64,000 nucleotides of DNA. Origin: Nothopassalora personata. Lineage: Eukaryota; Ascomycota; Dothideomycetes; Mycosphaerellales; Mycosphaerellaceae. Below, in pieces: positions 1 to 64,000 of this stretch (position 1 is the first letter of the stretch; each line of letters starts with the position of its first letter). The stretch is from NCBI GenBank assembly GCA_033816765.1, contig CM066299.1, positions 1 through 64,000 on the forward strand, given 5' to 3'. The position numbers and the translations under genes were made by a program. Below the pieces are notes generated by a model. The model did no database searches, had not been told where the DNA came from, and saw only the letters and a program-made list of their open reading frames with translations.

Positions 1-190
1 CCCTAACCCTAACCCTAACCCTAACCCTAACCCTAACCCTAACCCTAACCCTAACCCTAACCCTAACCCTAACCCTAACCCTAACCCTAACCCTAACCCT
101 AACCCTAACCCTAACCCTAACCCTAACCCTAACCCTAACCCTAACCCTAACCCTAACCCTAACCCTAACCCTAACCCTAACCCTAACCCT
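1..190 (+). repeat. Telomeric repeat array, (CCCTAA)n
   Basis: About 31 uninterrupted copies of CCCTAA run from the first base and then break down into 'ccctacctaaggg'. This is the C-rich strand of the TTAGGG telomere repeat used by most filamentous fungi, so the window starts at a physical chromosome end and the sequence to the right is subtelomere. Confidence 0.98.
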
Positions 191-340
191 ACCTAAGGGT
201 TAATTTAGCGGAATTATGAAATAACTTTTATATACTAATTTATAGTAATATATCTAGCTTCTAAACGGATCTAGTATATAATAGTAATATTAATAAATTA
301 CTAGCTAATACCCTCTATATACTCTCGACTAACCTATAGA
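191..340. other. AT-rich telomere-proximal spacer
   Basis: AT- and TpA-rich stretch between the telomere array and the first LTR. It shows the same RIP-like dinucleotide bias as the flanking transposons. No gene or second telomere-like block is visible. Confidence 0.6.
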
Positions 341-546
341 TATTAAGTTATAAGTAGTTAGAAGTTATAAAATAGACTTATAAAGGTGTTTTAAAAGTAG
401 ATAGTAGATTACATGTATCTAAGCTAGAATTAAAAGGGCTGCTTATAAAAAGGCTATAGGTAACTAATTAATGTTACCTAATTCTTAGCCGCTACTACCT
501 TAAGTTTAATTAGGCTATAGCGCCGGTGTACGCTTAGATCGTAACA
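341..546 (-). repeat. Copia 3' LTR
   Basis: Direct repeat of 7281-7486. On the minus strand it begins TGTTACGATCTAAGCG, next to the polypurine tract. Most differences from its partner are C/T or G/A, as RIP would leave. Confidence 0.85.
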
Positions 547-2269
547 CACCCCCTTAGCTCGTGCGGCTTATAGGTAAATAAGCTAATCGTATGTAATCGC
601 GTGCACCCTATCTATTACCTATTACCCTACCTACCTATAACGTAAGGCGTCGTTACTATACGCTTATTAGAGCTCTATTATAAGCTATATAGTAGGGCGC
701 TAAGTTAGCGTTTTAGGTAAGGCTATTATCCTAGCCTTATATCCCTATTTATAATCTTACTAAGTCCCTTATACTATAGTTAACCTATATAATAGGTTCT
801 AAGCGATATAATTCTTATCCGGTAGGGTAGCTAAGCTATTCTTATAGTACTAAACGGTAAGGCGTGCTATCTCCCTACATTTTAACGGACATATAAGGTT
901 ATAGGTTCGAGTCCTAGGGGTTATTATATCTACTAAATTTATTACTTAGCCTATCGTCCACTTTAATGTCCGCTCTATTCTTAATCAAAATCCTAGGTAT
1001 TATAGTACGCTGTTGCTTCGGCAATTAGGGTACCTTACTACTATCTAATAACTACGTATATATAACCTCGGTTACGGTCTTAGAGAACTCCGCTTCCTAC
1101 CTTAGGTAGAGATTACTATTTAGCTACGTCCTAGTAGGAACTCTTTTACCTAATAAAAGGTCTTTATAGCTTATAAATGCCTTATCTTTCTACTTAGGGT
1201 AAGGGTAATCCTATCGACGGTAGTACTATAGGTACTATATACCTAGCGGGTAGAGATGTTATCTCTAAGTAAGGTAAGGACGATAATAGAGGGATTAACG
1301 ATAATGTTATAGCGTTCGTTATAATATAGTAACGGAGGTAGTAATAGTAATGCTAATGCTACTAGTAGTAGGGAAGTTAATAGTGTTTCGGCGCTCGTAA
1401 TTAGCTACGCCGTTACTAGTACGTATACGCTATACCGCTACTAGTAATAGGGGTGTTTCCGATCCTTTTACTATAGGCTAATAGGAGTCCGAGAAACACT
1501 TACTAGTAATAGTAGTACTAGGGCAGCGCCGGTAAATAGTAGACGCTTACTCTAGCGGTAGCGGCGCTAGCGGCGCTAGGCGGTAGTACGGAGCCGGTAG
1601 AGGAGATAGTAGTACCGAACATACTATATAACCTCTACCGGTCTATATTAGTTAGTTAAGGAAAGAGAAAGGGTTTAGACCTAAAGAGGTGTTTTTATAT
1701 AGTCCTACTACTAGTTCCTTCCTATTATAGTATAGAAGGATAAAAGGGAAGTCGCGCTTAGTAGTAGCTAATTACTATATCGTTCTATATCGATACTACG
1801 ATACGCTAAGGAGAAGAGTCCTATAGTTAAAGCCTAGTACTAGTAACTGTCGAGAAGAGCTACTACTAGTATAGTAGTAGGCCTACGCTTCTTAGGCGTT
1901 ATTATTACCCCCTAAGGTAATACGGCTAGTGTTAGTATCTATAGTAGGCGCTAAGGAGCGTAGATCTACGCCTTCCTTAGCTATATTAAGTAGCTCTACG
2001 AAGCGCCTATACTTTTATAGTAGTAGTAGCTTAGTAAGCCTATCTATAGGTATGTCGTTAGTATTAAGATACCGAATCTCGATATCTCCTCGCTAGTTTC
2101 TCTAGCGGAGCTAGTAGTAGTAGATGTTAACATAGCGTAGCTTAGTATTAAGCTTTTACCCTTACTAGTTAATAAGTCGAATAGTCTAGGTATTATTATA
2201 GTATAGGTATATATACTAGTTAAACTCGAGATAGATCTCGGCGAAGATGCGTTCCTACTAGATTAGCTC

Positions 2270-5230
2270 TAATGCCGCTTATAATAGGCTAAGGAGTTCG
2301 GCTTCGGTTAAGGACTTAGTAATAGTAATCTACTTAGATGCTTTATAGTCGACTAGTCCGCCGAAGAGTATAAAGATCTATCCGCTAGAGCTAGTCCTAT
2401 CGACGTTTATACCGTAGGAGGCATCTAATACACCGAAGAACTTATAGTTCTTACCGAGATGTTTAGGTTAACTATGTAGGCTAGTAATGTACTTACTAGC
2501 GCTATATATAAGGTAGAGGTTCTTAGTCTCTAAGAGGTAGCGTAGGTACTAGTCTATAAGCTTTAGATGCGTGTCTATTAGCTTAGTTAGATACTACGAA
2601 AGCATTAATAGGGAAAAGGCAATGTCCGGGCGTATATATATTACTATAAAGTTAAGGGATCTAATGTATTATTAGTAAGTAAGGATCTTAATAGCTTCTA
2701 TAACATAGCCTTTAGGTACCGTCTAGTTAAGGTGTTACTCGACTAGCATATTTATCTTACGTACGCTAGTAGATATACTAAACTTAGTAGCAAGCTTCTC
2801 GATATAGTCCTCCTATAAGAGCTATAGTAGTCTCTTCTACCGATCTCGTATTACCTTAATTCCTAGAAACTAGGTAAGATCTCTAAGCTCGTGCATCTCG
2901 TACTTAGTAAGTAGACGCTTCTTATGCTAAGTGTATAGTCCTTATACTTACGGTAATATAGTATAACTAGGTCGTCTACATAAAAGAATAATATAACCTT
3001 ATTATTATAGTAGATGTATTCGGAGTCCGAGAGAGGAACTATTCTAAGGGAGGCTAGCGTCTTGGTAAGGGAGTTGTACTATAATAAAGGGGACTCCTTT
3101 AGTCCGTAGAGGGCCTTAACTAGTTTAAGAGCGTGTCTATCGGTAGGGCGATCGATTCTAGGAGGCGGCTATAGATATATAGTATATAGTAGGTCTAAGT
3201 TTAAGAAGGCGTTAATAACATTAAACTGTTTAGCTTCTAGGTCGAAGCTCGCGGCTATAGTATAGTAGAGGCGAAACATACTTACTAGTAATGTAGCGGC
3301 GTATATATCTAAGTATATGCCCTATAGATCGCCTCTTACGTATAGCCGGGCCTTAAAGCTCTTTAGTATACTATGCTTATCTAACTTATACTTATACACC
3401 TACTTTAGCGGTAATAGTAGCTAAAGTCCGTCCTCTTACTAAGCATTATAATTCTTCTCTTAATGTGTAGTCCATTTAAACGTGCCGGTTAAGACTACTT
3501 TAGTAAACTCTTTAGCTATAGCTTTACGCTATTATTAGGCGAAGCGGTGCTTTATAGCGGCTCGGTAGTTTAGAGGTTCGGGCGGAAGGTTATCGCGGTG
3601 TATCGACGTAATAGTGTTAATAGTACGTGTAGGGGAGGATCGGCGTGTTCGTACGACATCGTAGTACTTACGTCCTAGATAACGAGGTCTCGGGCAGATG
3701 CCCGCTATCTAGCTAATAATAACGTTAGCGACTATAATATTATATAGAGCATAGTAGAAGTAGGCGGTTTAGAGCCTCTTCCTAGTATCGGTAAGGGTAT
3801 AGTTAGAATTAGTGGAAAACTTATCTATTTAACTAAGTTCTTCGAAGGGGATTACTAAAGGAGGAGCGGTAGTAACGTCTAGAGTCGTCGAAGTATCTAT
3901 GTCTACTATAATCTCCTTACGGTCTTCCTCTATAAGTACATCTATTAATTACTACTTAAAGTCGTTAATGTACTATTAAGACGCGTCGTTTTAATAGCTA
4001 TTATTATAGTCGGAGTTCTCTATACTCTTATTAGTCGATAGTTCGACTCCGGATTTAACCTAGTCTCGTAAAAGTATAGGGGTTGTAGCGTCATTTAATA
4101 ACGGCTAATTAAGTGGCTAGAAACTGCTATTACCTTTAGGTTAGTTAAATGTTACTAGCGCTCGGTGTTATAGCTAGTGTAGTTTATGCCTAAGTAGTAA
4201 TTGTTAATAGGCGTGTTAACGAGGGTTTTAATAGAGCGGCTACTATTAAGCCTATTCTTTCACCCCCTTAGCCTATGCTATGTCCTACTTATAGTAAGCT
4301 ACGTATAGGTCGTGGTACTGTTTAGGCTCTTTAGCCGGTTCTACTATTACGATGTTCTTAATAGGGGTTAAGTAACTAGTAGTAAGAATTAATAGGTCGT
4401 AGAACGTAGTCTTATTAAAGAGGACGTCCTTTACCCGTATAACCCTATCTTTCGATAGGTCCTACACCCTATAGATGTTAGTAGAGTCGTAGCCTACAAG
4501 GTATCCGATAAGTGCTCGTTCTTTAAGCTTCTTAGTCTTACCTAGTTAAGTAGTGCTATAAATGTATACGTAGGCTAGGCAGCCGTACACTACTATGTAG
4601 CCCACATTTAGTACCCTACCTATTACCAATTTAAAGGGAGTCTTCTAGCCTTTTAATTAGATTAGTGACCGCTAGAGAATGTAGACGGTAGCTACTATAC
4701 ATTTATTCTAGAGCTTTTTAGGTAGGCGAGCATAAATGCGGATTATGCGAGACATCGTAATAATAACGCCGCCCGCTCGTTCTACTAGGTCCTAGTTAGA
4801 CGCGTAATTCGTAGTGTTATGCCACTTAATTTAATTGTTATTAATAGTTAAGCGGAAGGCTATACTAATAGCTACTTTATTATCGCTATAGAAGTAAATA
4901 AACCTACGCCTAATAAAATTGATAAAGCTAAGTAGGCTGTTAAAGCAAGCTAATACTAATAGTTAGTCCCTATTCTTAATAGTAAATTAAAAGTGCCCGT
5001 AGGTATCTAAATCGTAGAAATAAACTAGGTAACGATTACTATTATATGCTAGTGTAAACTTAGCTAAATCTATAGCTACGTACCTATAGGGAGTTATTAC
5101 CCTAATTAGCTTAGTCCTATTAAACACTTTATGTACCTTAGCTAGGCTACATACTCTATAATGTATAGTAAGGGGTGCTTTAGGTGCATTAGGGTTAATA
5201 ACCACCCCCTTAACTCTAAACGGAAGCTAG
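2270..5230 (-). pseudogene. Copia pol remnant (integrase, reverse transcriptase, RNase H)
   Basis: On the minus strand, 4987-5205 reads a pre-integrase/integrase segment with a C-S-L-A-K-V-H-K knuckle-like motif, then 'AIDLAKFTLAYNSNRYLVYFYD', which fits the copia GAG-pre-integrase to rve boundary with the first catalytic Asp. At 2971-2982 the codons TAT GTA GAC GAC give the copia RT motif YVDD, followed by L. At about 2270-2350 a serine-rich segment containing ITKSLTEAELLS matches the copia RNase H core. Integrase upstream of RT is the Pseudoviridae order. Many TAA/TAG codons interrupt the frame, mostly at former Gln or Trp positions, so no functional protein is made. Confidence 0.85.
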
Positions 5231-7280
5231 TTAATGCGTTTAGCGCTAATATAGCCGAAGATTTAGTGCTACTAGCGGCCTAAGAGCTTACGGTATTTAA
5301 TGGGGGTCCTACTAGACGTTACTACACCTTTAGTGCCCCCTATACTATTTATTACTGCCATAGCGGTACGGTCGCCGTTAGAGTCCTAAATAGGTAGTGT
5401 TTAGATAGTATTACCCTTACTAATTATACTAATAAAGTGCGCTATACGCTACTTCTTAGTAATCTTTAGTAGGATGCTCCTATTATTACTCGATAGCTAT
5501 TTATAGACTATCTCTAACTAAGGCGGTATAACTACCTTAAAGAAGGGGATTATACTAGTAGGGCGGTATAGGTCCATTAATTTCTTATTATTATAATAGA
5601 CTAAATTAGTACGTCCGTGCTACTAAAGTCTAGCCGTCTCTATACGTAAGTAGGAGATAACGTTCATATAAAAGCCTAGGCAATAGGCTACATCTAATAG
5701 GGTAAATAGTATCCCCTCTATCTTTATGCGAACCTTGCCTAATGCGGCAATAGGGAATGTCGTAGTTCCAGCTTAGATTAATAAGGTAGTTAGGCGCTCT
5801 ATAATGAATTCTACGCCCTACTAGTTATAGTAATTAATAACATAGGTGTCCGAGTAGTTATCGTATACCTAGTAATCCCTAAAGTTAAATCTTAATTAGC
5901 TTATTAAGCTCGAAAGGATAGTAAGACTAGTAAAGCCGTACGGTGCGGCCTTACCCTTAGTAATTGCCTTATCTCGTTCCTTATCCGTGCGCCTATTACG
6001 GTTTAATACGCCTAGTAAGCGTTTACTATTATCGCCTAAGTAGTAATTAATAAAGTGCTTCTAGTACTTCTTCTACTACTTAGAGCGCTAATCCTTTAAT
6101 AGACGCTTCTTAGGGTTAACTACATCGTATAAATAGAGGTTCTTATAACAACTCTCCTTAGGCTCGCCGGTAATGTTCTAGTAGCCGCTTAGCCTATCGT
6201 TATTATTACTACTCTTCCCTTTATTTACACCGTTACTACGGTTACGACTCTTATCGCCGCGGCTACGACGACGGTTGTTATTACTATTCCTACCGACTAT
6301 GCCTACTATAGGCGCTAGTAGTAGAGGCTCGTCCTCTACTAAGGGTTCGCCTATAAAGGTTACGAAGACTAATCGACCGTTCGTAGTAACTAGGGTAGTG
6401 TTACGTATCTATTCGAGGTATCGCTCGGTAAGCTTACTAAGCGAGAGCTTATTATGCTTCTACTCGTTATATAGTAATGCTCTATAGGTAGGAGTTTTCT
6501 ACTATATCGTAAGTAGGAAGTGTCGTAGTAGGTCTCCGTACTCGGTATAGTTATAATCTAGTATCTTAGTCTATAGTACTAGCTAGTCTAAATACTAGTC
6601 GTCGACCCTTTAGGCCTAGCTCTTCTAAAGCCTATTTAGCTCTAGTATAAGCTATCGCTTACGTAACATGTCGTTTAGTCCGTACTAATCCTTTAGAGCC
6701 TAGACCTTACCTCTAAGGGTGCGTTTACTATGTATTAGCTCCTAGCCTAGCTCTATAGTAGTCCTAATTAGGTAGGTAACTAATTTAGACCTTACGGACG
6801 TAAAGATGTTATATATCCGCTACCTACGGTCGGTGTCTAACTAGCGGAGCTTAATAAGCTCCTTATCTTTAGCCGTAGCGTCTTTAGTAGTGTATGCTAA
6901 TTAGATTTACTCGAACGTTAAGTACACCGGCTCTATTAGCTCGGTAGTAGTGTCGTTCGGATCTATATACTTCTAGATGTTTAGAGACTTAGCGTAGAGC
7001 TCTAACTAACGGTTAAACTTGTCCTATTAGTTGTAACTCTTAAGAACGATAGTAGCGTGCGGTAAAGTACCGGTACTACCAGGTGTCTCGGTAGTCGCTA
7101 TAACGGTATTAATGGGCCTAATGAAAGTTCCTATAGGTCTACTAGGGTTACTGTACTGCTATGCAATAGTTGTTAATAGGATAATAATGGATCCTACTAG
7201 TTTTTAATAACGATGTAAAATCTACTCTAGGACTTCGTTTTATGTAGCGAACGTTAGTAAGCGCCTATCGGGCTTATAAC

Positions 7281-7486
7281 TATTACGTTATAAGTAGTTA
7301 GAAGTTATGAAATAGGCTTATAAAGGTGTTTTAAAAGCAGATAGTAGATTGTATGTATCTAAGCTAGAATTGAAAGGGCTACTTATAAAAAGGCTATAGG
7401 TAACTAATTAATGTTACCTAATTCTTAGCCGCTACTGCCTTAGGTTTAATTGGGCTGTAGCGCCGGTGTACGCTTAGATCGTAACA
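7281..7486 (-). repeat. Copia 5' LTR
   Basis: Right-hand copy of the 206-bp LTR. The primer-binding site abuts its inner edge at 7280, which fixes the LTR boundary and the element's orientation. Confidence 0.85.
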
Positions 7487-9185
7487 AGAGACGATAGTCT
7501 ATATATTGTCTATAATAAAGCTAATATTATTAATATATAACTTATCTTCTTACTATATTATATAACCCTCGGCTTTTATTATAAATCGAACCTTTATTCT
7601 ATATATATATTAATAATATAAACGATTTATAGGGCTAATCTTACTACCGAACTTATATAATATTATAAACCGTCGTATTAATATATCGACGCCTCTAACT
7701 ATAGACGGTACGTACCGTATCGCCTAATCTTTATTATCGCTAGCTTCGATAATACGCTATACGGCCTACTACTTAACGGACTATATACGATATATAACGA
7801 CCGTACGTATACTTATAATTACCGCGGATAATACTTATATATATTTAACGCTACTTTCTATCTACTCTAGTTATCTAGACTTAATACGGCTATCGTACTT
7901 ACGACTCTACTATCGAACTCGTCGTCCTATAGCTTATAATTAAATATCGATACTTAGAATACGGCGCTTATATTCTCCGTATTCTATTATCGATATACCC
8001 CGGCTTCGATATCCCTCCCTCCCTCCTATATATATACGGTATATAATCGTAGTAAAGCTATTACTTATATATTAGTTAATCGATATCGCGGCGTATCCTC
8101 TTACTTAGCGGTACGCTAAATATACCGTAATATCTTTACCTATACTTATATATACTTACGTAGTAACTATACTTTTAATTTCCTATAAAATAGTTTCTTA
8201 TTATTAGGTAATCTATAGTCTCGGCGGTTTACTACCTCTAATATAGCGCGCCCGATATATTCTATAGTACTTGTCGTAAACGTATACCGGATTATCTCCT
8301 TTATCGCTCTATATACCCTTACTAATACGGCCTCCGATCTTTCCGGGTATATATTATTTTATAACTCGTATATACCCTCGTTAAACTTTACTTCTCTCTT
8401 TATTAGCTATATCGACTTTATTAAATACTTAACCGGAAACCCGGCTAAGTAGTAATACTAACCAATAATATCTAACTATAGGTTCGCTACCCCTTATAAT
8501 ATACTACCGTAAATCTAACGCTTATTATACTATACCGCTCTCGCTACCTTAACGCTACTTTTTATACTCTACGCTCGATTAATAGGTACGGGGACAATCG
8601 GTCTCAAGGCCGGTCTTATAGCTACTCTCTCTAGGTTTTTACTTCTTACTACGAGGTTTCTTAGTAGTAACTACTATTTCGACTTAAGCACGGAGATAAT
8701 CGGTCTCGAGGCCGGTCTTAAAGCTACTCTCTCTAGGTTTTTACTTCTTACTACGAGGTTTCTTAGTAGTAACTACTACTTTGACTTAAGTATAGAGATA
8801 ATCGGTCTCGAGGCCGGTCTTAAAGCTACTCTCTCTAGGTTTTTACTTCTTACTACGAGGTTTCTTAGTAGTAACTGCTACTTCGACTTAAGTACGGAGA
8901 TAATCGGTCTCGAGGCCGGTCTTAAAGCTACTCTCTCTAGGTTCTTGCTTCTTACTACGAGGTTTCTTAGTAGAAACTGCTATTTTAACTTAAGTACGGA
9001 GATAATCGGTCTTAAGGCCGGTCTTAAAGCTACTCTCTCTAGGTTATTACTTTATACTACGAGGTTTCTTAGTAGAAGCTACTAGATCTAAGGGGACAAT
9101 AGGGAACACTAACGTAAATACACGTCCGAACGGGACCTATTAGGCGGAACTAGGGCTAAAGGCGGCGGAGGGGGGAAGGGTATAA
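7487..9185. other. RIP-degraded repeat, probably the internal 3' part of a plus-strand LTR element
   Basis: AT-rich, stop-riddled DNA between the copia LTR and an LTR at 9186. A purine tract (about 9160-9185) lies immediately before that LTR, so this stretch probably is the 3' interior of an element related to Gypsy D. No recognisable gag, RT or integrase motif could be read, and no second LTR was found on the left. Confidence 0.45.
8588..9095. repeat. Tandem repeat, five copies of a 102-bp unit
   Basis: The marker 'aatcgg' starts at 8596, 8698, 8800, 8902 and 9004, a constant spacing of 102 bp. Copies differ by a few mostly RIP-type substitutions. 102 is a multiple of three, so the unit could once have been a 34-codon protein repeat. 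It lies just upstream of the polypurine tract of the element ending at 9323. Confidence 0.95.
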
Positions 9186-9323
9186 TGTAAGGGGCGAGCC
9201 CTTATCTCTTACTACGGGCGGCGCCTATACGCGTATAGACTACGTCCGACTTATCTATTCTTCCGTATCGAACTTATTATATACCTTATAGAACTTTATT
9301 ATACATATCGTTTACCCGTAACA
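9186..9323 (+). repeat. LTR related to the Gypsy D LTR, plus orientation
   Basis: Starts TGTAAGGGGCG and ends TTTACCCGTAACA, the same termini as the reverse complement of the Gypsy D LTRs (29187-29348, 36428-36589), with diverged middle sequence. A purine-rich tract abuts its left edge, so it is a 3' LTR of a plus-oriented element. Confidence 0.75.
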
Positions 9324-9435
9324 ATAGTATATATATATATATATAGATAAGAGAAGGGGAAAAGAAAGGGGAAGGGCGCGCTTCCTATACCCTCGACTTA
9401 TGTCGGCCTAGCTAAATCCTAACCCTAAAGTCCCC

Positions 9436-9534
9436 TACGATATAAGAATTATATATAACATAACTTAGAAAGGTCTAAGCATAGAAGTAGGTACGAGAAA
9501 CATTTATAGACTTAGACCTATCTAAATTAAGTAC
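9436..9534 (-). repeat. Hairpin with introner-like arms near the 3' end of the SNF2-like gene
   Basis: Inverted arms AACTTAGAAAGGTCTAAG (9462-9479) and CTTAGACCTATCTAAATT (9511-9528). It resembles the three hairpin introns at 10489, 11707 and 21174 but has a longer loop. A GTAC donor-like start at 9534 is possible. Whether it is spliced is unclear. Confidence 0.5.
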
Positions 9535-10488
9535 CTAACCTATAACCTATTAAACTAAAGTCTAACCCTAACCTAACCTACCGAGGTAACGGCTAGCCTA
9601 AGGGCTTCGCGCTACCGTTCGAGCTCGACCGTAGGGGACTACTCGGCTAAGGCGTGTCGTTACTAAACTAAGTAGTATAGCGATCGAGTAGAACTCGCGC
9701 CTATGCCTAGACGTCGGGAGGGCTAGCTATTAAGTCGTCGACCTAAGCCATCTATAAATTAGTACGTCTAGTCTTCTTTACGTAGCCGGTAGTACTACGA
9801 GGCATACCGAGGGCTTCCCTAGACGCTAGGAGGAGCTCCTTATTCTTAAAGCGGTCGGTATAGGTCTATAGTGTTCCTCGAGATAGCGGCGGGCCGGACT
9901 ACGGCTACTACGGAGCTACTAGGTACTATAGAGTCGCTAGCTACTATAGAGCTACGGGCTACGGCGGAGTCTCCGCGGGCTACTATAGAGCCAATAGCTT
10001 AAACCCTCCTAGAGGCGGGAGAAGTATCGCGGACGGCTAGGACGAAGGATTCTACGGTTACTACGGAGGAGGCTACGGCGGATTCGACCGCTAGAGACCT
10101 AATAGCTAGGGGCCTAGGCGCTCGGCTAACGCCTTATTAATACCCTACTCGGCGGCGGCCTATACGGCGGCGGCCTTCTTATCGGTGGTCTTCTACGCGG
10201 TAGCTTTCTCTTAAGCCGCGCGCTTCTTAGCTAAGGGCGAGACGATCGGGTCCTTATTATCGCTAGAGTCGCTATTATCGATACCGCTAGCGTTAGGGGT
10301 AGGGTCTAGGGTCGCTACGCGAGAGCGTAAGCGGGAGTTACGTCTACCGGAAGCGTCCTTAGTACGCGAGGCCGATAAGCCGAGGGTAATGTACTCGGAC
10401 GGGGCGTCTACTATATTTATAGCGGCTATAATAATGTCTATAAGCTAGTTAGTAACTAAGCCCGGTTAAATGCGGATAAGTAAACGAC

Positions 10489-10555
10489 CTAACTTAGAAA
10501 GGTCTAATAACTACTATAACTTAGACCTTTCTAAGTTAAGATAGGGATTACTTAC
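10489..10555 (-). repeat. Hairpin-forming candidate intron (introner-like), 67 nt
   Basis: On the minus strand it starts GTAAGT and ends CTAAGTTAG before GTC. Its body is the inverted pair AACTTAGAAAGGTCTAA / TTAGACCTTTCTAAGTT with a short loop. It sits between coding-like segments of the SNF2-like gene. Near-identical arms recur at 11707-11768 and 21174-21237. Confidence 0.65.
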
Positions 10556-11706
10556 TAGTCTAGGTAAGATAGGCGATACGGGTAGTATCGGAAGAGTACG
10601 TAACCTACTCGGCGGTATAGAGAATATACCTAGTAACGGTATCTAGTTTAAAATTCTCGGCGGGTGCATCGCGGAACTTATACACCCTAAACCCGGGTAT
10701 CTCGGCCTTAGGGGTCGAATAGACGTCGGGGATATCGGGCTTAGGGGGGAAGAAAGCCGTAGCTTTTCTCTCGGCCTCGAGCTTAGCTAGGAGCTCTTAC
10801 GCGGGAAGGCTACCGAGGGCGAAGCGGAATAGCTATTCGTCTAGGAGTATATTCTTCTTCCGCGTGTCTTTAATGTCGAGCTAGGCGGAATCCGTACGGG
10901 AGGAGCGGATACCGAATATTAATCGTATAAGGGTATCGGCGAGGACGTCTAACGTACGAGCCTCGACGTCGAGGGCTCCGCGGGCAACTTCCGCTACGCT
11001 ATCGCCGACGAGTATCGAGGCGTATCCCTTATCCTATAGGCGATCGAAGGGGTCGTCGCGGCGAATAGCGGCTATAAGTACGGGGTCTATCTTAGCGGCG
11101 GCCTTAACCTACTCGACGAAGCGGCGTTAGTACTTAGCCTAGAGGGCCTAGTCTACGGTCTCGTCGGCGCATAGAATATAGTAAGTTATAGCGGAGGCCT
11201 AGCTAATACGGTTTACCCGACCGCTAATCTCCGAGACGGCGCGTAGGTTTAGATAATCTATAACGATTACGACGTGTCTACCTACCTAGAGGTTAGCCGA
11301 CTCGGTAGCGGAGCGTAACGAATAAATAAGAATTTATATATAAGGGTCGGTATTAAAGGCTCGTTCGGTGAGTACGCGGGTCCGGTTCTTAATACCGGAC
11401 CGGATAATACGGTAATCGAATCCGAGGAGAACGTAGACGAGTTCCGCGAGTATAGTAGAGATAGGTTCGCGGTAGTAGATAATTACTTTTTTACTAAGTC
11501 GGACGAGGTAACGATAGAGTAGGAGTACTAAAAGCTAATATTTAAGGGAAGATCGGATAACCTAGGTAAGATACTCGGCCCGGGTATTAGGCTTATACGA
11601 CTAGATATCGGCCTTAGTAGAGGCGTAGAAGAAGGAGAACGGGTCGGTCTCGCTATAGGTACTATTCGATAATATTAGCCCGGCCCATATAAACGAGCGT
11701 AGAGAT

Positions 11707-11768
11707 CTACATAACTTAGAAAGGTCTAAGTAAATTAACGACTTAGACTAATCTAAGCCGGGTAGCAC
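11707..11768 (-). repeat. Hairpin-forming candidate intron (introner-like), 62 nt
   Basis: Minus strand GTGCTACC ... CTAAGTTATGTAG before ATC, with arms AACTTAGAAAGGTCTAAG and CTTAGACTAATCTAAG. The donor is non-standard (GTGCTA). It interrupts the SNF2-like reading frame. Confidence 0.6.
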
Positions 11769-12229
11769 TTATAGTTTAGAGACGGTCTATAACTAGGAGT
11801 CGACGCGGCGCGCTAATAGTCGGGTAGTAAGAGGGTAGTTAGCGGTTAGAAGGAGTAACCGGCGGAGGAAAGTAGCGCGGCCGCTCGTATCGGCCGGCGC
11901 GGCGTTATCGTCGACGGAGAATAGCCTAGCCGTCTTACTAGAGCCTATATAGGTGTTATAGGCTAGGTCGTATAGGGCGGCGGAGATAGGATCGGCCCGG
12001 GCCTCGAGGTAGACAAAGGTTAGGGGAGGGATACTATCGCCGATAACTACGTCGTACTCGAAGACTTCGATTCTCTATCCTTTAACGCGACGTAGCTATA
12101 CGAGGCCTAGCGCTAGCTAAGCGACGATCGTAGCGGAGGCATTATAGCTCTCTACGCTTTATAGAAGGCGGCTAGGATAGAGGGCGGCGAGGTAGACCTC
12201 GGCGAGGGTATAGCCTAGGTAGAGCTAGG

Positions 12230-12638
12230 TGTTACGGTTCTAATCTAGGGCTAAAGGAAGCTAACTAATTAGACCTCCACAATTGGTAGGCGCTTCTACC
12301 CGAGAAGTGCTCTCTTACCCGTAGGAATAAAACTAAGGAACCGAGAGAGTAACTAGAGTAATCTCCTTAATCTCGTTAATCTCGGTAATCTCGAGAGATC
12401 ATAGAGAGCATAGAGAGCACGGAGAGCAAACGCTCTATCTCCTTTATATTTAGGAACGCTAGAAACCCTTATGGTTCTAATACGTTTAACTTATGTTACT
12501 ATCTCACTATTTGGAATACAACTCTTATTCCTATCATTTATCTTTGCTTAGCTTACTTTAGCCTCTCTAAAGAATAATACCGCTACGTAACTTGACTTAT
12601 CTCTCTTTTAAGACTAGCCCTAGAACGAGATAATAACA
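12230..12638 (+). repeat. Gypsy A1 5' LTR
   Basis: 409 bp, starts TGTTACGG and ends AATAACA. The inner two thirds is shared with the A2 LTRs and with the undamaged solo LTR at 31666-32100; the first part is not. Confidence 0.95.
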
Positions 12639-12689
12639 CTTTAAACGCCCTTAGGATAAGGGCTACTTAAGCAGCTAGTAGGGGAACAC

Positions 12690-14074
12690 CCGCCCCTAGC
12701 GAAGTAGGAAGTATCCGCCGTACGCTACTATAATAGACTACTACTACGAAGGACGATAAGTCTAATAACGATGACGAGCCTACTCTAAGGAAGAACGACG
12801 TTAAGGCTGCTAAGCTAGACCTCTTCTATAGAGACAGGGCTAAGGTCGACGACTAGATCAATTAGATAGATATGTACCTTATGTTTAACCTAGTCGATGC
12901 CGATAAAAGAACTATCTTCGCTATTACGTACCTTCGTGGAAGCGCGTAGAACTAGATTAAACCTTACCTTAAGGAATACCTTAAAGGTATAGGACGATTA
13001 GACCCTACTGGAATGTTTAGGAGCTACACCCTTTTTAAAGAGAAGATGAAATTAATCTTTAGAACCTCGAACGAAGTCTAATAGGCTATACGAATCATTC
13101 AACACCTAAAGTAGAAGACGTCTACTTTAGAGTATGCCGCCAAATTCGAAGAATACGGACAAATTACTAGATGGGACTAGACGGCGTTAATAACTATGTT
13201 CCGACGTAGACTTAAGGACTCCGTTAAGGACGAGTTAATAAGACACGGAGGACAGATCACTAACCTCGAAGAGCTAATAAAAGCGTCGATTAACATCGAT
13301 AACTAGCTCTAGGAACGACACTAGGAGAAGAAATACGACTCTAAAGTAGGAGGAATAGTAGGATACGCTCCGGACCGTAGACCCTTAGGAGGATACGTTA
13401 CGAAGGGAGAATTCTTACGACAAAGCTAACCCTACTATAGACTATAGCTAATGGAACTAGACGTTACCTAACGAGGACGGAGGATCAATAAGAGTAGGGG
13501 CTACGGAAAGAAGCCCTTTAAAGGAAAAGGAAAACTTATATACTATACCTATAGTAAGGAAGGTTACATAGCGCGGGATTACCGCGGTAAGAATATAGTA
13601 CGCCGCGAGCAGTTTAATATAATACAACCCCAAACTAGTAAATCTAAGAGTAGCGTTAGATCTCGAGGAGATACCGACTATACTCGGAGAGTAGAGGAGA
13701 GAGCTAGTAATAGAAGCACGACGCCTCTCCTAGACCCCTTAGAAGGACGAGGAGGATACTATAGGTAGCAAATAGTAGTTATTCCATTTAATGCGAAGAA
13801 CTAACTACGACAGTTTAACATAATAACACGAAGAGTCGACTACGAGACCGAATCTAAGTCTCGAAATAGTTATAGAAGCCTTTATTAGCGATTCTGTTAC
13901 TAAGACTCGTGTTAAATCCACTACGCCGCGAAGTTAGGCGTAGGGTATTAGCCTTAGTAACTACGAGGAACCCTAGGAGCGACGCATAGGCAAGACGCTA
14001 CGCTCCGAGAAGTAGACATCGATAAATCCTACTTTAACGAAGATAGAAGCGATAAAGAAAATTAGGACCTAGGA
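12690..14074 (+). pseudogene. Gypsy A1 gag
   Basis: The plus strand reads a Retrotrans_gag-like segment from about 12810: KLDLFYRDRAKVDD, then a WIKP-like 'NWIKPYLKEYL' block at about 12950 and FKEKMKLIFR at about 13040. A basic tail follows. The CCHC knuckle expected near 13540-13590 has lost its cysteines through TG-to-TA changes (YYTYSKEGYIARDYRG context). Numerous TAG/TAA stops. Interrupted at its end by the retroposon at 14089. Confidence 0.85.
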
Positions 14075-14088
14075 TAGAACGGATCATA

Positions 14089-14848
14089 TTGATTGATTAT
14101 TCCATTAACGTGCTATTTGAGTCAAAGACTATGCAACACGGGTCTCGAGAACGAGACCAAAATTTGAGAGAAGGAGAAAAGCCCCGTCGTACCCCGGACG
14201 TAAAAACTCCTTAAAAGATGCGAGCAACGCTCGCTATTCGAACCGTAAATCGAATATATTGCGGCGTAGTACGCGCGTACCCGGTAGTCGTGTCTTGTCG
14301 AGAATTGCGGTTTGTCGCCTTGCCCCGGGCGAGACAAGTTTTGCGCCCGTGTCTCGTTCTTGTTTTAAAAAGCCAAGCCGGCCGTACCCGTACGCACCGA
14401 GCAAAATCCCAAGAAACACCCGTTGCCTCTGTTTCAATCCAGTCGCGTTCTCCGGTCTCGAGTGTAGCTCCTCGGTCGCAGTGGCCTCGCTGTCGTCCCC
14501 CCCTCGGCCTCTCTTGGTTCCAGCCGTGCAGTATACGTGGTTTGCGCCCCTAAACGCCTCTCTTGGTTCCAGCCGGCAGTTTACGTGGTTTGCCGGGACG
14601 ACAGGTAGACAGCGCCTTCGTTGTTCGAGCGACGTGTACGCTATGTACGTCGCTTTCCCTTCTCGCAGTTCCGGAGTTCTTGTTTGTAGATTTTGAGCGT
14701 ATCTCGTTCGTTCGGTTCGTCCGACCTGTCTTTTCTTGTTTCGAGTCGAGTAGGCTTGTATTTTCTCGAGAGAGAGTCTTAGTTTCTCTTCGTCGTAACG
14801 AAGATACTTACGTCGTCCGCCGCGTGAAGGCGCTCTCTATAGGACGAC
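14089..14848 (-). mobile_element. Undamaged ~760-bp retroposon (SINE/LINE-derived type), copy 1
   Basis: Flanked by a perfect 14-bp duplication TAGAACGGATCATA (14075-14088 and 14849-14862). In element orientation (minus) it starts GTCGTCC, with an 8-bp-class inverted repeat to GGACGAC, and ends in an (AATC)n simple tail. A variable-length target duplication plus a simple-repeat tail are features of LINE-mobilised retroposons. Inside is a ~48-bp internal duplication (CCTCTCTTGGTTCCAGCC twice, about 14509 and 14556). CpA and TpG are plentiful, unlike the host. Several overlapping short frames exist on both strands, and none has a recognisable domain. Nearly identical to 21775-22539. Confidence 0.8.
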
Positions 14849-14862
14849 TAGAACGGATCATA

Positions 14863-17800
14863 GTCACTAGAACTATAGGAAGAAAGTTAAGAAACCACCG
14901 GGCTAGATACCATCGAGGAAGAACAGGATCCGGAAGAATTAAGCGAAGAAGATTCCTCCGAAGGAGAAGAGAGCGACACTAACGACGATAACGAACAACT
15001 TACCTTTACGGTAGATACACCTAAAAAACTGTACGACATGATTATCTACCTATAAAGAAGGCACGAGGAATTCCTACCTAAGATAGGTAGACGAAGGAGG
15101 CTACATTCCATTAAGTTTAATAAGACACTCGATACCCTACGAGGTATAGCCTAGGGATACCCACTTATAGAAACAACCGAGAATCTAGTAACTACCGTTA
15201 TAGAACGACTACCGATAGGAAGCCGAATAATAGGAACCGGATATCTTACACTGTTAGGAACATTTATATCGAATAAATTACGTAACATAGTGTAACACGC
15301 ACGCGCACTCTACTTAGAAACGTAGAAGATCTAGGAACGCAATAGACTACAAGTGTAGACATAGGGCAACGGGCTATAGGTTCTAGCCAAAGCCTCTAGG
15401 CACGAAGTATAGCGAACTACATACTATTCGGGAAAAGGATTAGCTCCCTAGGAATAAGCGACCGGAGGGAGTTATGCAATACTTAGGCTTATGCATCGAC
15501 ATTAAACACAGTTTTCTATACATAAGCAATCGTTAACGGACATAAGACTAGTGTTATAATTGACTTAGGAGTAGCGGGAAATTTTATCTCCGAGTCTTTT
15601 ATAAGAAGAAACGGGTTAGCTACCCTAAAGAAGAAATGGGGTTACGAGTTAATCGCGGTAAACGGATTATCGTTACCTAGCGTAGAATGGGAGACGATAC
15701 TATTGCTACTAGCTATCTAACAGCACTACGAGAATATTACCTTAGATGTTACTAATATAGCCAGTTATAACATAGTATTAGGTATGCCTTAGTTAAGAAA
15801 GTACAATCTAGTAATCGACTAGAGAAGAGGAGTACTTACATTTAGGGAATGCGATTACGTTGTCGACATTTAGCCTACGTAGTAGCAGCGTTCACTAGTA
15901 GATAAGGTAAGGAAACAGCTAAACGAGATACAGCTTACGCCGAATAGAAGGATAGAAGAACCACCTTCGACCGGGACAGATACTAGCGTAGGGCCGCCGG
16001 GTTACGAAGTTACTAGAAGTAATAGAAGTAACGCACCATCGAAGAATACTAACATCTTAGAGTTGAGTATTCCTAAGGAGTATCGTAAGTAGTCGCGACT
16101 CTTTAAAGAGGAAAGAGGTAAAACCGCCTTACCTAAGTACCGCCTATAGGATCATAAGATTAACATTTAGCTAGGGAAAGAGCCTCTATAGGGACCCCTA
16201 TATTAAATGTCTAAGGAAGAGCTATAGACCCTACGAGAATAGCTAAAGGAGAAGCTAGCTAAAGGATAGATAAGAAGATCCACCTTAAGTGTAGGAACTC
16301 TATATATGTTCGTTCCAAAAGTAAACGGGAAGTTACGACTCGTATAAGACTATAGGAAGTTAAACGAGATTACGATTAAGAACCGATACCCGCTACCTAA
16401 CATCGAAGAAGCATAAGACAGATTAACCGGATCGAACTAGTACACGAAGATTGACCTACGAGATGCCTTCTACGCTATACGGATAGTAGAAGGAGAAGAA
16501 TGGAAAACCGCTTTTAGAATAAGATACGGACTCTACGAATTCTTAGTTATGCTAATGGGATTAACTAACGCACCCGTATCCTACTAGGACCTTATTAACG
16601 AAACACTTAGAGACCTACTCGACGTATGCGTTATCGCCTACATAGACGACATACTAGTCTATACGAAAGGATCCCTGTAGGAACACATAAGATAAGTCTA
16701 GGACGTCTTCGAACGACTTACGCAATTAGGATTCAAGACGGCACTAGAGAAATGCGAATTCTATAAGAAAGAAGTTAAATTCCTAGGCTTTATTATTAGT
16801 ACTATAGGGATAACGATCGACCCTACGAAGATATAGTTAATTAGAGAATGGCTAGAACCGAAAATAGTTAAGGACGTACAATCATTCCTTAGACTAGCGA
16901 ACTACAACCGGAAATTCATTAAGGACTACTTAAAGACAGTAGTACTAATAACGATGCTTATAAGAAAGGACGTTACTTAGAAATGGGGAAAAGAACAGAT
17001 TGAAGCATTTAAGAAACTTAAGGAACAATGCGCTTTAGCCCCCATGCTTCGACTATTCGATAGTAATAAGGAAGTCTATATCGAGACCGATACATCTAAT
17101 ATAGCAATAGGCGCGTGTTTAACATAGACACATAATGGGTAGAGACACCTAGTAGCCTATTACTCCCGGAAAATAACTATAGCGGAACAGAACTACGACA
17201 TCTATAATAAAGAGCTTCTAGCCATTGTTGCTACTATGCAACATTAGAGAGTATATGTCGAGGGCCTACCGAAGTTAACGATTCTTTCTAACTATAAGAA
17301 TCTTACGTACTTTATAACGACGAAAGAACTTACCCGAAGGTAAGCCCGCTAGTCGGAGCTACTAGGATAGTATAAGTTCGAAATTAAATATACTCTAGGA
17401 AGAGAGAATAGCCGCGCCGACGCGCTAAGCCAAAGAAGCAACTACATAGAAGGAAAAGAACTAGTATAACATAAGATATTAAAGACAAACCCCGACGGAA
17501 GTCTTAGTGTAAACACGAGAGAATTTAATAACATCGTACGGATACTAGGCGATAAGGACGAACAGTTCCATATATCGTAAGGGAAATACTAAGTACCGAA
17601 GGATCGAGAAGAAGAATGTATTTAACAACATTACGACGGACTAACTTACAGACACCCTAGAACTTTAAAAACTATAGACCTAATATAGCGCAGTTTCTTA
17701 TTTCCATAGATGAGACTTAAGATGTTACGCTACATTAAATAATGCGTACACTGCTAACGAAACAAGGCTACGAGACATGCAAAATACGGTCACCTACAGT

Positions 17801-18860
17801 TTAGGACACTACTAACGAAACCATAGGACGAAGTTATAATAGACTTTATTACGAAACTCCTACCGTTAAGAGATTAAGTTACGAAACAACTATACGACAT
17901 GATACTAGTTATAGTTAATAGACTTACGAAATACGCACACTTCATTCCTACATTAGAAACGTACAATATAGAGCAGCTCGGATACCTCGTACTAGATAGA
18001 CTTATCCGATACTACGGATTCCCTTAAGCGTTTATAACGGATAGAGATAAGCTATTTACATTAAACTACTAGAAGACGCTTATGGGAACGATCGGAATTA
18101 AACATAAGCTGTTAATAGTATATTATCCGGAGACAGACGGACAAACCGAAAGGATGAATTAAACGCTAGAACAATACCTACGACACTACATTAACTATGT
18201 ATAAGACAACTAGGTTTCATTACTGCCAATAGCGTAGATTACACTAAACAACTACAAATCAGAGACAACTTTAACGACGCCATTTTATGCGAACTTTAGT
18301 AAAGATCCTAACCTATTCGGAATACCTAGATCCTATTTATAGGCCGAGAGAGCAATCGTAACGACGGATACTCTTAAGGAAGTGTATAAAGAAACACGTA
18401 AGGCGATCGAAGATGCATAACGAAAACTGTCTTAATAACGGTAGGACACGAGAAAAATGGCACCTCTACCTAAAAAGGGGGATAAGGTCTATCTCCTTAT
18501 AAAAAACTTAAGAACAAGAAGGTAGACTAAGAAACTGGATTACGTTAAGGTCGGACCATTTTTAATCAATAAAGTCGTAGGACTAGTTAACTATCGACTA
18601 CGACTACTACCTAACGCAAAAATCCACCTAGTCTTCTATATCTCTAAGCTAGAACCCGTAGACGCTAGAACACCTTACTAAGAGAGCTTCCATTTCGAGC
18701 CGGAAGTAGAAAACAAATTTAAAGTCGAAAAAATCCTAGATAAAAAGGGTTAGCGATACCTTATTAAATGGAAGGGATACGACGAATTAGAAAATACCTA
18801 GGAACTAAAAGAAAACCTACGAAACTGTTAGTAGAAGATTCGGGAGTATTAAAACGGCGC
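14863..18860 (+). pseudogene. Gypsy A1 pol (protease, RT, RNase H, integrase, chromodomain)
   Basis: Protease at about 15540-15850 reads VIIDLGVAGNFIS, a DSGA-type active site with RIP changes. RT spans about 16280-16830 with codons TAC ATA GAC GAC (YIDD) at 16639-16650. RNase H at about 17080-17340 contains IAIGACLTQ and LVAYYSRK. The integrase core at about 17830-18330 includes FITDRDKLF and YYPETDGQTER, carrying the DDE residues. A chromodomain at about 18710-18850 reads VEKILDKKG then KWKGYDELENTWE. In-frame TAA/TAG stops at Gln/Trp positions are frequent. The chromodomain would have steered insertion to heterochromatin, in line with the location. Confidence 0.9.
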
Positions 18861-18911
18861 TTACTTAGAAGTAACTATACTATAAGACATAGTAACTTTT
18901 GAGTAAACGGA

Positions 18912-18985
18912 CGACTAGAGTAGGAATCGAACCTACGACCTTAAGAGTGTAGATAGCTTACGCTCTACTACTAAGCTACCTAGCC
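18912..18985 (-). tRNA. tRNA-like sequence inside Gypsy A1 (antisense to the element)
   Basis: The minus strand folds as a 74-nt cloverleaf candidate. The acceptor arm GGCTAGG pairs with TCTAGTC (two G-U). The D-arm is GCTTAGTAGTAGAGC (an A-box match). The T-arm is GTAGG-TTCGATT-CCTAC, with a perfect 5-bp stem and the B-box GGTTCGATTCC. The anticodon arm is poor: only TAAG/CTTA pairs around an 11-nt loop, so no anticodon can be assigned. An equivalent copy sits at 54154-54227. It could be a captured tRNA gene or a tRNA-derived regulatory/primer-like module; pseudo-tRNA is likely after RIP. Confidence 0.65.
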
Positions 18986-19025
18986 GATTAATAAGAATAG
19001 AAACACAACTTATAAATAAATACCC

Positions 19026-19589
19026 TTACGAAGGAGACGGCTAAGCTACCGACGGCACCGTCTCGCTAGAAGGAGAAAGCTAGAAGTCGTCCGGAAGACC
19101 TTCGACAGTACTCTAGGTCTAAGGAGATAAGGACAGATTAGGAGTACTGGGATCCGCGTCTACTACAGCGTACTCCTACGCCCCTAGATCCTCGTCTAGT
19201 AATAACCGATCTTCTAACGAACGACCCTCCGTAACCTTCTAATTAACCGCATCTAATTGCTTACGAAGGCGCATTTCCTTTATATACGCTTCTATTAAGG
19301 CATCCTGCCTTTTACTAAGAATCCTCTTCGCGGTATCTAGTTCCTGTAACAATTTCTTCCGCTAAAGCGATAAGCGCTTCTACTCGCCCTCGGTTACCCT
19401 CGTATTGCAACTCTTTAGATTCCGCTACTAGCACTCGGAATAGCGACTAGATGAGATGTGCACCTTATATACACGGCCCTCCTTTTAATAAGAATTACAC
19501 GGACGCATCGCGGTATCGCCGTTACGAAAGATCTACTAGGCTTTCTTCTTACGGCGAGCGGTAGATTTAGATTAGGAGGAAGAAGACAT
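19026..19589 (-). pseudogene. Antisense accessory frame of Gypsy A1: zinc-cluster/coiled-coil protein
   Basis: From ATG at 19589 a 187-codon frame runs opposite to gag-pol, between the tRNA-like sequence and the 3' LTR. The N-terminus is Ser-rich then basic (STARRKKKA). A cluster follows with spacing C-X2-C-X6-C-X8-C-X2-C-X7-C, in which the second, third and fourth cysteines are now TAT, as TG-to-TA change of TGT would give. Then comes a Lys/Arg/Glu/Leu-rich, heptad-like stretch (KKLLQELDTAKRILSKRQ) and an acidic/Ser/Pro tail. The spacing is that of fungal Zn(II)2Cys6 DNA-binding domains. All internal stops are TAA or TAG. Equivalents lie at 22553-23110 and 54252-54806. The function within the element is unknown. 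Confidence 0.7.
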
Positions 19590-19664
19590 CGTTACGAGAT
19601 ACGAAAAGGAAGTATAACATAACTTATAAAGCTCTAGGACAGAGCTAGGCTAAAAGGGGGATGG

Positions 19665-20073
19665 TGTTACGGTTCTAATCTAGGGCTAAAGGAAGCTAAC
19701 TAATTAGACCTCTACAATTAGTAGGCGCTTCTACCCGAGAAGTGCTCTCTTACCCGTAGGAATAAAACTAAGGAACCGAGAGAGTAACTAAAGTAATCTC
19801 CTTAATCTCGGTAATCTCGGTAATCTCGAGAGAGCATAGAGAGCATAGAGAGCACGGAGAGTAAACGCTCTATCTCCTTTATATTTAGGAACGCTAGAAA
19901 CCCTTATGGTTCTAATACGTTTAACTTATGTTACTATCTCACTAATTGGAATATAACTCTTATTCCTATTATTTATCTTCGCTTAGCTTACTTTAGCCTC
20001 TCTAAAGAATAATACCGCCACGTGACTTAACTTATCTCTCTTTTAAGACTAGCCCTAGAACGAGATAATAACA
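19665..20073 (+). repeat. Gypsy A1 3' LTR
   Basis: 409-bp partner of 12230-12638, preceded by the polypurine tract and followed by the target duplication CTAGG. Confidence 0.95.
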
Positions 20074-20078
20074 CTAGG

Positions 20079-21296
20079 ACGGGGTATTAGGGATAGCGAA
20101 CTACTCGTAGTCGTAGTCCCGGGTAAACTACGCGCCTAGCGAGTAATAGGAGGCTAGAGGGAGGCCGTCGCCCGCTAATCGCTATAGTAAGACTATCTTA
20201 GTATACCGCTAGGGAAATCGGAGTAGAGCCGCGGCGTCGCCGACGGTATTACGGTAGACTATACCCGTAACTAATATAAAGCCGATAAGGGGGTCTAGGT
20301 CGTAGAGCGAGTCGGTGTAGAAGGTAGTAGGGTTAACGAGGCGGTATACCTCGTCGGCGATAATATAACTAAATGCCCGTAGGTCCGTAAGGAGTAAGCG
20401 GTCGCCGCTAATCTCCGGCCGCGACGTTATCTTCTTCTTAGACGACCCTCGCGGTCGTATACCGCCGTCGCTACTATAGCCGTCGGCGCTACCGCCGTTG
20501 TCGCTATTACTATTACTATTATCGCTATCGCCGTCGCTATCGTCGCTATCGCCGTCGCTATTATCGCTATCGCTATCGCCGTTAAGATTAAGGTCGCTAT
20601 CGTCGCTATCGACGCTAACGTCGGGGTTGCTATCGTTAGCTATCGATCGTATACTCTACTAGTATACCTTACGTACCCGCCGGGCGCGGTCGCGGGCTAC
20701 GTAGATTCGGACGGGTAGAAAGGCTATACCTCGCTACGCCTTATACGTAGTAATAATTACGGTCTTAGCAGTTATAATATCGTCGGGGTCGAGGCTTACT
20801 AGGAAGGTCTCTAGACCGGCTAATGTATTCGGCGCGATAATTTCGTAATTACTAGGTAGCGCCTCCGGCTCGGCGTTACCGAGGGAGTAGAAGGTAATAA
20901 TACGGTAGTAGTTACGGCGGCCGGGGGCATTTATATATCTAGTACTATCGGCGATCTAGGCGGATAGGGCGCTCGGCGGATAGGCGACGAGGACCGGACG
21001 ATAGAGTAGGCGGGGGCTAGCGGATTCCGTAAACGTTATACGTCGCTAGGGTATGTTATCTAACTAAGGGAGAGGTAGCTAGTACTAGGTACCGAGAGTA
21101 GCGAGATAGGCGTTATATGCGGCTATATAGTAGTTAGCATTAAGTATATAAATACTACGATAATATTAAAGACCTAACTTAGATAGGTCTAAGCCGCCTC
21201 GAGACTTAGACCTATCTAGGTTAGGCCCTATATATACGCGGGGGGACTTACTATAGTACTTCTCGATATCGTTGTAGCTTTACTCGGCTAGCCGTA
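20079..21296 (-). pseudogene. SNF2-family helicase-like gene, middle block (motifs II-III)
   Basis: Minus-strand reading around 20341-20370 gives IIADEVYR, then LVNPTT and, about 30 residues on, GFILVTGIVYRNTVGD. This is the SNF2 N-lobe signature DExH...KNP followed by LTGTPxxN. A low-complexity acidic Asp/Ser-rich region lies upstream (about 20500-20640), where 'gctatcgccgtcgctatc'-type repeats encode Asp/Ser/Gly runs. A candidate hairpin intron is at 21174-21237. The block is bounded by the A1 target duplication on the left and the A2 target duplication CCGTA on the right, so both elements inserted into this gene. Confidence 0.8.
21174..21237 (-). repeat. Hairpin-forming candidate intron (introner-like), 64 nt
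   Basis: Minus strand GTATAT ... CTAAGTTAG before GTC. The arms are AACTTAGATAGGTCTAAG and CTTAGACCTATCTAGGTT, separated by a short GC-rich loop. It shares its arms and 3' splice context with the candidate intron at 10489-10555, more than 10 kb away in the same gene. Confidence 0.7.
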
Positions 21297-21683
21297 TGTT
21301 ATTGTCTCGTTCTAGGGCTAGTCTTAAAAGAGAGATAAGTTAAGTCACGTGGCGGTATTATTCTTTAGAGAGGCTAAAGTAAGCTAAGCGAAGATGAATG
21401 ATAGGAATAAGAGTTATATTCCAATTAGTAAGATAGTAACATAAGTTGAACGCATTAGAACCATAAGGGTTTCTAGCGTTCCTAAATACAAAGGAGATTC
21501 GCGGCGTAGAGCCTATAGCTCAGTATAATTACCTTAATTAGTCCTACTAAGCATACTAATTACACTAATTAGTCCGTAAAGTGATTAGTGTCACGTGCGT
21601 CTAGATGATTAGTATTACGTGTTTCTAAGTAATTAGTGTTTCGTGTGTCTAGTCGGGGCTACCGTTTAGACCGAACCGTAATA
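21297..21683 (-). repeat. Gypsy A2 3' LTR with U3 tandem repeats
   Basis: 387-bp LTR. Its U3 part (right side here) contains three ~25-bp units built on GATTAGTGTCACGTGCGTCT (about 21579-21654), two of them with CACGTG or close variants. That is a plausible cluster of bHLH-type binding sites. The body left of about 21510 matches the A1 LTR; the U3 does not. Confidence 0.9.
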
Positions 21684-21774
21684 CTATCCCCCTTCTAGCC
21701 TAGCTTAGTCCCTTAAGCTTACTTATAACGAACGGTATCCTCTATATATTCGCGTATAGCTTCTTCCCTTTGCG

Positions 21775-22539
21775 GTCGTCCTATAGAGAGCGCCTTCACG
21801 CGGCGGACGACGTAAGTATCTTCGTTACGACGAAGAGAAACTAAGACTCTCTCTCTCGAAAAATACAAGCCTACTCGACTCGAAACAAGAAAAGACAGGT
21901 CGGACGAACCGAACGAACGAGATACGCTCAAAATCTACAAACAAGAACTCCGGAACTGCGAGAAGGGAAAGCGACGTACATAGCGTACACGTCGCTCGAA
22001 CAACGAAGGCGCTGTCTACCTGTCGTCCCGGCAAACCACGTAAACTGCCGGCTGGAACCAAGAGAGGCGTTTAGGGGCGCAAACCACGTATACTGCACGG
22101 CTGGAACCAAGAGAGGCCGAGGGGGGGACGACAGCGAGGCCACTGCGACCGAGGAGCTACACTCGAGACCGGAGAACGCGACTGGATTGAAACAGAGGCA
22201 ACGGGTGTTTCTTGGGATTTTGCTCGGTGCGTACGGGTACGGCCGGCTTGGCTTTTTAAAACAAGAACGAGACACGGGCGCAAAACTTGTCTCGCCCGGG
22301 GCAAGGCGACAAACCGCAATTCTCGACAAGACACGACTACCGGGTACGCGCGTACTACGCCGCAATATATTCGATTTACGGTTCGAATAGCGAGCGTTGC
22401 TCGCATCTTTTAAGGAGTTTTTACGTCCGGGGTACGACGGGGCTTTTCTCCTTCTCTCAAATTTTGGTCTCGTTCTCGAGACCCGTGTTGCATAGTCTTT
22501 GACTCAAATAGCACGTTAATGGAATAATCAATCAATCAA
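21775..22539 (+). mobile_element. Undamaged ~765-bp retroposon (SINE/LINE-derived type), copy 2
   Basis: Flanked by a perfect 13-bp duplication TCTTCCCTTTGCG (21762-21774 and 22540-22552). It starts GTCGTCC, whose complement GGACGAC at 21805-21811 would form a 5' terminal hairpin, and ends AATCAATCAATCAA. It encodes the same 145-, 111-, 71- and 67-codon overlapping frames as copy 1 with identical predicted residues. Small indels are visible, for example in the GAGAGAGAG run near 21855. It retains CpA/TpG throughout. A B-box-like GGTTCGAATAG occurs near 22380 but far from the 5' end, so an internal Pol III promoter is not established. It splits the 5' leader of the antisense frame from its ATG. 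Confidence 0.8.
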
Positions 22540-22552
22540 TCTTCCCTTTGCG

Positions 22553-23110
22553 ATGCCTATCCACTAACGCCCTTCTAGCACTATCCGTCGCCGCCGTCTC
22601 TACGAGTTCGTTAAATCCGCGGGAGAAGTTATAGTTAAGAAATGCTTAACGTGTAAAAAGCATAGTCGCGTGTGTAAGGTACACATTCGTTCCGGGAAGT
22701 GTAGTAAGTGTCTTCGTCGCGGCTAAAGGTGCGATGTAAGAGTAACTTAGTCGGAGTTTAAGAGGTTAGTAGAGGAGAAGGCTCGTCTTCGTTAGAAAAT
22801 CTAGGAGTCTCGGTCCGCTTAGGAGGAGGCAATACGGGTTCATAAGAAGGCTCTCGAGGATCTAAAGATTACTCGCGCGCGCGAGGAGCGCTTACGTTAG
22901 TAGATGGATCTAGTGGATCGTCGTGCCGAGGAGGCGATTTCCGTTAAGGAAAGGGAGATCGAGGAGCAGGAGATAGAAGAGGCTTCTTTACTTCCTTCGG
23001 ATATCCCTTGTAAGGGTCTAGCTCTTAACTTGTTACTAGGTACATAGGGTGCTATTAAGGGTCTCGGTAACGAGTTCTAGGAGGTACCCGAACTACTCCC
23101 TACTAGTTGA
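22553..23110 (+). pseudogene. Antisense accessory frame of Gypsy A2: Zn(II)2Cys6-like cluster plus coiled coil
   Basis: The best-preserved of three copies. From ATG at 22553, 185 codons run opposite to A2 gag-pol and end at TGA (23108-23110). Residues 31-60 hold all six cysteines as C-X2-C-X6-C-X8-C-X2-C-X6-C with basic residues between them (first cluster Cys codon at 22643, last at 22730). This is exactly the fungal binuclear zinc-cluster spacing. Residues about 65-140 are rich in Arg, Lys, Glu and Leu with heptad-like periodicity, suggesting a dimerising coiled coil; the tail is acidic then hydrophobic. Internal stops are TAA/TAG only (for example codon 5), consistent with RIP of Gln/Trp codons. 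The retroposon's target duplication ends at the base before the ATG. A DNA-binding role is inferred from the spacing only. Confidence 0.75.
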
Positions 23111-23114
23111 CTTA

Positions 23115-26100
23115 TAGGTCTTTGTTTTTCTTATAATATTCTCGGATCTTTTATTAACAGTTTTGTAGCTTCTTTTCTAGTTCCCAGGTATTTTCTAATT
23201 CGTCGTATCCTTTCCATTTAATAAGGTATCGCTAACCTTTCTTATCTAGGATTCTTTTAACTTCAAATTCGTTTTCTGCTTCCGGTTCGAAATGGAAGCT
23301 CTCCTAGTAGGGTGTTTTGGCGTCTACGGGTTCTAACTTAGAGATATAGAAGACTAGGTGGATTCTTACGTCTAGTAGTAGTCGTAGGCGGTAGTTAACT
23401 AGTCCTATGACTTTGTCAATAAAAAATGGTCCGACCTTAACGTAATCTAGTTTCTTAGTCTATCTTCTTGTTCTTAAGTTTTTTGTAAGGAGATAGACCT
23501 TATCCCCCTCTTTTAGTAGAGGTGCCATTTTTCTCGTGTCCTACCGTTATTAAGACAGTTTGTGTTATATATCTTCGATCGCCTTACGTGTTTCTTTATA
23601 CACTTCCTTAAGAGTATCCGTCATTACGATTGCTCTTTCGGCTTGTAGGTAGGATCTAGGTGTTCTAAATAGGTTAGGATCTTTACTAAAGTTTGCATAA
23701 AATGGTGTCGTTAAAGTTGTCTCTAATTTATGGTTGTTTAGTGCAATCTACGCCATTGGCAGTAATGAGACCTAGTTGTCTTATGCATAATTGATGTAGT
23801 GTCGTAGGTATTGTTCTAGCGTTTAATTCATCCTTTCGGTTTGTCCGTCTATTTCCGGATAATATGCTATTAATAGCTTATGTTTAATTCCGATCGTTCC
23901 TATAAGCGTCTTGTAGTAGTTTAATGTAAATAGCTTATCTCTGTCCGTTATAAACGCTTAAGGGAATCCGTAGTATCGGATAAGTCTATCTAGTACGAGG
24001 TATCCGAGCTGCTCTACATTGTACGTTTCTAATGTAGGAATGAAGTGTGCGTATTTCGTAAGTCTATTAACTATAACTAGTATCATGTCGTATAGTTGTT
24101 TCGTAACTTAATCTCTTAACGGTAGGAGTTTCGTAATAAAGTCTATTGTAACTTCGTCCTATGGTTTCGTCGGTAGTGTCCTAAACTATAGGTGACCGTA
24201 TTTTGCATGTCTTGCAGCCTTGTTTCGTTAGTAGTGTACGCATTGTTTAATGTAGCGTAATACCTTAAGTCTCATTTATAGGAATGAGAAGCTACGCTAT
24301 ATTAGGTCCATTGTTTTTAAAGTTCTAGGGTGTCTATAAGTTAGTCCGTCGTAATGTTATCGTATACATTCTTCTTCTCGATCCTTAGGTACTTAGTATT
24401 TTCCTTGCGATATAGGGAATTGTTTGTCCCTATCGCCTAATATCCGTACCATGTTATTGAATTCTCTTATGTTAGTACTAAGACTTCCGTCGGGGTTCGT
24501 CTTTAATATCTTATGTTGCACTAGTTCTTTTTCTTCTATATAGTCGCTTCTTTAGCTTAGCGCGTCGGCGCGGCCATTCTCTCGTCCTAGAGTATATTTA
24601 ATTTCGAACTTATACTGTCCTAGCAGCTCCGACTAGCGGGCTTGCCTTCGGGTAAGTTCTTTCGTCGTCGTAAAGTACGTAAGATTCTTATAGTTAGAAA
24701 GAATCGTTAACTTCGGTAGGCCCTCGACATATACTCTCTAATGTTACATAGCAGCAACAATGGCTAGGAGCTCTTTGTTATAGATGTCGTAGTTCTGTTC
24801 CGCTATAGTCATTTTCCGGGAGTAATAGGCTACTAGGTGTCTCTACCTATCGTGTGTCTACGTTAGATACGCGCCTATTGCTATATTAGACGCATCGGTC
24901 TCGATGTAGACTTCCTTACTACTATCGAATAATCGAAGCGTAGGGGCTAAAGCGCATTATTCCTTAAGTTTCCTAAATGCTTTAGTCTATTCCTTTCCCT
25001 ATTTCTAAGTAACGTCCTTTCTCGTAAGTATCGTCATTAGTGCTACTATTTTCGCGTAGTCCTTAATGAATTTCCTGTTGTAGTTCGCTAGTCTAAGGAA
25101 TGATTGTACGTCCTTAACTGTTTTTAGTTCTAGCTACTCTCTAATTAACTATGTCTTCGTAGGGTCGATCGTTATCCCTATAGTGCTAATAATAAAGCCT
25201 AAGAATTTGACTTCTTTCTTATAGAACTCGCATTTCTCGGGTACCGTCTTAAATCCTAATTGCGTAAGTCGTTCGAAGACGTCCTAGACTTGTTTTATGT
25301 GTTCCTATAGGGATCCTTTTATGTAGACTAGTATGTCGTCTATATAGGCGATAACGCATACGTCGAGTAGGTCTCTAAGTGTTTCGTTTATAAGGTCCTA
25401 GCAGGATGCGGGTGCGTTAGTTAATCCTATTAGCATAACTAAGAATTCGTAGAGTCCGTATCTTGTTCTGAAAGCGGTTTTCCATTCTTCTCCTTCTACT
25501 ATCCGTATAGCGTAGAAGGCATCTCGTAGGTCAATCTTCGTGTACTAGTTCGATCCGGTTAATCTGTCTTATGCTTCTTCGATGTTAGGTAGCGGGTATC
25601 GGTTCTTAATCGTAATCTCGTTTAACTTCCTATAGTCTTATACGAGTCGTAACTTCCCGTTTACTTTTGGAACGAACATATATAGAGTTCCTACACTTAA
25701 GGTGGATCTTCTTATCTATCCTTTAGCTAGCTTCTCCTTTAGCTATTCTCGTAGGGTCTATAGCTCTTCCTTAGACATTTAATATAGGGGTCCCTATAGA
25801 GGCTCTTTCCCTAGCTAAATGTTAATCTTATGATCCTATAGGCGGTACTTAGGTAAGGCGGTTTTACCTCTTTCCTCTTTAAAGAGTCGCGACTACTTAC
25901 GATACTCCTTAGGAATACTCAACTCTAAGATGTTAGTATTCTTCGATGGTGCGTTACTTCTATTACTTCTAGTAACTTCGTAACCCGGCGGCCCTACGCT
26001 AGTATCTGTCCCGGTCGAAGGTGGTTCTTCTATCCTTCTATTCGGCGTAAGCTGTATCTCGTTTAGCTGTTTCCTTACCTTATCTACTAGTGAACGCTGC

Positions 26101-27060
26101 TACTACGTAGGCTAAATGTCGACAACGTAATCGCATTCCCTAAATGTAAGTACTCCTCTTCTCTAGTCGATTACTAGATTGTACTTTCTTAACTAAGGCA
26201 TACCTAATACTATGTTATAACTGGCTATATTAGTAACATCTAAGGTAATATTCTCGTAGTACTATTAGATAGCTAGTGGCAATAGTATCGTCTCCCATTC
26301 TACGCTAGGTAACGATAATCCGTTTACCACGATTAACTCGAAACCCCATTTCTTCTTTAGGGTAGCTAACCCGTTTCTTCTTATAAAAGACTCGGAGATA
26401 AAATTCCCCGCTACTCCTAAGTCAATTATAACACTAGTCTTATGTCCGTTAACGATTGCTTATGTATAGAAAACTGTGTTTAATGTCGATGCATAAGCCT
26501 AAGTATTGCATAACTCCCTCCGGTCGCTTATTCCTAGGGAGCTAATCCTTTTCCCGAATAGTATGTAGTTCGCTATACTTCGTGCCTAGAGGCTTTGGCT
26601 AGAACCTATAGCCCGTTGCCCTATGTCTACACTTGTAGTCTATTGCGTTCCTAGATCTTCTACGTTTCTAAGTAGAGTGCGCGTGCGTGTTACACTATGT
26701 TACGTAATTTATTCGATATAAATGTTCCTAACAGTGTAAGATATCCGGTTCCTATTATTCGGCTTCCTATCGGTAGTCGTTCTATAACGGTAGTTACTAG
26801 ATTCTCGGTTGTTTCTATAAGTGGGTATCCCTAGGCTATACCTCGTAGGGTATCGAGTGTCTTATTAAACTTAATGGAATGTAGCTTCCTTCGTCCACCT
26901 ATCTTAGGTAGGAATTCCTCGTGCCTTCTTTATAGGTAGATGATTATGTCGTACAGTTTCTTAGGTGCATCTACCGTAAAGGTAAGTTATTCGTTGTCGT
27001 CGTTAGTGTCGCTCTCTTCTCCTTCGGAGGAATCTTCTTCGCTTAATTCTTCCGGATCCT
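23115..27060 (-). pseudogene. Gypsy A2 pol (protease, RT, RNase H, integrase, chromodomain)
   Basis: Same domain order as A1, read on the minus strand. The chromodomain is at about 23130-23250 (KWKGYDELENTWE-type), the integrase core at about 23640-24170, RNase H at about 24640-24910, RT at about 25130-25680 with TAT ATA GAC GAC (YIDD) at 25335-25346, and protease at about 26170-26450. Fewer stop codons than A1 or B, and several stretches of 40-60 codons are open. Still no complete open frame. Confidence 0.9.
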
Positions 27061-27069
27061 GTTCTTCCT

Positions 27070-28550
27070 CGATAGCATCTAGCCCGGTAGTTTCTTAACT
27101 TTCTTCCTATAGTTCTAGTAACCATAATCCGTTCCATCCTAGGTCCTGATTTTCTTTATCGCTTCTATCTTCGTTAAAGTAGGATTTATCGATGTCTACT
27201 TCTCTAAGCGTAGCGTTTTGCCTATGCGTCGCTCCTAGGGTTCCTCGTAGTTGCTAAGGCTAATACCCTACGCCTAATTTCGCGGCGTAGTAGATTTAAC
27301 ACGAGTCTTAGTAACAGAATCGCTAATAAAGGCTTCTATAACCATTTCGAGACTCGGATTCGGTCTCGTAGTCGACTCTTCGTGTTATTATGTTGAACTA
27401 TCGTAGTTAGTTCTTCGCATTAAATAGAATGACCACCATTTGCTGCCTATAGTATCCTCCTCGTCCTTCTAAGGGGTCTAGGAGAGGCGTCGTGCTTCTA
27501 TTGTTAGCTCTCTCCTCTACTCTCCGAGTATAGTCGGTATCTCCTCGAGATCTAACGCTGCTCTTAGATTTACTAGTTCGGGGTTGCATTATATTAAATT
27601 GCTCGCGGTGCACTATATTTTTACCGTAGCAATCTCGCGCTATGTAGCCTTCCGTACTATAGGCATAATATGTAAGTTTTCCTTTTCCTTTAAAGGGCTT
27701 TCCGTAGCCCCTACTCTTATCGATCTTCCGTCCTCGTTAGGTAACGTCTAGTTCCATTAGCTATAGTCTATAGTAGGGCTAGCTTTGTCGTAAGAATTCT
27801 CCCTTCGTAACGTATCCTCCTAAGGGTCTACGGTCCGGAGCGTATCCTACTATTCCTCCTACTTTAGAGTCGTATCTCTTCTCCTAGTGTCGTTCCTAGA
27901 GCTAGTTATCGATATTGATCGACGCCTTCATTAGCTCTTCGAGGTTAGTAATCCGTCCCCCGTGTCTTGTTAACTCGTCCTTAACGGAGTCTTTAAGTCT
28001 ACGTCGGAACATAGTTATTAACGCCGTCTAGTCCCATCCGGTAATTTGTCCGTATTCTTCGAATTTGGCTGCATACTCTAAAGTAGACGTCTTCTACTTT
28101 AGGTGTTAAATAATTCGTATAGCCTATTAGACTTCGTTCGAGGTTCTAAAGATTGATTTCATCTTATCTTTAAAGAGAGTGTAGCTCCTAAACATTCCAG
28201 TAGGGTCCAATCGTCCTATACCTTTAAGGTATTCCTTAAGGTAAGGTTTGATCTAGTTCTGCGCACTTCCGCGAAGGTACGTAATAGCGAAGATAGTTCT
28301 TTTATCGGCATCGACTAGGTTAAACATAAGATATATATCTATCTAATTAATCTAGTCGTCGAACTTAGCCCTGTCTCTATAGAAAAGGTCTAGCTTAGTA
28401 GCCTTAACGTCGTTCCTCCTTAGAGTAGGCTCGTTATCGTTATTAGACTTATCGTCCTTCGTAGTAGTCTATTGTAGTAGCGCACGGCGGATGCTTCCTA
28501 CTTCGCTAGGAGCGGGTGTTCCCCTACTAGCTGCTTAAGTAGCGCTCATC
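27070..28550 (-). pseudogene. Gypsy A2 gag
   Basis: Minus-strand reading matches A1 gag: the Retrotrans_gag segment lies at about 27950-28400. An open 68-codon stretch at 27407-27613 (Met-His-Arg-Glu-Gln-Phe-Asn start, Arg/Ser-rich) covers the region after the knuckle. The knuckle at about 27640-27670 is damaged (tyrosine codons where cysteines are expected). Stops are sparser than in A1. Confidence 0.8.
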
Positions 28551-28566
28551 CTAAGGGCGTTTAAAG

Positions 28567-28953
28567 TGTTATTATCTCGTTCTAGGGCTAGTCTTAAAAG
28601 AGAGATAAGTCAAGTCACGTAGCGGTATTATTCTTTAGAGAGGCTGAAGCAAGCTAAGCGAAGATGAATGATAGGAATAAGAGTTGTATTCCAATTAGTA
28701 AGATAGTAACATAAGTTGAACGCATTAGAACCATAAGGGTTTCTAGCGTTCCTAAATATAAAGGAGATTTGCGGCGTAGAGCCTATAGCTTAGTATAATT
28801 ACCTTAATTAGTCCTACTGAGCATACTAATTACACTAATTAGTCCGTAAAGTGATTAGTATCACGTGCGTCTAGATAATTAGTATCACGTGTTTCTAAGT
28901 GATTAGTGTTTCGTGTATCTAGTCGGGGCTGCCGTTTAGACCGAACCGTAACA
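28567..28953 (-). repeat. Gypsy A2 5' LTR
   Basis: Partner of 21297-21683. It carries the same three U3 repeats (about 28849-28923) and the A1-like body, and is followed by the target duplication CCGTA. Confidence 0.92.
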
Positions 28954-28958
28954 CCGTA

Positions 28959-29186
28959 TTAGGGTTAAGTAGACCTCTAGGGTCTTACCTAGACCGGCGT
29001 CGTCGCCTAGGATATACGCGCGTATAGGACTACGGAGTATTATAGTAGCCTAGCTAGCGGCGGTAGCCTACTAGGGCTTTAATCTTAGGCTACCGGCGCG
29101 GATAGCGAAGGGAAGCTCGCTAATCGGGTCGTTCGTACCGTCCGGCTACTATTCGATCTCTAGGTCGAGAAACTACACGGCCTAGT
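28959..29186 (-). pseudogene. SNF2-family helicase-like gene, N-lobe start (Walker A block)
   Basis: Minus-strand reading of 28981-29010 gives LGDDAGLGKT, the SNF2 motif I (usually DEMGLGKT), preceded by a segment reading LKPxQATAAS that fits the motif-Q region. The block stops at the Gypsy D LTR (29187), so everything upstream of motif I is missing here. In protein order this block precedes 20079-21296 and 9580-12224. RIP stops are present, which implies the gene belonged to a duplicated family, as often for subtelomeric helicase genes. Confidence 0.75.
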
Positions 29187-29348
29187 TATTACGGGTAAAC
29201 GAGGTATATACTAAAGTTCTATAAAGTTTATAATAAGTTCGATATAGAAGAAAGGGGAAGTTACATGCTATCCGAAGAAAAGGTGTCGGAAAGCAATCCG
29301 AACGTATAGGCGTAGCCTATGCTAAGAAACAGGGGCCCGCCCCTTATA
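29187..29348 (-). repeat. Gypsy D 3' LTR
   Basis: 162-bp LTR, direct repeat of 36428-36589 with mostly C/T and G/A differences. The purine tract of the element follows it directly on the inner side. Confidence 0.9.
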
Positions 29349-29826
29349 CTACCCCCCCCCCTTCCTCCTCCGCCGCCCCTAGTTATAGCTCCGCCCTAGA
29401 GCCTATTATCCTAGGTGTTCTCGTTAGGCTCGTAATAGGAAGTGCCCGAGCTTCTCTTCCTTATTATCTAGCCCCGCCGACGCCGAGATAAAGTATTGTT
29501 ACCTAGGTAAGTATAAGGTTTACTATTGTCTATTAAGTGACAATAGCTATTGTTATATGTAAATAATAGGAGCCTAGAACATATCTTTAGGTTCTCGTTC
29601 TCTTCTTTCTTTTCTTTCTTTTCCTTATTACCTACCGCACGCGTAAGTCGCCCCTCCCCCTCCCCCTAGCTAAGCGTCTCTAGCCTTAGGGGCATATTCG
29701 CGCATCTTATACCTATCGCTTAGGGAGACGACATTTTCCCTACGGGTTCCGATAGATACTAATAGTATACCGTAAATAGAAACTACTACTACTATATCTC
29801 CTATTAATACTATTAAGTGAGTCCGA
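29349..29826. other. Gypsy D 3' untranslated interior
   Basis: Between the polypurine tract and the antisense frame. It contains a C-run, pyrimidine-rich runs (ttctttcttttc near 29605) and AT-rich sequence. No coding motif recognised. Confidence 0.5.
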
Positions 29827-30582
29827 ATGAATTCCTACGGAGACCGAAACATTCTAACCGGAGCCTAGTATAAAATGTCCTAACGCCGCATCTACTATAT
29901 CCCCTACGCCTCTACTAGCGTAGACTACGTCTCCTAGCATATAAGTACCGGTCCTCGTCCTATTCTTATCGGGGTCCGCTAATTATCGTTAGGGCGTAAC
30001 CGCGCGCGCCTACTAGGCCTATAATACTAATCGTAAGCATTACAAGGACATGTATATACCGCGCGGACCGCGAAGGAAAATTATCGCTAACCGCGCGTTT
30101 TAGGCCGGAGCTCGCCTACGCCGCCTATACTAAGTAGACCCGCGCTACTAACTAGAACCGCGCGTAAGTATCCTCCCTAGCGTCCTCCGCCACTTTTCTA
30201 CCGGCTAACGGTCTTTTAGCGACGACGCTCGTACTAAGCTCCGCGCTATCCTTAAAGCCTAGAAGGCCTTAAAGCCTCTCTAGCGTGCTAGTATGCTCTC
30301 CCGGTAAGTTTCTACGGCCTCTGCCTCTTTATACGCGCTTTAGGTAGACGTATGTACTACGGGCCCCGTTATAAAACTATCGCTAACCGACCTCTTAGTC
30401 CCGGGGGCGCCCTACGCGACCTCTAGCTAGGCTAGCGCCGCGTGCGTTAGGCCTTAGCCTCTACTAACTAGCCGTCGGGCACCCTCGTCTTTCGCGCGGG
30501 CCGCGACCGGGCTATTATAGTATATAGTTATCTCGAAAGGGATCGGGCTCCGCTGCTTTTACGGCGGACGCCGCTAAAATAA
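29827..30582 (+). pseudogene. Possible antisense frame in the 3' interior of Gypsy D
   Basis: From ATG at 29827 a plus-strand frame of 251 codons ends at TAA (30580-30582). It contains about 17 internal stops, all TAA or TAG. It lies opposite to gag-pol and between the chromodomain and the polypurine tract, the same position as the zinc-cluster frames of Gypsy A/B. Composition is Arg/Pro/Leu/Tyr-rich; no domain is recognised and no cysteine cluster is present. With RIP, TGA stops are depleted anyway, so the pattern of stops is weak evidence. Could be a chance frame. Confidence 0.3.
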
Positions 30583-31600
30583 AACGCTCTTAAACTTACC
30601 TATGCCTTCTTACTTCTCTCTATCTCCTAAAAAGACTCCCTAACCTAAAGGAACGCCTACCTTTTCCTAAACGCCTATGTCTACGCTAAATCCCTAGTAA
30701 TCCTTACCTTTTCGCCTTTTCCCCCTTCTATTCGTATCCTATGCCCCCTTCGGTCCGTTATGCGTTATTAGGTTACTATATCTCCTCTCGAAGTTATCCG
30801 CGGCTACTATGTCCGCGAGGTACCCTAATAGTTCCTATGTAGGGTTATAGTATCCGGTCTATTTTACTAGGACTTTGCGCACTCGGCCTCTACCTCTAAC
30901 CGTAGTTCTAGCGTAGAGGATCTCTTCTACCTACTACTCTTCGTAAGACTTAATTATAATAGGGTCCGGCTGTTTGTTATTAATCTCCTATCTAGGCAAG
31001 GGGTCTTAGCTTATAGGTCGTAGTAAGTTAGGATAGAAGACCGGGTAGATCCTATCGGGAATCCTGGATAAGCGTATAGACAACGGTAAGATTACTTCTA
31101 CTACCGTATACTTCGCGTATCTATAGTCGAGGCTCTTCTTTAGTCGTATAGTGACATAGTTGCGTAGATCTAGCTAAACTTTATCGCCTATACGATAGAT
31201 TAGTACGGGCTTCCTACCCCGGTTAGCGTAGTCCTCCTATTTTTAGGCGGCTTCCGCTATGCTCGCCTAACACAGGTCCGTAATCTTTTACATCCTTTCT
31301 ACGAATAGCGTTACCCGTTACGCAGCGTCTAACTAAGAGGTCTCTAGATCCGGTTATAACTAAACGGGTAATAGTACCTCGTATCCGTATACCGCGAAGA
31401 AGGGGCTTATTTCTAGCCTAGCGTAATACCGCGCGTTTAGAGCAAGTTGCGCCGTAGGGAGCTAGCGTTTCTAGTCGGACTGCTTATAGTTAATATAGTT
31501 ACGAAGGTAAGCCTAGACTTCCTAGTTTAATCGTTCCGGGCCTCCGTCGGTTTATAGGTAGTAGGCGAAGCTAAGCCTCTATTTTACACCGGTTAAACGA

Positions 31601-31668
31601 TAGAAGGTCCTCTAGAAGGTACTCGTCTAGTTGTTAGAAGGTCCTCTAGAAGGTACTCGTCTAGTTGT
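31601..31668. repeat. 34-bp tandem duplication abutting the solo LTR
   Basis: TAGAAGGTCCTCTAGAAGGT... is repeated exactly with a period of 34 bp (31601-31634 and 31635-31668). The second copy runs across the left target duplication CTAGT into the first three bases of the LTR. Confidence 0.9.
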
Positions 31669-32100
31669 TACGGTTCGGATGAAGGACGGTGCAGGACGTG
31701 GCATGGGGAGGAAGAATCAGAAGACACGAACCAATCGCTAGGAAGAGAAAGGGACCCCACGTCCGGGTCACGTGCACGACCGCGCGCTTAGTGCATGGTC
31801 GAACACGACCGCAGAAGTAGCGTATGGACCTACACGACCACACGACCAGACGACCGGTCGAGTGGACAGACGGACATCTAACACCGGATGGCATACGAAC
31901 CTCCTTTGTATTTAGGAACGCTAGAAACCCTTATGGTTCTGATGCGTTCAACTCATGTTACTATCTCACTGATTGGAATACAACTCTTATTCCTATCATT
32001 TATCTTCGCTCAGCTTGCTTCAGCCTCTCCAAAGAATAATACCGCCACGTGACTTGACTTATCTCTCTTTTGAGACTAGCCCTGGAACGAGACAATAACA
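31666..32100 (+). mobile_element. Undamaged solo LTR, Gypsy A-related, 435 bp
   Basis: Starts TGTTACGGTTCGGATG, ends GAGACAATAACA, and is flanked by a perfect 5-bp target duplication CTAGT (31661-31665 and 32101-32105). Its right half (from about 31905) matches the A1/A2 LTR body but with the unmutated CpA/TpG versions. Its left half (U3) is unrelated to both and has repeated CACGACC motifs plus TCACGTG. No internal region remains, so it is a product of LTR-LTR recombination. Short frames at 31661-31894 (minus) and 31824-32039 (plus) are not genes. Confidence 0.92.
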
Positions 32101-35049
32101 CTAGTTAGTACCCCGGTTACTCGTAATAGCTTAAGGGAGGCCGTAGTATCTTACCTAGTAGTCTAAGAACCTTTTAGCGTAGTCCTTAGCTTTTATAGTA
32201 GGTATCGCTTCTAAAACGACGGTCTTACTTAGTCGATCCTTAATTACCTAGAGGTAAGTGTTCCCTTACGACTCGGGTATGTCCGTTATAAAATCTATCG
32301 AGATCTCCTAGAAGAATCGGTCGGGAACCGGTAAGGGTTATAGGAGGCCGTGTTTTTATTCCCTCTATATCTTATTCCTACCGTAGTAGTTACAGTTCCT
32401 TAAGAACTGCCTTACGTGCTTAGACTATAGGGGCTAGTAGAAGTTGCGACTTAGTATCGATACTATAGAGTCCCGGCTAGGGTAGCCGTATACCGGTGAA
32501 TCGTGCACGGATTAGATTAGCTTAGTTCGAAGGGTATCGTTCTATAGAATCGCTATGTCCGCTTCCTTATAGTTAGACTCCGTAGAACTAGGAGCTCTAG
32601 GTACCTAAATCCTACCGCGGTAGCGAAGATACCCGTTACGGTCGATACTATAGTTACCTACTTACACCTTAAGTTTCACCTCGCTAGGAAGTAAACGCGC
32701 TCCTACCTTAATCGCGCGGTGTACCGCTTAGAACGTACTATCCTTCTCGATAGTTCTTTCCTAGAGGTCGTTTAGCTCTTAGTCTTAGAAGGATCCCTAT
32801 AGTGCGCCCGGTAAATCCGCCTCTTCTATAGCGGATAGTCCTTCGAACTACGTAGCTAAGATTCGTACTAACGAAACCTTTATAGTCGAGCTAGCGTCTA
32901 CTACCTTCGAGCCCGGCTAATTCTTTACGATGTCCGGTTTAAGAAATCTACGATACCGTAATAACTTGTCGTCCTACCTAAGTGTGTCCTACTCCCTTCG
33001 AGAAAGGGTATCCGGTACAATCGCCTCGGTACCCGGCCTATACACTAGTAAAAACTGGAACTTTATAACTTCCTTAACCTACCGGATCTACCGTTCGGAG
33101 AGCTGTCTCTTCGTTATAAAGTATTCTAGGTTCTTATAGTCCGTCTAGATTATAAAGGGCCTATATGTTTTTAACTCGGGAGCCTATTCCTTACGATAGG
33201 ACACTACCGTAAGTATCTCCTTATCGTGAATGTCGTAGTTAATCTTAGCCTTGTTAAGCTTCTTCGAGTAGAATCCTACTAGTTTTACGACTCCGTCCTT
33301 TTCTTATAGGAGGGCGCCTCTAAGCGTAAAGCCGCTATAGTCCGTCTCTAAAAACGTAGGGAGCTCCGGGTTCTAGTAGGCTAAAACTAGTGCTTTATAG
33401 TACTTATCCTTTAGGGACTTAAACGTATTAGCCTAACGATCTCCCTAGGAAAACACCTTATTCTTACCGGTTAGCAACGTTAAGGGCTCGGCGAGCTTCG
33501 AATAGTTTAGAATAAACATCCGGTAGTAGTTCGCGAAGCCTAAGAAACGCCACACTTCCTTCTAAGTAACTAGTGCCTTCTAGTCCTTTACTACTACTAC
33601 CTTCTCGGGGTCGGGTCCTACTCCTATCCCGTCGGCATATATAATAAACCCGAGGTACTTAACCTTCTTCTATACGAACTTACACTTCCCTAGATCTAGG
33701 AAAAGGCCTCCGTCCTAAAGCTTCTAGAGCACGATACGAACCTTCTAGAAATAGTCCTCTTTTATCCCGTCGGAGTAAATAACGACGTCGTTAGCGTAGG
33801 CTAAGGCAAAGTTGTCTAGGTAGTCCCGTAATAAACTGTTAATGTACCGCTAGAATGTTATAGAGGCCCCGGATAAACCGAACAGACATACTAGCTACTT
33901 CTATAGACCGAATCTAGTTCGAAAAGCCGTCTTATACTCTTCGCCTCGAGCTATCCGAAGGTAGTAGAATGCGGTAATAACGTCTACCTTCGTAATCTAT
34001 CTAGCGCCCGTTAGGTTCCGAATAGTTTCCGGGATTAATAGTAGCGGATAACGGTCCTACTTAGTAATCGAGTTTAGTACTCTATAATCGTAGTAGAACC
34101 TAAGTCCTCCCCCGGGCTTCTTTACGAATAGGACGGGAGCCGCCGCTTCTAAGGTAGAAGGGCGAATGTAACCCTTACGCTATAGCTCCGTTAGCGACTT
34201 CCGGAGGATAAGTAGCTCGTCTTTCGACATGCTATAGAGCGGTCCCTAGGGTAATAGTTCTAGGCTTCCGTCGGCTTTCGTCCGTATTTCGATCTTATAG
34301 TTAAGGTCGCCGCGGTGTAGAGCTAGTTTATCTACTTCCCTAGTAGAAAATAACGGTAGTATATCCTAAAGTTCTAGAGGTAAGCCCTTCTTAAGTTCCT
34401 CTCGCGTAGGCGGCTCCTTCTTACTAAGGGCTTTCTTAATATCTTCTACGGTCGCCGCGGCAATCGTAGCGAAACGCTTACCCGATTCGTGTTCTTCGTA
34501 GTTACGTCCTTTGGGTACCTATTTCTTTACTAAGCTATAGTAGTACCGGCGCTTTTTAGGCGCGGTCCGGATCTAATTGTACGCCTTCTACGGGTTCCCT
34601 AGGATTATAGGGAAGTCTAGATTAGGCACGACGTAAGTATAAACTACCTAGTAGATCCCGGCAGTTTCTATACGGAAGGCGACTACTCCTTCGATCGAGT
34701 TCCGCATTGCCTTCGTAAACCCTGTAGCCCTACGGCTCTCGTTACTAACATACGTAAGACCGAGGCCTTTCGCTAAGTCTCCGTTAATTACAGCGTAGCA
34801 CATACATCCTTTATCGATAAGGGCAAACGTTCCGTAACTTTCGTTTAGGAGTACGTTAGTATATATAAGATTCCTATTTATAGAACTCTTAACTGCGTTC
34901 TACCCCTTTACTAGTGCTTCTTTATCTCCTAGTTCTAGCTTTCGACTAGGAGCTAGTCTTTTCCTATCTCTTTGGGATCCGACTTAAACCTATCGTCCTC
35001 TAGAATCGGCGCGACTGAGGCCGCATTAATCCTAGTAGGATTAACTGCT

Positions 35050-36400
35050 GCGGCGTACGGGCATTCCTTTACTCGATGTCCGCTCGCTCTATAGCGGAAG
35101 TAGAGCTATTCTTAGCGCCTGCGATCCCTCTCCGCGGTGTCTACCTATTTTGCTCTCTACCTCCCTTTATCCTCCTTCCGATCTCTACGACTTCTAGAGC
35201 GGCCTTCGCTTATCCGGGTTGGTGCTATGATAGTGTTACTATCGGTATTAACCTAGCTACTAGCCGCTCTCGTAAAAGAACGGGTAGTAACTATAGCGGT
35301 CGCACTAGAGTCCTTATTATTGTCCTTCCACCTCTTATGTCACGAGGCTACAGTGCGAGAGTGCAGGGGTGTAGTATTAACAAAGTCGATAGCTCAAGAG
35401 AGAAGTAGGTTCTAAGGTCGAGGCCTATACTTAAGGGCCGAGGTGTCGCGGGTCGGCTTCGGGCCGGGCTGAGTCATCCTGGTCACGTGCTCTGAGGTCA
35501 CGTGATCCATCCCAAATCCTTCACTTGCGGAGCGGCCGTGACATCTTATAGGCTATTTTGAACTGGTCCGTGTCCTCGAGGTTAGTTATGATCCGTTCGA
35601 CCTCCCCCGTAAACTCGTAGTAGTCCTCCTTCTTTAGTATAGCCGCCGTGTACATCCGAACGGGGTTCGAGAAGGTGTTACGTAAGTAACTAATCTTCGC
35701 GTCGTCGCTCCAGTTCTCTCCGCCGGCGCTTAGTAGGAGTCCGTCAAATTTTATCTAGTGATCGTGCTAAGGTTAACCGTTCGTATACTTAATCTTAGTG
35801 AGCTGCTCTAGGGCCTTAGCGCGCTCGTTACTATTACCGAAGACTTTCTCGAGTTACGTAAAGAAAGTAACGGGGTCCTTCCTAAGTTCGCCGTCTCCCT
35901 TGTCCTAGAAGTGCCGCATCCTAGTACGCTCTCTCGCTAGTAAGGTGTCGTTAATCGCGTCCCAGTAATACTCCTTAGAGAGCGTCGGTTTTAGGGCGGA
36001 TCGCACCCTAAAAGAGCTCTTTAACCTTAAGAAGTAATCGCGGAATGTCTCTACCTTACCGTCCTAGGAAGGGGGGTTCTAACCTCTAGGACCCGATGGT
36101 TCTTCTCCGGTACGCGGCGAGGGCGCGGCGGCGTTCAGCGTCTATAGTAGCTGTCTCATTAGGTTACTAGTAGTCGTCTCGTTATAAACTAGTAGCGAGA
36201 CTATAGGTATTAACTAACGTCGAGCGTCTTCCAATTCTTTTAAAGCGGCGCGCGTTACAATTAACTCGGCTTATATCTCTTCCTGTCGCTAGTACAGTTA
36301 CTATAGTATAAGTTAGAAGTTTTCATTCGGGGCACTAGTCCCGGGGCTCTCGCTACCCGGCGACGTTATTACGTATCCCGTCTCTTTAATAGTAGGTGCC
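35050..36400 (-). pseudogene. Gypsy D gag
   Basis: Minus strand. The gag core spans about 35560-36300. A CCHC knuckle at about 35057-35104 reads FRYRASGHRVKECP, the first two cysteines converted to Tyr/Arg-context codons by RIP. A 206-bp solo LTR (35338-35543) lies between core and knuckle. The plus-strand open stretch at 35076-35408 is antisense shadow. Confidence 0.8.
35338..35543 (+). mobile_element. Undamaged solo LTR, 206 bp
   Basis: Starts TGTCACGAGGC, ends GCCGTGACA, and is flanked by a perfect target duplication TCTTA (35333-35337 and 35544-35548). GC-rich, with intact TpG/CpA in a RIPped host. It contains two GGTCACGTG sites 18 bp apart (about 35480 and 35498). It does not match the other LTRs in the window apart from its terminal TGTCACG. 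Confidence 0.92.
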
Positions 36401-36427
36401 TAGCTAATTCGAATAGATCGAACTTAA

Positions 36428-36589
36428 TGTCACGGGTAAACGACGTATACACTAAAGTTCTATGAAGTTTATAATAAGTTCGATATAGAAGAAAGGGGAA
36501 GTTACATGCTGTCCGAAGAAAAGGTGTCGGAAAGCAATCCGAACGTATAGGCGTAGCCTATACTAAGAAACAGGGGCCCGCCCCTTACA
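36428..36589 (-). repeat. Gypsy D 5' LTR
   Basis: 162-bp partner of 29187-29348; it retains TG...CA ends. Confidence 0.9.
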
Positions 36590-37767
36590 AGTCCGCCGCT
36601 AATGTTATATTCCGAGAGCTTAGCCCTTAGAAGCGGGTTAAAGTGTTAAAGGACTTCTATAAGGGCTTCGAGAAGGTGTTCGAAGACTACTCCGTCTAGG
36701 TTAACCTATTTTTCGAGGAAGTTAAGAGTAGTATAGGCAAGAGCTACTAGAATGAATTCCTTAGTAATAAGAAGCTCGATGTCTTATTTCCTATCGTCGG
36801 TAAGATTCGTAAGACCGGTTTAGAGATTCGTAACCGAGAGAAGACTCTTCGAGCTACGCTTACCCGCTACTAGCTATAGTAGATAGACAATAAGATTCTT
36901 AATCGACGCGTTATCTCTAAGCTTTATAGTACTAATAGCGGGCGCCGCTAGTTTACGGCCTTTATTAATAAGTACCTAGATTATAGTAGGGCTATTAGTA
37001 GAATTTAGAGCGCATTAATCTAGCGTATAAGGATCGGCCGTAAGGGTATAGATCGTAAGCGAATTCTAGAGCCTAGTAATCTTACCCGGTACGATAGGGA
37101 GGCTAAAGCACGTAGTATTAATCCGTAGTCGGCTAAGAGTAGGGAGATTATTAGAAGACACCGCCTAGCCGTCTATAAGGATAGCCTTCTATACTTTATA
37201 GAGGGTACTATTACTAAGAAGTCCGCGTCCCTAGAGGATAGCATAGATTAACCTAGACTATCTAGCTAGTAATAGCCTTAGCTACGTTAGCTACTACCGG
37301 GTAGTAAAGGTAAAGGACGTGTAAAGAGTACTACGCTAACTCTACTACTAGCCTCTACTTAGCCTATAGTCCTATCGAGAGGCAGTCGTAAGTCGAGTCG
37401 ACTTAAGTAGCTCCGTATAGGCGAGAGCATAGGTAAGGGTATAACTACGCCTACTCGATCCTCGCCTAACCGAACGCTATACGGCGTACCTATACGCGAA
37501 GGCAGTCCGCTAGGTACACCGGTTAGCACCCTACGATCTACTCCGGCCCTAACTAAGAATAGTAATCCGATACTTACTATGTTACCTTCGGCTATAATTA
37601 GGGATGTATTAGTCTTTAAAGATTAGATCCTATAAGAAGACGAGGCCCTCCGGATTAAGCGCGCTAACTGTACCTATAATAAGCGGTACTATAGCATTAA
37701 GTTTAGGAACTCGATTAATGTAGATAGCATTAACTAGCTACCTAAGTACCGGATGGCGGGCCTTAAC
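36590..37767 (+). repeat. Left arm of a large fold-back: inverted partial copy of the 38640-41687 frame
   Basis: About 1.18 kb that is the inverted counterpart of 40363-41542. Read on the plus strand it encodes the same N-terminal part of the large unknown frame (roughly residues 50-440) with RIP stops at mostly the same kind of positions. The left edge is cut by the Gypsy D LTR, while the right arm continues homologous upstream sequence past this point, so D inserted into this arm. The inner edge is a 21-bp hairpin. Confidence 0.9.
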
Positions 37768-37824
37768 TCGGACAGGCCTATATAGTAATGTCTACTAACT
37801 ACCCTATATAGGCCTGTCCGAGTT
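37765..37824. repeat. Perfect 21-bp hairpin
   Basis: AACTCGGACAGGCCTATATA+G at 37765-37785 and its exact complement at 37804-37824, separated by an 18-nt loop. It lies exactly where the two fold-back arms stop matching, and keeps GACAGG/CCTGTC intact. Confidence 0.95.
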
Positions 37825-38639
37825 ATAGTAGTATAGAGCGGCGCTTATGTAAGTAGGGGTATTTACCGGTCCCGGGACCGTAAAATTAGGTTACGTAACG
37901 AGTAGCGTAGTAGCTAGATAAAGAAGAGGATTAGCGGACCTAAACCCCTATGCCCTCTACTCGAGAGATATAAATTGAATTGTTACCTAATGCTACGCTT
38001 ATAATACTTAACTACGTAGTATATATCTTAATAGCTATACTAGGTCCTACTAGTTTACCTAAATGTCCAATTAAACCTAAATGAAATTAGGGCAAGTTGG
38101 ACCTAAGGGACCCCCCTCTAAACCTAAGGTTAATATAACCTATTAGTCGTTAATATATCCTCCCCTATTACGAACCTGTTCTTAGGTTCTAAAGTAGTAA
38201 GCCCGGGCACTATAGGTAGCGTAGTTAGTTACTATAAGCTAAGGTGGTCTTATAGTAGTATAGTAGCTCACCCTACTATTTAGCTTAATATATAAGATGT
38301 TAGGCAATCCTAGGGCCTACTAGCGACAGTTTATAAAGATCGAAAGGATCCTTCTAATAGAGACCGTAATAGTAACGTTAATAACCGCGACTCGCGCCCG
38401 TCGTACTATATTAACGTATACTACGAAACTAGCGAGGGAATAGGTAGCTATGTTAGCATTAATCGAACGGGCTAGATAGTCGAATAATACGAACGCCATT
38501 TATGAAATAAGTAAGTGTTAGTACTAGTAACCTAATAAATCTAAAGACGAGTCTATCGCGTAGCTAGAAAGTTAGTTAAGGGAAGATAAGTAACTATAAG
38601 AAATAAGGAAGATCTAAGGACTAGAAGTACCCGTACCCG
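37825..38639. other. Spacer between hairpin and large unknown frame
   Basis: RIPped AT-rich sequence. It contains the palindromic motif at 37864-37888 (TTTACCGGTCCCGG half-site). No domain was recognised on either strand. Confidence 0.4.
37862..37888. repeat. ACCGGTCCCGGGACCGGT-type palindrome, copy 1
   Basis: Reads ATTTACCGGTCCCGGGACCG then TAAAAT, an imperfect copy of a 26-bp palindrome also found at about 42145 and 43985. Confidence 0.75.
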
Positions 38640-38649
38640 AAGCATTAAT

Positions 38650-38702
38650 TAGAACTAGAACTAGAATTAGAACTAGGAATAGAATTAGAACTAGAAACTA
38701 GT
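38650..38702. repeat. Degenerate hexamer array (AGAACT)n
   Basis: About eight copies of AGAACT/AGAATT. On the minus strand it would code for Phe-Gln/Phe-stop repeats at the end of the large frame. Confidence 0.85.
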
Positions 38703-40362
38703 ACCTATAGGCTATAGCTATAGCCGGAAAATCAACTAGAAACTAGGAGCCTATAAACCCGTACTAACTACTTAGTTCTACTTATTCTTATACAATTCCT
38801 TTATCTAGACCTACTCGTTATCGTAGCTAACACTAGTCTCATTAGACGTGTCCCTAAGTAGCTAGCTAGTAAAGTTCCTATAGTAGTTACGGAAGAAGCT
38901 CTTATTACGCCCTTCGCTTATAAAGTATATCTACTTAAGAGTAGTAACTAAGCTAAGCTACTTATCTATTAATTTTATAGCTTGGACGCGCTAATTATGT
39001 ATCTTCTTATAGAAGAGCTCCGAGTCTAGGCGGACCGTAGCATTAAGCTACCTTCTAGCATTAAGGATAACTTCGTTATCGTTCTAAGACTTTAAACCCG
39101 CTAGGGCATCGGATAGAGGGCTAATACTACTAAGGTGTACGGCCGTAGGGAAAGGATAGCTAGGTACTAGGCGTCGATACTTAAACCCTATAGCGCTCTT
39201 ACTCGGCGTCTTAAAGTTACAATAGAGGTCTATTACCTAGTGTATGCTCTAGCTTCTCTAGAGTTTAAGATAGTTATCGTCGCGAATCTCGATAAAGTAA
39301 GGGTTAATCTACCGTAGCGTCTTCTTATATACGGCCTACCTTATTAGAACGCCTATAGTAGTTACCCGTATTTACCTAGCGCTTAGATCCTCTCTAAACT
39401 AGCTAATACTGTTTTTACTTAGGTAGTTCTAAACCCTAACCGAGAAGAAACGCTTAAATCGGCCGTCTTCTATATAGTCGTTATTCCGGCACTACTAGAT
39501 AAACTCTATAGCATTCTCTTACTTATAAAAACCGTGTAAAAACTCCGGCCCACTAGTGTCCTCTAAGTTAAGAGAGTATAGCATGTTAAGCCGATTACTA
39601 GTCTAGTAGTTTTCAATTTTAAGGTTTAAGTCGGCCCTAGCATACTATACTATAGCGTTCGCGTTACCCCCCTAATAAGCCCTATTAAAGCTAAAGATCG
39701 TAGGCCTAGGGAAGGAGATAAACCGAGTGTAGTATTAAGGGTATAGCGCTACTTATAAGAGCTATAGCCCGGGGTCTTATTACATAATCTATTAGCTTAG
39801 AGAATACTACATGTTCTAGTAGACGCCGCCGTTACTAACCTTATTTAATTCTCGTAGGTACTATCGGTATACGTCGAATTCTCGACTTATTATCTCTCTA
39901 ACTGTTCTAACCCGCGGCGCTAGTTTAGCGTTATTATACTAGTATAGTATGTTACTATTAATGTAGGTACCGGTACTATTAAGATCGGCTTAGTTAGCTT
40001 TATTAATGCCGAATTTGTCGAGGATCTAGTTATAGTTAGTATACGTAACGATACTACTCGTAGTGCCGACTTTACCTCGAACGCGGAGGTAGCTAAGCGG
40101 GTTAATAGTCTTCTAACTACGCTTATTAGGGCGAAACCACGACCTATTCTTTACCTTAATAGCTAAAAAACTCTTACCTTTAAAGAGCTAGTCTTGAACC
40201 TTAAGCGTACGCTTATATAGGGTATTAGCGGTAATACCGGGATTCGTAACGAAGTAGAGGGCCTTATAGTAGAAATCTCGAATATACTAATCGCACATTA
40301 TAGCGCTAACCTTACTATCCCTCTTAAGAACCTACGAGACAGTATGTTCGAGTATCTTAAGG

Positions 40363-41542
40363 CCCGCTATCCGGTACTTAGGTAGCTAGTTAATGCTATC
40401 TATATTAATCGAGTTTCTAAACTTAATACTATAGTACCGCTTATTATAGGTGCAGTTAGCGCGCTTAATCCGGAGGGCCTCGTCTTCTTATAGGATCTAA
40501 TCCTTAAAGACTAATACATACCTAATTATAGCCGAAGGTAACATAGTAAGTATCGGATTACTATTCTTAGTTAAGGCCGGAGTAGATCGTAGGGTACTAA
40601 CCGGTATACCTAGCGGACTGCCCTCGCGTATAGGTACGCCGTATAGCGTTCGGTTAGGCGAGGATCGAGTAGGCGTAGTTATACCCTTACCTATGCTCTC
40701 GCCTATACGGAGCTACTTAAGTCGACTCGACTTACGACTGCCTCTCGATAGGACTATAGGCTAAGTAGAGGCTAGTAGTAGAGTTAGCGTAGTACTCTTT
40801 ACACGTCCTTTACCTTTACTACCCGGTAGTAGCTAACGTAGCTAAGGCTATTACTAGCTAGATAGTCTAGGTTAATCTATGCTATCCTCTAGGGACGCGG
40901 ACTTCTTAGTAATAGTACCCTCTATAAAGTATAGAAGGCTATCCTTATAGACGGCTAGGCGGTGTCTTCTAATAATCTCCCTACTCTTAGCCGACTACGG
41001 ATTAATACTACGTGCTTTAGCCTCCCTATCGTACCGGGTAAGATTACTAGGCTCTAGAATTCGCTTACGATCTATACCCTTACGGCCGATCCTTATACGC
41101 TAGATTAATGCGCTCTAAATTCTACTAATAGCCCTACTATAATCTAGGTACTTATTAATAAAGGCCGTAAACTAGCGGCGCCCGCTATTAGTACTATAAA
41201 GCTTAGAGATAACGCGTCGATTAAGAATCTTATTGTCTATCTACTATAGCTAGTAGCGGGTAAGCGTAGCTTGAAGAGTCTTCTTACGATTACGAATCTC
41301 TAAACCGGTCTTACGAATCTTACCGACGATAGGAAATAAGACATCGAGCTTCTTATTACTAAGGAATTCATTCTAGTAGCTCTTGCCTATACTACTCTTA
41401 ACTTCCTCGAAAAATAGGTTAACCTAGACGGAGTAGTCTTCGAATACCTTCTCGAAGCCCTTATAGAAGTCCTTTAACACCTTAACTAGCTTCTAAGGAC
41501 TAAGCTCCCGGAACATAATATTAGCGGCGGACTTCGGCGTGT
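40363..41542 (-). repeat. Right arm of the large fold-back
   Basis: Inverted counterpart of 36590-37767, about 1.18 kb with high identity. The homology on this side probably extends to the point where Gypsy D cut the left arm. Confidence 0.9.
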
Positions 41543-41687
41543 TCGTATTAGTAAGGACATGCTTAACGTTGTCCGGTAGACGAAGAGACTCGAACAAGGT
41601 CTAAGGTAGGCGGGTAAGCCTAGTAATAGTACTAGTAAGCGCTATACTCGAGCTAGCCGGGCGTAACGAAGGACTAGCTAAAGCTAT

Positions 41688-42289
41688 AATAACTAGGATT
41701 CGCTAGTAGTAAGATCGTAAGAGCTAGCTATCTCGTAGTACTACTCTAGAGTGTTAGTAAGCTTTAAAAGCTTAATGTCGGGGTAGGGGCTTTAAAGAAG
41801 GTTAAGGTCGTAAAGAGAGAGGCTAAAGAACTATCTAATGTATATAGTAGTAGTAGATAGATATGTTAGTAGTTAGTGTTAGTTATCGGTAAGGATGTAC
41901 TAGTGTTTAAAGAAAAAAAAGAGGAAGTAGTAGGTAGAGAGCTACGCTTAAGTATGCCTCTTAGCGTATATCCCTATAATTGTTATAAGGCAGTAGCACC
42001 GAGACCGGTCTTATAAGTAGTAAGAGTAGTGCTATTAAGGTTATACTAAAGGTCCGATAACCCTACATGTAACCGAAAACTAGTACTAGTAACTACCTAG
42101 GTAAGCATTTAATAGAGGCATGCTATACTATTACGTAATCCAATTTACCGGTCCCGGAACCGGTAAATGTAACTCTACTAACTAAGGTCTAACTAAGGTA
42201 AGAACACCCTATAAAGTGAAGTCTAGATAACCGAATTAGCTTAATAAACTAAAGGGCATACGTAACACATGCCTAAGGGAAGTAAACTC
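41688..42289. other. Spacer with palindromic motif
   Basis: RIPped sequence upstream of the large frame; no gene is visible. It holds the second ACCGGT-type palindrome near 42145-42170. Confidence 0.4.
42145..42170. repeat. ACCGGTCCCGGGACCGGT-type palindrome, copy 2
   Basis: AATTTACCGGTCCCGG followed by AACCGGTAAAT, near-perfect palindrome. Confidence 0.8.
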
Positions 42290-43960
42290 CGTACGCTATT
42301 ACTAACTAATTAGTTCTTAGCCTCGATCCTACTAAACTATAAAATTTCGGCTATAGAAAGGTTATAAGGCCTAACCTATAGCTTCTTAGATTCCGGTTTA
42401 GGATCCGATCCCCTTTCGTTAACTCCTATAGGTAGCACGTCTTCGTCGGCGATAGGCTCGATCTCGTTCGAATTACTACTATCTTCGCTATTAGCGACGT
42501 CTCCCTCCCCTATTACGAGATCGATCCCATTATCTAAGTTTAGTACTCCTATGTTATCCGGGCGAAGCTTTAGAACTAGCTTAAGGTTTTCCCATGCCTA
42601 AACACCCTTTATTAGCGTACTATTAAGTTCCTTAAGAATATAGGTACTAAGCTCCCTAGAGACACTAAACACCCGATATGGACCTTACTATCGGTAACTA
42701 ATCTTGCGTAAGAAGTTATCCTTATATAGCTTATCGAACCTTATAATAAGGTCGCCCTTCTAGAAACTAATAAAGTTAACATTCCGGTAAGAATTAAAGT
42801 AGTCCTTACTAAGTTCTCTTAGCCGCTTCCTTCGAGCATATAGCTCTTCTAAACTAAGGTCTCGAGCCTAGAGTTAACGCGTACGTATAAACTAAGCAAC
42901 TAAATTAGTAGCTCCTTAAGGTAGAGTCGTGTTGCGTACTAGGCTAAGAGGGGTTATAAAGGCTATTAAGTCCCGGTAGGACTTATCTAAAGTGATCTAA
43001 TTATAACCTAAAAACAGGTCTATAAGTAAAGCGACTCGGTACCCGGTAAAATCCTCTAAGAAGCTATCCGTGTCCGGTAGAATGTTAGTATCGCGTATAG
43101 TAACCTTATTTAGGAGCATAGCTAAGTTAATTAACCGATATAGCATATCGCTTCTAGAGGCATTAACCTTCTTTACGACTAGGAACTAGCTATTAGAATA
43201 TGCCCCTTATAAGTATTCTGGGATGTTATTCTTAATCCGGGCTCTAATTATACGCTTAATAATTGCCCTAAGACTTAGGTACAACCGGATAGGGCGTGCC
43301 TAATATAGCTTATAAGGGACCGTGTTAATCTTCTAAGGTAGTATAACGTCGTACCTAATTTGCCTTATATAACTAAAATCCTAAGCGAGGACTACCTCCC
43401 GGTCATAGAGCATCTTATCGAATAAGGCCCTTTCTATTAGCAATAGCTTAATGCTAACCTTAATTAAGGTAAGCCGTTCTAGAGTAATCCGGCTACCTCG
43501 CTTAATACTTAAGAATTTCTTAGTTAAGTACTTCCCGTTAAACGGACCTTGTCCTTTAGGCATCTTAGACTCTAGGTATAGCGCCCTACGCTTCTATTCT
43601 ATATCTCCCTTAACTTATAATTCTAGGCGCTCGTAAACGCTCGCGTCTACTAGCTTCTTCTTATCCGCCTAACGCTTATATATCGTAAAGACCTACGGCA
43701 TCCTAATGTTAGCTATATGTTAGCCTACTTATTACTTCCGTGCCTAAGCATTTAATATAGATTGCCTTAAGATCTCGGAGGGCTAATCCCCTTAAACTAA
43801 ATAAACGTTAGTAATAGAATCTCCCTTAAACGTGCTTATTCCAATTTCTATAACTCGCTCCTTTATTCTAGTACTCCTCAGTAATCCTAATAAGTAAGCT
43901 AAATAGTTACTAGGTGTTAGAGCCTTACCGGGTTCCTATAGATACGTCGTATCGTAGTCG
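42290..43960 (-). pseudogene. Deleted Gypsy pol fragment (RT joined to integrase C-terminus)
   Basis: On the minus strand, about 43400-42900 reads RT motifs: an LIDLFLGYN catalytic-Asp block followed by ITLD, RDLIAFITPL and a TTLPxGATN block. Immediately after, at about 42890, it passes into an integrase C-terminal segment (YRNVNFISF then KGDLIIRFDK, KISYR, GPYRVF). The palm with YxDD, RNase H and the integrase core are missing, so it is an internal deletion derivative. The open 60-codon stretch at 43381-43563 is its pre-RT part. It lies between the palindromes at about 42145 and 43985, which may mark its ends. Confidence 0.65.
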
Positions 43961-43983
43961 TACCCGTTTTCCTTACTATAGCT

Positions 43984-44010
43984 ATTTACTAATCCCGGGA
44001 CCGGTAAATT
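43984..44010. repeat. ACCGGTCCCGGGACCGGT-type palindrome, copy 3
   Basis: ATTTACTAATCCCGGGACCG then GTAAATTA; the left half is diverged, the right half intact. Confidence 0.75.
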
Positions 44011-44085
44011 AAAGTCCGAGGTTTCTCCGAGATAGTACGAGAACCTTACTAATTTTATTAAATCTAGCTTTAGTAAGTTACCGGT

Positions 44086-44281
44086 TGTAAGGGGCAGCCT
44101 AGTAGCTAACCCTTATATGTAGCCTTATATATAACATACGGTCGCGACCGGCTACTAAGCCGTACGTAACACGTATACGTACACCTTACGACGCGCGATA
44201 CGTCTTAAACAAAAGGTAAGAATTAGTTCATCTACAACTAGTAGGTCGTAGGCGTGCTATACATTACGACATCCCTTAACA
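44086..44281 (+). repeat. Gypsy C 5' LTR
   Basis: 196 bp. Differences from 50838-51033 are nearly all RIP-type transitions. Confidence 0.92.
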
Positions 44282-44389
44282 GTTCTAATTCTTCTTTTCG
44301 TTATAATCTATATACGCTATAGAGTCCGAACGCGACGATAGTAGCGCTACGCCTACGGCTCCCCTAAGCCCTAGGGCCTAGTAATAAGC

Positions 44390-45480
44390 GAGGCGTACAG
44401 CCTTAGTCGTAAGGAGGGATGCCCTTTAGGTAGAGGTTAAGGAGAAGGAGATATAGAGGGAGATTAAACAGTTAGAGATCTTACGGGACGTAAGCGTGCC
44501 GCCGGCGGACCCTTAGGGCGAATCCGGCGGAGAACTATCCCCTACTCCCCCTCCCCCTCCTCTATCTATAGTAACTAACGATAATATCGTAGCTCGAGGC
44601 GCGGTCGTATCGTATGCGATACGTTTACGTCTTAAAGAACCTACGCCTTTTAGAGGGGACTCGATTAAGAAATTACGGGTATTCCTAAGGGAGCTCTCTC
44701 TTGTCTTTACCCTCTTAGGCGGTACGTATGCGACGAACGAGTTAAAGGTCCTATATGGGGTTATGTACCTAAGCGGAGAGGCAAGTGAGCGATAGTACGC
44801 TAACTATAGCGTCCTTAACCTTAAAGGGTATATATACTAGGACTTTAAGGAGTTCTATCGAGACGTATACGGTAACCCTATAAACCGCGTACTTAACGTA
44901 ATATTAGAGTATAAGGCGGTAAAATAGAAGGACAACTAGATAGTACGTTAGTTTACGACTAAGCTAGATGTTATAGAGGATTAGTTAGGGGACTATACGG
45001 AGGCGTAACGCGTGCGACACATGCTCGCTAAGCTTACGCCTAGCCTACGGTCCGTAATCGTTAAGTTTCATAACATCCTAACAACTAGAGAGGAACTAGT
45101 AATCCTAGCTTCGCGTATTAAAAGCACGGAGCGTAGTAGCGGAGGGCACGACCGCGGGTAGCATAGTCGCCGTAGGCGAGAGACTAAGGGCGACTAAGGG
45201 CGAAGCGATCGTAGCTCGAAGTAGTAGAAGCATAGTTAGGCGTCGCGCGACCCGGGTGCGAGTTACTAGCGGGACGCCGGCGGATCGTCTATAACCTTCG
45301 ATAGGACTAAAGCGGAGTACTATAGATGCTATAAGAAGGGTTATATTAAGACGGATTACCCGAATAGGCACCTATAGAAGGACCGTAACGCGTAAGCGGT
45401 TCGTAGGGTAGACGCTACGAAGGCTCTAACTAAGAAGGGTAGCGACTAGGGAAAAGGTAGAGGACTATAAGTAGGTTACT
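44390..45480 (+). pseudogene. Gypsy C gag
   Basis: The gag core at about 44640-45120 reads PFRGDSIKKLRVFLRE, GVMYLSGEASE and FYRDVYGNP, then a basic region. A CCHC knuckle at about 45313-45370 reads YYRCYKKGYIKTDYPN, with Cys and His changed by RIP. The minus-strand open stretch 45105-45371 is a shadow. Confidence 0.8.
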
Positions 45481-45489
45481 CCTAAGTCC

Positions 45490-48400
45490 GAGTTTTCCTA
45501 AAGTTAACCCTTTAAGGCGAGTAGATGTGTATCTAGCGCGTCACTTACGAGGCGTAGTCGAGACTCGTAAGGGCTTTCGCGAGGCTACGTTTCTCCTAGA
45601 TAACTATACGGATCTTAGCCTAGTGTCGTATAAGTATATACTCCGACATTAAATGTAACCTATTAATAGGGTAAGGCTACCGAAGTTAGAGTCGTATACG
45701 TATAACCTAGGGTATTACTACGGCGCCTTTACGGTTCGGCTACGACTCGCTAATAACGCGGGAGTAGAGCGCGTAAGTAATGCTATCTACTACGCGGTGC
45801 CTATAGGTAGGCCATTAGTAATTTTAAGTAGACTCTAGAGGTACCGTAATCGGATCGTAAAGAGCCATTATAAGGACTAGTAGTACTACGGTATAGAGAC
45901 GCCTACGATTTAGTAGCGTAACGTACGCGAGTTCCTTAAGGATCTCGAGAGCTTAAAGTAGGTTTATACGATAAGTGTTCGGGCTATTACTATAGTAGTA
46001 CCCGAAGGAGAGGGCCCCTCGTAGCCTAAAGAATTTGTAGACTTCCGAGATATATACGTACCTAATGAGTAGGCGAAGCGTAAGATACCCGACGGGGTTA
46101 AGCATACGATTAATCTCGTTAAAGGAAAGAAACCTGTTACGGTTCGGTTCAGGAAGAACCCACAGCCACTCATTCTTCGGGAAGGACCGAAACTGAGCAG
46201 GTCGACTTCGCTCAGACTGATCAGCTCAGTGATCAGTTCGCTCAGTCTGCTCAGTGATCAGTCTGCTCAGTCTGATCAGTTACGCCAAGACATGGCACTA
46301 TATAGACGACGCTTCTTTACGAGTAGATAGGAGCCTCGTGCTCAACTCAAATCAACACTCTTGTGTTAAGTTGCAACCTTGTAGTGAACTCTCGTTCACA
46401 CTACTTTAGAGACATATCGAGGATCGACACTTCCTAGGCCACCCACGTGACGAGGGACAAGGCCCAACCGCAACAAAACCCCCTTTTAAGCCGCTATACT
46501 ACTAGTCCTTAACTAAGCTAGAGGCCTTAAAGGAGTACCTTACGTAAGTAATAGAGAAGGGGTAGATTAGGCGATCCGTAAGTAAGGCGGGTGCGCCTAT
46601 CCTATTCGTACTAAAGAAGAATAGCACTCTTAGGCTCTATATAGATTATAGAGGCCTAAATAAGATTATAGTAAAGAACCGGTACCTACTGCCCCTAATT
46701 AGTAAGACCTTAGATAGGCTATAGGGCGCTAGGCTCTTTACTATAATCGACCTATAGGATGCCTACTACCGTATTCCTATTAAGCGAGGAGACGAGTGGA
46801 AGACTACGTTTCGTACGCGATACGGTTACTACGAGTACTTAGTTATACCTTTTAGGTTAACTAACGTACTAGCTACCTTTTAGGGGTACATTAATAAGGC
46901 CCTTACTAGGTTAGTAGATAACATCTACGTAGTCTACCTAGATAACATCCTTATCTATAGCGTAACGCGTAAGGAGCACGTACGAGCCGTACGCGCGGTG
47001 CTAGAGAGGCTATAAAAGTTCACCCTATTTACGAACCTAAAGAAGTATAGCTTCTTCTAGGAGAATGCCGAGTTCCTAGGATTTATCGTAAGCGTCGTAG
47101 GCGTATCGATAGATAGGAGCAGGGTAGCCGCAATCGAGGAATAGCCTACGCCTACGAGTTTTTATAAGGTTTAATCCTTCCTAGGATTCTATAACTTCTA
47201 TAGGCGCTTTATCGAAGGGTACTCGAGGATTGCAAAGCTATTAATAGACCTACTAAAGGGATGTAAGAATAGTAAGAAGTAAGGGCCTCTTATGTAGTCC
47301 ACTTACGAGGAGTAAGCGTTCTAACGGCTAAAAGCTAGGTTCCTCGGAGCACCTATCCTAAGGTACTTCGATCCTTCGTTACGTACGAGGGTTAAGACGG
47401 ATGCCTTAGGTTTTGCGATTGTAGGCATTATCTCTTAGCTGTTTAGGACTAAGTAGTATCTAATTGCCTTCTATTCTCGTAAGATAATACTAGCCGAGTA
47501 CAACTACGAGACGCACGATTAGGAGCTACTTATAGTAGTTAAGGCTTTTAAGTATTAGAGGCTATACGTAGAGGGCGCTACGTATACGGTACGAGTACTA
47601 GTCGACTACGCTAACCTATAGGGCTTTATAATAGTAAAGTAGCTAAATGGGCGGTAAGCTCGATAGGCTACGTTCCTATAGTCTTTTAATTTTGTAGTAG
47701 AGCATCGGCCGGGTAAGACTAACCTAGCTAACGCGCCTTCGAGACGTAGTAACTACGTAGCTATAACGTAACAAACTTCGAACTTACTACCTACCTTATA
47801 AAGTAAGCTATCATTCTAGAAGGAGTCTCTAGAAGGGATAAGCGAGCCGACGGTAAAGCGCGTACTTACTACCTACGAGGCGATGTAGGGCGACATAGGC
47901 GCGGTAATAGTAGTACGGAGAGGTGACCTTCGCTATTAAGATAAGCCGTCGTTACTAGTAGTAGTGTACGCTATAGTAATATAGGGTTAAGCTTATAGCT
48001 CGACGGGTGAGTTAATCCTACTCTTAATAAAGATCGCGTAGTAGTAAGACGACTAGTATATTGTATACTTAGCGTAGGCGCTAAGCGCGAGGGACGCTAA
48101 GGGATAGTATATAAAGGATGACCTTATATACTACGGAGACGCGATCGTAGTACCTAGGGATTACGCAATTAGGTCGCATCTAATTCGTATATACTACGAC
48201 GACGTCCTCGCGGGTTACTTTAGAAGGACTAAGACTAAAGAGCTATTGCGACGTAGTTATTAGTAGGACTTACTTAGTACGGACGTAAAGCAATACGTCT
48301 AAGCCTATAGAACCTGCTAGGGTTCGAAGGCTAAACGCTATTAACCCTATAGTAGGCTACAACCGCTTCCTAGACCGGAGCGGCCGTAGTAGGAAATTAC

Positions 48401-49455
48401 TATAGATTTTATTACGGACCTACCTCTAAGTACGCGAGCCGGTTGCGTATATAATGCGATCCTAGTAATAGTCGATCGCTACTTAAAAATAAGCTTATAC
48501 ATCCCGACGACGAAGACTTATATAGCCGTAAAGCTTACGAGACTCCTACGAGACGAAGTCGTACGATACTATAGTGTCCCGTTAGGTATAGTAAGCGACC
48601 GAGGTCTAGTCTTTACTAGTTAGTTTTAGAGTAACTTCTACTTCGAGGCGCGTGTAAAGCGTAAGCTATCTACGGCCTTTTACCCTTAGATAGACGGCTA
48701 AACTAAGAGGGTAAACTAAACCCTCGAACAATATCTTCGTTATTACTATAGTAACAATTAAACTAAGTGGGCTAAGTAGCTTACAGTTACTAAATTCGTA
48801 GCTAATAACAGTATCTACCTAATACTACGTATAAGTCCGTTCGAGATAGCGTACGGTTAGCGACCTAAGATTGCCCCTATACTAACTAGATCTCGAGACG
48901 AGACCTAGGGGGGAGAAGTACTAGCAGCGGTAATAGCTACGAGTCGTATACGAAAACTACGCGCTACACTCGAGGAGCGATAGAAGGCTATAGTAGAAAG
49001 CTAGGCTCGCTACTATAATAAGACCTACTAAGCTAAGACCTACCGCGTAGGTAACTTAGTCCTATTATTAACGAAGAACCTTAAGTTAGTAGTACTAAAG
49101 AAGAAGATAGGTCCGAAGTTTATCGGCCTATACCGCATTACGAACGCTATCGGTTCGTAGGCGTTCCGCCTAGCGCTACTAGCCGACTTAAGGCTCTATA
49201 ACGTCTTCTATATCTCTCTCCTCGAGCCGTATACCGGTAGCGATAAGGATGGACCCGTACCCCCTCTAGCTAATAAGGACGGAGAGTATAAGGTAGAGGT
49301 AGTACTAGATAGGCGTAAGCGTAAGGGTAAGCTATAGTATCTAGTCTAGTAGAAGGACTAGCTAGAGGAGTATAATAGCTAGGAACCGGCGGAGGGCCTC
49401 GCAAATACGGATCGCATAGTAGCCGACTATAAGGCGTTAAGGAGAAGTAAATGAG
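45490..49455 (+). pseudogene. Gypsy C pol (protease to chromodomain), split by a solo LTR
   Basis: Protease at about 45490-46090. RT at about 46500-47150 with [15 protein letters not shown] and YLDNILIYS, where Asn replaces the second Asp of YLDD. RNase H at about 47380-47640. Integrase at about 47950-49000. The chromodomain at about 49290-49430 reads VEVVLDRRKRKGK then EYNSWEPAEGL. A solo LTR at 46135-46475 separates protease from RT. Confidence 0.88.
46135..46475 (+). mobile_element. Undamaged solo LTR, 341 bp
   Basis: Starts TGTTACGGTTCGG, ends CCAACCGCAACA, and is flanked by a perfect target duplication AAACC (46130-46134 and 46476-46480). It contains short direct repeats of CTCAGTCTGATCAG type (46191-46280), a CACGTG site near 46446 and a TATATA at about 46300. 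CpA/TpG are abundant, in contrast to the host Gypsy C. Confidence 0.92.
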
Positions 49456-49499
49456 ACTAGCATAGGAGCACTAGAGCATAAATAAAACTTTTCTTAACT

Positions 49500-50533
49500 A
49501 TAAATAAAATAAAAGCTAAAGAGTAGCGCGCCTACTAGGGGCTACGTAGAGTAGTAGTAGGCGAGGAGCCCGCGAGTAGCGTGTAAGGCGAGCGCCTTAG
49601 TTGTCGTTACGTAGTAACTTAGGTAGGAACGCCTAGTCGGTAGCGGTAGTATTAATGTTCTACGCCTATAGGAACTGGGACTACGGTTAGTAGGGTACAC
49701 GTATGCGAGGAACATACGACTTACGGCGCGGCCGAGTTTAAGTAGCCTATTAAGGGCGCGGTTCTACTCCTACTAGAGCGCGAGGGCTTCGGCGGCGGGG
49801 GCGGCGGTAGTAGTAGCGGCGGCGGCGGAGGTACGTATATAGGTTTCCCCGGTACGCTTATACTTATAGGCATTAAACTACCTAATAGCCTATAGAAAGG
49901 GTTAGCCGAAGCATAGGAGACGCACTAGAGCCCCTCCCGCGAGTAGTAGTCGACTCGTACGAGCGAAGTAGCGACTTACCTCCGTAATGTCGTTACCTAG
50001 CTAGGTACATAGGCGGATCTACTCTACTAGCTCCTACTACTAGAGGTCTATAGGCGCCTAGCCTATTATAGCCGTAAGGAAGTCGCGCTAGGAGCGCGCG
50101 GCGCGTAGGCGGCTTACTAGCGAGGCGATAGCGTAGCTAGTATTAGGCACGTAGCTATATCTATTACGCCTATAGCGGCTACACTTCCTTAGGAGCTCGC
50201 CGGTAGTAACACTATTACAGTTATCGACTTCGTCTAGTAAGTGGTTAGTATACGAATCGTAGGCGGTACGCGTAGAGACTTACCCCTAACGAAGTATAGG
50301 AGGTACCGTATGTATATATTAATCCTCTACGAGAGCTTAGTAGCGGGCGAGGGCGTTAGTAGCTACGAGGGTAATACTAGTCGCTTACGACTACTAGGCG
50401 TTCTAGGTACGTCGCGTACTAGAGCCGCCTAGCGGCGCTCGTCTTCTAAGGTAGTAGTAGTACTATCGCTACTACTACTACTAGAGGAGGCGGAGCGGCT
50501 AGAGAATGGCGGCGAGGAGGGCCCGTCCGACAT
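49500..50533 (-). pseudogene. Possible antisense frame in the 3' interior of Gypsy C
   Basis: From ATG at 50533 the minus strand encodes a Ser/Pro-rich N-terminus (MSDGPSSPPFSSRSAS) for about 90 codons. A different minus-strand frame is then more coherent from about 50260 to 49500, with TAG/TAA-only stops, a Gln/Arg/Leu-rich stretch and an alanine-rich run. The switch would need an intron (a GTAAGT lies near 50277) or an indel. Its position matches the antisense frames in Gypsy A, B and D, but no domain or cysteine cluster is seen. Confidence 0.3.
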
Positions 50534-50837
50534 AATAATAATAATGATAATACTAGTAAGGCGCTTACGGTACGGGTACGGTGCGGGTACGTAGTAGTAG
50601 TACGACGAAGGTAGTACGCTAGGGAACATACTAAGAAAGGGCTAGGTTAGGCTAGAGTTTTATGCTCCTAACTAGCTACGTCGGTATAGTAACTAAGCCT
50701 TACTTACCTATACCTACATAACGACACGCACGTAACCCGTATATAGGCCGTATAGCAACTATAGTTCTAGAAGTACGTAGGAACCTCTACGTAGCAACTA
50801 GCGAGCTAAGGATAGCTCGTACGGGAGGGGAGGCAAT

Positions 50838-51033
50838 TATAAGGGGCAGCCTAGTAGCTAACCCTTATATGTAGCCTTATATATAATATACGGTCGCGAC
50901 CGGCTACTAAGCCGCACGTAACACGTATACGTACACCTTACGACGCGCGATGCGTCTTAAACAAAAGGCAAGAATTAGTTCATCTACGACTAGTAGGTCG
51001 TGGGCGTGCTATACATTACGACATCCCTTAATA
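50838..51033 (+). repeat. Gypsy C 3' LTR
   Basis: 196-bp partner of 44086-44281; both terminal dinucleotides altered by RIP (TA...TA). Confidence 0.92.
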
Positions 51034-54000
51034 GTATGCCTTAGTTAAGAAAGTATAATCTAGTAATCGACTAGAGAAGAGGAGTACTTATATTTAGGGA
51101 ATACGACTGCGTTATCGACATTTAGCCTACGTAGCGGTAGCGTTCGCTAGTAGATAAGGTAAAGAGACAGCTAAATAGGATATAGCTTACGCTAAATAGA
51201 AGGATAGAAGAACTACCTTCGACCGGGATAGACACTAGCGTAGGGCCGCCGGGTTACGAAGTTACTAGTAGCGATAGAAGTAACGCACTATCGAAGGATA
51301 CTAACATCTTAGAGTTAAGTATTCCTAAGGAGTATCGTAAGTAGTCGCGACTCTTTAAAGAGGAAAGAGGTAAGGATGCCTTACCTAAGTACTAACTATA
51401 GGATTATAAGATAAACATTTAGCTAGAGAAAGAGTCTCTATAGGGACCCCTATATTAAATGTCTAAGAAAGAGCTATAGACCCTACGAGAATAGCTAAAG
51501 GAGAAGCTAGCTAAAGGATAGATAAGAAGATCTACCTTAAGTGTAGGAACTCTATATATGTTCGTTCTAAAAGTAAACGGGAAGTTACGACTCGTATAAG
51601 ACTATAGGAAGTTAAACGAGATTACGATTAAGAACCGATACCCGCTACCTAACATCGAAGAAGCATAAGATAGATTAACCGGATTAGACTAGTATACGAA
51701 GATTAACCTACGAGATACCTTCTACGCTATACGGATAGCGGAAGGAGAAGAATAGAAAACCGCTTTTAGAATAAGATACGGACTTTACGAATTCTTAGTT
51801 ATGCTAATAGGATTAACTAACGTACCCGCATTCTATTAGGACCTTATTAACGAGACACTTAGAGACCTACTCGATGTATATGTTATCGCTTATATAGACG
51901 ACATATTAGTCTACACGAAAGGATCCCTTTAGAATTATATAAAGTAAGTCTAGGACGTATTCGAACGACTTACGCGTTTAGGATTTAAGACAGCACCCGA
52001 GAAATGCAAATTCTATAAGAAAGAAGTTAAATTCTTAGGCTTTATTATTAGTACTACGGGGATAACGATCGACCCTACGAAGACATAGTTAATTAGAGAA
52101 TAGCTAGAACTAAAAACAGTTAGGGACGTACAATTATTCCTTAGACTAGCGAACTATAACCGGAAATTCATTAAGGACTACGTAAAGACAGCGGTACTAA
52201 TAACGATGCTTATAAGAAAAGACGTTACCTAGAAATAGGGAAAGGAACAGATTAAAGCGTTTAAGAAACTTAAGGAACAATGCCCTTTAGCCCCTACGCT
52301 TCGACTATTCGATAGTAGTAAGGAAGTCTATATCGAGACCGATGCGTCTAATATAGCAATAGGCGCGTGTCTAACATAGACATACGATAGGTAGAGACAC
52401 CTAGTAGCCTATTACTCCCGGAAAATAACTATAGCGGAATAGAACCACGACATCTATAATAAAGAGCTTCTAGCTATTATTACTACTATATAGTATTAGA
52501 GAGTATATGTCGAGGGCCTACCGAAGTTAACGATTCTTTCTAACTATAAGAATCTTACGTACTTTACGATAATAAAGGAACTTACCCGAAGACAAGCCCG
52601 CTAGTCGGAGCTACTAGGGCAATATAAGTTCGAGATTAAATATACTCTAGGAAGAGAGAACGGCCGCGCTAATGCGCTAAGCTAAAGAAGTAACTATATA
52701 GAAGGAAAAGAACTAGTGCAACATAAAATATTAAAGATAAACCCCGACGAAAGTCTTAGTATAAACACGAGAGAATTCAATAACATTATACGGATACTAG
52801 ACAATAAGGACGAACAATTCCCTACATCGTAGGGAAAATACTAAGTACCTAAGAATTGAGAAGAAGAATGCATACGATAATACTACTACGGACTAATATA
52901 TAGACACCCTAGAACTTCGAAAACAATAGACCTAATATAGCGTAGCTTCTCATTCCTATAGATAAGACAAAAGGTGCTACGCTACATTAAGCAATACGTG
53001 CACTACTAACGAAACAAGGCTACGAGATATACGAAATACGGTTACCTACAGTTTATGACACTACCGACGAAACTATAGGACGAAGTTATAATAGACTTTA
53101 TTACGAAACTCCTACCGTTAAGAGACTAAGTTACGAAACAACTATACGACATAATACTAGTTATAGTTAATAGACTTACGAAATACGTACACTTTATTCC
53201 TACATCGGAAACGTATAATACGGAGTAGCTCGGATACCTTATACTAGATAGACTTATCCGATACTACAGATTCCCTTAAGCGTTTATAACGGATAGAGAT
53301 AGGCTATTTACATTAAACTACTAGAAGACGCTTATAGGAACGATCGGAATTAAACATAAGCTATTAATAGCATATTATCCGGAGATAGACGGATAAACCG
53401 AAAGAATAAACTAGACACTAGAACAATATCTACGACACTATATTAACTACGCATAAGACAACTAGGTTTTATTACTACTAATAGCGTAGATTGCACTAAA
53501 CAACTACAAATTAGAGACAACTTTAACGACGCTATTCTATGCGAACTTTAGTAAAGACCCTAACCTATTTAGAACACCTAGATCCTACCTATAAGCCGAA
53601 AGAGTAATCGTAACGACGGATACTCTTAAGGAAGTACATAAAGAAATACGTAAGGCGATCGAAGATGTATAATATAAACTGTCTTAATAACGGTAAGACA
53701 CGAGAAAAATAGCACCTCTACTAAAAGAGGGGGATAAGGTCTATCTCCTTATAATAAACTTAAGAATAAGAAGATAGACTAAGAAACTAGATTACGTTAA
53801 AGTCGGACTATTTTTTATCGATAAAGTTATAGGACTAGTTAATTACCGCCTACGACTACTACCCGACGCTAAAATCTACCTAGTCTTCTACATCTCTAAG
53901 TTAGAACCTATAGACGCTAAAACACCCTACTAGGAAAGCTTCTATTTCGAGCTAGAAGTAGAAAACGAATTCGAAGTCAAAAAAATCCTAGATAAGAAAG

Positions 54001-54095
54001 GTTAGCGATACCTCGTTAAATAGAAAGGATACGACGAATTAGAAAATACCTAGGAACTAAAACAAACCCTACGAAACTGTTAGCAAAAAATCCGA
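51034..54095 (+). pseudogene. Gypsy B pol remnant
   Basis: Protease tail to about 51240. RT at about 51530-52130 with TAT ATA GAC GAC (YIDD) at 51891-51902. RNase H at about 52330-52560 ([16 protein letters not shown]). Integrase core at about 53080-53600. The chromodomain is at about 53960-54080. Stop density is higher than in A1 and A2. Confidence 0.88.
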
Positions 54096-54153
54096 TAATA
54101 CTAAAATAGGTCCGCTAAGACGACTAACGACAATCGATCTCTTAGCCGACGAG

Positions 54154-54227
54154 CGACTAGGGTAGGAATCGAACCTACGGCCTTAAGAGTTTAGGTAGCT
54201 TACGCTCTACTACTAAGCTACCTAGCC
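54154..54227 (-). tRNA. tRNA-like sequence inside Gypsy B (antisense to the element)
   Basis: Counterpart of 18912-18985 with the same 74-nt length. Acceptor GGCTAGG/CCTAGTC pairs (one G-U), the D-arm is the same, and the T-arm GTAGG-TTCGATT-CCTAC is the same. The two copies differ mostly by transitions and keep the arms paired. The anticodon arm is again irregular (4 bp, 11-nt loop), so identity is not assignable. Confidence 0.65.
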
Positions 54228-54251
54228 GATTAATAGGAACAGGGATACAAC

Positions 54252-54806
54252 TTACAAATAAGTACCCTAATAAGTTTCTACCCCTAGGGACTCGCCCTAG
54301 GACTCCGCCCTAGAAAGCGCCGCCTAGTCGTTTACGGGTATCTCTAGGATATCCGAGAAAGAAACTAGCGAAGGCGACACCTCTACCCCCGACGCCTACT
54401 CGAGAGACGCTAGCTCCTCGCGTGCCTCTTCCTCCTCGAGCTCCTCTAACTCCTTAGCGACGGTATCGTCGGTACGACGCTTAGCTAAGCGTAGCTGTTT
54501 CCGAAGACGGACCTTACGTATCTTTAGCCGTACCTCCTCCTCTTCAATCCTCTTAAGCTCTAGCTTAAGCTTATCGCGCGAATCGTAAAGACGTTCCTAC
54601 TCCGGACGAGAAAGACGTACGTCGCAATCTTTATAGCCTTTTCGGATATAGGCCGAACACTTCCTAGACCGAGAACCTACGATACACTTTATTACCGCGC
54701 CCGAGGATCGAGACTTCTAACAATTCGTGTATAGAGCTATCTTAATACTAGAAATTTCAGTATCTAGAGTAAGTCGTTAACGGCGCTTATAGGAGGAAGA
54801 AGTTAT
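54252..54806 (-). pseudogene. Antisense accessory frame of Gypsy B: zinc-cluster/coiled-coil protein
   Basis: A 184-codon minus-strand frame that starts at 54806, where ATA probably was ATG in a TATG context. The cluster reads C-X2-C-X12-C-X8-C-X2-C-X7-C, with the first and fifth cysteines now TAC and TAT. The second spacing is longer than in A1/A2, but the X8 and X2 spacings are kept. A strongly charged Lys/Arg/Glu/Leu heptad region follows (EEEEVRLKIRKVRLRKQL), then an acidic Ser-rich tail. Same length, position and architecture as the A1 and A2 frames, though the sequence is diverged. Confidence 0.65.
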
Positions 54807-54879
54807 AGTTAACTACTACTATAAGAAATAATAACGGCTTATAAAGCTTCGGGACGAAGCTAGACTAAAAAGGGGATAG

Positions 54880-55314
54880 TGTTACGGAATAATTCTTATA
54901 GACCCTAGAATTATAAGAATAAGACGAGTACGTAACTTATCCTACCTAAGCGCTTAGACTTAGGGCGATTAGACTGCTTATGCTTAGACTTAGAACGATT
55001 AGACTACTTATGCTTAGACGAATTAGACTACTTATGCTTAGAGTAATTAGACTAATTACCGAGATCTACGAATCTCCTTTATACTTAGAATCGCTAAGAA
55101 TCCCTTATAGTTTCGATGCGTTTAACTCACTGTTTAATATTACTGTTTAGAGTACACCGTAACCTAAACCTCTACCTTACTACTACTTAGTCTTTATAAG
55201 ACAAGACAGCTACTGCTTTATTACTCTCCCTCGACTTCCTATTAGCCCGAGAATAAACCCGATTAAGCTTGTCTTCTTAACTTGTAATATCATTAGGTTA
55301 TACTAAACCTAATA
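54880..55314 (+). repeat. Gypsy B 3' LTR
   Basis: 435 bp, starts TGTTACGGAATAATTC. Contains about four direct repeats of a 25-30 bp GCTTAGACTTAGNNCGATTAGACT-type unit at 54950-55060. An inverted copy of the LTR lies at 55604-56031. Confidence 0.88.
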
Positions 55315-56031
55315 CTATGCTCGTCCTCTTAAGAACGTAGTAGTAAAGATAGGCTTAAGGTTCTTAGGCATAGAGTTAAATAAGAAGTATATATCTATCT
55401 AAGAGACCTAAGTATCGAACTTGTCTTAGTCGCTATAGTAGTATTCTAGCTTACTAACCTTAAGGGTATCGTTACCTATATAAGTAGCTAAGGCATTAAT
55501 AGCATCGTTCGCGGTCTAAGGTCGTCGGGCTCTACTTACTTTACTAGGGGCGGGTATTCCCCGTTTACTCTATCGGTCTCCTATCGTAGAGGGCGTTTAA
55601 AGCTATTAGGTTTAGTATAACCTAATAATATTATAAGTTAAGAAGATAAGCTTAATCGGGTTTGTTCTCGGGCCGATAGGAAGTAGAGGGAGAGTAATAA
55701 AGCAGTAGCTGTCTTATCTCGTAGAGACTAAGTAGCAGTAAGGTAGAGGTTAGGTTATAGTGTATTCTAAACAGTAATATTAAACAGTAAGTTGAACGCA
55801 TCGAAACTATAAGGGGTTCTTAGCGTTCCTAAATATAAAGGAGATTTGTAGATCTCGGTAATTAGTCTAATTATTCTAAGCATAAGCAGCCTAATTAGTC
55901 TAAGCATAAGCAGTCTAATTAGTCTAAGCATAAGTAGTCTAATCGCCCTAAGTCTAAGCGCTTAGGTAGGATAAGTTACGTACTCGTCTTATTATTATAA
56001 TTCTAGGGTCTATAAGAATCATTCCGTAACA
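55315..56031 (-). mobile_element. Inverted Gypsy B end (5' LTR plus gag start)
   Basis: 55604-56031 is the Gypsy B LTR in reverse orientation. 55315-55603 reads on the minus strand as the start of a gag frame (KLEYYYSD, FLFNSMPKNLK), like A1 gag. The gag fragment ends where the plus-strand LTR of Gypsy B ends, so the two truncated elements meet tail-to-inside in opposite orientation. Confidence 0.8.
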
Positions 56032-56049
56032 ATATATATCTCTACGAGT

Positions 56050-56950
56050 AGTTAGCGTAAGTTACGGGCTATACTATAGTACCTTATAATTAATGTTCGC
56101 GACTAGAGGGTTAAGAAGCTTAAGAATACTATCCTTAATATTATAACGTAGAATACGCTCCTTAGAGCTAAGAATAAGGGCCTTATAACTAGCCTTAATC
56201 TTAAGAAGAAGAAGTAGAAGTATAGTAAGGGCGTTTTTAAGAAGTTAAGAGCTAAAGATAACTAGGGTACTACATTCTTCTTACCTAATAGGATTAACTA
56301 GGCTAAGTAAATATAGTAGTAGATAGAGCTTAAAAAAGAGACTGTTAAGATGTAGCATCTTAAGGGGAGCTAACAGTTAGGTTGTGATCTAATAGCCTAA
56401 GGCATCCACGATAACTTAGCTTATCGGGAGACACCTTCTCTCCCCTTTAGCTTAGATAAACATCTAACACAATTAACACATTGGTTCCTAATATATTGCT
56501 GTATGCCCTATAGCTATTAGCCAGTTGAAGATTGATCTCTTACTCTACTCCGCTGCTAACTACGTATCCTATAAGGTCTCAACTTAACAGAGACTACTAT
56601 TACTAATAAGTAGCTTAAGAAGGAGGCTAGTACTACTAACTATAAAGCTAAGCGTATAGCTATTAAATTAAGGAAAGAATAACGTAGTAAGGCTACTACT
56701 ACGAAGAAGGTAGAAAAGGCTAAATAGGCTAAGTAACAATAGGCCGCAAAGTAGGCGGATAAGTAGCTATAATAATAACTCTAATAGTCCGTAAAGAAGC
56801 TACGATAATAACGTATCCGTAAGTAGCTAATAGTAAAGCTACCTATATATAAGAAGGAAGATAATAGGGTTAAAGAGCCGGATAGTCTAATCTAGGTAAG
56901 AACACGCTAAGTACGAGTAGTAATAGTACTACGACAGTTATAATAGCAAG
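56050..56950 (+). pseudogene. pogo/Fot1-type transposase C-terminal relic
   Basis: The plus strand reads RAKNKGLITSLNLKKKKQKY and, after a small insertion, a Lys/Gln/Arg-rich tail (KKVEKAKQAKQQQ ... KQADKQLQQQLQQS). This is the C-terminal pattern of fungal Tc1/mariner pogo-group (DDE_1) transposases (LRxENxGL...KKRKKxxK, then a KQ-rich tail). The catalytic core is absent. TAG/TAA stops at Gln codons. Split by the TIR element at 56374-56590. Confidence 0.6.
56374..56590. mobile_element. Small TIR element (MITE candidate), 217 bp
   Basis: The terminal 22 bp CAGTTAGGTTGTGATCTAAT-AG and the inverted CTGTTAAGTTGAGACCTTAT-AG match at about 17 positions. The interior has normal CpA/TpG content while both flanks are RIPped transposase sequence. 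Target duplication not clear. No coding capacity. Confidence 0.55.
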
Positions 56951-57312
56951 ACTTATATAGTTAATAGAACGTTATTTAAAGATAATATAGTTTAAATATT
57001 AAGTCGATAGCACTAATATTAAATAAACTACACCTTTAAGAACAACATAGGTTGTAACGATAGGGCCGTGCGTGATGTGCGACCGTGCGCCACGCGCACC
57101 TGACTTCTAGCCCACGATCCCGTGACCCTATGACCCCGTGACCCGGGACCCTATAACCCGTACGTATAGACAACACCGGATCTATACCTCTTATATAATC
57201 GTAGATTATATATACTATCTCGTACTTGATCGTAGAAGATATAAGATATAAGGAAAACGACCTACCCGCGAGGGCACCGCTAGGCCTTCGAATCTGCAAA
57301 AATCTCACTTTT
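56951..57312. other. Edge of the RIP zone
   Basis: AT-rich to about 57050. Then a GC-richer island with intact CpA/TpG (57053-57175) carries the reiterated phrase CCCGTGACCC / CCTATGACCCC, followed by TA-rich 57180-57300. It could include the end of a solo LTR (TGTAACGATAGGG start at 57053), but no matching end or target duplication was found. Confidence 0.5.
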
Positions 57313-57440
57313 TATCTAGTTAAGCAAGTCAAGTCAGTCAAGTATAGGCCATTAATATCAGTCAAGCAAGCAACTAGTCATTTATCCAAGCAAGTATGGC
57401 ATTTTGCGTCAGTCAAGTAACTTGAGTGCTTGATGACAGC
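57313..57440. repeat. Degenerate CAAG/CAGT short repeat at the boundary
   Basis: Irregular reiteration of GTCAAGTCAGTCAAG and CAAGCAAG motifs just where RIP bias stops. Confidence 0.7.
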
Positions 57441-57744
57441 ACTGTCCCAACAACCTACGGCTGGATCACCTCTTGGCCGTACTTTCTTGCGCAATCTCTC
57501 TTTCGGCCCAGCGCTTCGGGCGCAGTACTCGTATCCGCTGTTCGTCCTCGATCTAAAGAGTTCCTTCATGATGTTCCGGCCAGCGAGAGAAGATCCTGCC
57601 GGCGGCTGCTTGGACATCGGCGACAAAGCTGGCGCTTCTGCCAGTCGAAGATGTACTGTGCAAGCTGGTACTTGGTCCGTGGTAAAGACGATGCTGCAGG
57701 AAGAAAGTGATGATCCGGCGCCCATCGACGCGAAGTGGAACTAG
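57430..57744 (+). CDS. Weak hypothetical small ORF, 104 codons
   Basis: First unmutated frame after the RIP zone, ATG at 57430, TAG at 57742. Third codon positions are fairly GC-rich. The predicted peptide is Ser/Ala/Arg-rich, with no signal peptide, membrane segment or recognised domain. The 115-codon minus-strand frame (57378-57725) overlaps it and is about as plausible. It could be the last exon of a gene whose 5' part was lost in the transposon zone, or noncoding. Confidence 0.2.
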   Translation: MMTALSQQPTAGSPLGRTFLRNLSFGPALRAQYSYPLFVLDLKSSFMMFRPAREDPAGGCLDIGDKAGASASRRCTVQAGTWSVVKTMLQEESDDPAPIDAKWN

Positions 57745-58388
57745 GAAAGGGAGAGGCACAAGGGAGACCTCCAGTTCATGATGAGGGACAAATCCCATTT
57801 TTACTAAGAGAAGGGGGAAGGGGGGAAGGGGGGAGAGGAGGGAGGGCAGAGGAAGGAGAGGAGAAGGAGAAGGAGCATGTAAGGGGATGTAAGAGGAAGA
57901 AGAAGAAGAGGAAAATGTCAGGGGGCGTAGAGGGTATTATGTTATACATAACTTCCCTTCGAGAAGTGTCTCTGGAAGTCAGTGAGCCTGGAAACAATGA
58001 GACTAGACAAGGGGGATTTCAGACATGAGAGGAAGGATGAGATGGTGAAAGAGCAAGGTCGAGTCTGTGCCATCGCTGGCCAATGCGCGGCAACGCGCCT
58101 TCGCTTCAACGGGTAGGTATCTATGCAGTACGAGCATACTGGTTTCGCGCTGAAGTGCTCAGTCGCTGAAGTGTCAAGTCATAGCAGCCATGCTGCGCTC
58201 GTCTTTTTCATTCGTCTCAAAGTCATCGCTTCCGCTTGAACGCATCAAAGTCTCATCAATCGTAAACCATTTCATGCTATGTGCAATCGTCGTCAAGCAT
58301 TCCCCTGTTGTGGCAAGTCCTGCTGGAGTGCCGTCCGTCATTCAATAACACCACGTCTTGTTTGCTTCCTCGTTTCAATCATGTTCCT
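57745..58388. other. Intergenic, with polypurine tract
   Basis: 57808-57885 is an almost pure G/A tract, followed by more A/G-rich sequence to about 57915. Open frames here (57735-58028 plus, 57776-57997 minus) are composition artefacts. The remainder is 3' flank of the minus-strand gene at 58389. Confidence 0.6.
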
Positions 58389-59771
58389 TCAAACTTCCTG
58401 CGGGGGCAAGTTTCGTAACAAAGCCAGCTCGCGTGCAACACGTCGACGTCGTGCTTGCTTGCTCTCTCCTTCCAATCTGCCCTTCTTGATCAAGCTCCCG
58501 GCTCGTTGTGGATTGCTCGTGATGTCTTCTGGCCTGATGCTCCATCTCAACGTCTGGCCGCCACGGTTCTTCTCTGCAAGTTCGGGGGGAGGCATGTGAG
58601 GCTGCTGCTTGCCGAAGTGGTCGTTGGGCCTTGAGGAGCGAGTGGTGGTAGTGTTTTCATTGTTCGTGATAGCTGGCGCGCCCACTGCTTCGTGAATGGA
58701 AGGTGATGTGCCGGAGGAGATGCTCATGCTGAGACTGGATGCATGACGACGCGGCGGGACTTCTGAGGATGATGTGTCGCCTTCTTCTGCTGGCGTCGAT
58801 CGGTCTGCGCTAGGTCTGGCTGTTGTGTCGAGGCTCGGGCTTGAGCTACGAAGCTGGCTGTCGAGCTGGGAGCGTGTTTCTGGTTCTTGGTCGTCTGCTG
58901 GTGAGGCATTGGCCGCTGCTTGGAGCTGTGCCATGAACGATTCTTGGTCTGTCTCATCGGGTGTCGTTATCTGGAGTGGTTCGTCGTTGTATACTGTGTC
59001 CTCGTCGTCTGTCTCGTGATGTCTCGCTCTCTTGGTGTTGCTGCCTGGGGATATGTCTTCGTCCTCAGGCTCTTCGGCGGCTCTCTTACGCTTCTTCAAC
59101 GCGTCTACTGAAAGTCCTTTCTGCTTCATCTGCTCGTATCTGGCTCTCGCTTTCTCGATCTGGCCGTTCAGCTTGGCTATGGCGTGGATGTCGCGTACCA
59201 GCTGTAGACTGGCTGGCGGTGTCTCATCTTCCTGCTGGCTTCCTGGCTGTCTGACCGGGATGCTGTCCCTCAGCTCGTCTTCTTGTAGGCCTTGCACGCG
59301 GTAGCCATTCTTCTTCGCCTCTTCCTTCTTGCCGTTGATGGCGGCCTTCACCTCAGCCACGCCCACCATGCTGAGGTCGAAGGAGATGGCCTTCTCCGCA
59401 CGTGAGGCGGCGGCGGCGATGGTACTCTTGCGCTTCTTCTCCTCGGTCTTGGTGGTGGTGGTGGTGGTGGTGCTGCTGCTGCTGCTGCTGCTGCTCTTCT
59501 TCCTCTTCTGCGGAGGCTCTGGTGGTGCTGCTGCTGCTGCTGCTGGCGACGGCTCACGCCTGCGCTTCTTGCGTTCTGGCTCTTGAGTGAGCCACTCTGG
59601 TGGTGTGTCGGCGGTGGCCTCGTACACGCTGCCTCTCCAGCGGTAGACGCGCTTGGGCGCCTCGTCGCGCTTCTCGCCCAGCAGAGTGCTCTTGCCATCG
59701 ATGCGAAGCTCTGCTGGGATATCCGCAGCGACGAGGGCCACCGACGGCAGGGATTTGCGTGTGCCCACCAT
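58389..59771 (-). CDS. Hypothetical basic, low-complexity (probably nuclear) protein, 460 aa
   Basis: Single-exon frame, ATG at 59771 to TGA at 58389-58391. I chose this Met over the upstream one at 60113 because the 114 added residues run through a poly-C tract and look untranslated, while MVGTRKSLPSVALV starts a well-behaved protein; an AT-rich TATATAA lies about 40 nt upstream. Residues about 1-60 hold the only globular-looking part (ELRIDGK, RVYRWRGSVYE, PPEWL). KKRRR and KRKK clusters follow, with poly-Ala, poly-Ser and poly-Thr runs from trinucleotide repeats. Then come a helical Arg/Lys/Glu segment (QIEKARARYEQMKQKG), a KKRKR cluster, and a long acidic/Ser-rich region. The conserved-looking C-terminus is QTLRWSIRPEDITSNPQRAG ending in basic helices. 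Several nuclear-localisation-like clusters suggest a nuclear protein. I do not recognise the family. Confidence 0.8.
   Translation of the reverse strand: MVGTRKSLPSVALVAADIPAELRIDGKSTLLGEKRDEAPKRVYRWRGSVYEATADTPPEWLTQEPERKKRRREPSPAAAAAAPPEPPQKRKKSSSSSSSSTTTTTTTKTEEKKRKSTIAAAASRAEKAISFDLSMVGVAEVKAAINGKKEEAKKNGYRVQGLQEDELRDSIPVRQPGSQQEDETPPASLQLVRDIHAIAKLNGQIEKARARYEQMKQKGLSVDALKKRKRAAEEPEDEDISPGSNTKRARHHETDDEDTVYNDEPLQITTPDETDQESFMAQLQAAANASPADDQEPETRSQLDSQLRSSSPSLDTTARPSADRSTPAEEGDTSSSEVPPRRHASSLSMSISSGTSPSIHEAVGAPAITNNENTTTTRSSRPNDHFGKQQPHMPPPELAEKNRGGQTLRWSIRPEDITSNPQRAGSLIKKGRLEGESKQARRRRVARELALLRNLPPQEV
59461..59550 (-). repeat. Coding trinucleotide repeats (GGT/GCT runs)
   Basis: GGTGGTGGT and GCTGCTGCT runs on the plus strand encode poly-Thr, poly-Ser and poly-Ala in the 460-aa protein; likely length-variable between strains. 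Confidence 0.85.
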
Positions 59772-60816
59772 CTTGGGCGGGCGCGGCGGGCAGTGGTCGT
59801 CTGCCAAATTATATATGGTGGTGCTGCCGAGGGCTCGAGGATGGTGTTGCTGCTGTTGCTGCAGTGCTGGAGTCGCGGGCGCGTAGGAGGAAGAAAATGG
59901 TATCCAAAAAGCAACAGATGACCAAGCAGATTTGCAGCAAGATATATCTATCCAGCCAACAATTGTATTGCACGGAAGAGCTACAATTGTCGCGACTTCA
60001 AGCAACCCCCCCCCCCCCCCCCCCCCGCGCCCCACATCCCAGCCATGCGTCAGCAAGGATCTGCACAAACAATCCCTACGCCAATCAATGCTCGTGCGGA
60101 CAGTAAAGTACAATAACGGTTACAATAACGATTGCAATGCAAAAGAACTGTTGGTAACGAAGGCTCACGTCTTCTAATCTATTGTCATGACTGATACTGT
60201 GGAGTGGAAGGCTGGAGCAATAGCATGAAGCGACAAGTGTCTTCAAAATAAGTACCATTGCAATACAATATGTATGCCTGGGCACTATTGTAGACTTTGT
60301 GAACAATGACCTCGTTTGTGTCGTTACCAGGCAGCTTGACATATTTTGAATACAGAGCCGTCATCTCTTCCACAATACCATCTCATCATCAAACAATAGT
60401 CCTCGCCATAGCAGGAGCCTGTTTGCCTGTATCAAGCTCAACCTCCCGTGGCTTAGTCTGGTCAGCGCTTCATCGCGTCGCTGGCGAGGTCAGTTCTGGA
60501 CCGAGACATTGGCTCAGGCAGTGAAAGTCACCTTGTTACCTTCGTGGTGAGATTCGAGAGGGCTAAGTGCATGAGGCGCAGCCTTGTATTGGCATGTGAT
60601 GATTATTATGGCACGAAGGATCAGCTTGCGAAGTGCTATAGGAATCGTAGCGGATCCAATGTCGAGGACAGTCCCGAGTTCCCATTGCATTATCGTCATC
60701 ATCATCGTACAAAGCCATCTCGCGGTAGTTCCCAAGCAGTCTCATGTCCCAATCCCATCGAGCTCGCAGCTAAGCCAGAGAGAACCAGTCCAGGTACCTT
60801 ACTCCTTCCATGGCTT
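59772..60816. other. Intergenic region with a poly-C tract
   Basis: Holds the promoter of the 460-aa gene on the left side and the 3' flank of the MARVEL gene on the right. A 20-base poly-C run lies at about 60007-60026. Short frames on both strands have no support. Confidence 0.6.
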
Positions 60817-61401
60817 CTAGACGGCACTGTGCTTGTTACTCGAGCGTCTGCTGAAGAAGACCATCGCCATAGCACCGAGAGCAGCGAGAAAACCAATGAA
60901 CATGAAGGCGGTGGAGGTATTGAATCGAGTGCCTGCACTACCATCAAAGCCTGCTGCTTGCTTGCTGCGGAGCAGAGTCGAGTTCTGATTTCTTGTCAGA
61001 GTCTGTCTCATGAATGATGCAAAGTAGTAACTTACGATACCACCCACGAGGAAGAAGACGGCGGCGAGGGCATCGAACACGAGCACAACGACCCACGGGA
61101 CGGCGGTGACGCAGGCGGCGACGACTCCCACCACAGCATCGAGGAGACCGAATGCGCCGGTGAAGGAGGCATAGCCGAGGGAAGACGGCAGGCGTCCGAA
61201 GTTGCAGTACTTGTCGTGGAACCAGACTTTGCACTCCTCTTCGGCATCGTGTAGGTCCTCATAGAGCTTGGCGGACACTCCGAGGACGACGGCGGCGGCG
61301 ATGACCTTGAGTGGTCAGTTACTGGTGTCGGCGTCTTGATCTGATGTGGGACGTACCTGCACGAACCGAGTCGCGAGAAGACCAATGCGACCCTTCTCCA
61401 T
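60817..61401 (-). CDS. MARVEL-domain four-TM membrane protein, 160 aa, three exons
   Basis: Exon 1 61401-61357, exon 2 61305-61036, exon 3 60984-60817. Intron 1 (61306-61356, 51 nt) runs GTACGT...CAAG with a TAACTGAC-type branch site. Intron 2 (60985-61035, 51 nt) runs GTAAGT...ATCAG with CTGAC. The ATG at 61401 lies in GATCAAGATGG. Four hydrophobic helices: residues about 5-27 (IGLLATRFVQ then VIAAAVVLG across intron 1), about 52-75 (FGLLDAVVGVVAACV), about 77-104 (WVVVLVFDALAAVFFLVGGI) and about 130-150 (FMFIGFLAALGAMAMVFF). A basic tail SRRSSNK follows. Length and layout fit fungal MARVEL proteins (Nce102-like and relatives), which organise plasma-membrane or vesicle domains. Exact role unknown. 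Intron 2 is in frame and stop-free, so its retention would add 17 residues before TM4. Confidence 0.85.
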
Positions 61402-63802
61402 CTTGATCGTGTGTCTGATGCTGACCGGTGTGAGGAGTGCGAAAGCTGCGCGTGCTTGGGAGGCAAGAGCGTCAGGTAAGAACCAGCTTGTGTGTGTTGA
61501 CGAGCGGGATTTCAAATTGGTGGGAAACTGTCGGCGAAGTAACGGGAAAGACGCTCGGACAAGAGGATTTTGTGCTGTTCGGCGAGTCTATCAAGAGCAA
61601 AGTGGGCGTTTCCACTTCTTGTAGGACTCACCTGTAGGCAAACGCCCTCATGTGGCACAGTCGCAGCTCGGGCAACACGGCAGCTTCCGTGCAATGGAAC
61701 ACAACCTACCTCGAAACTCGACGCCGGCGCATACATCGGATACTGTTGCTGGAACTCTTCTGATTGCAGCATGAAGCGCGCATGCTTGCATGAACCGGTG
61801 AAGTCGAATGAGTTCCTCGTCGAAATCCTTCTAGACACTGCCACAAACCAGGAGCCGCCGGGTATTGTCACGTGCTGTATCTAGCCGCTTTACACAACGC
61901 GGCACAGCATCAGTATTTTCGGCCTCTGGTGTGAGTATCCATGGGCTGAGCTGAGAATGGTGCCGTAGTTCGTCGTGATACAGGTAGACCAATCCACCTC
62001 GTTCTCCTCCGTGCGTCGCAAACCCTGGGCTAGGGCCGTTGTGGGGACGACTTGTCTTCGATGATTGAACGCTTCTCGCTCCAGGCAACGCAACAGAGTC
62101 GCAAGATGTGGGTTGACCAAGAACGGCAGCGAATTAAGTTAAGATCCACCGAGATGCTGCGCACACAAGCAGCTGGTGGTCCTTTCGGTGGAAATAGAGT
62201 CGAGAGTCTGCCATCTTGCTTCCTTCTCTTAAGATGCTGCCTCAAAAGAGCATCTGTGCCCAGTTCGCAGCTGTGCGAATTCGCCTGGGATTCTAGCTTG
62301 TGCTTAATCAAGGAGACGGGCATGGCCACAAGATATATGATCGCTCTCTGAAGTGCTTGACGAAAGTGGTATGCTTGGCGAATCCTGCCGCCTGCTTGGC
62401 TAGAATCAGTGCATCAGGAAGTCAGCATGGTATATCAGGAACAGTCCTTTGCGCATATGCACAGCTTGAATTGTCTTCGAAATGCTATGGCCTGCAGGCA
62501 GCGAGCGATACATGATGCTGTCCCCTTGATCGAGCGGGTAACGACGTGGGCGGTCGGACTGAATGAGCATCCATATCGCAACGTGTCATCAGATACTCAT
62601 CACCATCCACATTCGACGATCCAGCTACCAGGTCTCGATGTCACAAGAATGGATCTCAGGACTCCACTGTGGAGCCATGTGAGTGGACGCTCTGAAGGGC
62701 CGGTCATTTCCCAGCCATATGGACGCTGTCACTGCGATCAAGACTAAGGAGCAGTACCGAACCAAGAGTTGGGAAACAACAGAGATATATGCTTCAGTCT
62801 CACGGAAGCCCAGATGTAGGACATCATCGCCGCAAAGAGGGCGGTTCCTTCTTTCTCGTGGGTGGTGCTCGCTCAGCTTGAACGCCAGTGGGATCTGTGA
62901 AGGATTGCACAGATTGCATCCCAAAACGTGCCATGCGAGGAACACGTGGGTATGCATGCATGGGCGTGGGAGAAGGATCAACATGCTAGCAAGAGTGGTC
63001 CCGACATTTGGTTGAAGGACGACTCTGGACTTTGCTCGTGCTGACCATGAAGTTCTCCTGTCCGCGATGTCAATGACCTTGCCGCGACAGGACCACGGGA
63101 TACCAGCAAGAGTCGAAGATGCTGCAGTCCGACGATTCCGTTAGCTTTCACGCGCTCCGGCATCGGCATAGTCAAGCTTCACGCTAGGCCGTCGCCTTAA
63201 GCAGGGCCGCTGCAGGGCTCCGCTCATGAAAACCAGACTTGCAGAGAGCGGAGAGCCAAGGCGAGCAAGATGCATGCCCACGCGGCGGCGGCATTGCTTG
63301 TGTTAGACAAGCGGAAGACAAATTCGATCGATTGCATATGATGAAGCCTCCCTCCCTCGTACGCAATAATAATACTGTACCGCTAGACCATCTTACGAGA
63401 GAGCTTCCAACGCCGAGCATTGCATCCTGCCGACATGGATTATTGCCACGCGACTGTGCAGACTGACCGGCGCTAGCGATCTGATACAGTATTATTGTTA
63501 TCCGATTCGACCAGGCTGATCAATGACATCCTTGCTCATCCGGAACAGCTTCTCCTCGTGGCTCACCCCCCGGATGCGAACACGCGTGGGATGGCAAATT
63601 GCCCCAAATTCCTCGAGTGGCGTCGTCGGTGCTTCCGGGCCGTCTCTCATTCACTGCCATATCTTATCTTCCGTCTTCGCAATAGGATCTACCCGCTCTC
63701 TTCTTCCTCACTTCACCTCCCTTTGACCAGAGGGCTTGAATGTCACTTGTTGGCCTCGCTTTCTCCGCCTCATCTGCGCCTCGTTGCTAGCCAGTCACCA
63801 GT
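61402..63802. other. Long divergent intergenic region
   Basis: 2.4 kb between the minus-strand MARVEL gene and the plus-strand transporter start. Many short frames occur on both strands, the longest 119 codons, and none shows a domain, signal peptide of convincing quality or paired splice sites. A GTGAGT donor on the minus strand at 61631-61626 could belong to a 5'UTR intron of the MARVEL gene. Base composition is unlike the RIP zone. Confidence 0.55.
63479..63668. promoter_or_regulatory. Candidate GATA-factor sites upstream of the transporter gene
   Basis: ATCTGATA at 63479-63486, TTATC (GATAA on the other strand) at 63498-63502 and TTATC at 63664-63668. All three lie within 325 bp upstream of the ATG at 63803. 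The first differs by one base from the ATCWGATAA site of fungal iron-regulatory GATA repressors. Functional status is inferred. Confidence 0.35.
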
Positions 63803-64000
63803 ATGGGTGTCTTCGACCAAATCCGCAACAGGCGCACCAACCAAATTGCCGCCGGCACCGATCACGACCAGAACACCTTCAAGGATGAGAGCAAGGTGTC
63901 ACACAATGTCGATTCGTCAGGCCCCGACACCGACAACTTGAGCTTGGAGGCCCAGAACGAGGTGAAGGTCCAGCAGGAGCCCGATCAAGTCACCAGCGAT
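63803..64000 (+). CDS. N-terminus of a probable MFS transporter (partial; siderophore-iron transporter type possible)
   Basis: ATG at 63803 opens a frame of 66 codons that runs off the end of the window without a stop. The peptide is hydrophilic: MGVFDQIRNRRTNQIAAG, then Asp/Asn/Ser-rich, then Glu/Val/Gln-rich, ending in PDQVTSD. Codon third positions are strongly C/G, as expected for a real gene. A long acidic cytosolic leader ending in a segment of the EVQ..PDQVT type precedes the first helix in many fungal MFS carriers, including siderophore transporters. No membrane helix is visible yet, so the assignment rests on leader character and GATA sites upstream. An unrelated soluble protein is possible. 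Confidence 0.5.
   Translation, partial: MGVFDQIRNRRTNQIAAGTDHDQNTFKDESKVSHNVDSSGPDTDNLSLEAQNEVKVQQEPDQVTSD

Follow-up and report, generated by a model that had tools for sequence, protein, structure and literature searches.

A zinc-cluster-like antisense gene in chromoviruses of Nothopassalora personata and its linkage to the adjoining U3

Antisense genes of known LTR elements

Zhao et al. 2011 (Virology 417:248) reportedly described an antisense gene, brtn, for the Boty-like Gypsy elements of Botrytis cinerea. HBZ of HTLV-1 is a bZIP factor, and TR-GAG are gag-only non-autonomous LTR elements. Antisense genes located between pol and the 3' LTR are known from Boty (brtn) and from plant Gypsy elements, according to the available parts of the sources (PMC7264820, PMC8365987, PMC4227169, PMC5987419), and their function is left open in the accessible sections of a plant review (PMC7264820). 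For example, the antisense gene of Retand codes for a TRP28 domain that is probably able to bind DNA and is confined to flowering plants, and HBZ is an antisense-encoded nuclear protein important to the virus (both from the available text of PMC11963269), while the 3' LTR of HTLV holds an antisense promoter (available text of PMC7264820). The preliminary description of the locus studied here knew of no standard Gypsy gene of this kind, a statement that does not hold in view of the antisense genes already known at this site, brtn included.

The locus lies in the window, i.e. the whole stretch of 64,000 nucleotides analysed (positions 1 to 64,000 of contig CM066299.1 of Nothopassalora personata). 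Its gene resembles brtn in belonging to a fungal chromodomain Gypsy element and in its place there, antisense and between pol and the 3' LTR, whereas neither a zinc cluster nor a U3 linkage appears in the available descriptions of brtn. The antisense open reading frames (aORFs) of the plant elements Retand, Grande and RIRE2 share the orientation and the site but, as far as the accessible descriptions go, carry another domain (TRP28 in Retand), and Retand belongs to a non-chromovirus Gypsy lineage. HBZ, in the available accounts, is likewise the product of an antisense gene, but the present aORF product is zinc-cluster-like and encoded by a fungal retrotransposon, and no homology between the two was seen. 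TR-GAG elements are paralleled in this genome by the L083 type, which has LTRs, gag, no pol and many near-identical copies, but unlike them also retains the antisense gene. Among literature titles and abstract openings, no zinc-cluster antisense gene of a fungal retrotransposon was found, and Zhao et al. 2011 may report one; the words “antisense” and “zinc” are absent from the available main texts of two fungal retrotransposon surveys (PMC3248453, PMC4112212).

The antisense frame and its protein family

Element B lies on the minus strand, with a 5' LTR at ~28567-28954, a gag-pol interior at 23111-28566 and a 3' LTR at 21297-21684 (U3 ~21499-21684, R-U5 ~21297-21498). The aORF occupies 22553-23110 on the plus strand and is convergent with the end of pol, confirming the antisense position between pol and the 3' LTR of a Gypsy element that had been claimed for it; the pol domains are those read in L071, L081 and L082, three partial relatives with open frames, and not in element B, which is broken. 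The ATG start and the length of 185 codons plus a terminal stop, as given in the preliminary description, are borne out, but the frame is not open here, and its ten internal stops rule out the window copy as a working gene. Its translation has exactly the six-cysteine spacing that had been read in it (C-X2-C-X6-C-X8-C-X2-C-X6-C, cysteines at residues 31, 34, 41, 50, 53 and 60) and the same layout as its relatives, with the cluster at 31-60, a helix at 66-146 and an acidic tail with TW. Within the same 54.5-Mb genome, at least seven stops interrupt each of the 40 aORF copies of the window family that were scored out of 68 candidates, the window copy included. Judging from the substitutions, these stops are damage by repeat-induced point mutation (RIP), since 1566 of the 1665 differences between 38 of the copies (two with indels were excluded) and an open relative are C>T or G>A, with a CpA or TpG context in 1463.

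A nested insertion of ~765 bp (21775-22539, no strand assigned) parts the aORF from the 3' LTR of element B and is missing at this point in the other 39 copies. Its TCAA-repeat end ((TCAA)n type) and its ~12-bp target duplication led to the rejection of a solo LTR and fit a non-LTR insertion better, which it probably is. A second insertion (14088-14848) is found in element A, which lies on the plus strand between LTRs at 12228-12638 (5') and 19663-20073 (3', both starts approximate) and carries a broken aORF of type S3 at 19029-19589 on the minus strand. The two insertions measure ~761-765 bp, are 99.6% identical, share a TCAA/ATTG-repeat end and ~12-bp target duplications, and sit in RIP-damaged hosts; from these features they probably represent a recently active LINE- or SINE-like element that arrived after RIP. 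A third element, C, is a heavily RIP-hit Gypsy at ~50000-55900, containing a decayed aORF homologue (~54336-54803, minus strand) and a U3 with tandem GATTAGAC-like repeats.

A search of the protein database with one copy as query (X at the stops) gave 91 homologues among 322 scored candidates at E<=0.01, ruling out a chance ORF at 22553-23110; a slightly looser six-cysteine pattern is matched by 77 of them. Two alignment searches returned 173 homologues out of 7999 (E<=0.001) and 181 out of 8000 (E<=0.01). Among the matches listed (120 of the 173 and 120 of the 181), most of which carry no species name, the named species are Cercospora kikuchii, Elsinoe australis, Sporormia fimetaria, Cryoendolithus antarcticus, Bathelium mastoideum and Hortaea werneckii, all six of them Dothideomycetes and together from five orders; no named species outside this class and no entry named BRTN occur among these listed matches. 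No relative was confirmed in GTDB contigs and IMG/VR. Among 140 fetched proteins, the six-cysteine spacing is retained by 126, whose last gap measures six residues in 120 cases and seven in 6; of the other 14, seven break off before or inside the cluster, and seven are missing a cysteine or a piece of the cluster. In an alignment of 50 proteins (A1), five of the six cysteines are invariant and the sixth is present in at least 90%, and two motifs are likewise conserved, ST-RR ahead of the cluster and P-TW in the tail. The cysteines and the open frame are thus retained in other copies and other species, in line with the element-encoded gene that had been proposed. Between the element types of this genome, the aORF has a pN of 0.38-0.48, below a pS of 0.71-0.81, over 167-181 codons, a sign that the protein is constrained even with synonymous sites close to saturation.

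The spacing rule for Zn2Cys6 proteins, as applied to Pfam Zn_clus (PF00172), is C-X2-C-X6-C-X5-12-C-X2-C-X6-8-C, and it is followed by 126 of the 140 proteins. Plain membership of Zn_clus was nevertheless rejected, as searches gave no match at the curated cut-off. No aORF place was seen by eye in the list from a genome-wide Zn_clus scan. The cluster region alone matched in 14 of 19 members, with a best E of 0.0031, and the single tabulated member scored 12.4 bits against a cut-off of 21. PDB sequence searches with A1 gave Gfh1 as the best match through its coiled coil (E 0.005) and LAC9 at E 1.6, and those with the cluster alone gave MDM4 (E 2.3) and LAC9 (E 4.8). For residues 28-63 of a model of the aORF protein (pLDDT 81), Zn2Cys6 activators make up nine of the ten entries listed by VIA-align, and the model superposes on LAC9, GAL4, LEU3 and PPR1 with an rmsd of 1.6-1.8 over 33-35 residues. 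The layout of a fungal binuclear-cluster factor that had been claimed finds partial support in the Zn2Cys6-like fold of the model but none at the Pfam cut-off. The charged heptad-like region of the same claim was found as a helix with a 3.5-residue periodicity, followed by an acidic tail with many leucine and aromatic residues; the N-terminus has a net charge of +9 and the tail of -7 (all medians of 50 proteins), and the tail is free of K and R in 42 of the 50.

The aORF protein is similar to the Zn2Cys6 activators (GAL4, LAC9, PPR1, LEU3, PHO7 and HAP1) in its cysteine spacing, in the model fold of residues 28-63, and in the order of a cluster, a predicted coiled coil and an acidic tail. It differs from them in falling under the Zn_clus cut-off, in its size of ~185 aa, in being encoded by a retroelement, and in the GATC instead of CGG core of the repeats beside its gene. 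Zn2Cys6 proteins typically have a proline in the loop that joins their two cysteine triplets, and the aORF protein lacks it.

Element types, U3 linkage and GATC-core repeats

A genome search for the aORF (query P0001, 150 scored of 886 candidates) found 53 of the 150 without internal stop by table count, at least one of which (L084) is shifted near the start. Intact copies, which the preliminary description had suggested looking for in less RIP-damaged relatives, are thus present as open aORFs in other element types of the same genome, the main ones being S1 (L071), S2 (L081), S3 (L082) and S4 (L083). The first three have an open aORF convergent with an open partial pol coding for integrase domains and a chromodomain; in all three pol frames examined, Chromo, Integrase_H2C2 and SH3_Tf2-1 score above their cut-offs and rve slightly under its own. 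By this order of integrase and then chromodomain in pol, the host elements are chromoviruses. The overlap of pol with the aORF end amounts to ~54 bp in S1 and ~111 bp in S2; in S3, a gap of ~140 bp separates the two. The aORF start lies ~77-92 bp from the LTR edge (taken as TGTTACGG) in all four types. The polypurine-tract/LTR-edge word GGGGATGGTGTTACGG occurs 149 times on the forward and 149 times on the reverse strand of the whole genome, against 0 for a control pattern, indicating that the lineage is large and that many copies are unmutated at this site.

The S4 type has LTR-like repeats at both ends of L083, a gag gene (Retrotrans_gag, zinc knuckle) and an open aORF; since these two genes fill the space between the repeats, L083 has no pol. 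All 14 S4 aORFs adjoin an S4 U3 with a U3-to-U3 spacing of 2136-2194 bp, so that the short pol-less form is the rule for this type, whose U3 copies are near-identical. A parasite that dropped pol and kept gag and the aORF argues that the aORF is useful. L083 itself (G000:C2:1332200-1335500) can be described as a gag-plus-aORF non-autonomous LTR element of ~2.1 kb U3-to-U3, present in 14 or more copies. Three U3s at G000:C8:1779229-1783626 follow one another at 2137 bp, as if two tandem copies shared an LTR.

The S1 and S3 types have 95.4% DNA identity over 1477 bp of pol, until ~25 bp before the aORF end, and 98% over 205 bp of R-U5, whereas their aORF proteins are 37% identical and their U3s cannot be aligned; two short pieces of this block, 35 bp of the aORF's cluster region and 48 bp around the polypurine tract and the LTR edge, are exceptions. 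Because dS is 0.17 in pol and ~2.6, near saturation, in the aORF, the block was exchanged and did not diverge slowly. The aORF and U3, on these sequence comparisons, move as one block, and a single template switch at the pol end suffices, since U3 is copied from the 3' end in the reverse-transcription scheme. An own-type U3 adjoins 48 of the 58 aORFs examined (5/5, 15/15, 14/24 and 14/14 for S1 to S4), and an other-type U3 adjoins none of the 58. This count comprises the 58 typed rows of the 150 scored. On the U3 side it draws on all 40 rows of S3 and of S4, on the best 20 of the 41 S1 rows and on the best 35 of the 41 S2 rows; the 40 for S3, scored among 227 candidates, do not extend to the ten S3 aORFs without a listed U3. 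As copies within a type are near-clones, the types are the independent units.

Each U3 of the S1 to S4 types contains repeats, first seen by eye, with a GATC core and type-specific flanks, the 8-mers being ACTGATCA in S1, TTGATCTG in S2, TTGATCTC in S3 and GGGATCTG in S4, each missing from the other three U3s. GATC occurs 7, 11, 5 and 6 times in these U3s of 186-281 bp, counts reached by 0, 0, 2.2 and 0.25% of 2000 shuffles, which take no account of tandem duplication, and is missing from the R-U5 of the three types measured. A fifth element, in the L016 flank, was read only after the GATC core had been noticed in the other types; its U3 has tandem AAGAGATC with five GATC directly ahead of TATATA, and L016:1-700 is a remnant of a fifth aORF type. 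The five U3 types are mostly unalignable and all have clustered GATC-core repeats upstream of R; GATC is their best shared tetramer, matched by any tetramer in none of 1500 shuffle sets. Some kinship exists between S2 and S4 (42 bp at 81%) and between S4 and the L016 flank (67 bp at 82%, the last part of the L016 U3 stretch), but the L016 U3 trimmed to the part unshared with S4 still has four GATC (1 of 2000 shuffles), and GATC ranks first without S2 and second without S4, with none of 1000 shuffle sets reaching it either way. The RIP-hit U3s of the window have 0 or 1 GATC left, and that of element C, too RIP-hit to judge, lies outside the count. CGG and CCG listed in the U3s form no usable pattern.

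Putative function and its meaning

The conserved antisense gene and the repeats in the adjoining U3 suggest that the element brings its own switch. Going by these sequence features, the aORF product is probably a zinc-cluster-like regulator of its own LTR, acting as an activator; a regulator of this kind acting on its own U3 is the simplest account of the protein family, the linkage, the retention in the pol-less type and the repeats together. The product of ~185-200 residues would be built as a minimal fungal activator, with a basic N-terminus and a putatively zinc-binding Zn2Cys6-like cluster for DNA contact, a long heptad-patterned helix for dimerisation, and an acidic leucine/aromatic-rich tail for activation, the tail being the reason why activation is favoured over repression. 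It would be expressed most likely from a promoter in the 3' LTR, as the gene starts so close to the LTR edge and reads outward from it. The protein would then most likely be a self-specific switch that binds the clustered GATC-core repeats of its own-type U3 and, once bound, drives sense transcription from the 5' LTR. We give roughly even chances to the proposal that this is an accessory gene of Dothideomycete chromoviruses whose product binds the GATC repeats of the own-type U3 and drives transcription from the 5' LTR.

More tentatively, the aORF and U3 may form an exchangeable self-recognition block, in which a zinc-cluster regulator and its cognate operator array are swapped between near-identical gag-pol backbones, so that one retrotransposon would fall, within a single genome, into control groups that do not affect one another, much like the heteroimmune control regions of phages; the pol-less parasite would keep the block in order to stay controllable.

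A repressor for copy-number or immunity control, which would bind its own U3 and limit transcription so that a swapped aORF and U3 escape resident control, has its counterpart in the immunity regions of lambdoid phages. The linkage and the U3 repeats fit it as well. Several types coexist in one genome, and two of these combine almost identical pol with unlike control blocks, in keeping with an escape from resident control. We consider a repressor unlikely, as the acidic aromatic tail resembles an activation domain and as it is harder to see why a pol-less parasite would keep a repressor than an activator. Improbable too is a role of the protein at another step of the life cycle (nuclear import, packaging or the choice of integration sites), with neighbourhood alone behind its joint movement with U3: a single template switch at the pol end would yield the observed mosaic, and some plant aORF products are nuclear and of unknown role (available text of PMC7264820), but the GATC-core repeats shared by the U3 types and the activator-like layout would be left unexplained. 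The preliminary description had thought of a regulator or a targeting factor; the linkage and the repeats strengthen the former, and nothing was found in favour of the latter. That antisense RNA is the functional product, or the frame a passenger, is very improbable. In its favour, antisense transcripts may silence elements via dsRNA (available text of PMC7264820) and all 40 window-family copies read are broken, but these breaks are RIP damage, the cysteines are invariant, pN lies below pS across types and the frame is open in other sources.

On the preferred reading, a regulator acting on its own U3, a fungal retrotransposon would bring along both a sequence-specific transcription regulator and the LTR sites to which it binds, an arrangement with counterparts in complex retroviruses. 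A function would thereby be assigned to at least one class of antisense genes in retrotransposons. The aORF and U3 types provide ready-made matched and mismatched pairs, and the element-encoded regulators could also act on host genes beside solo LTRs.
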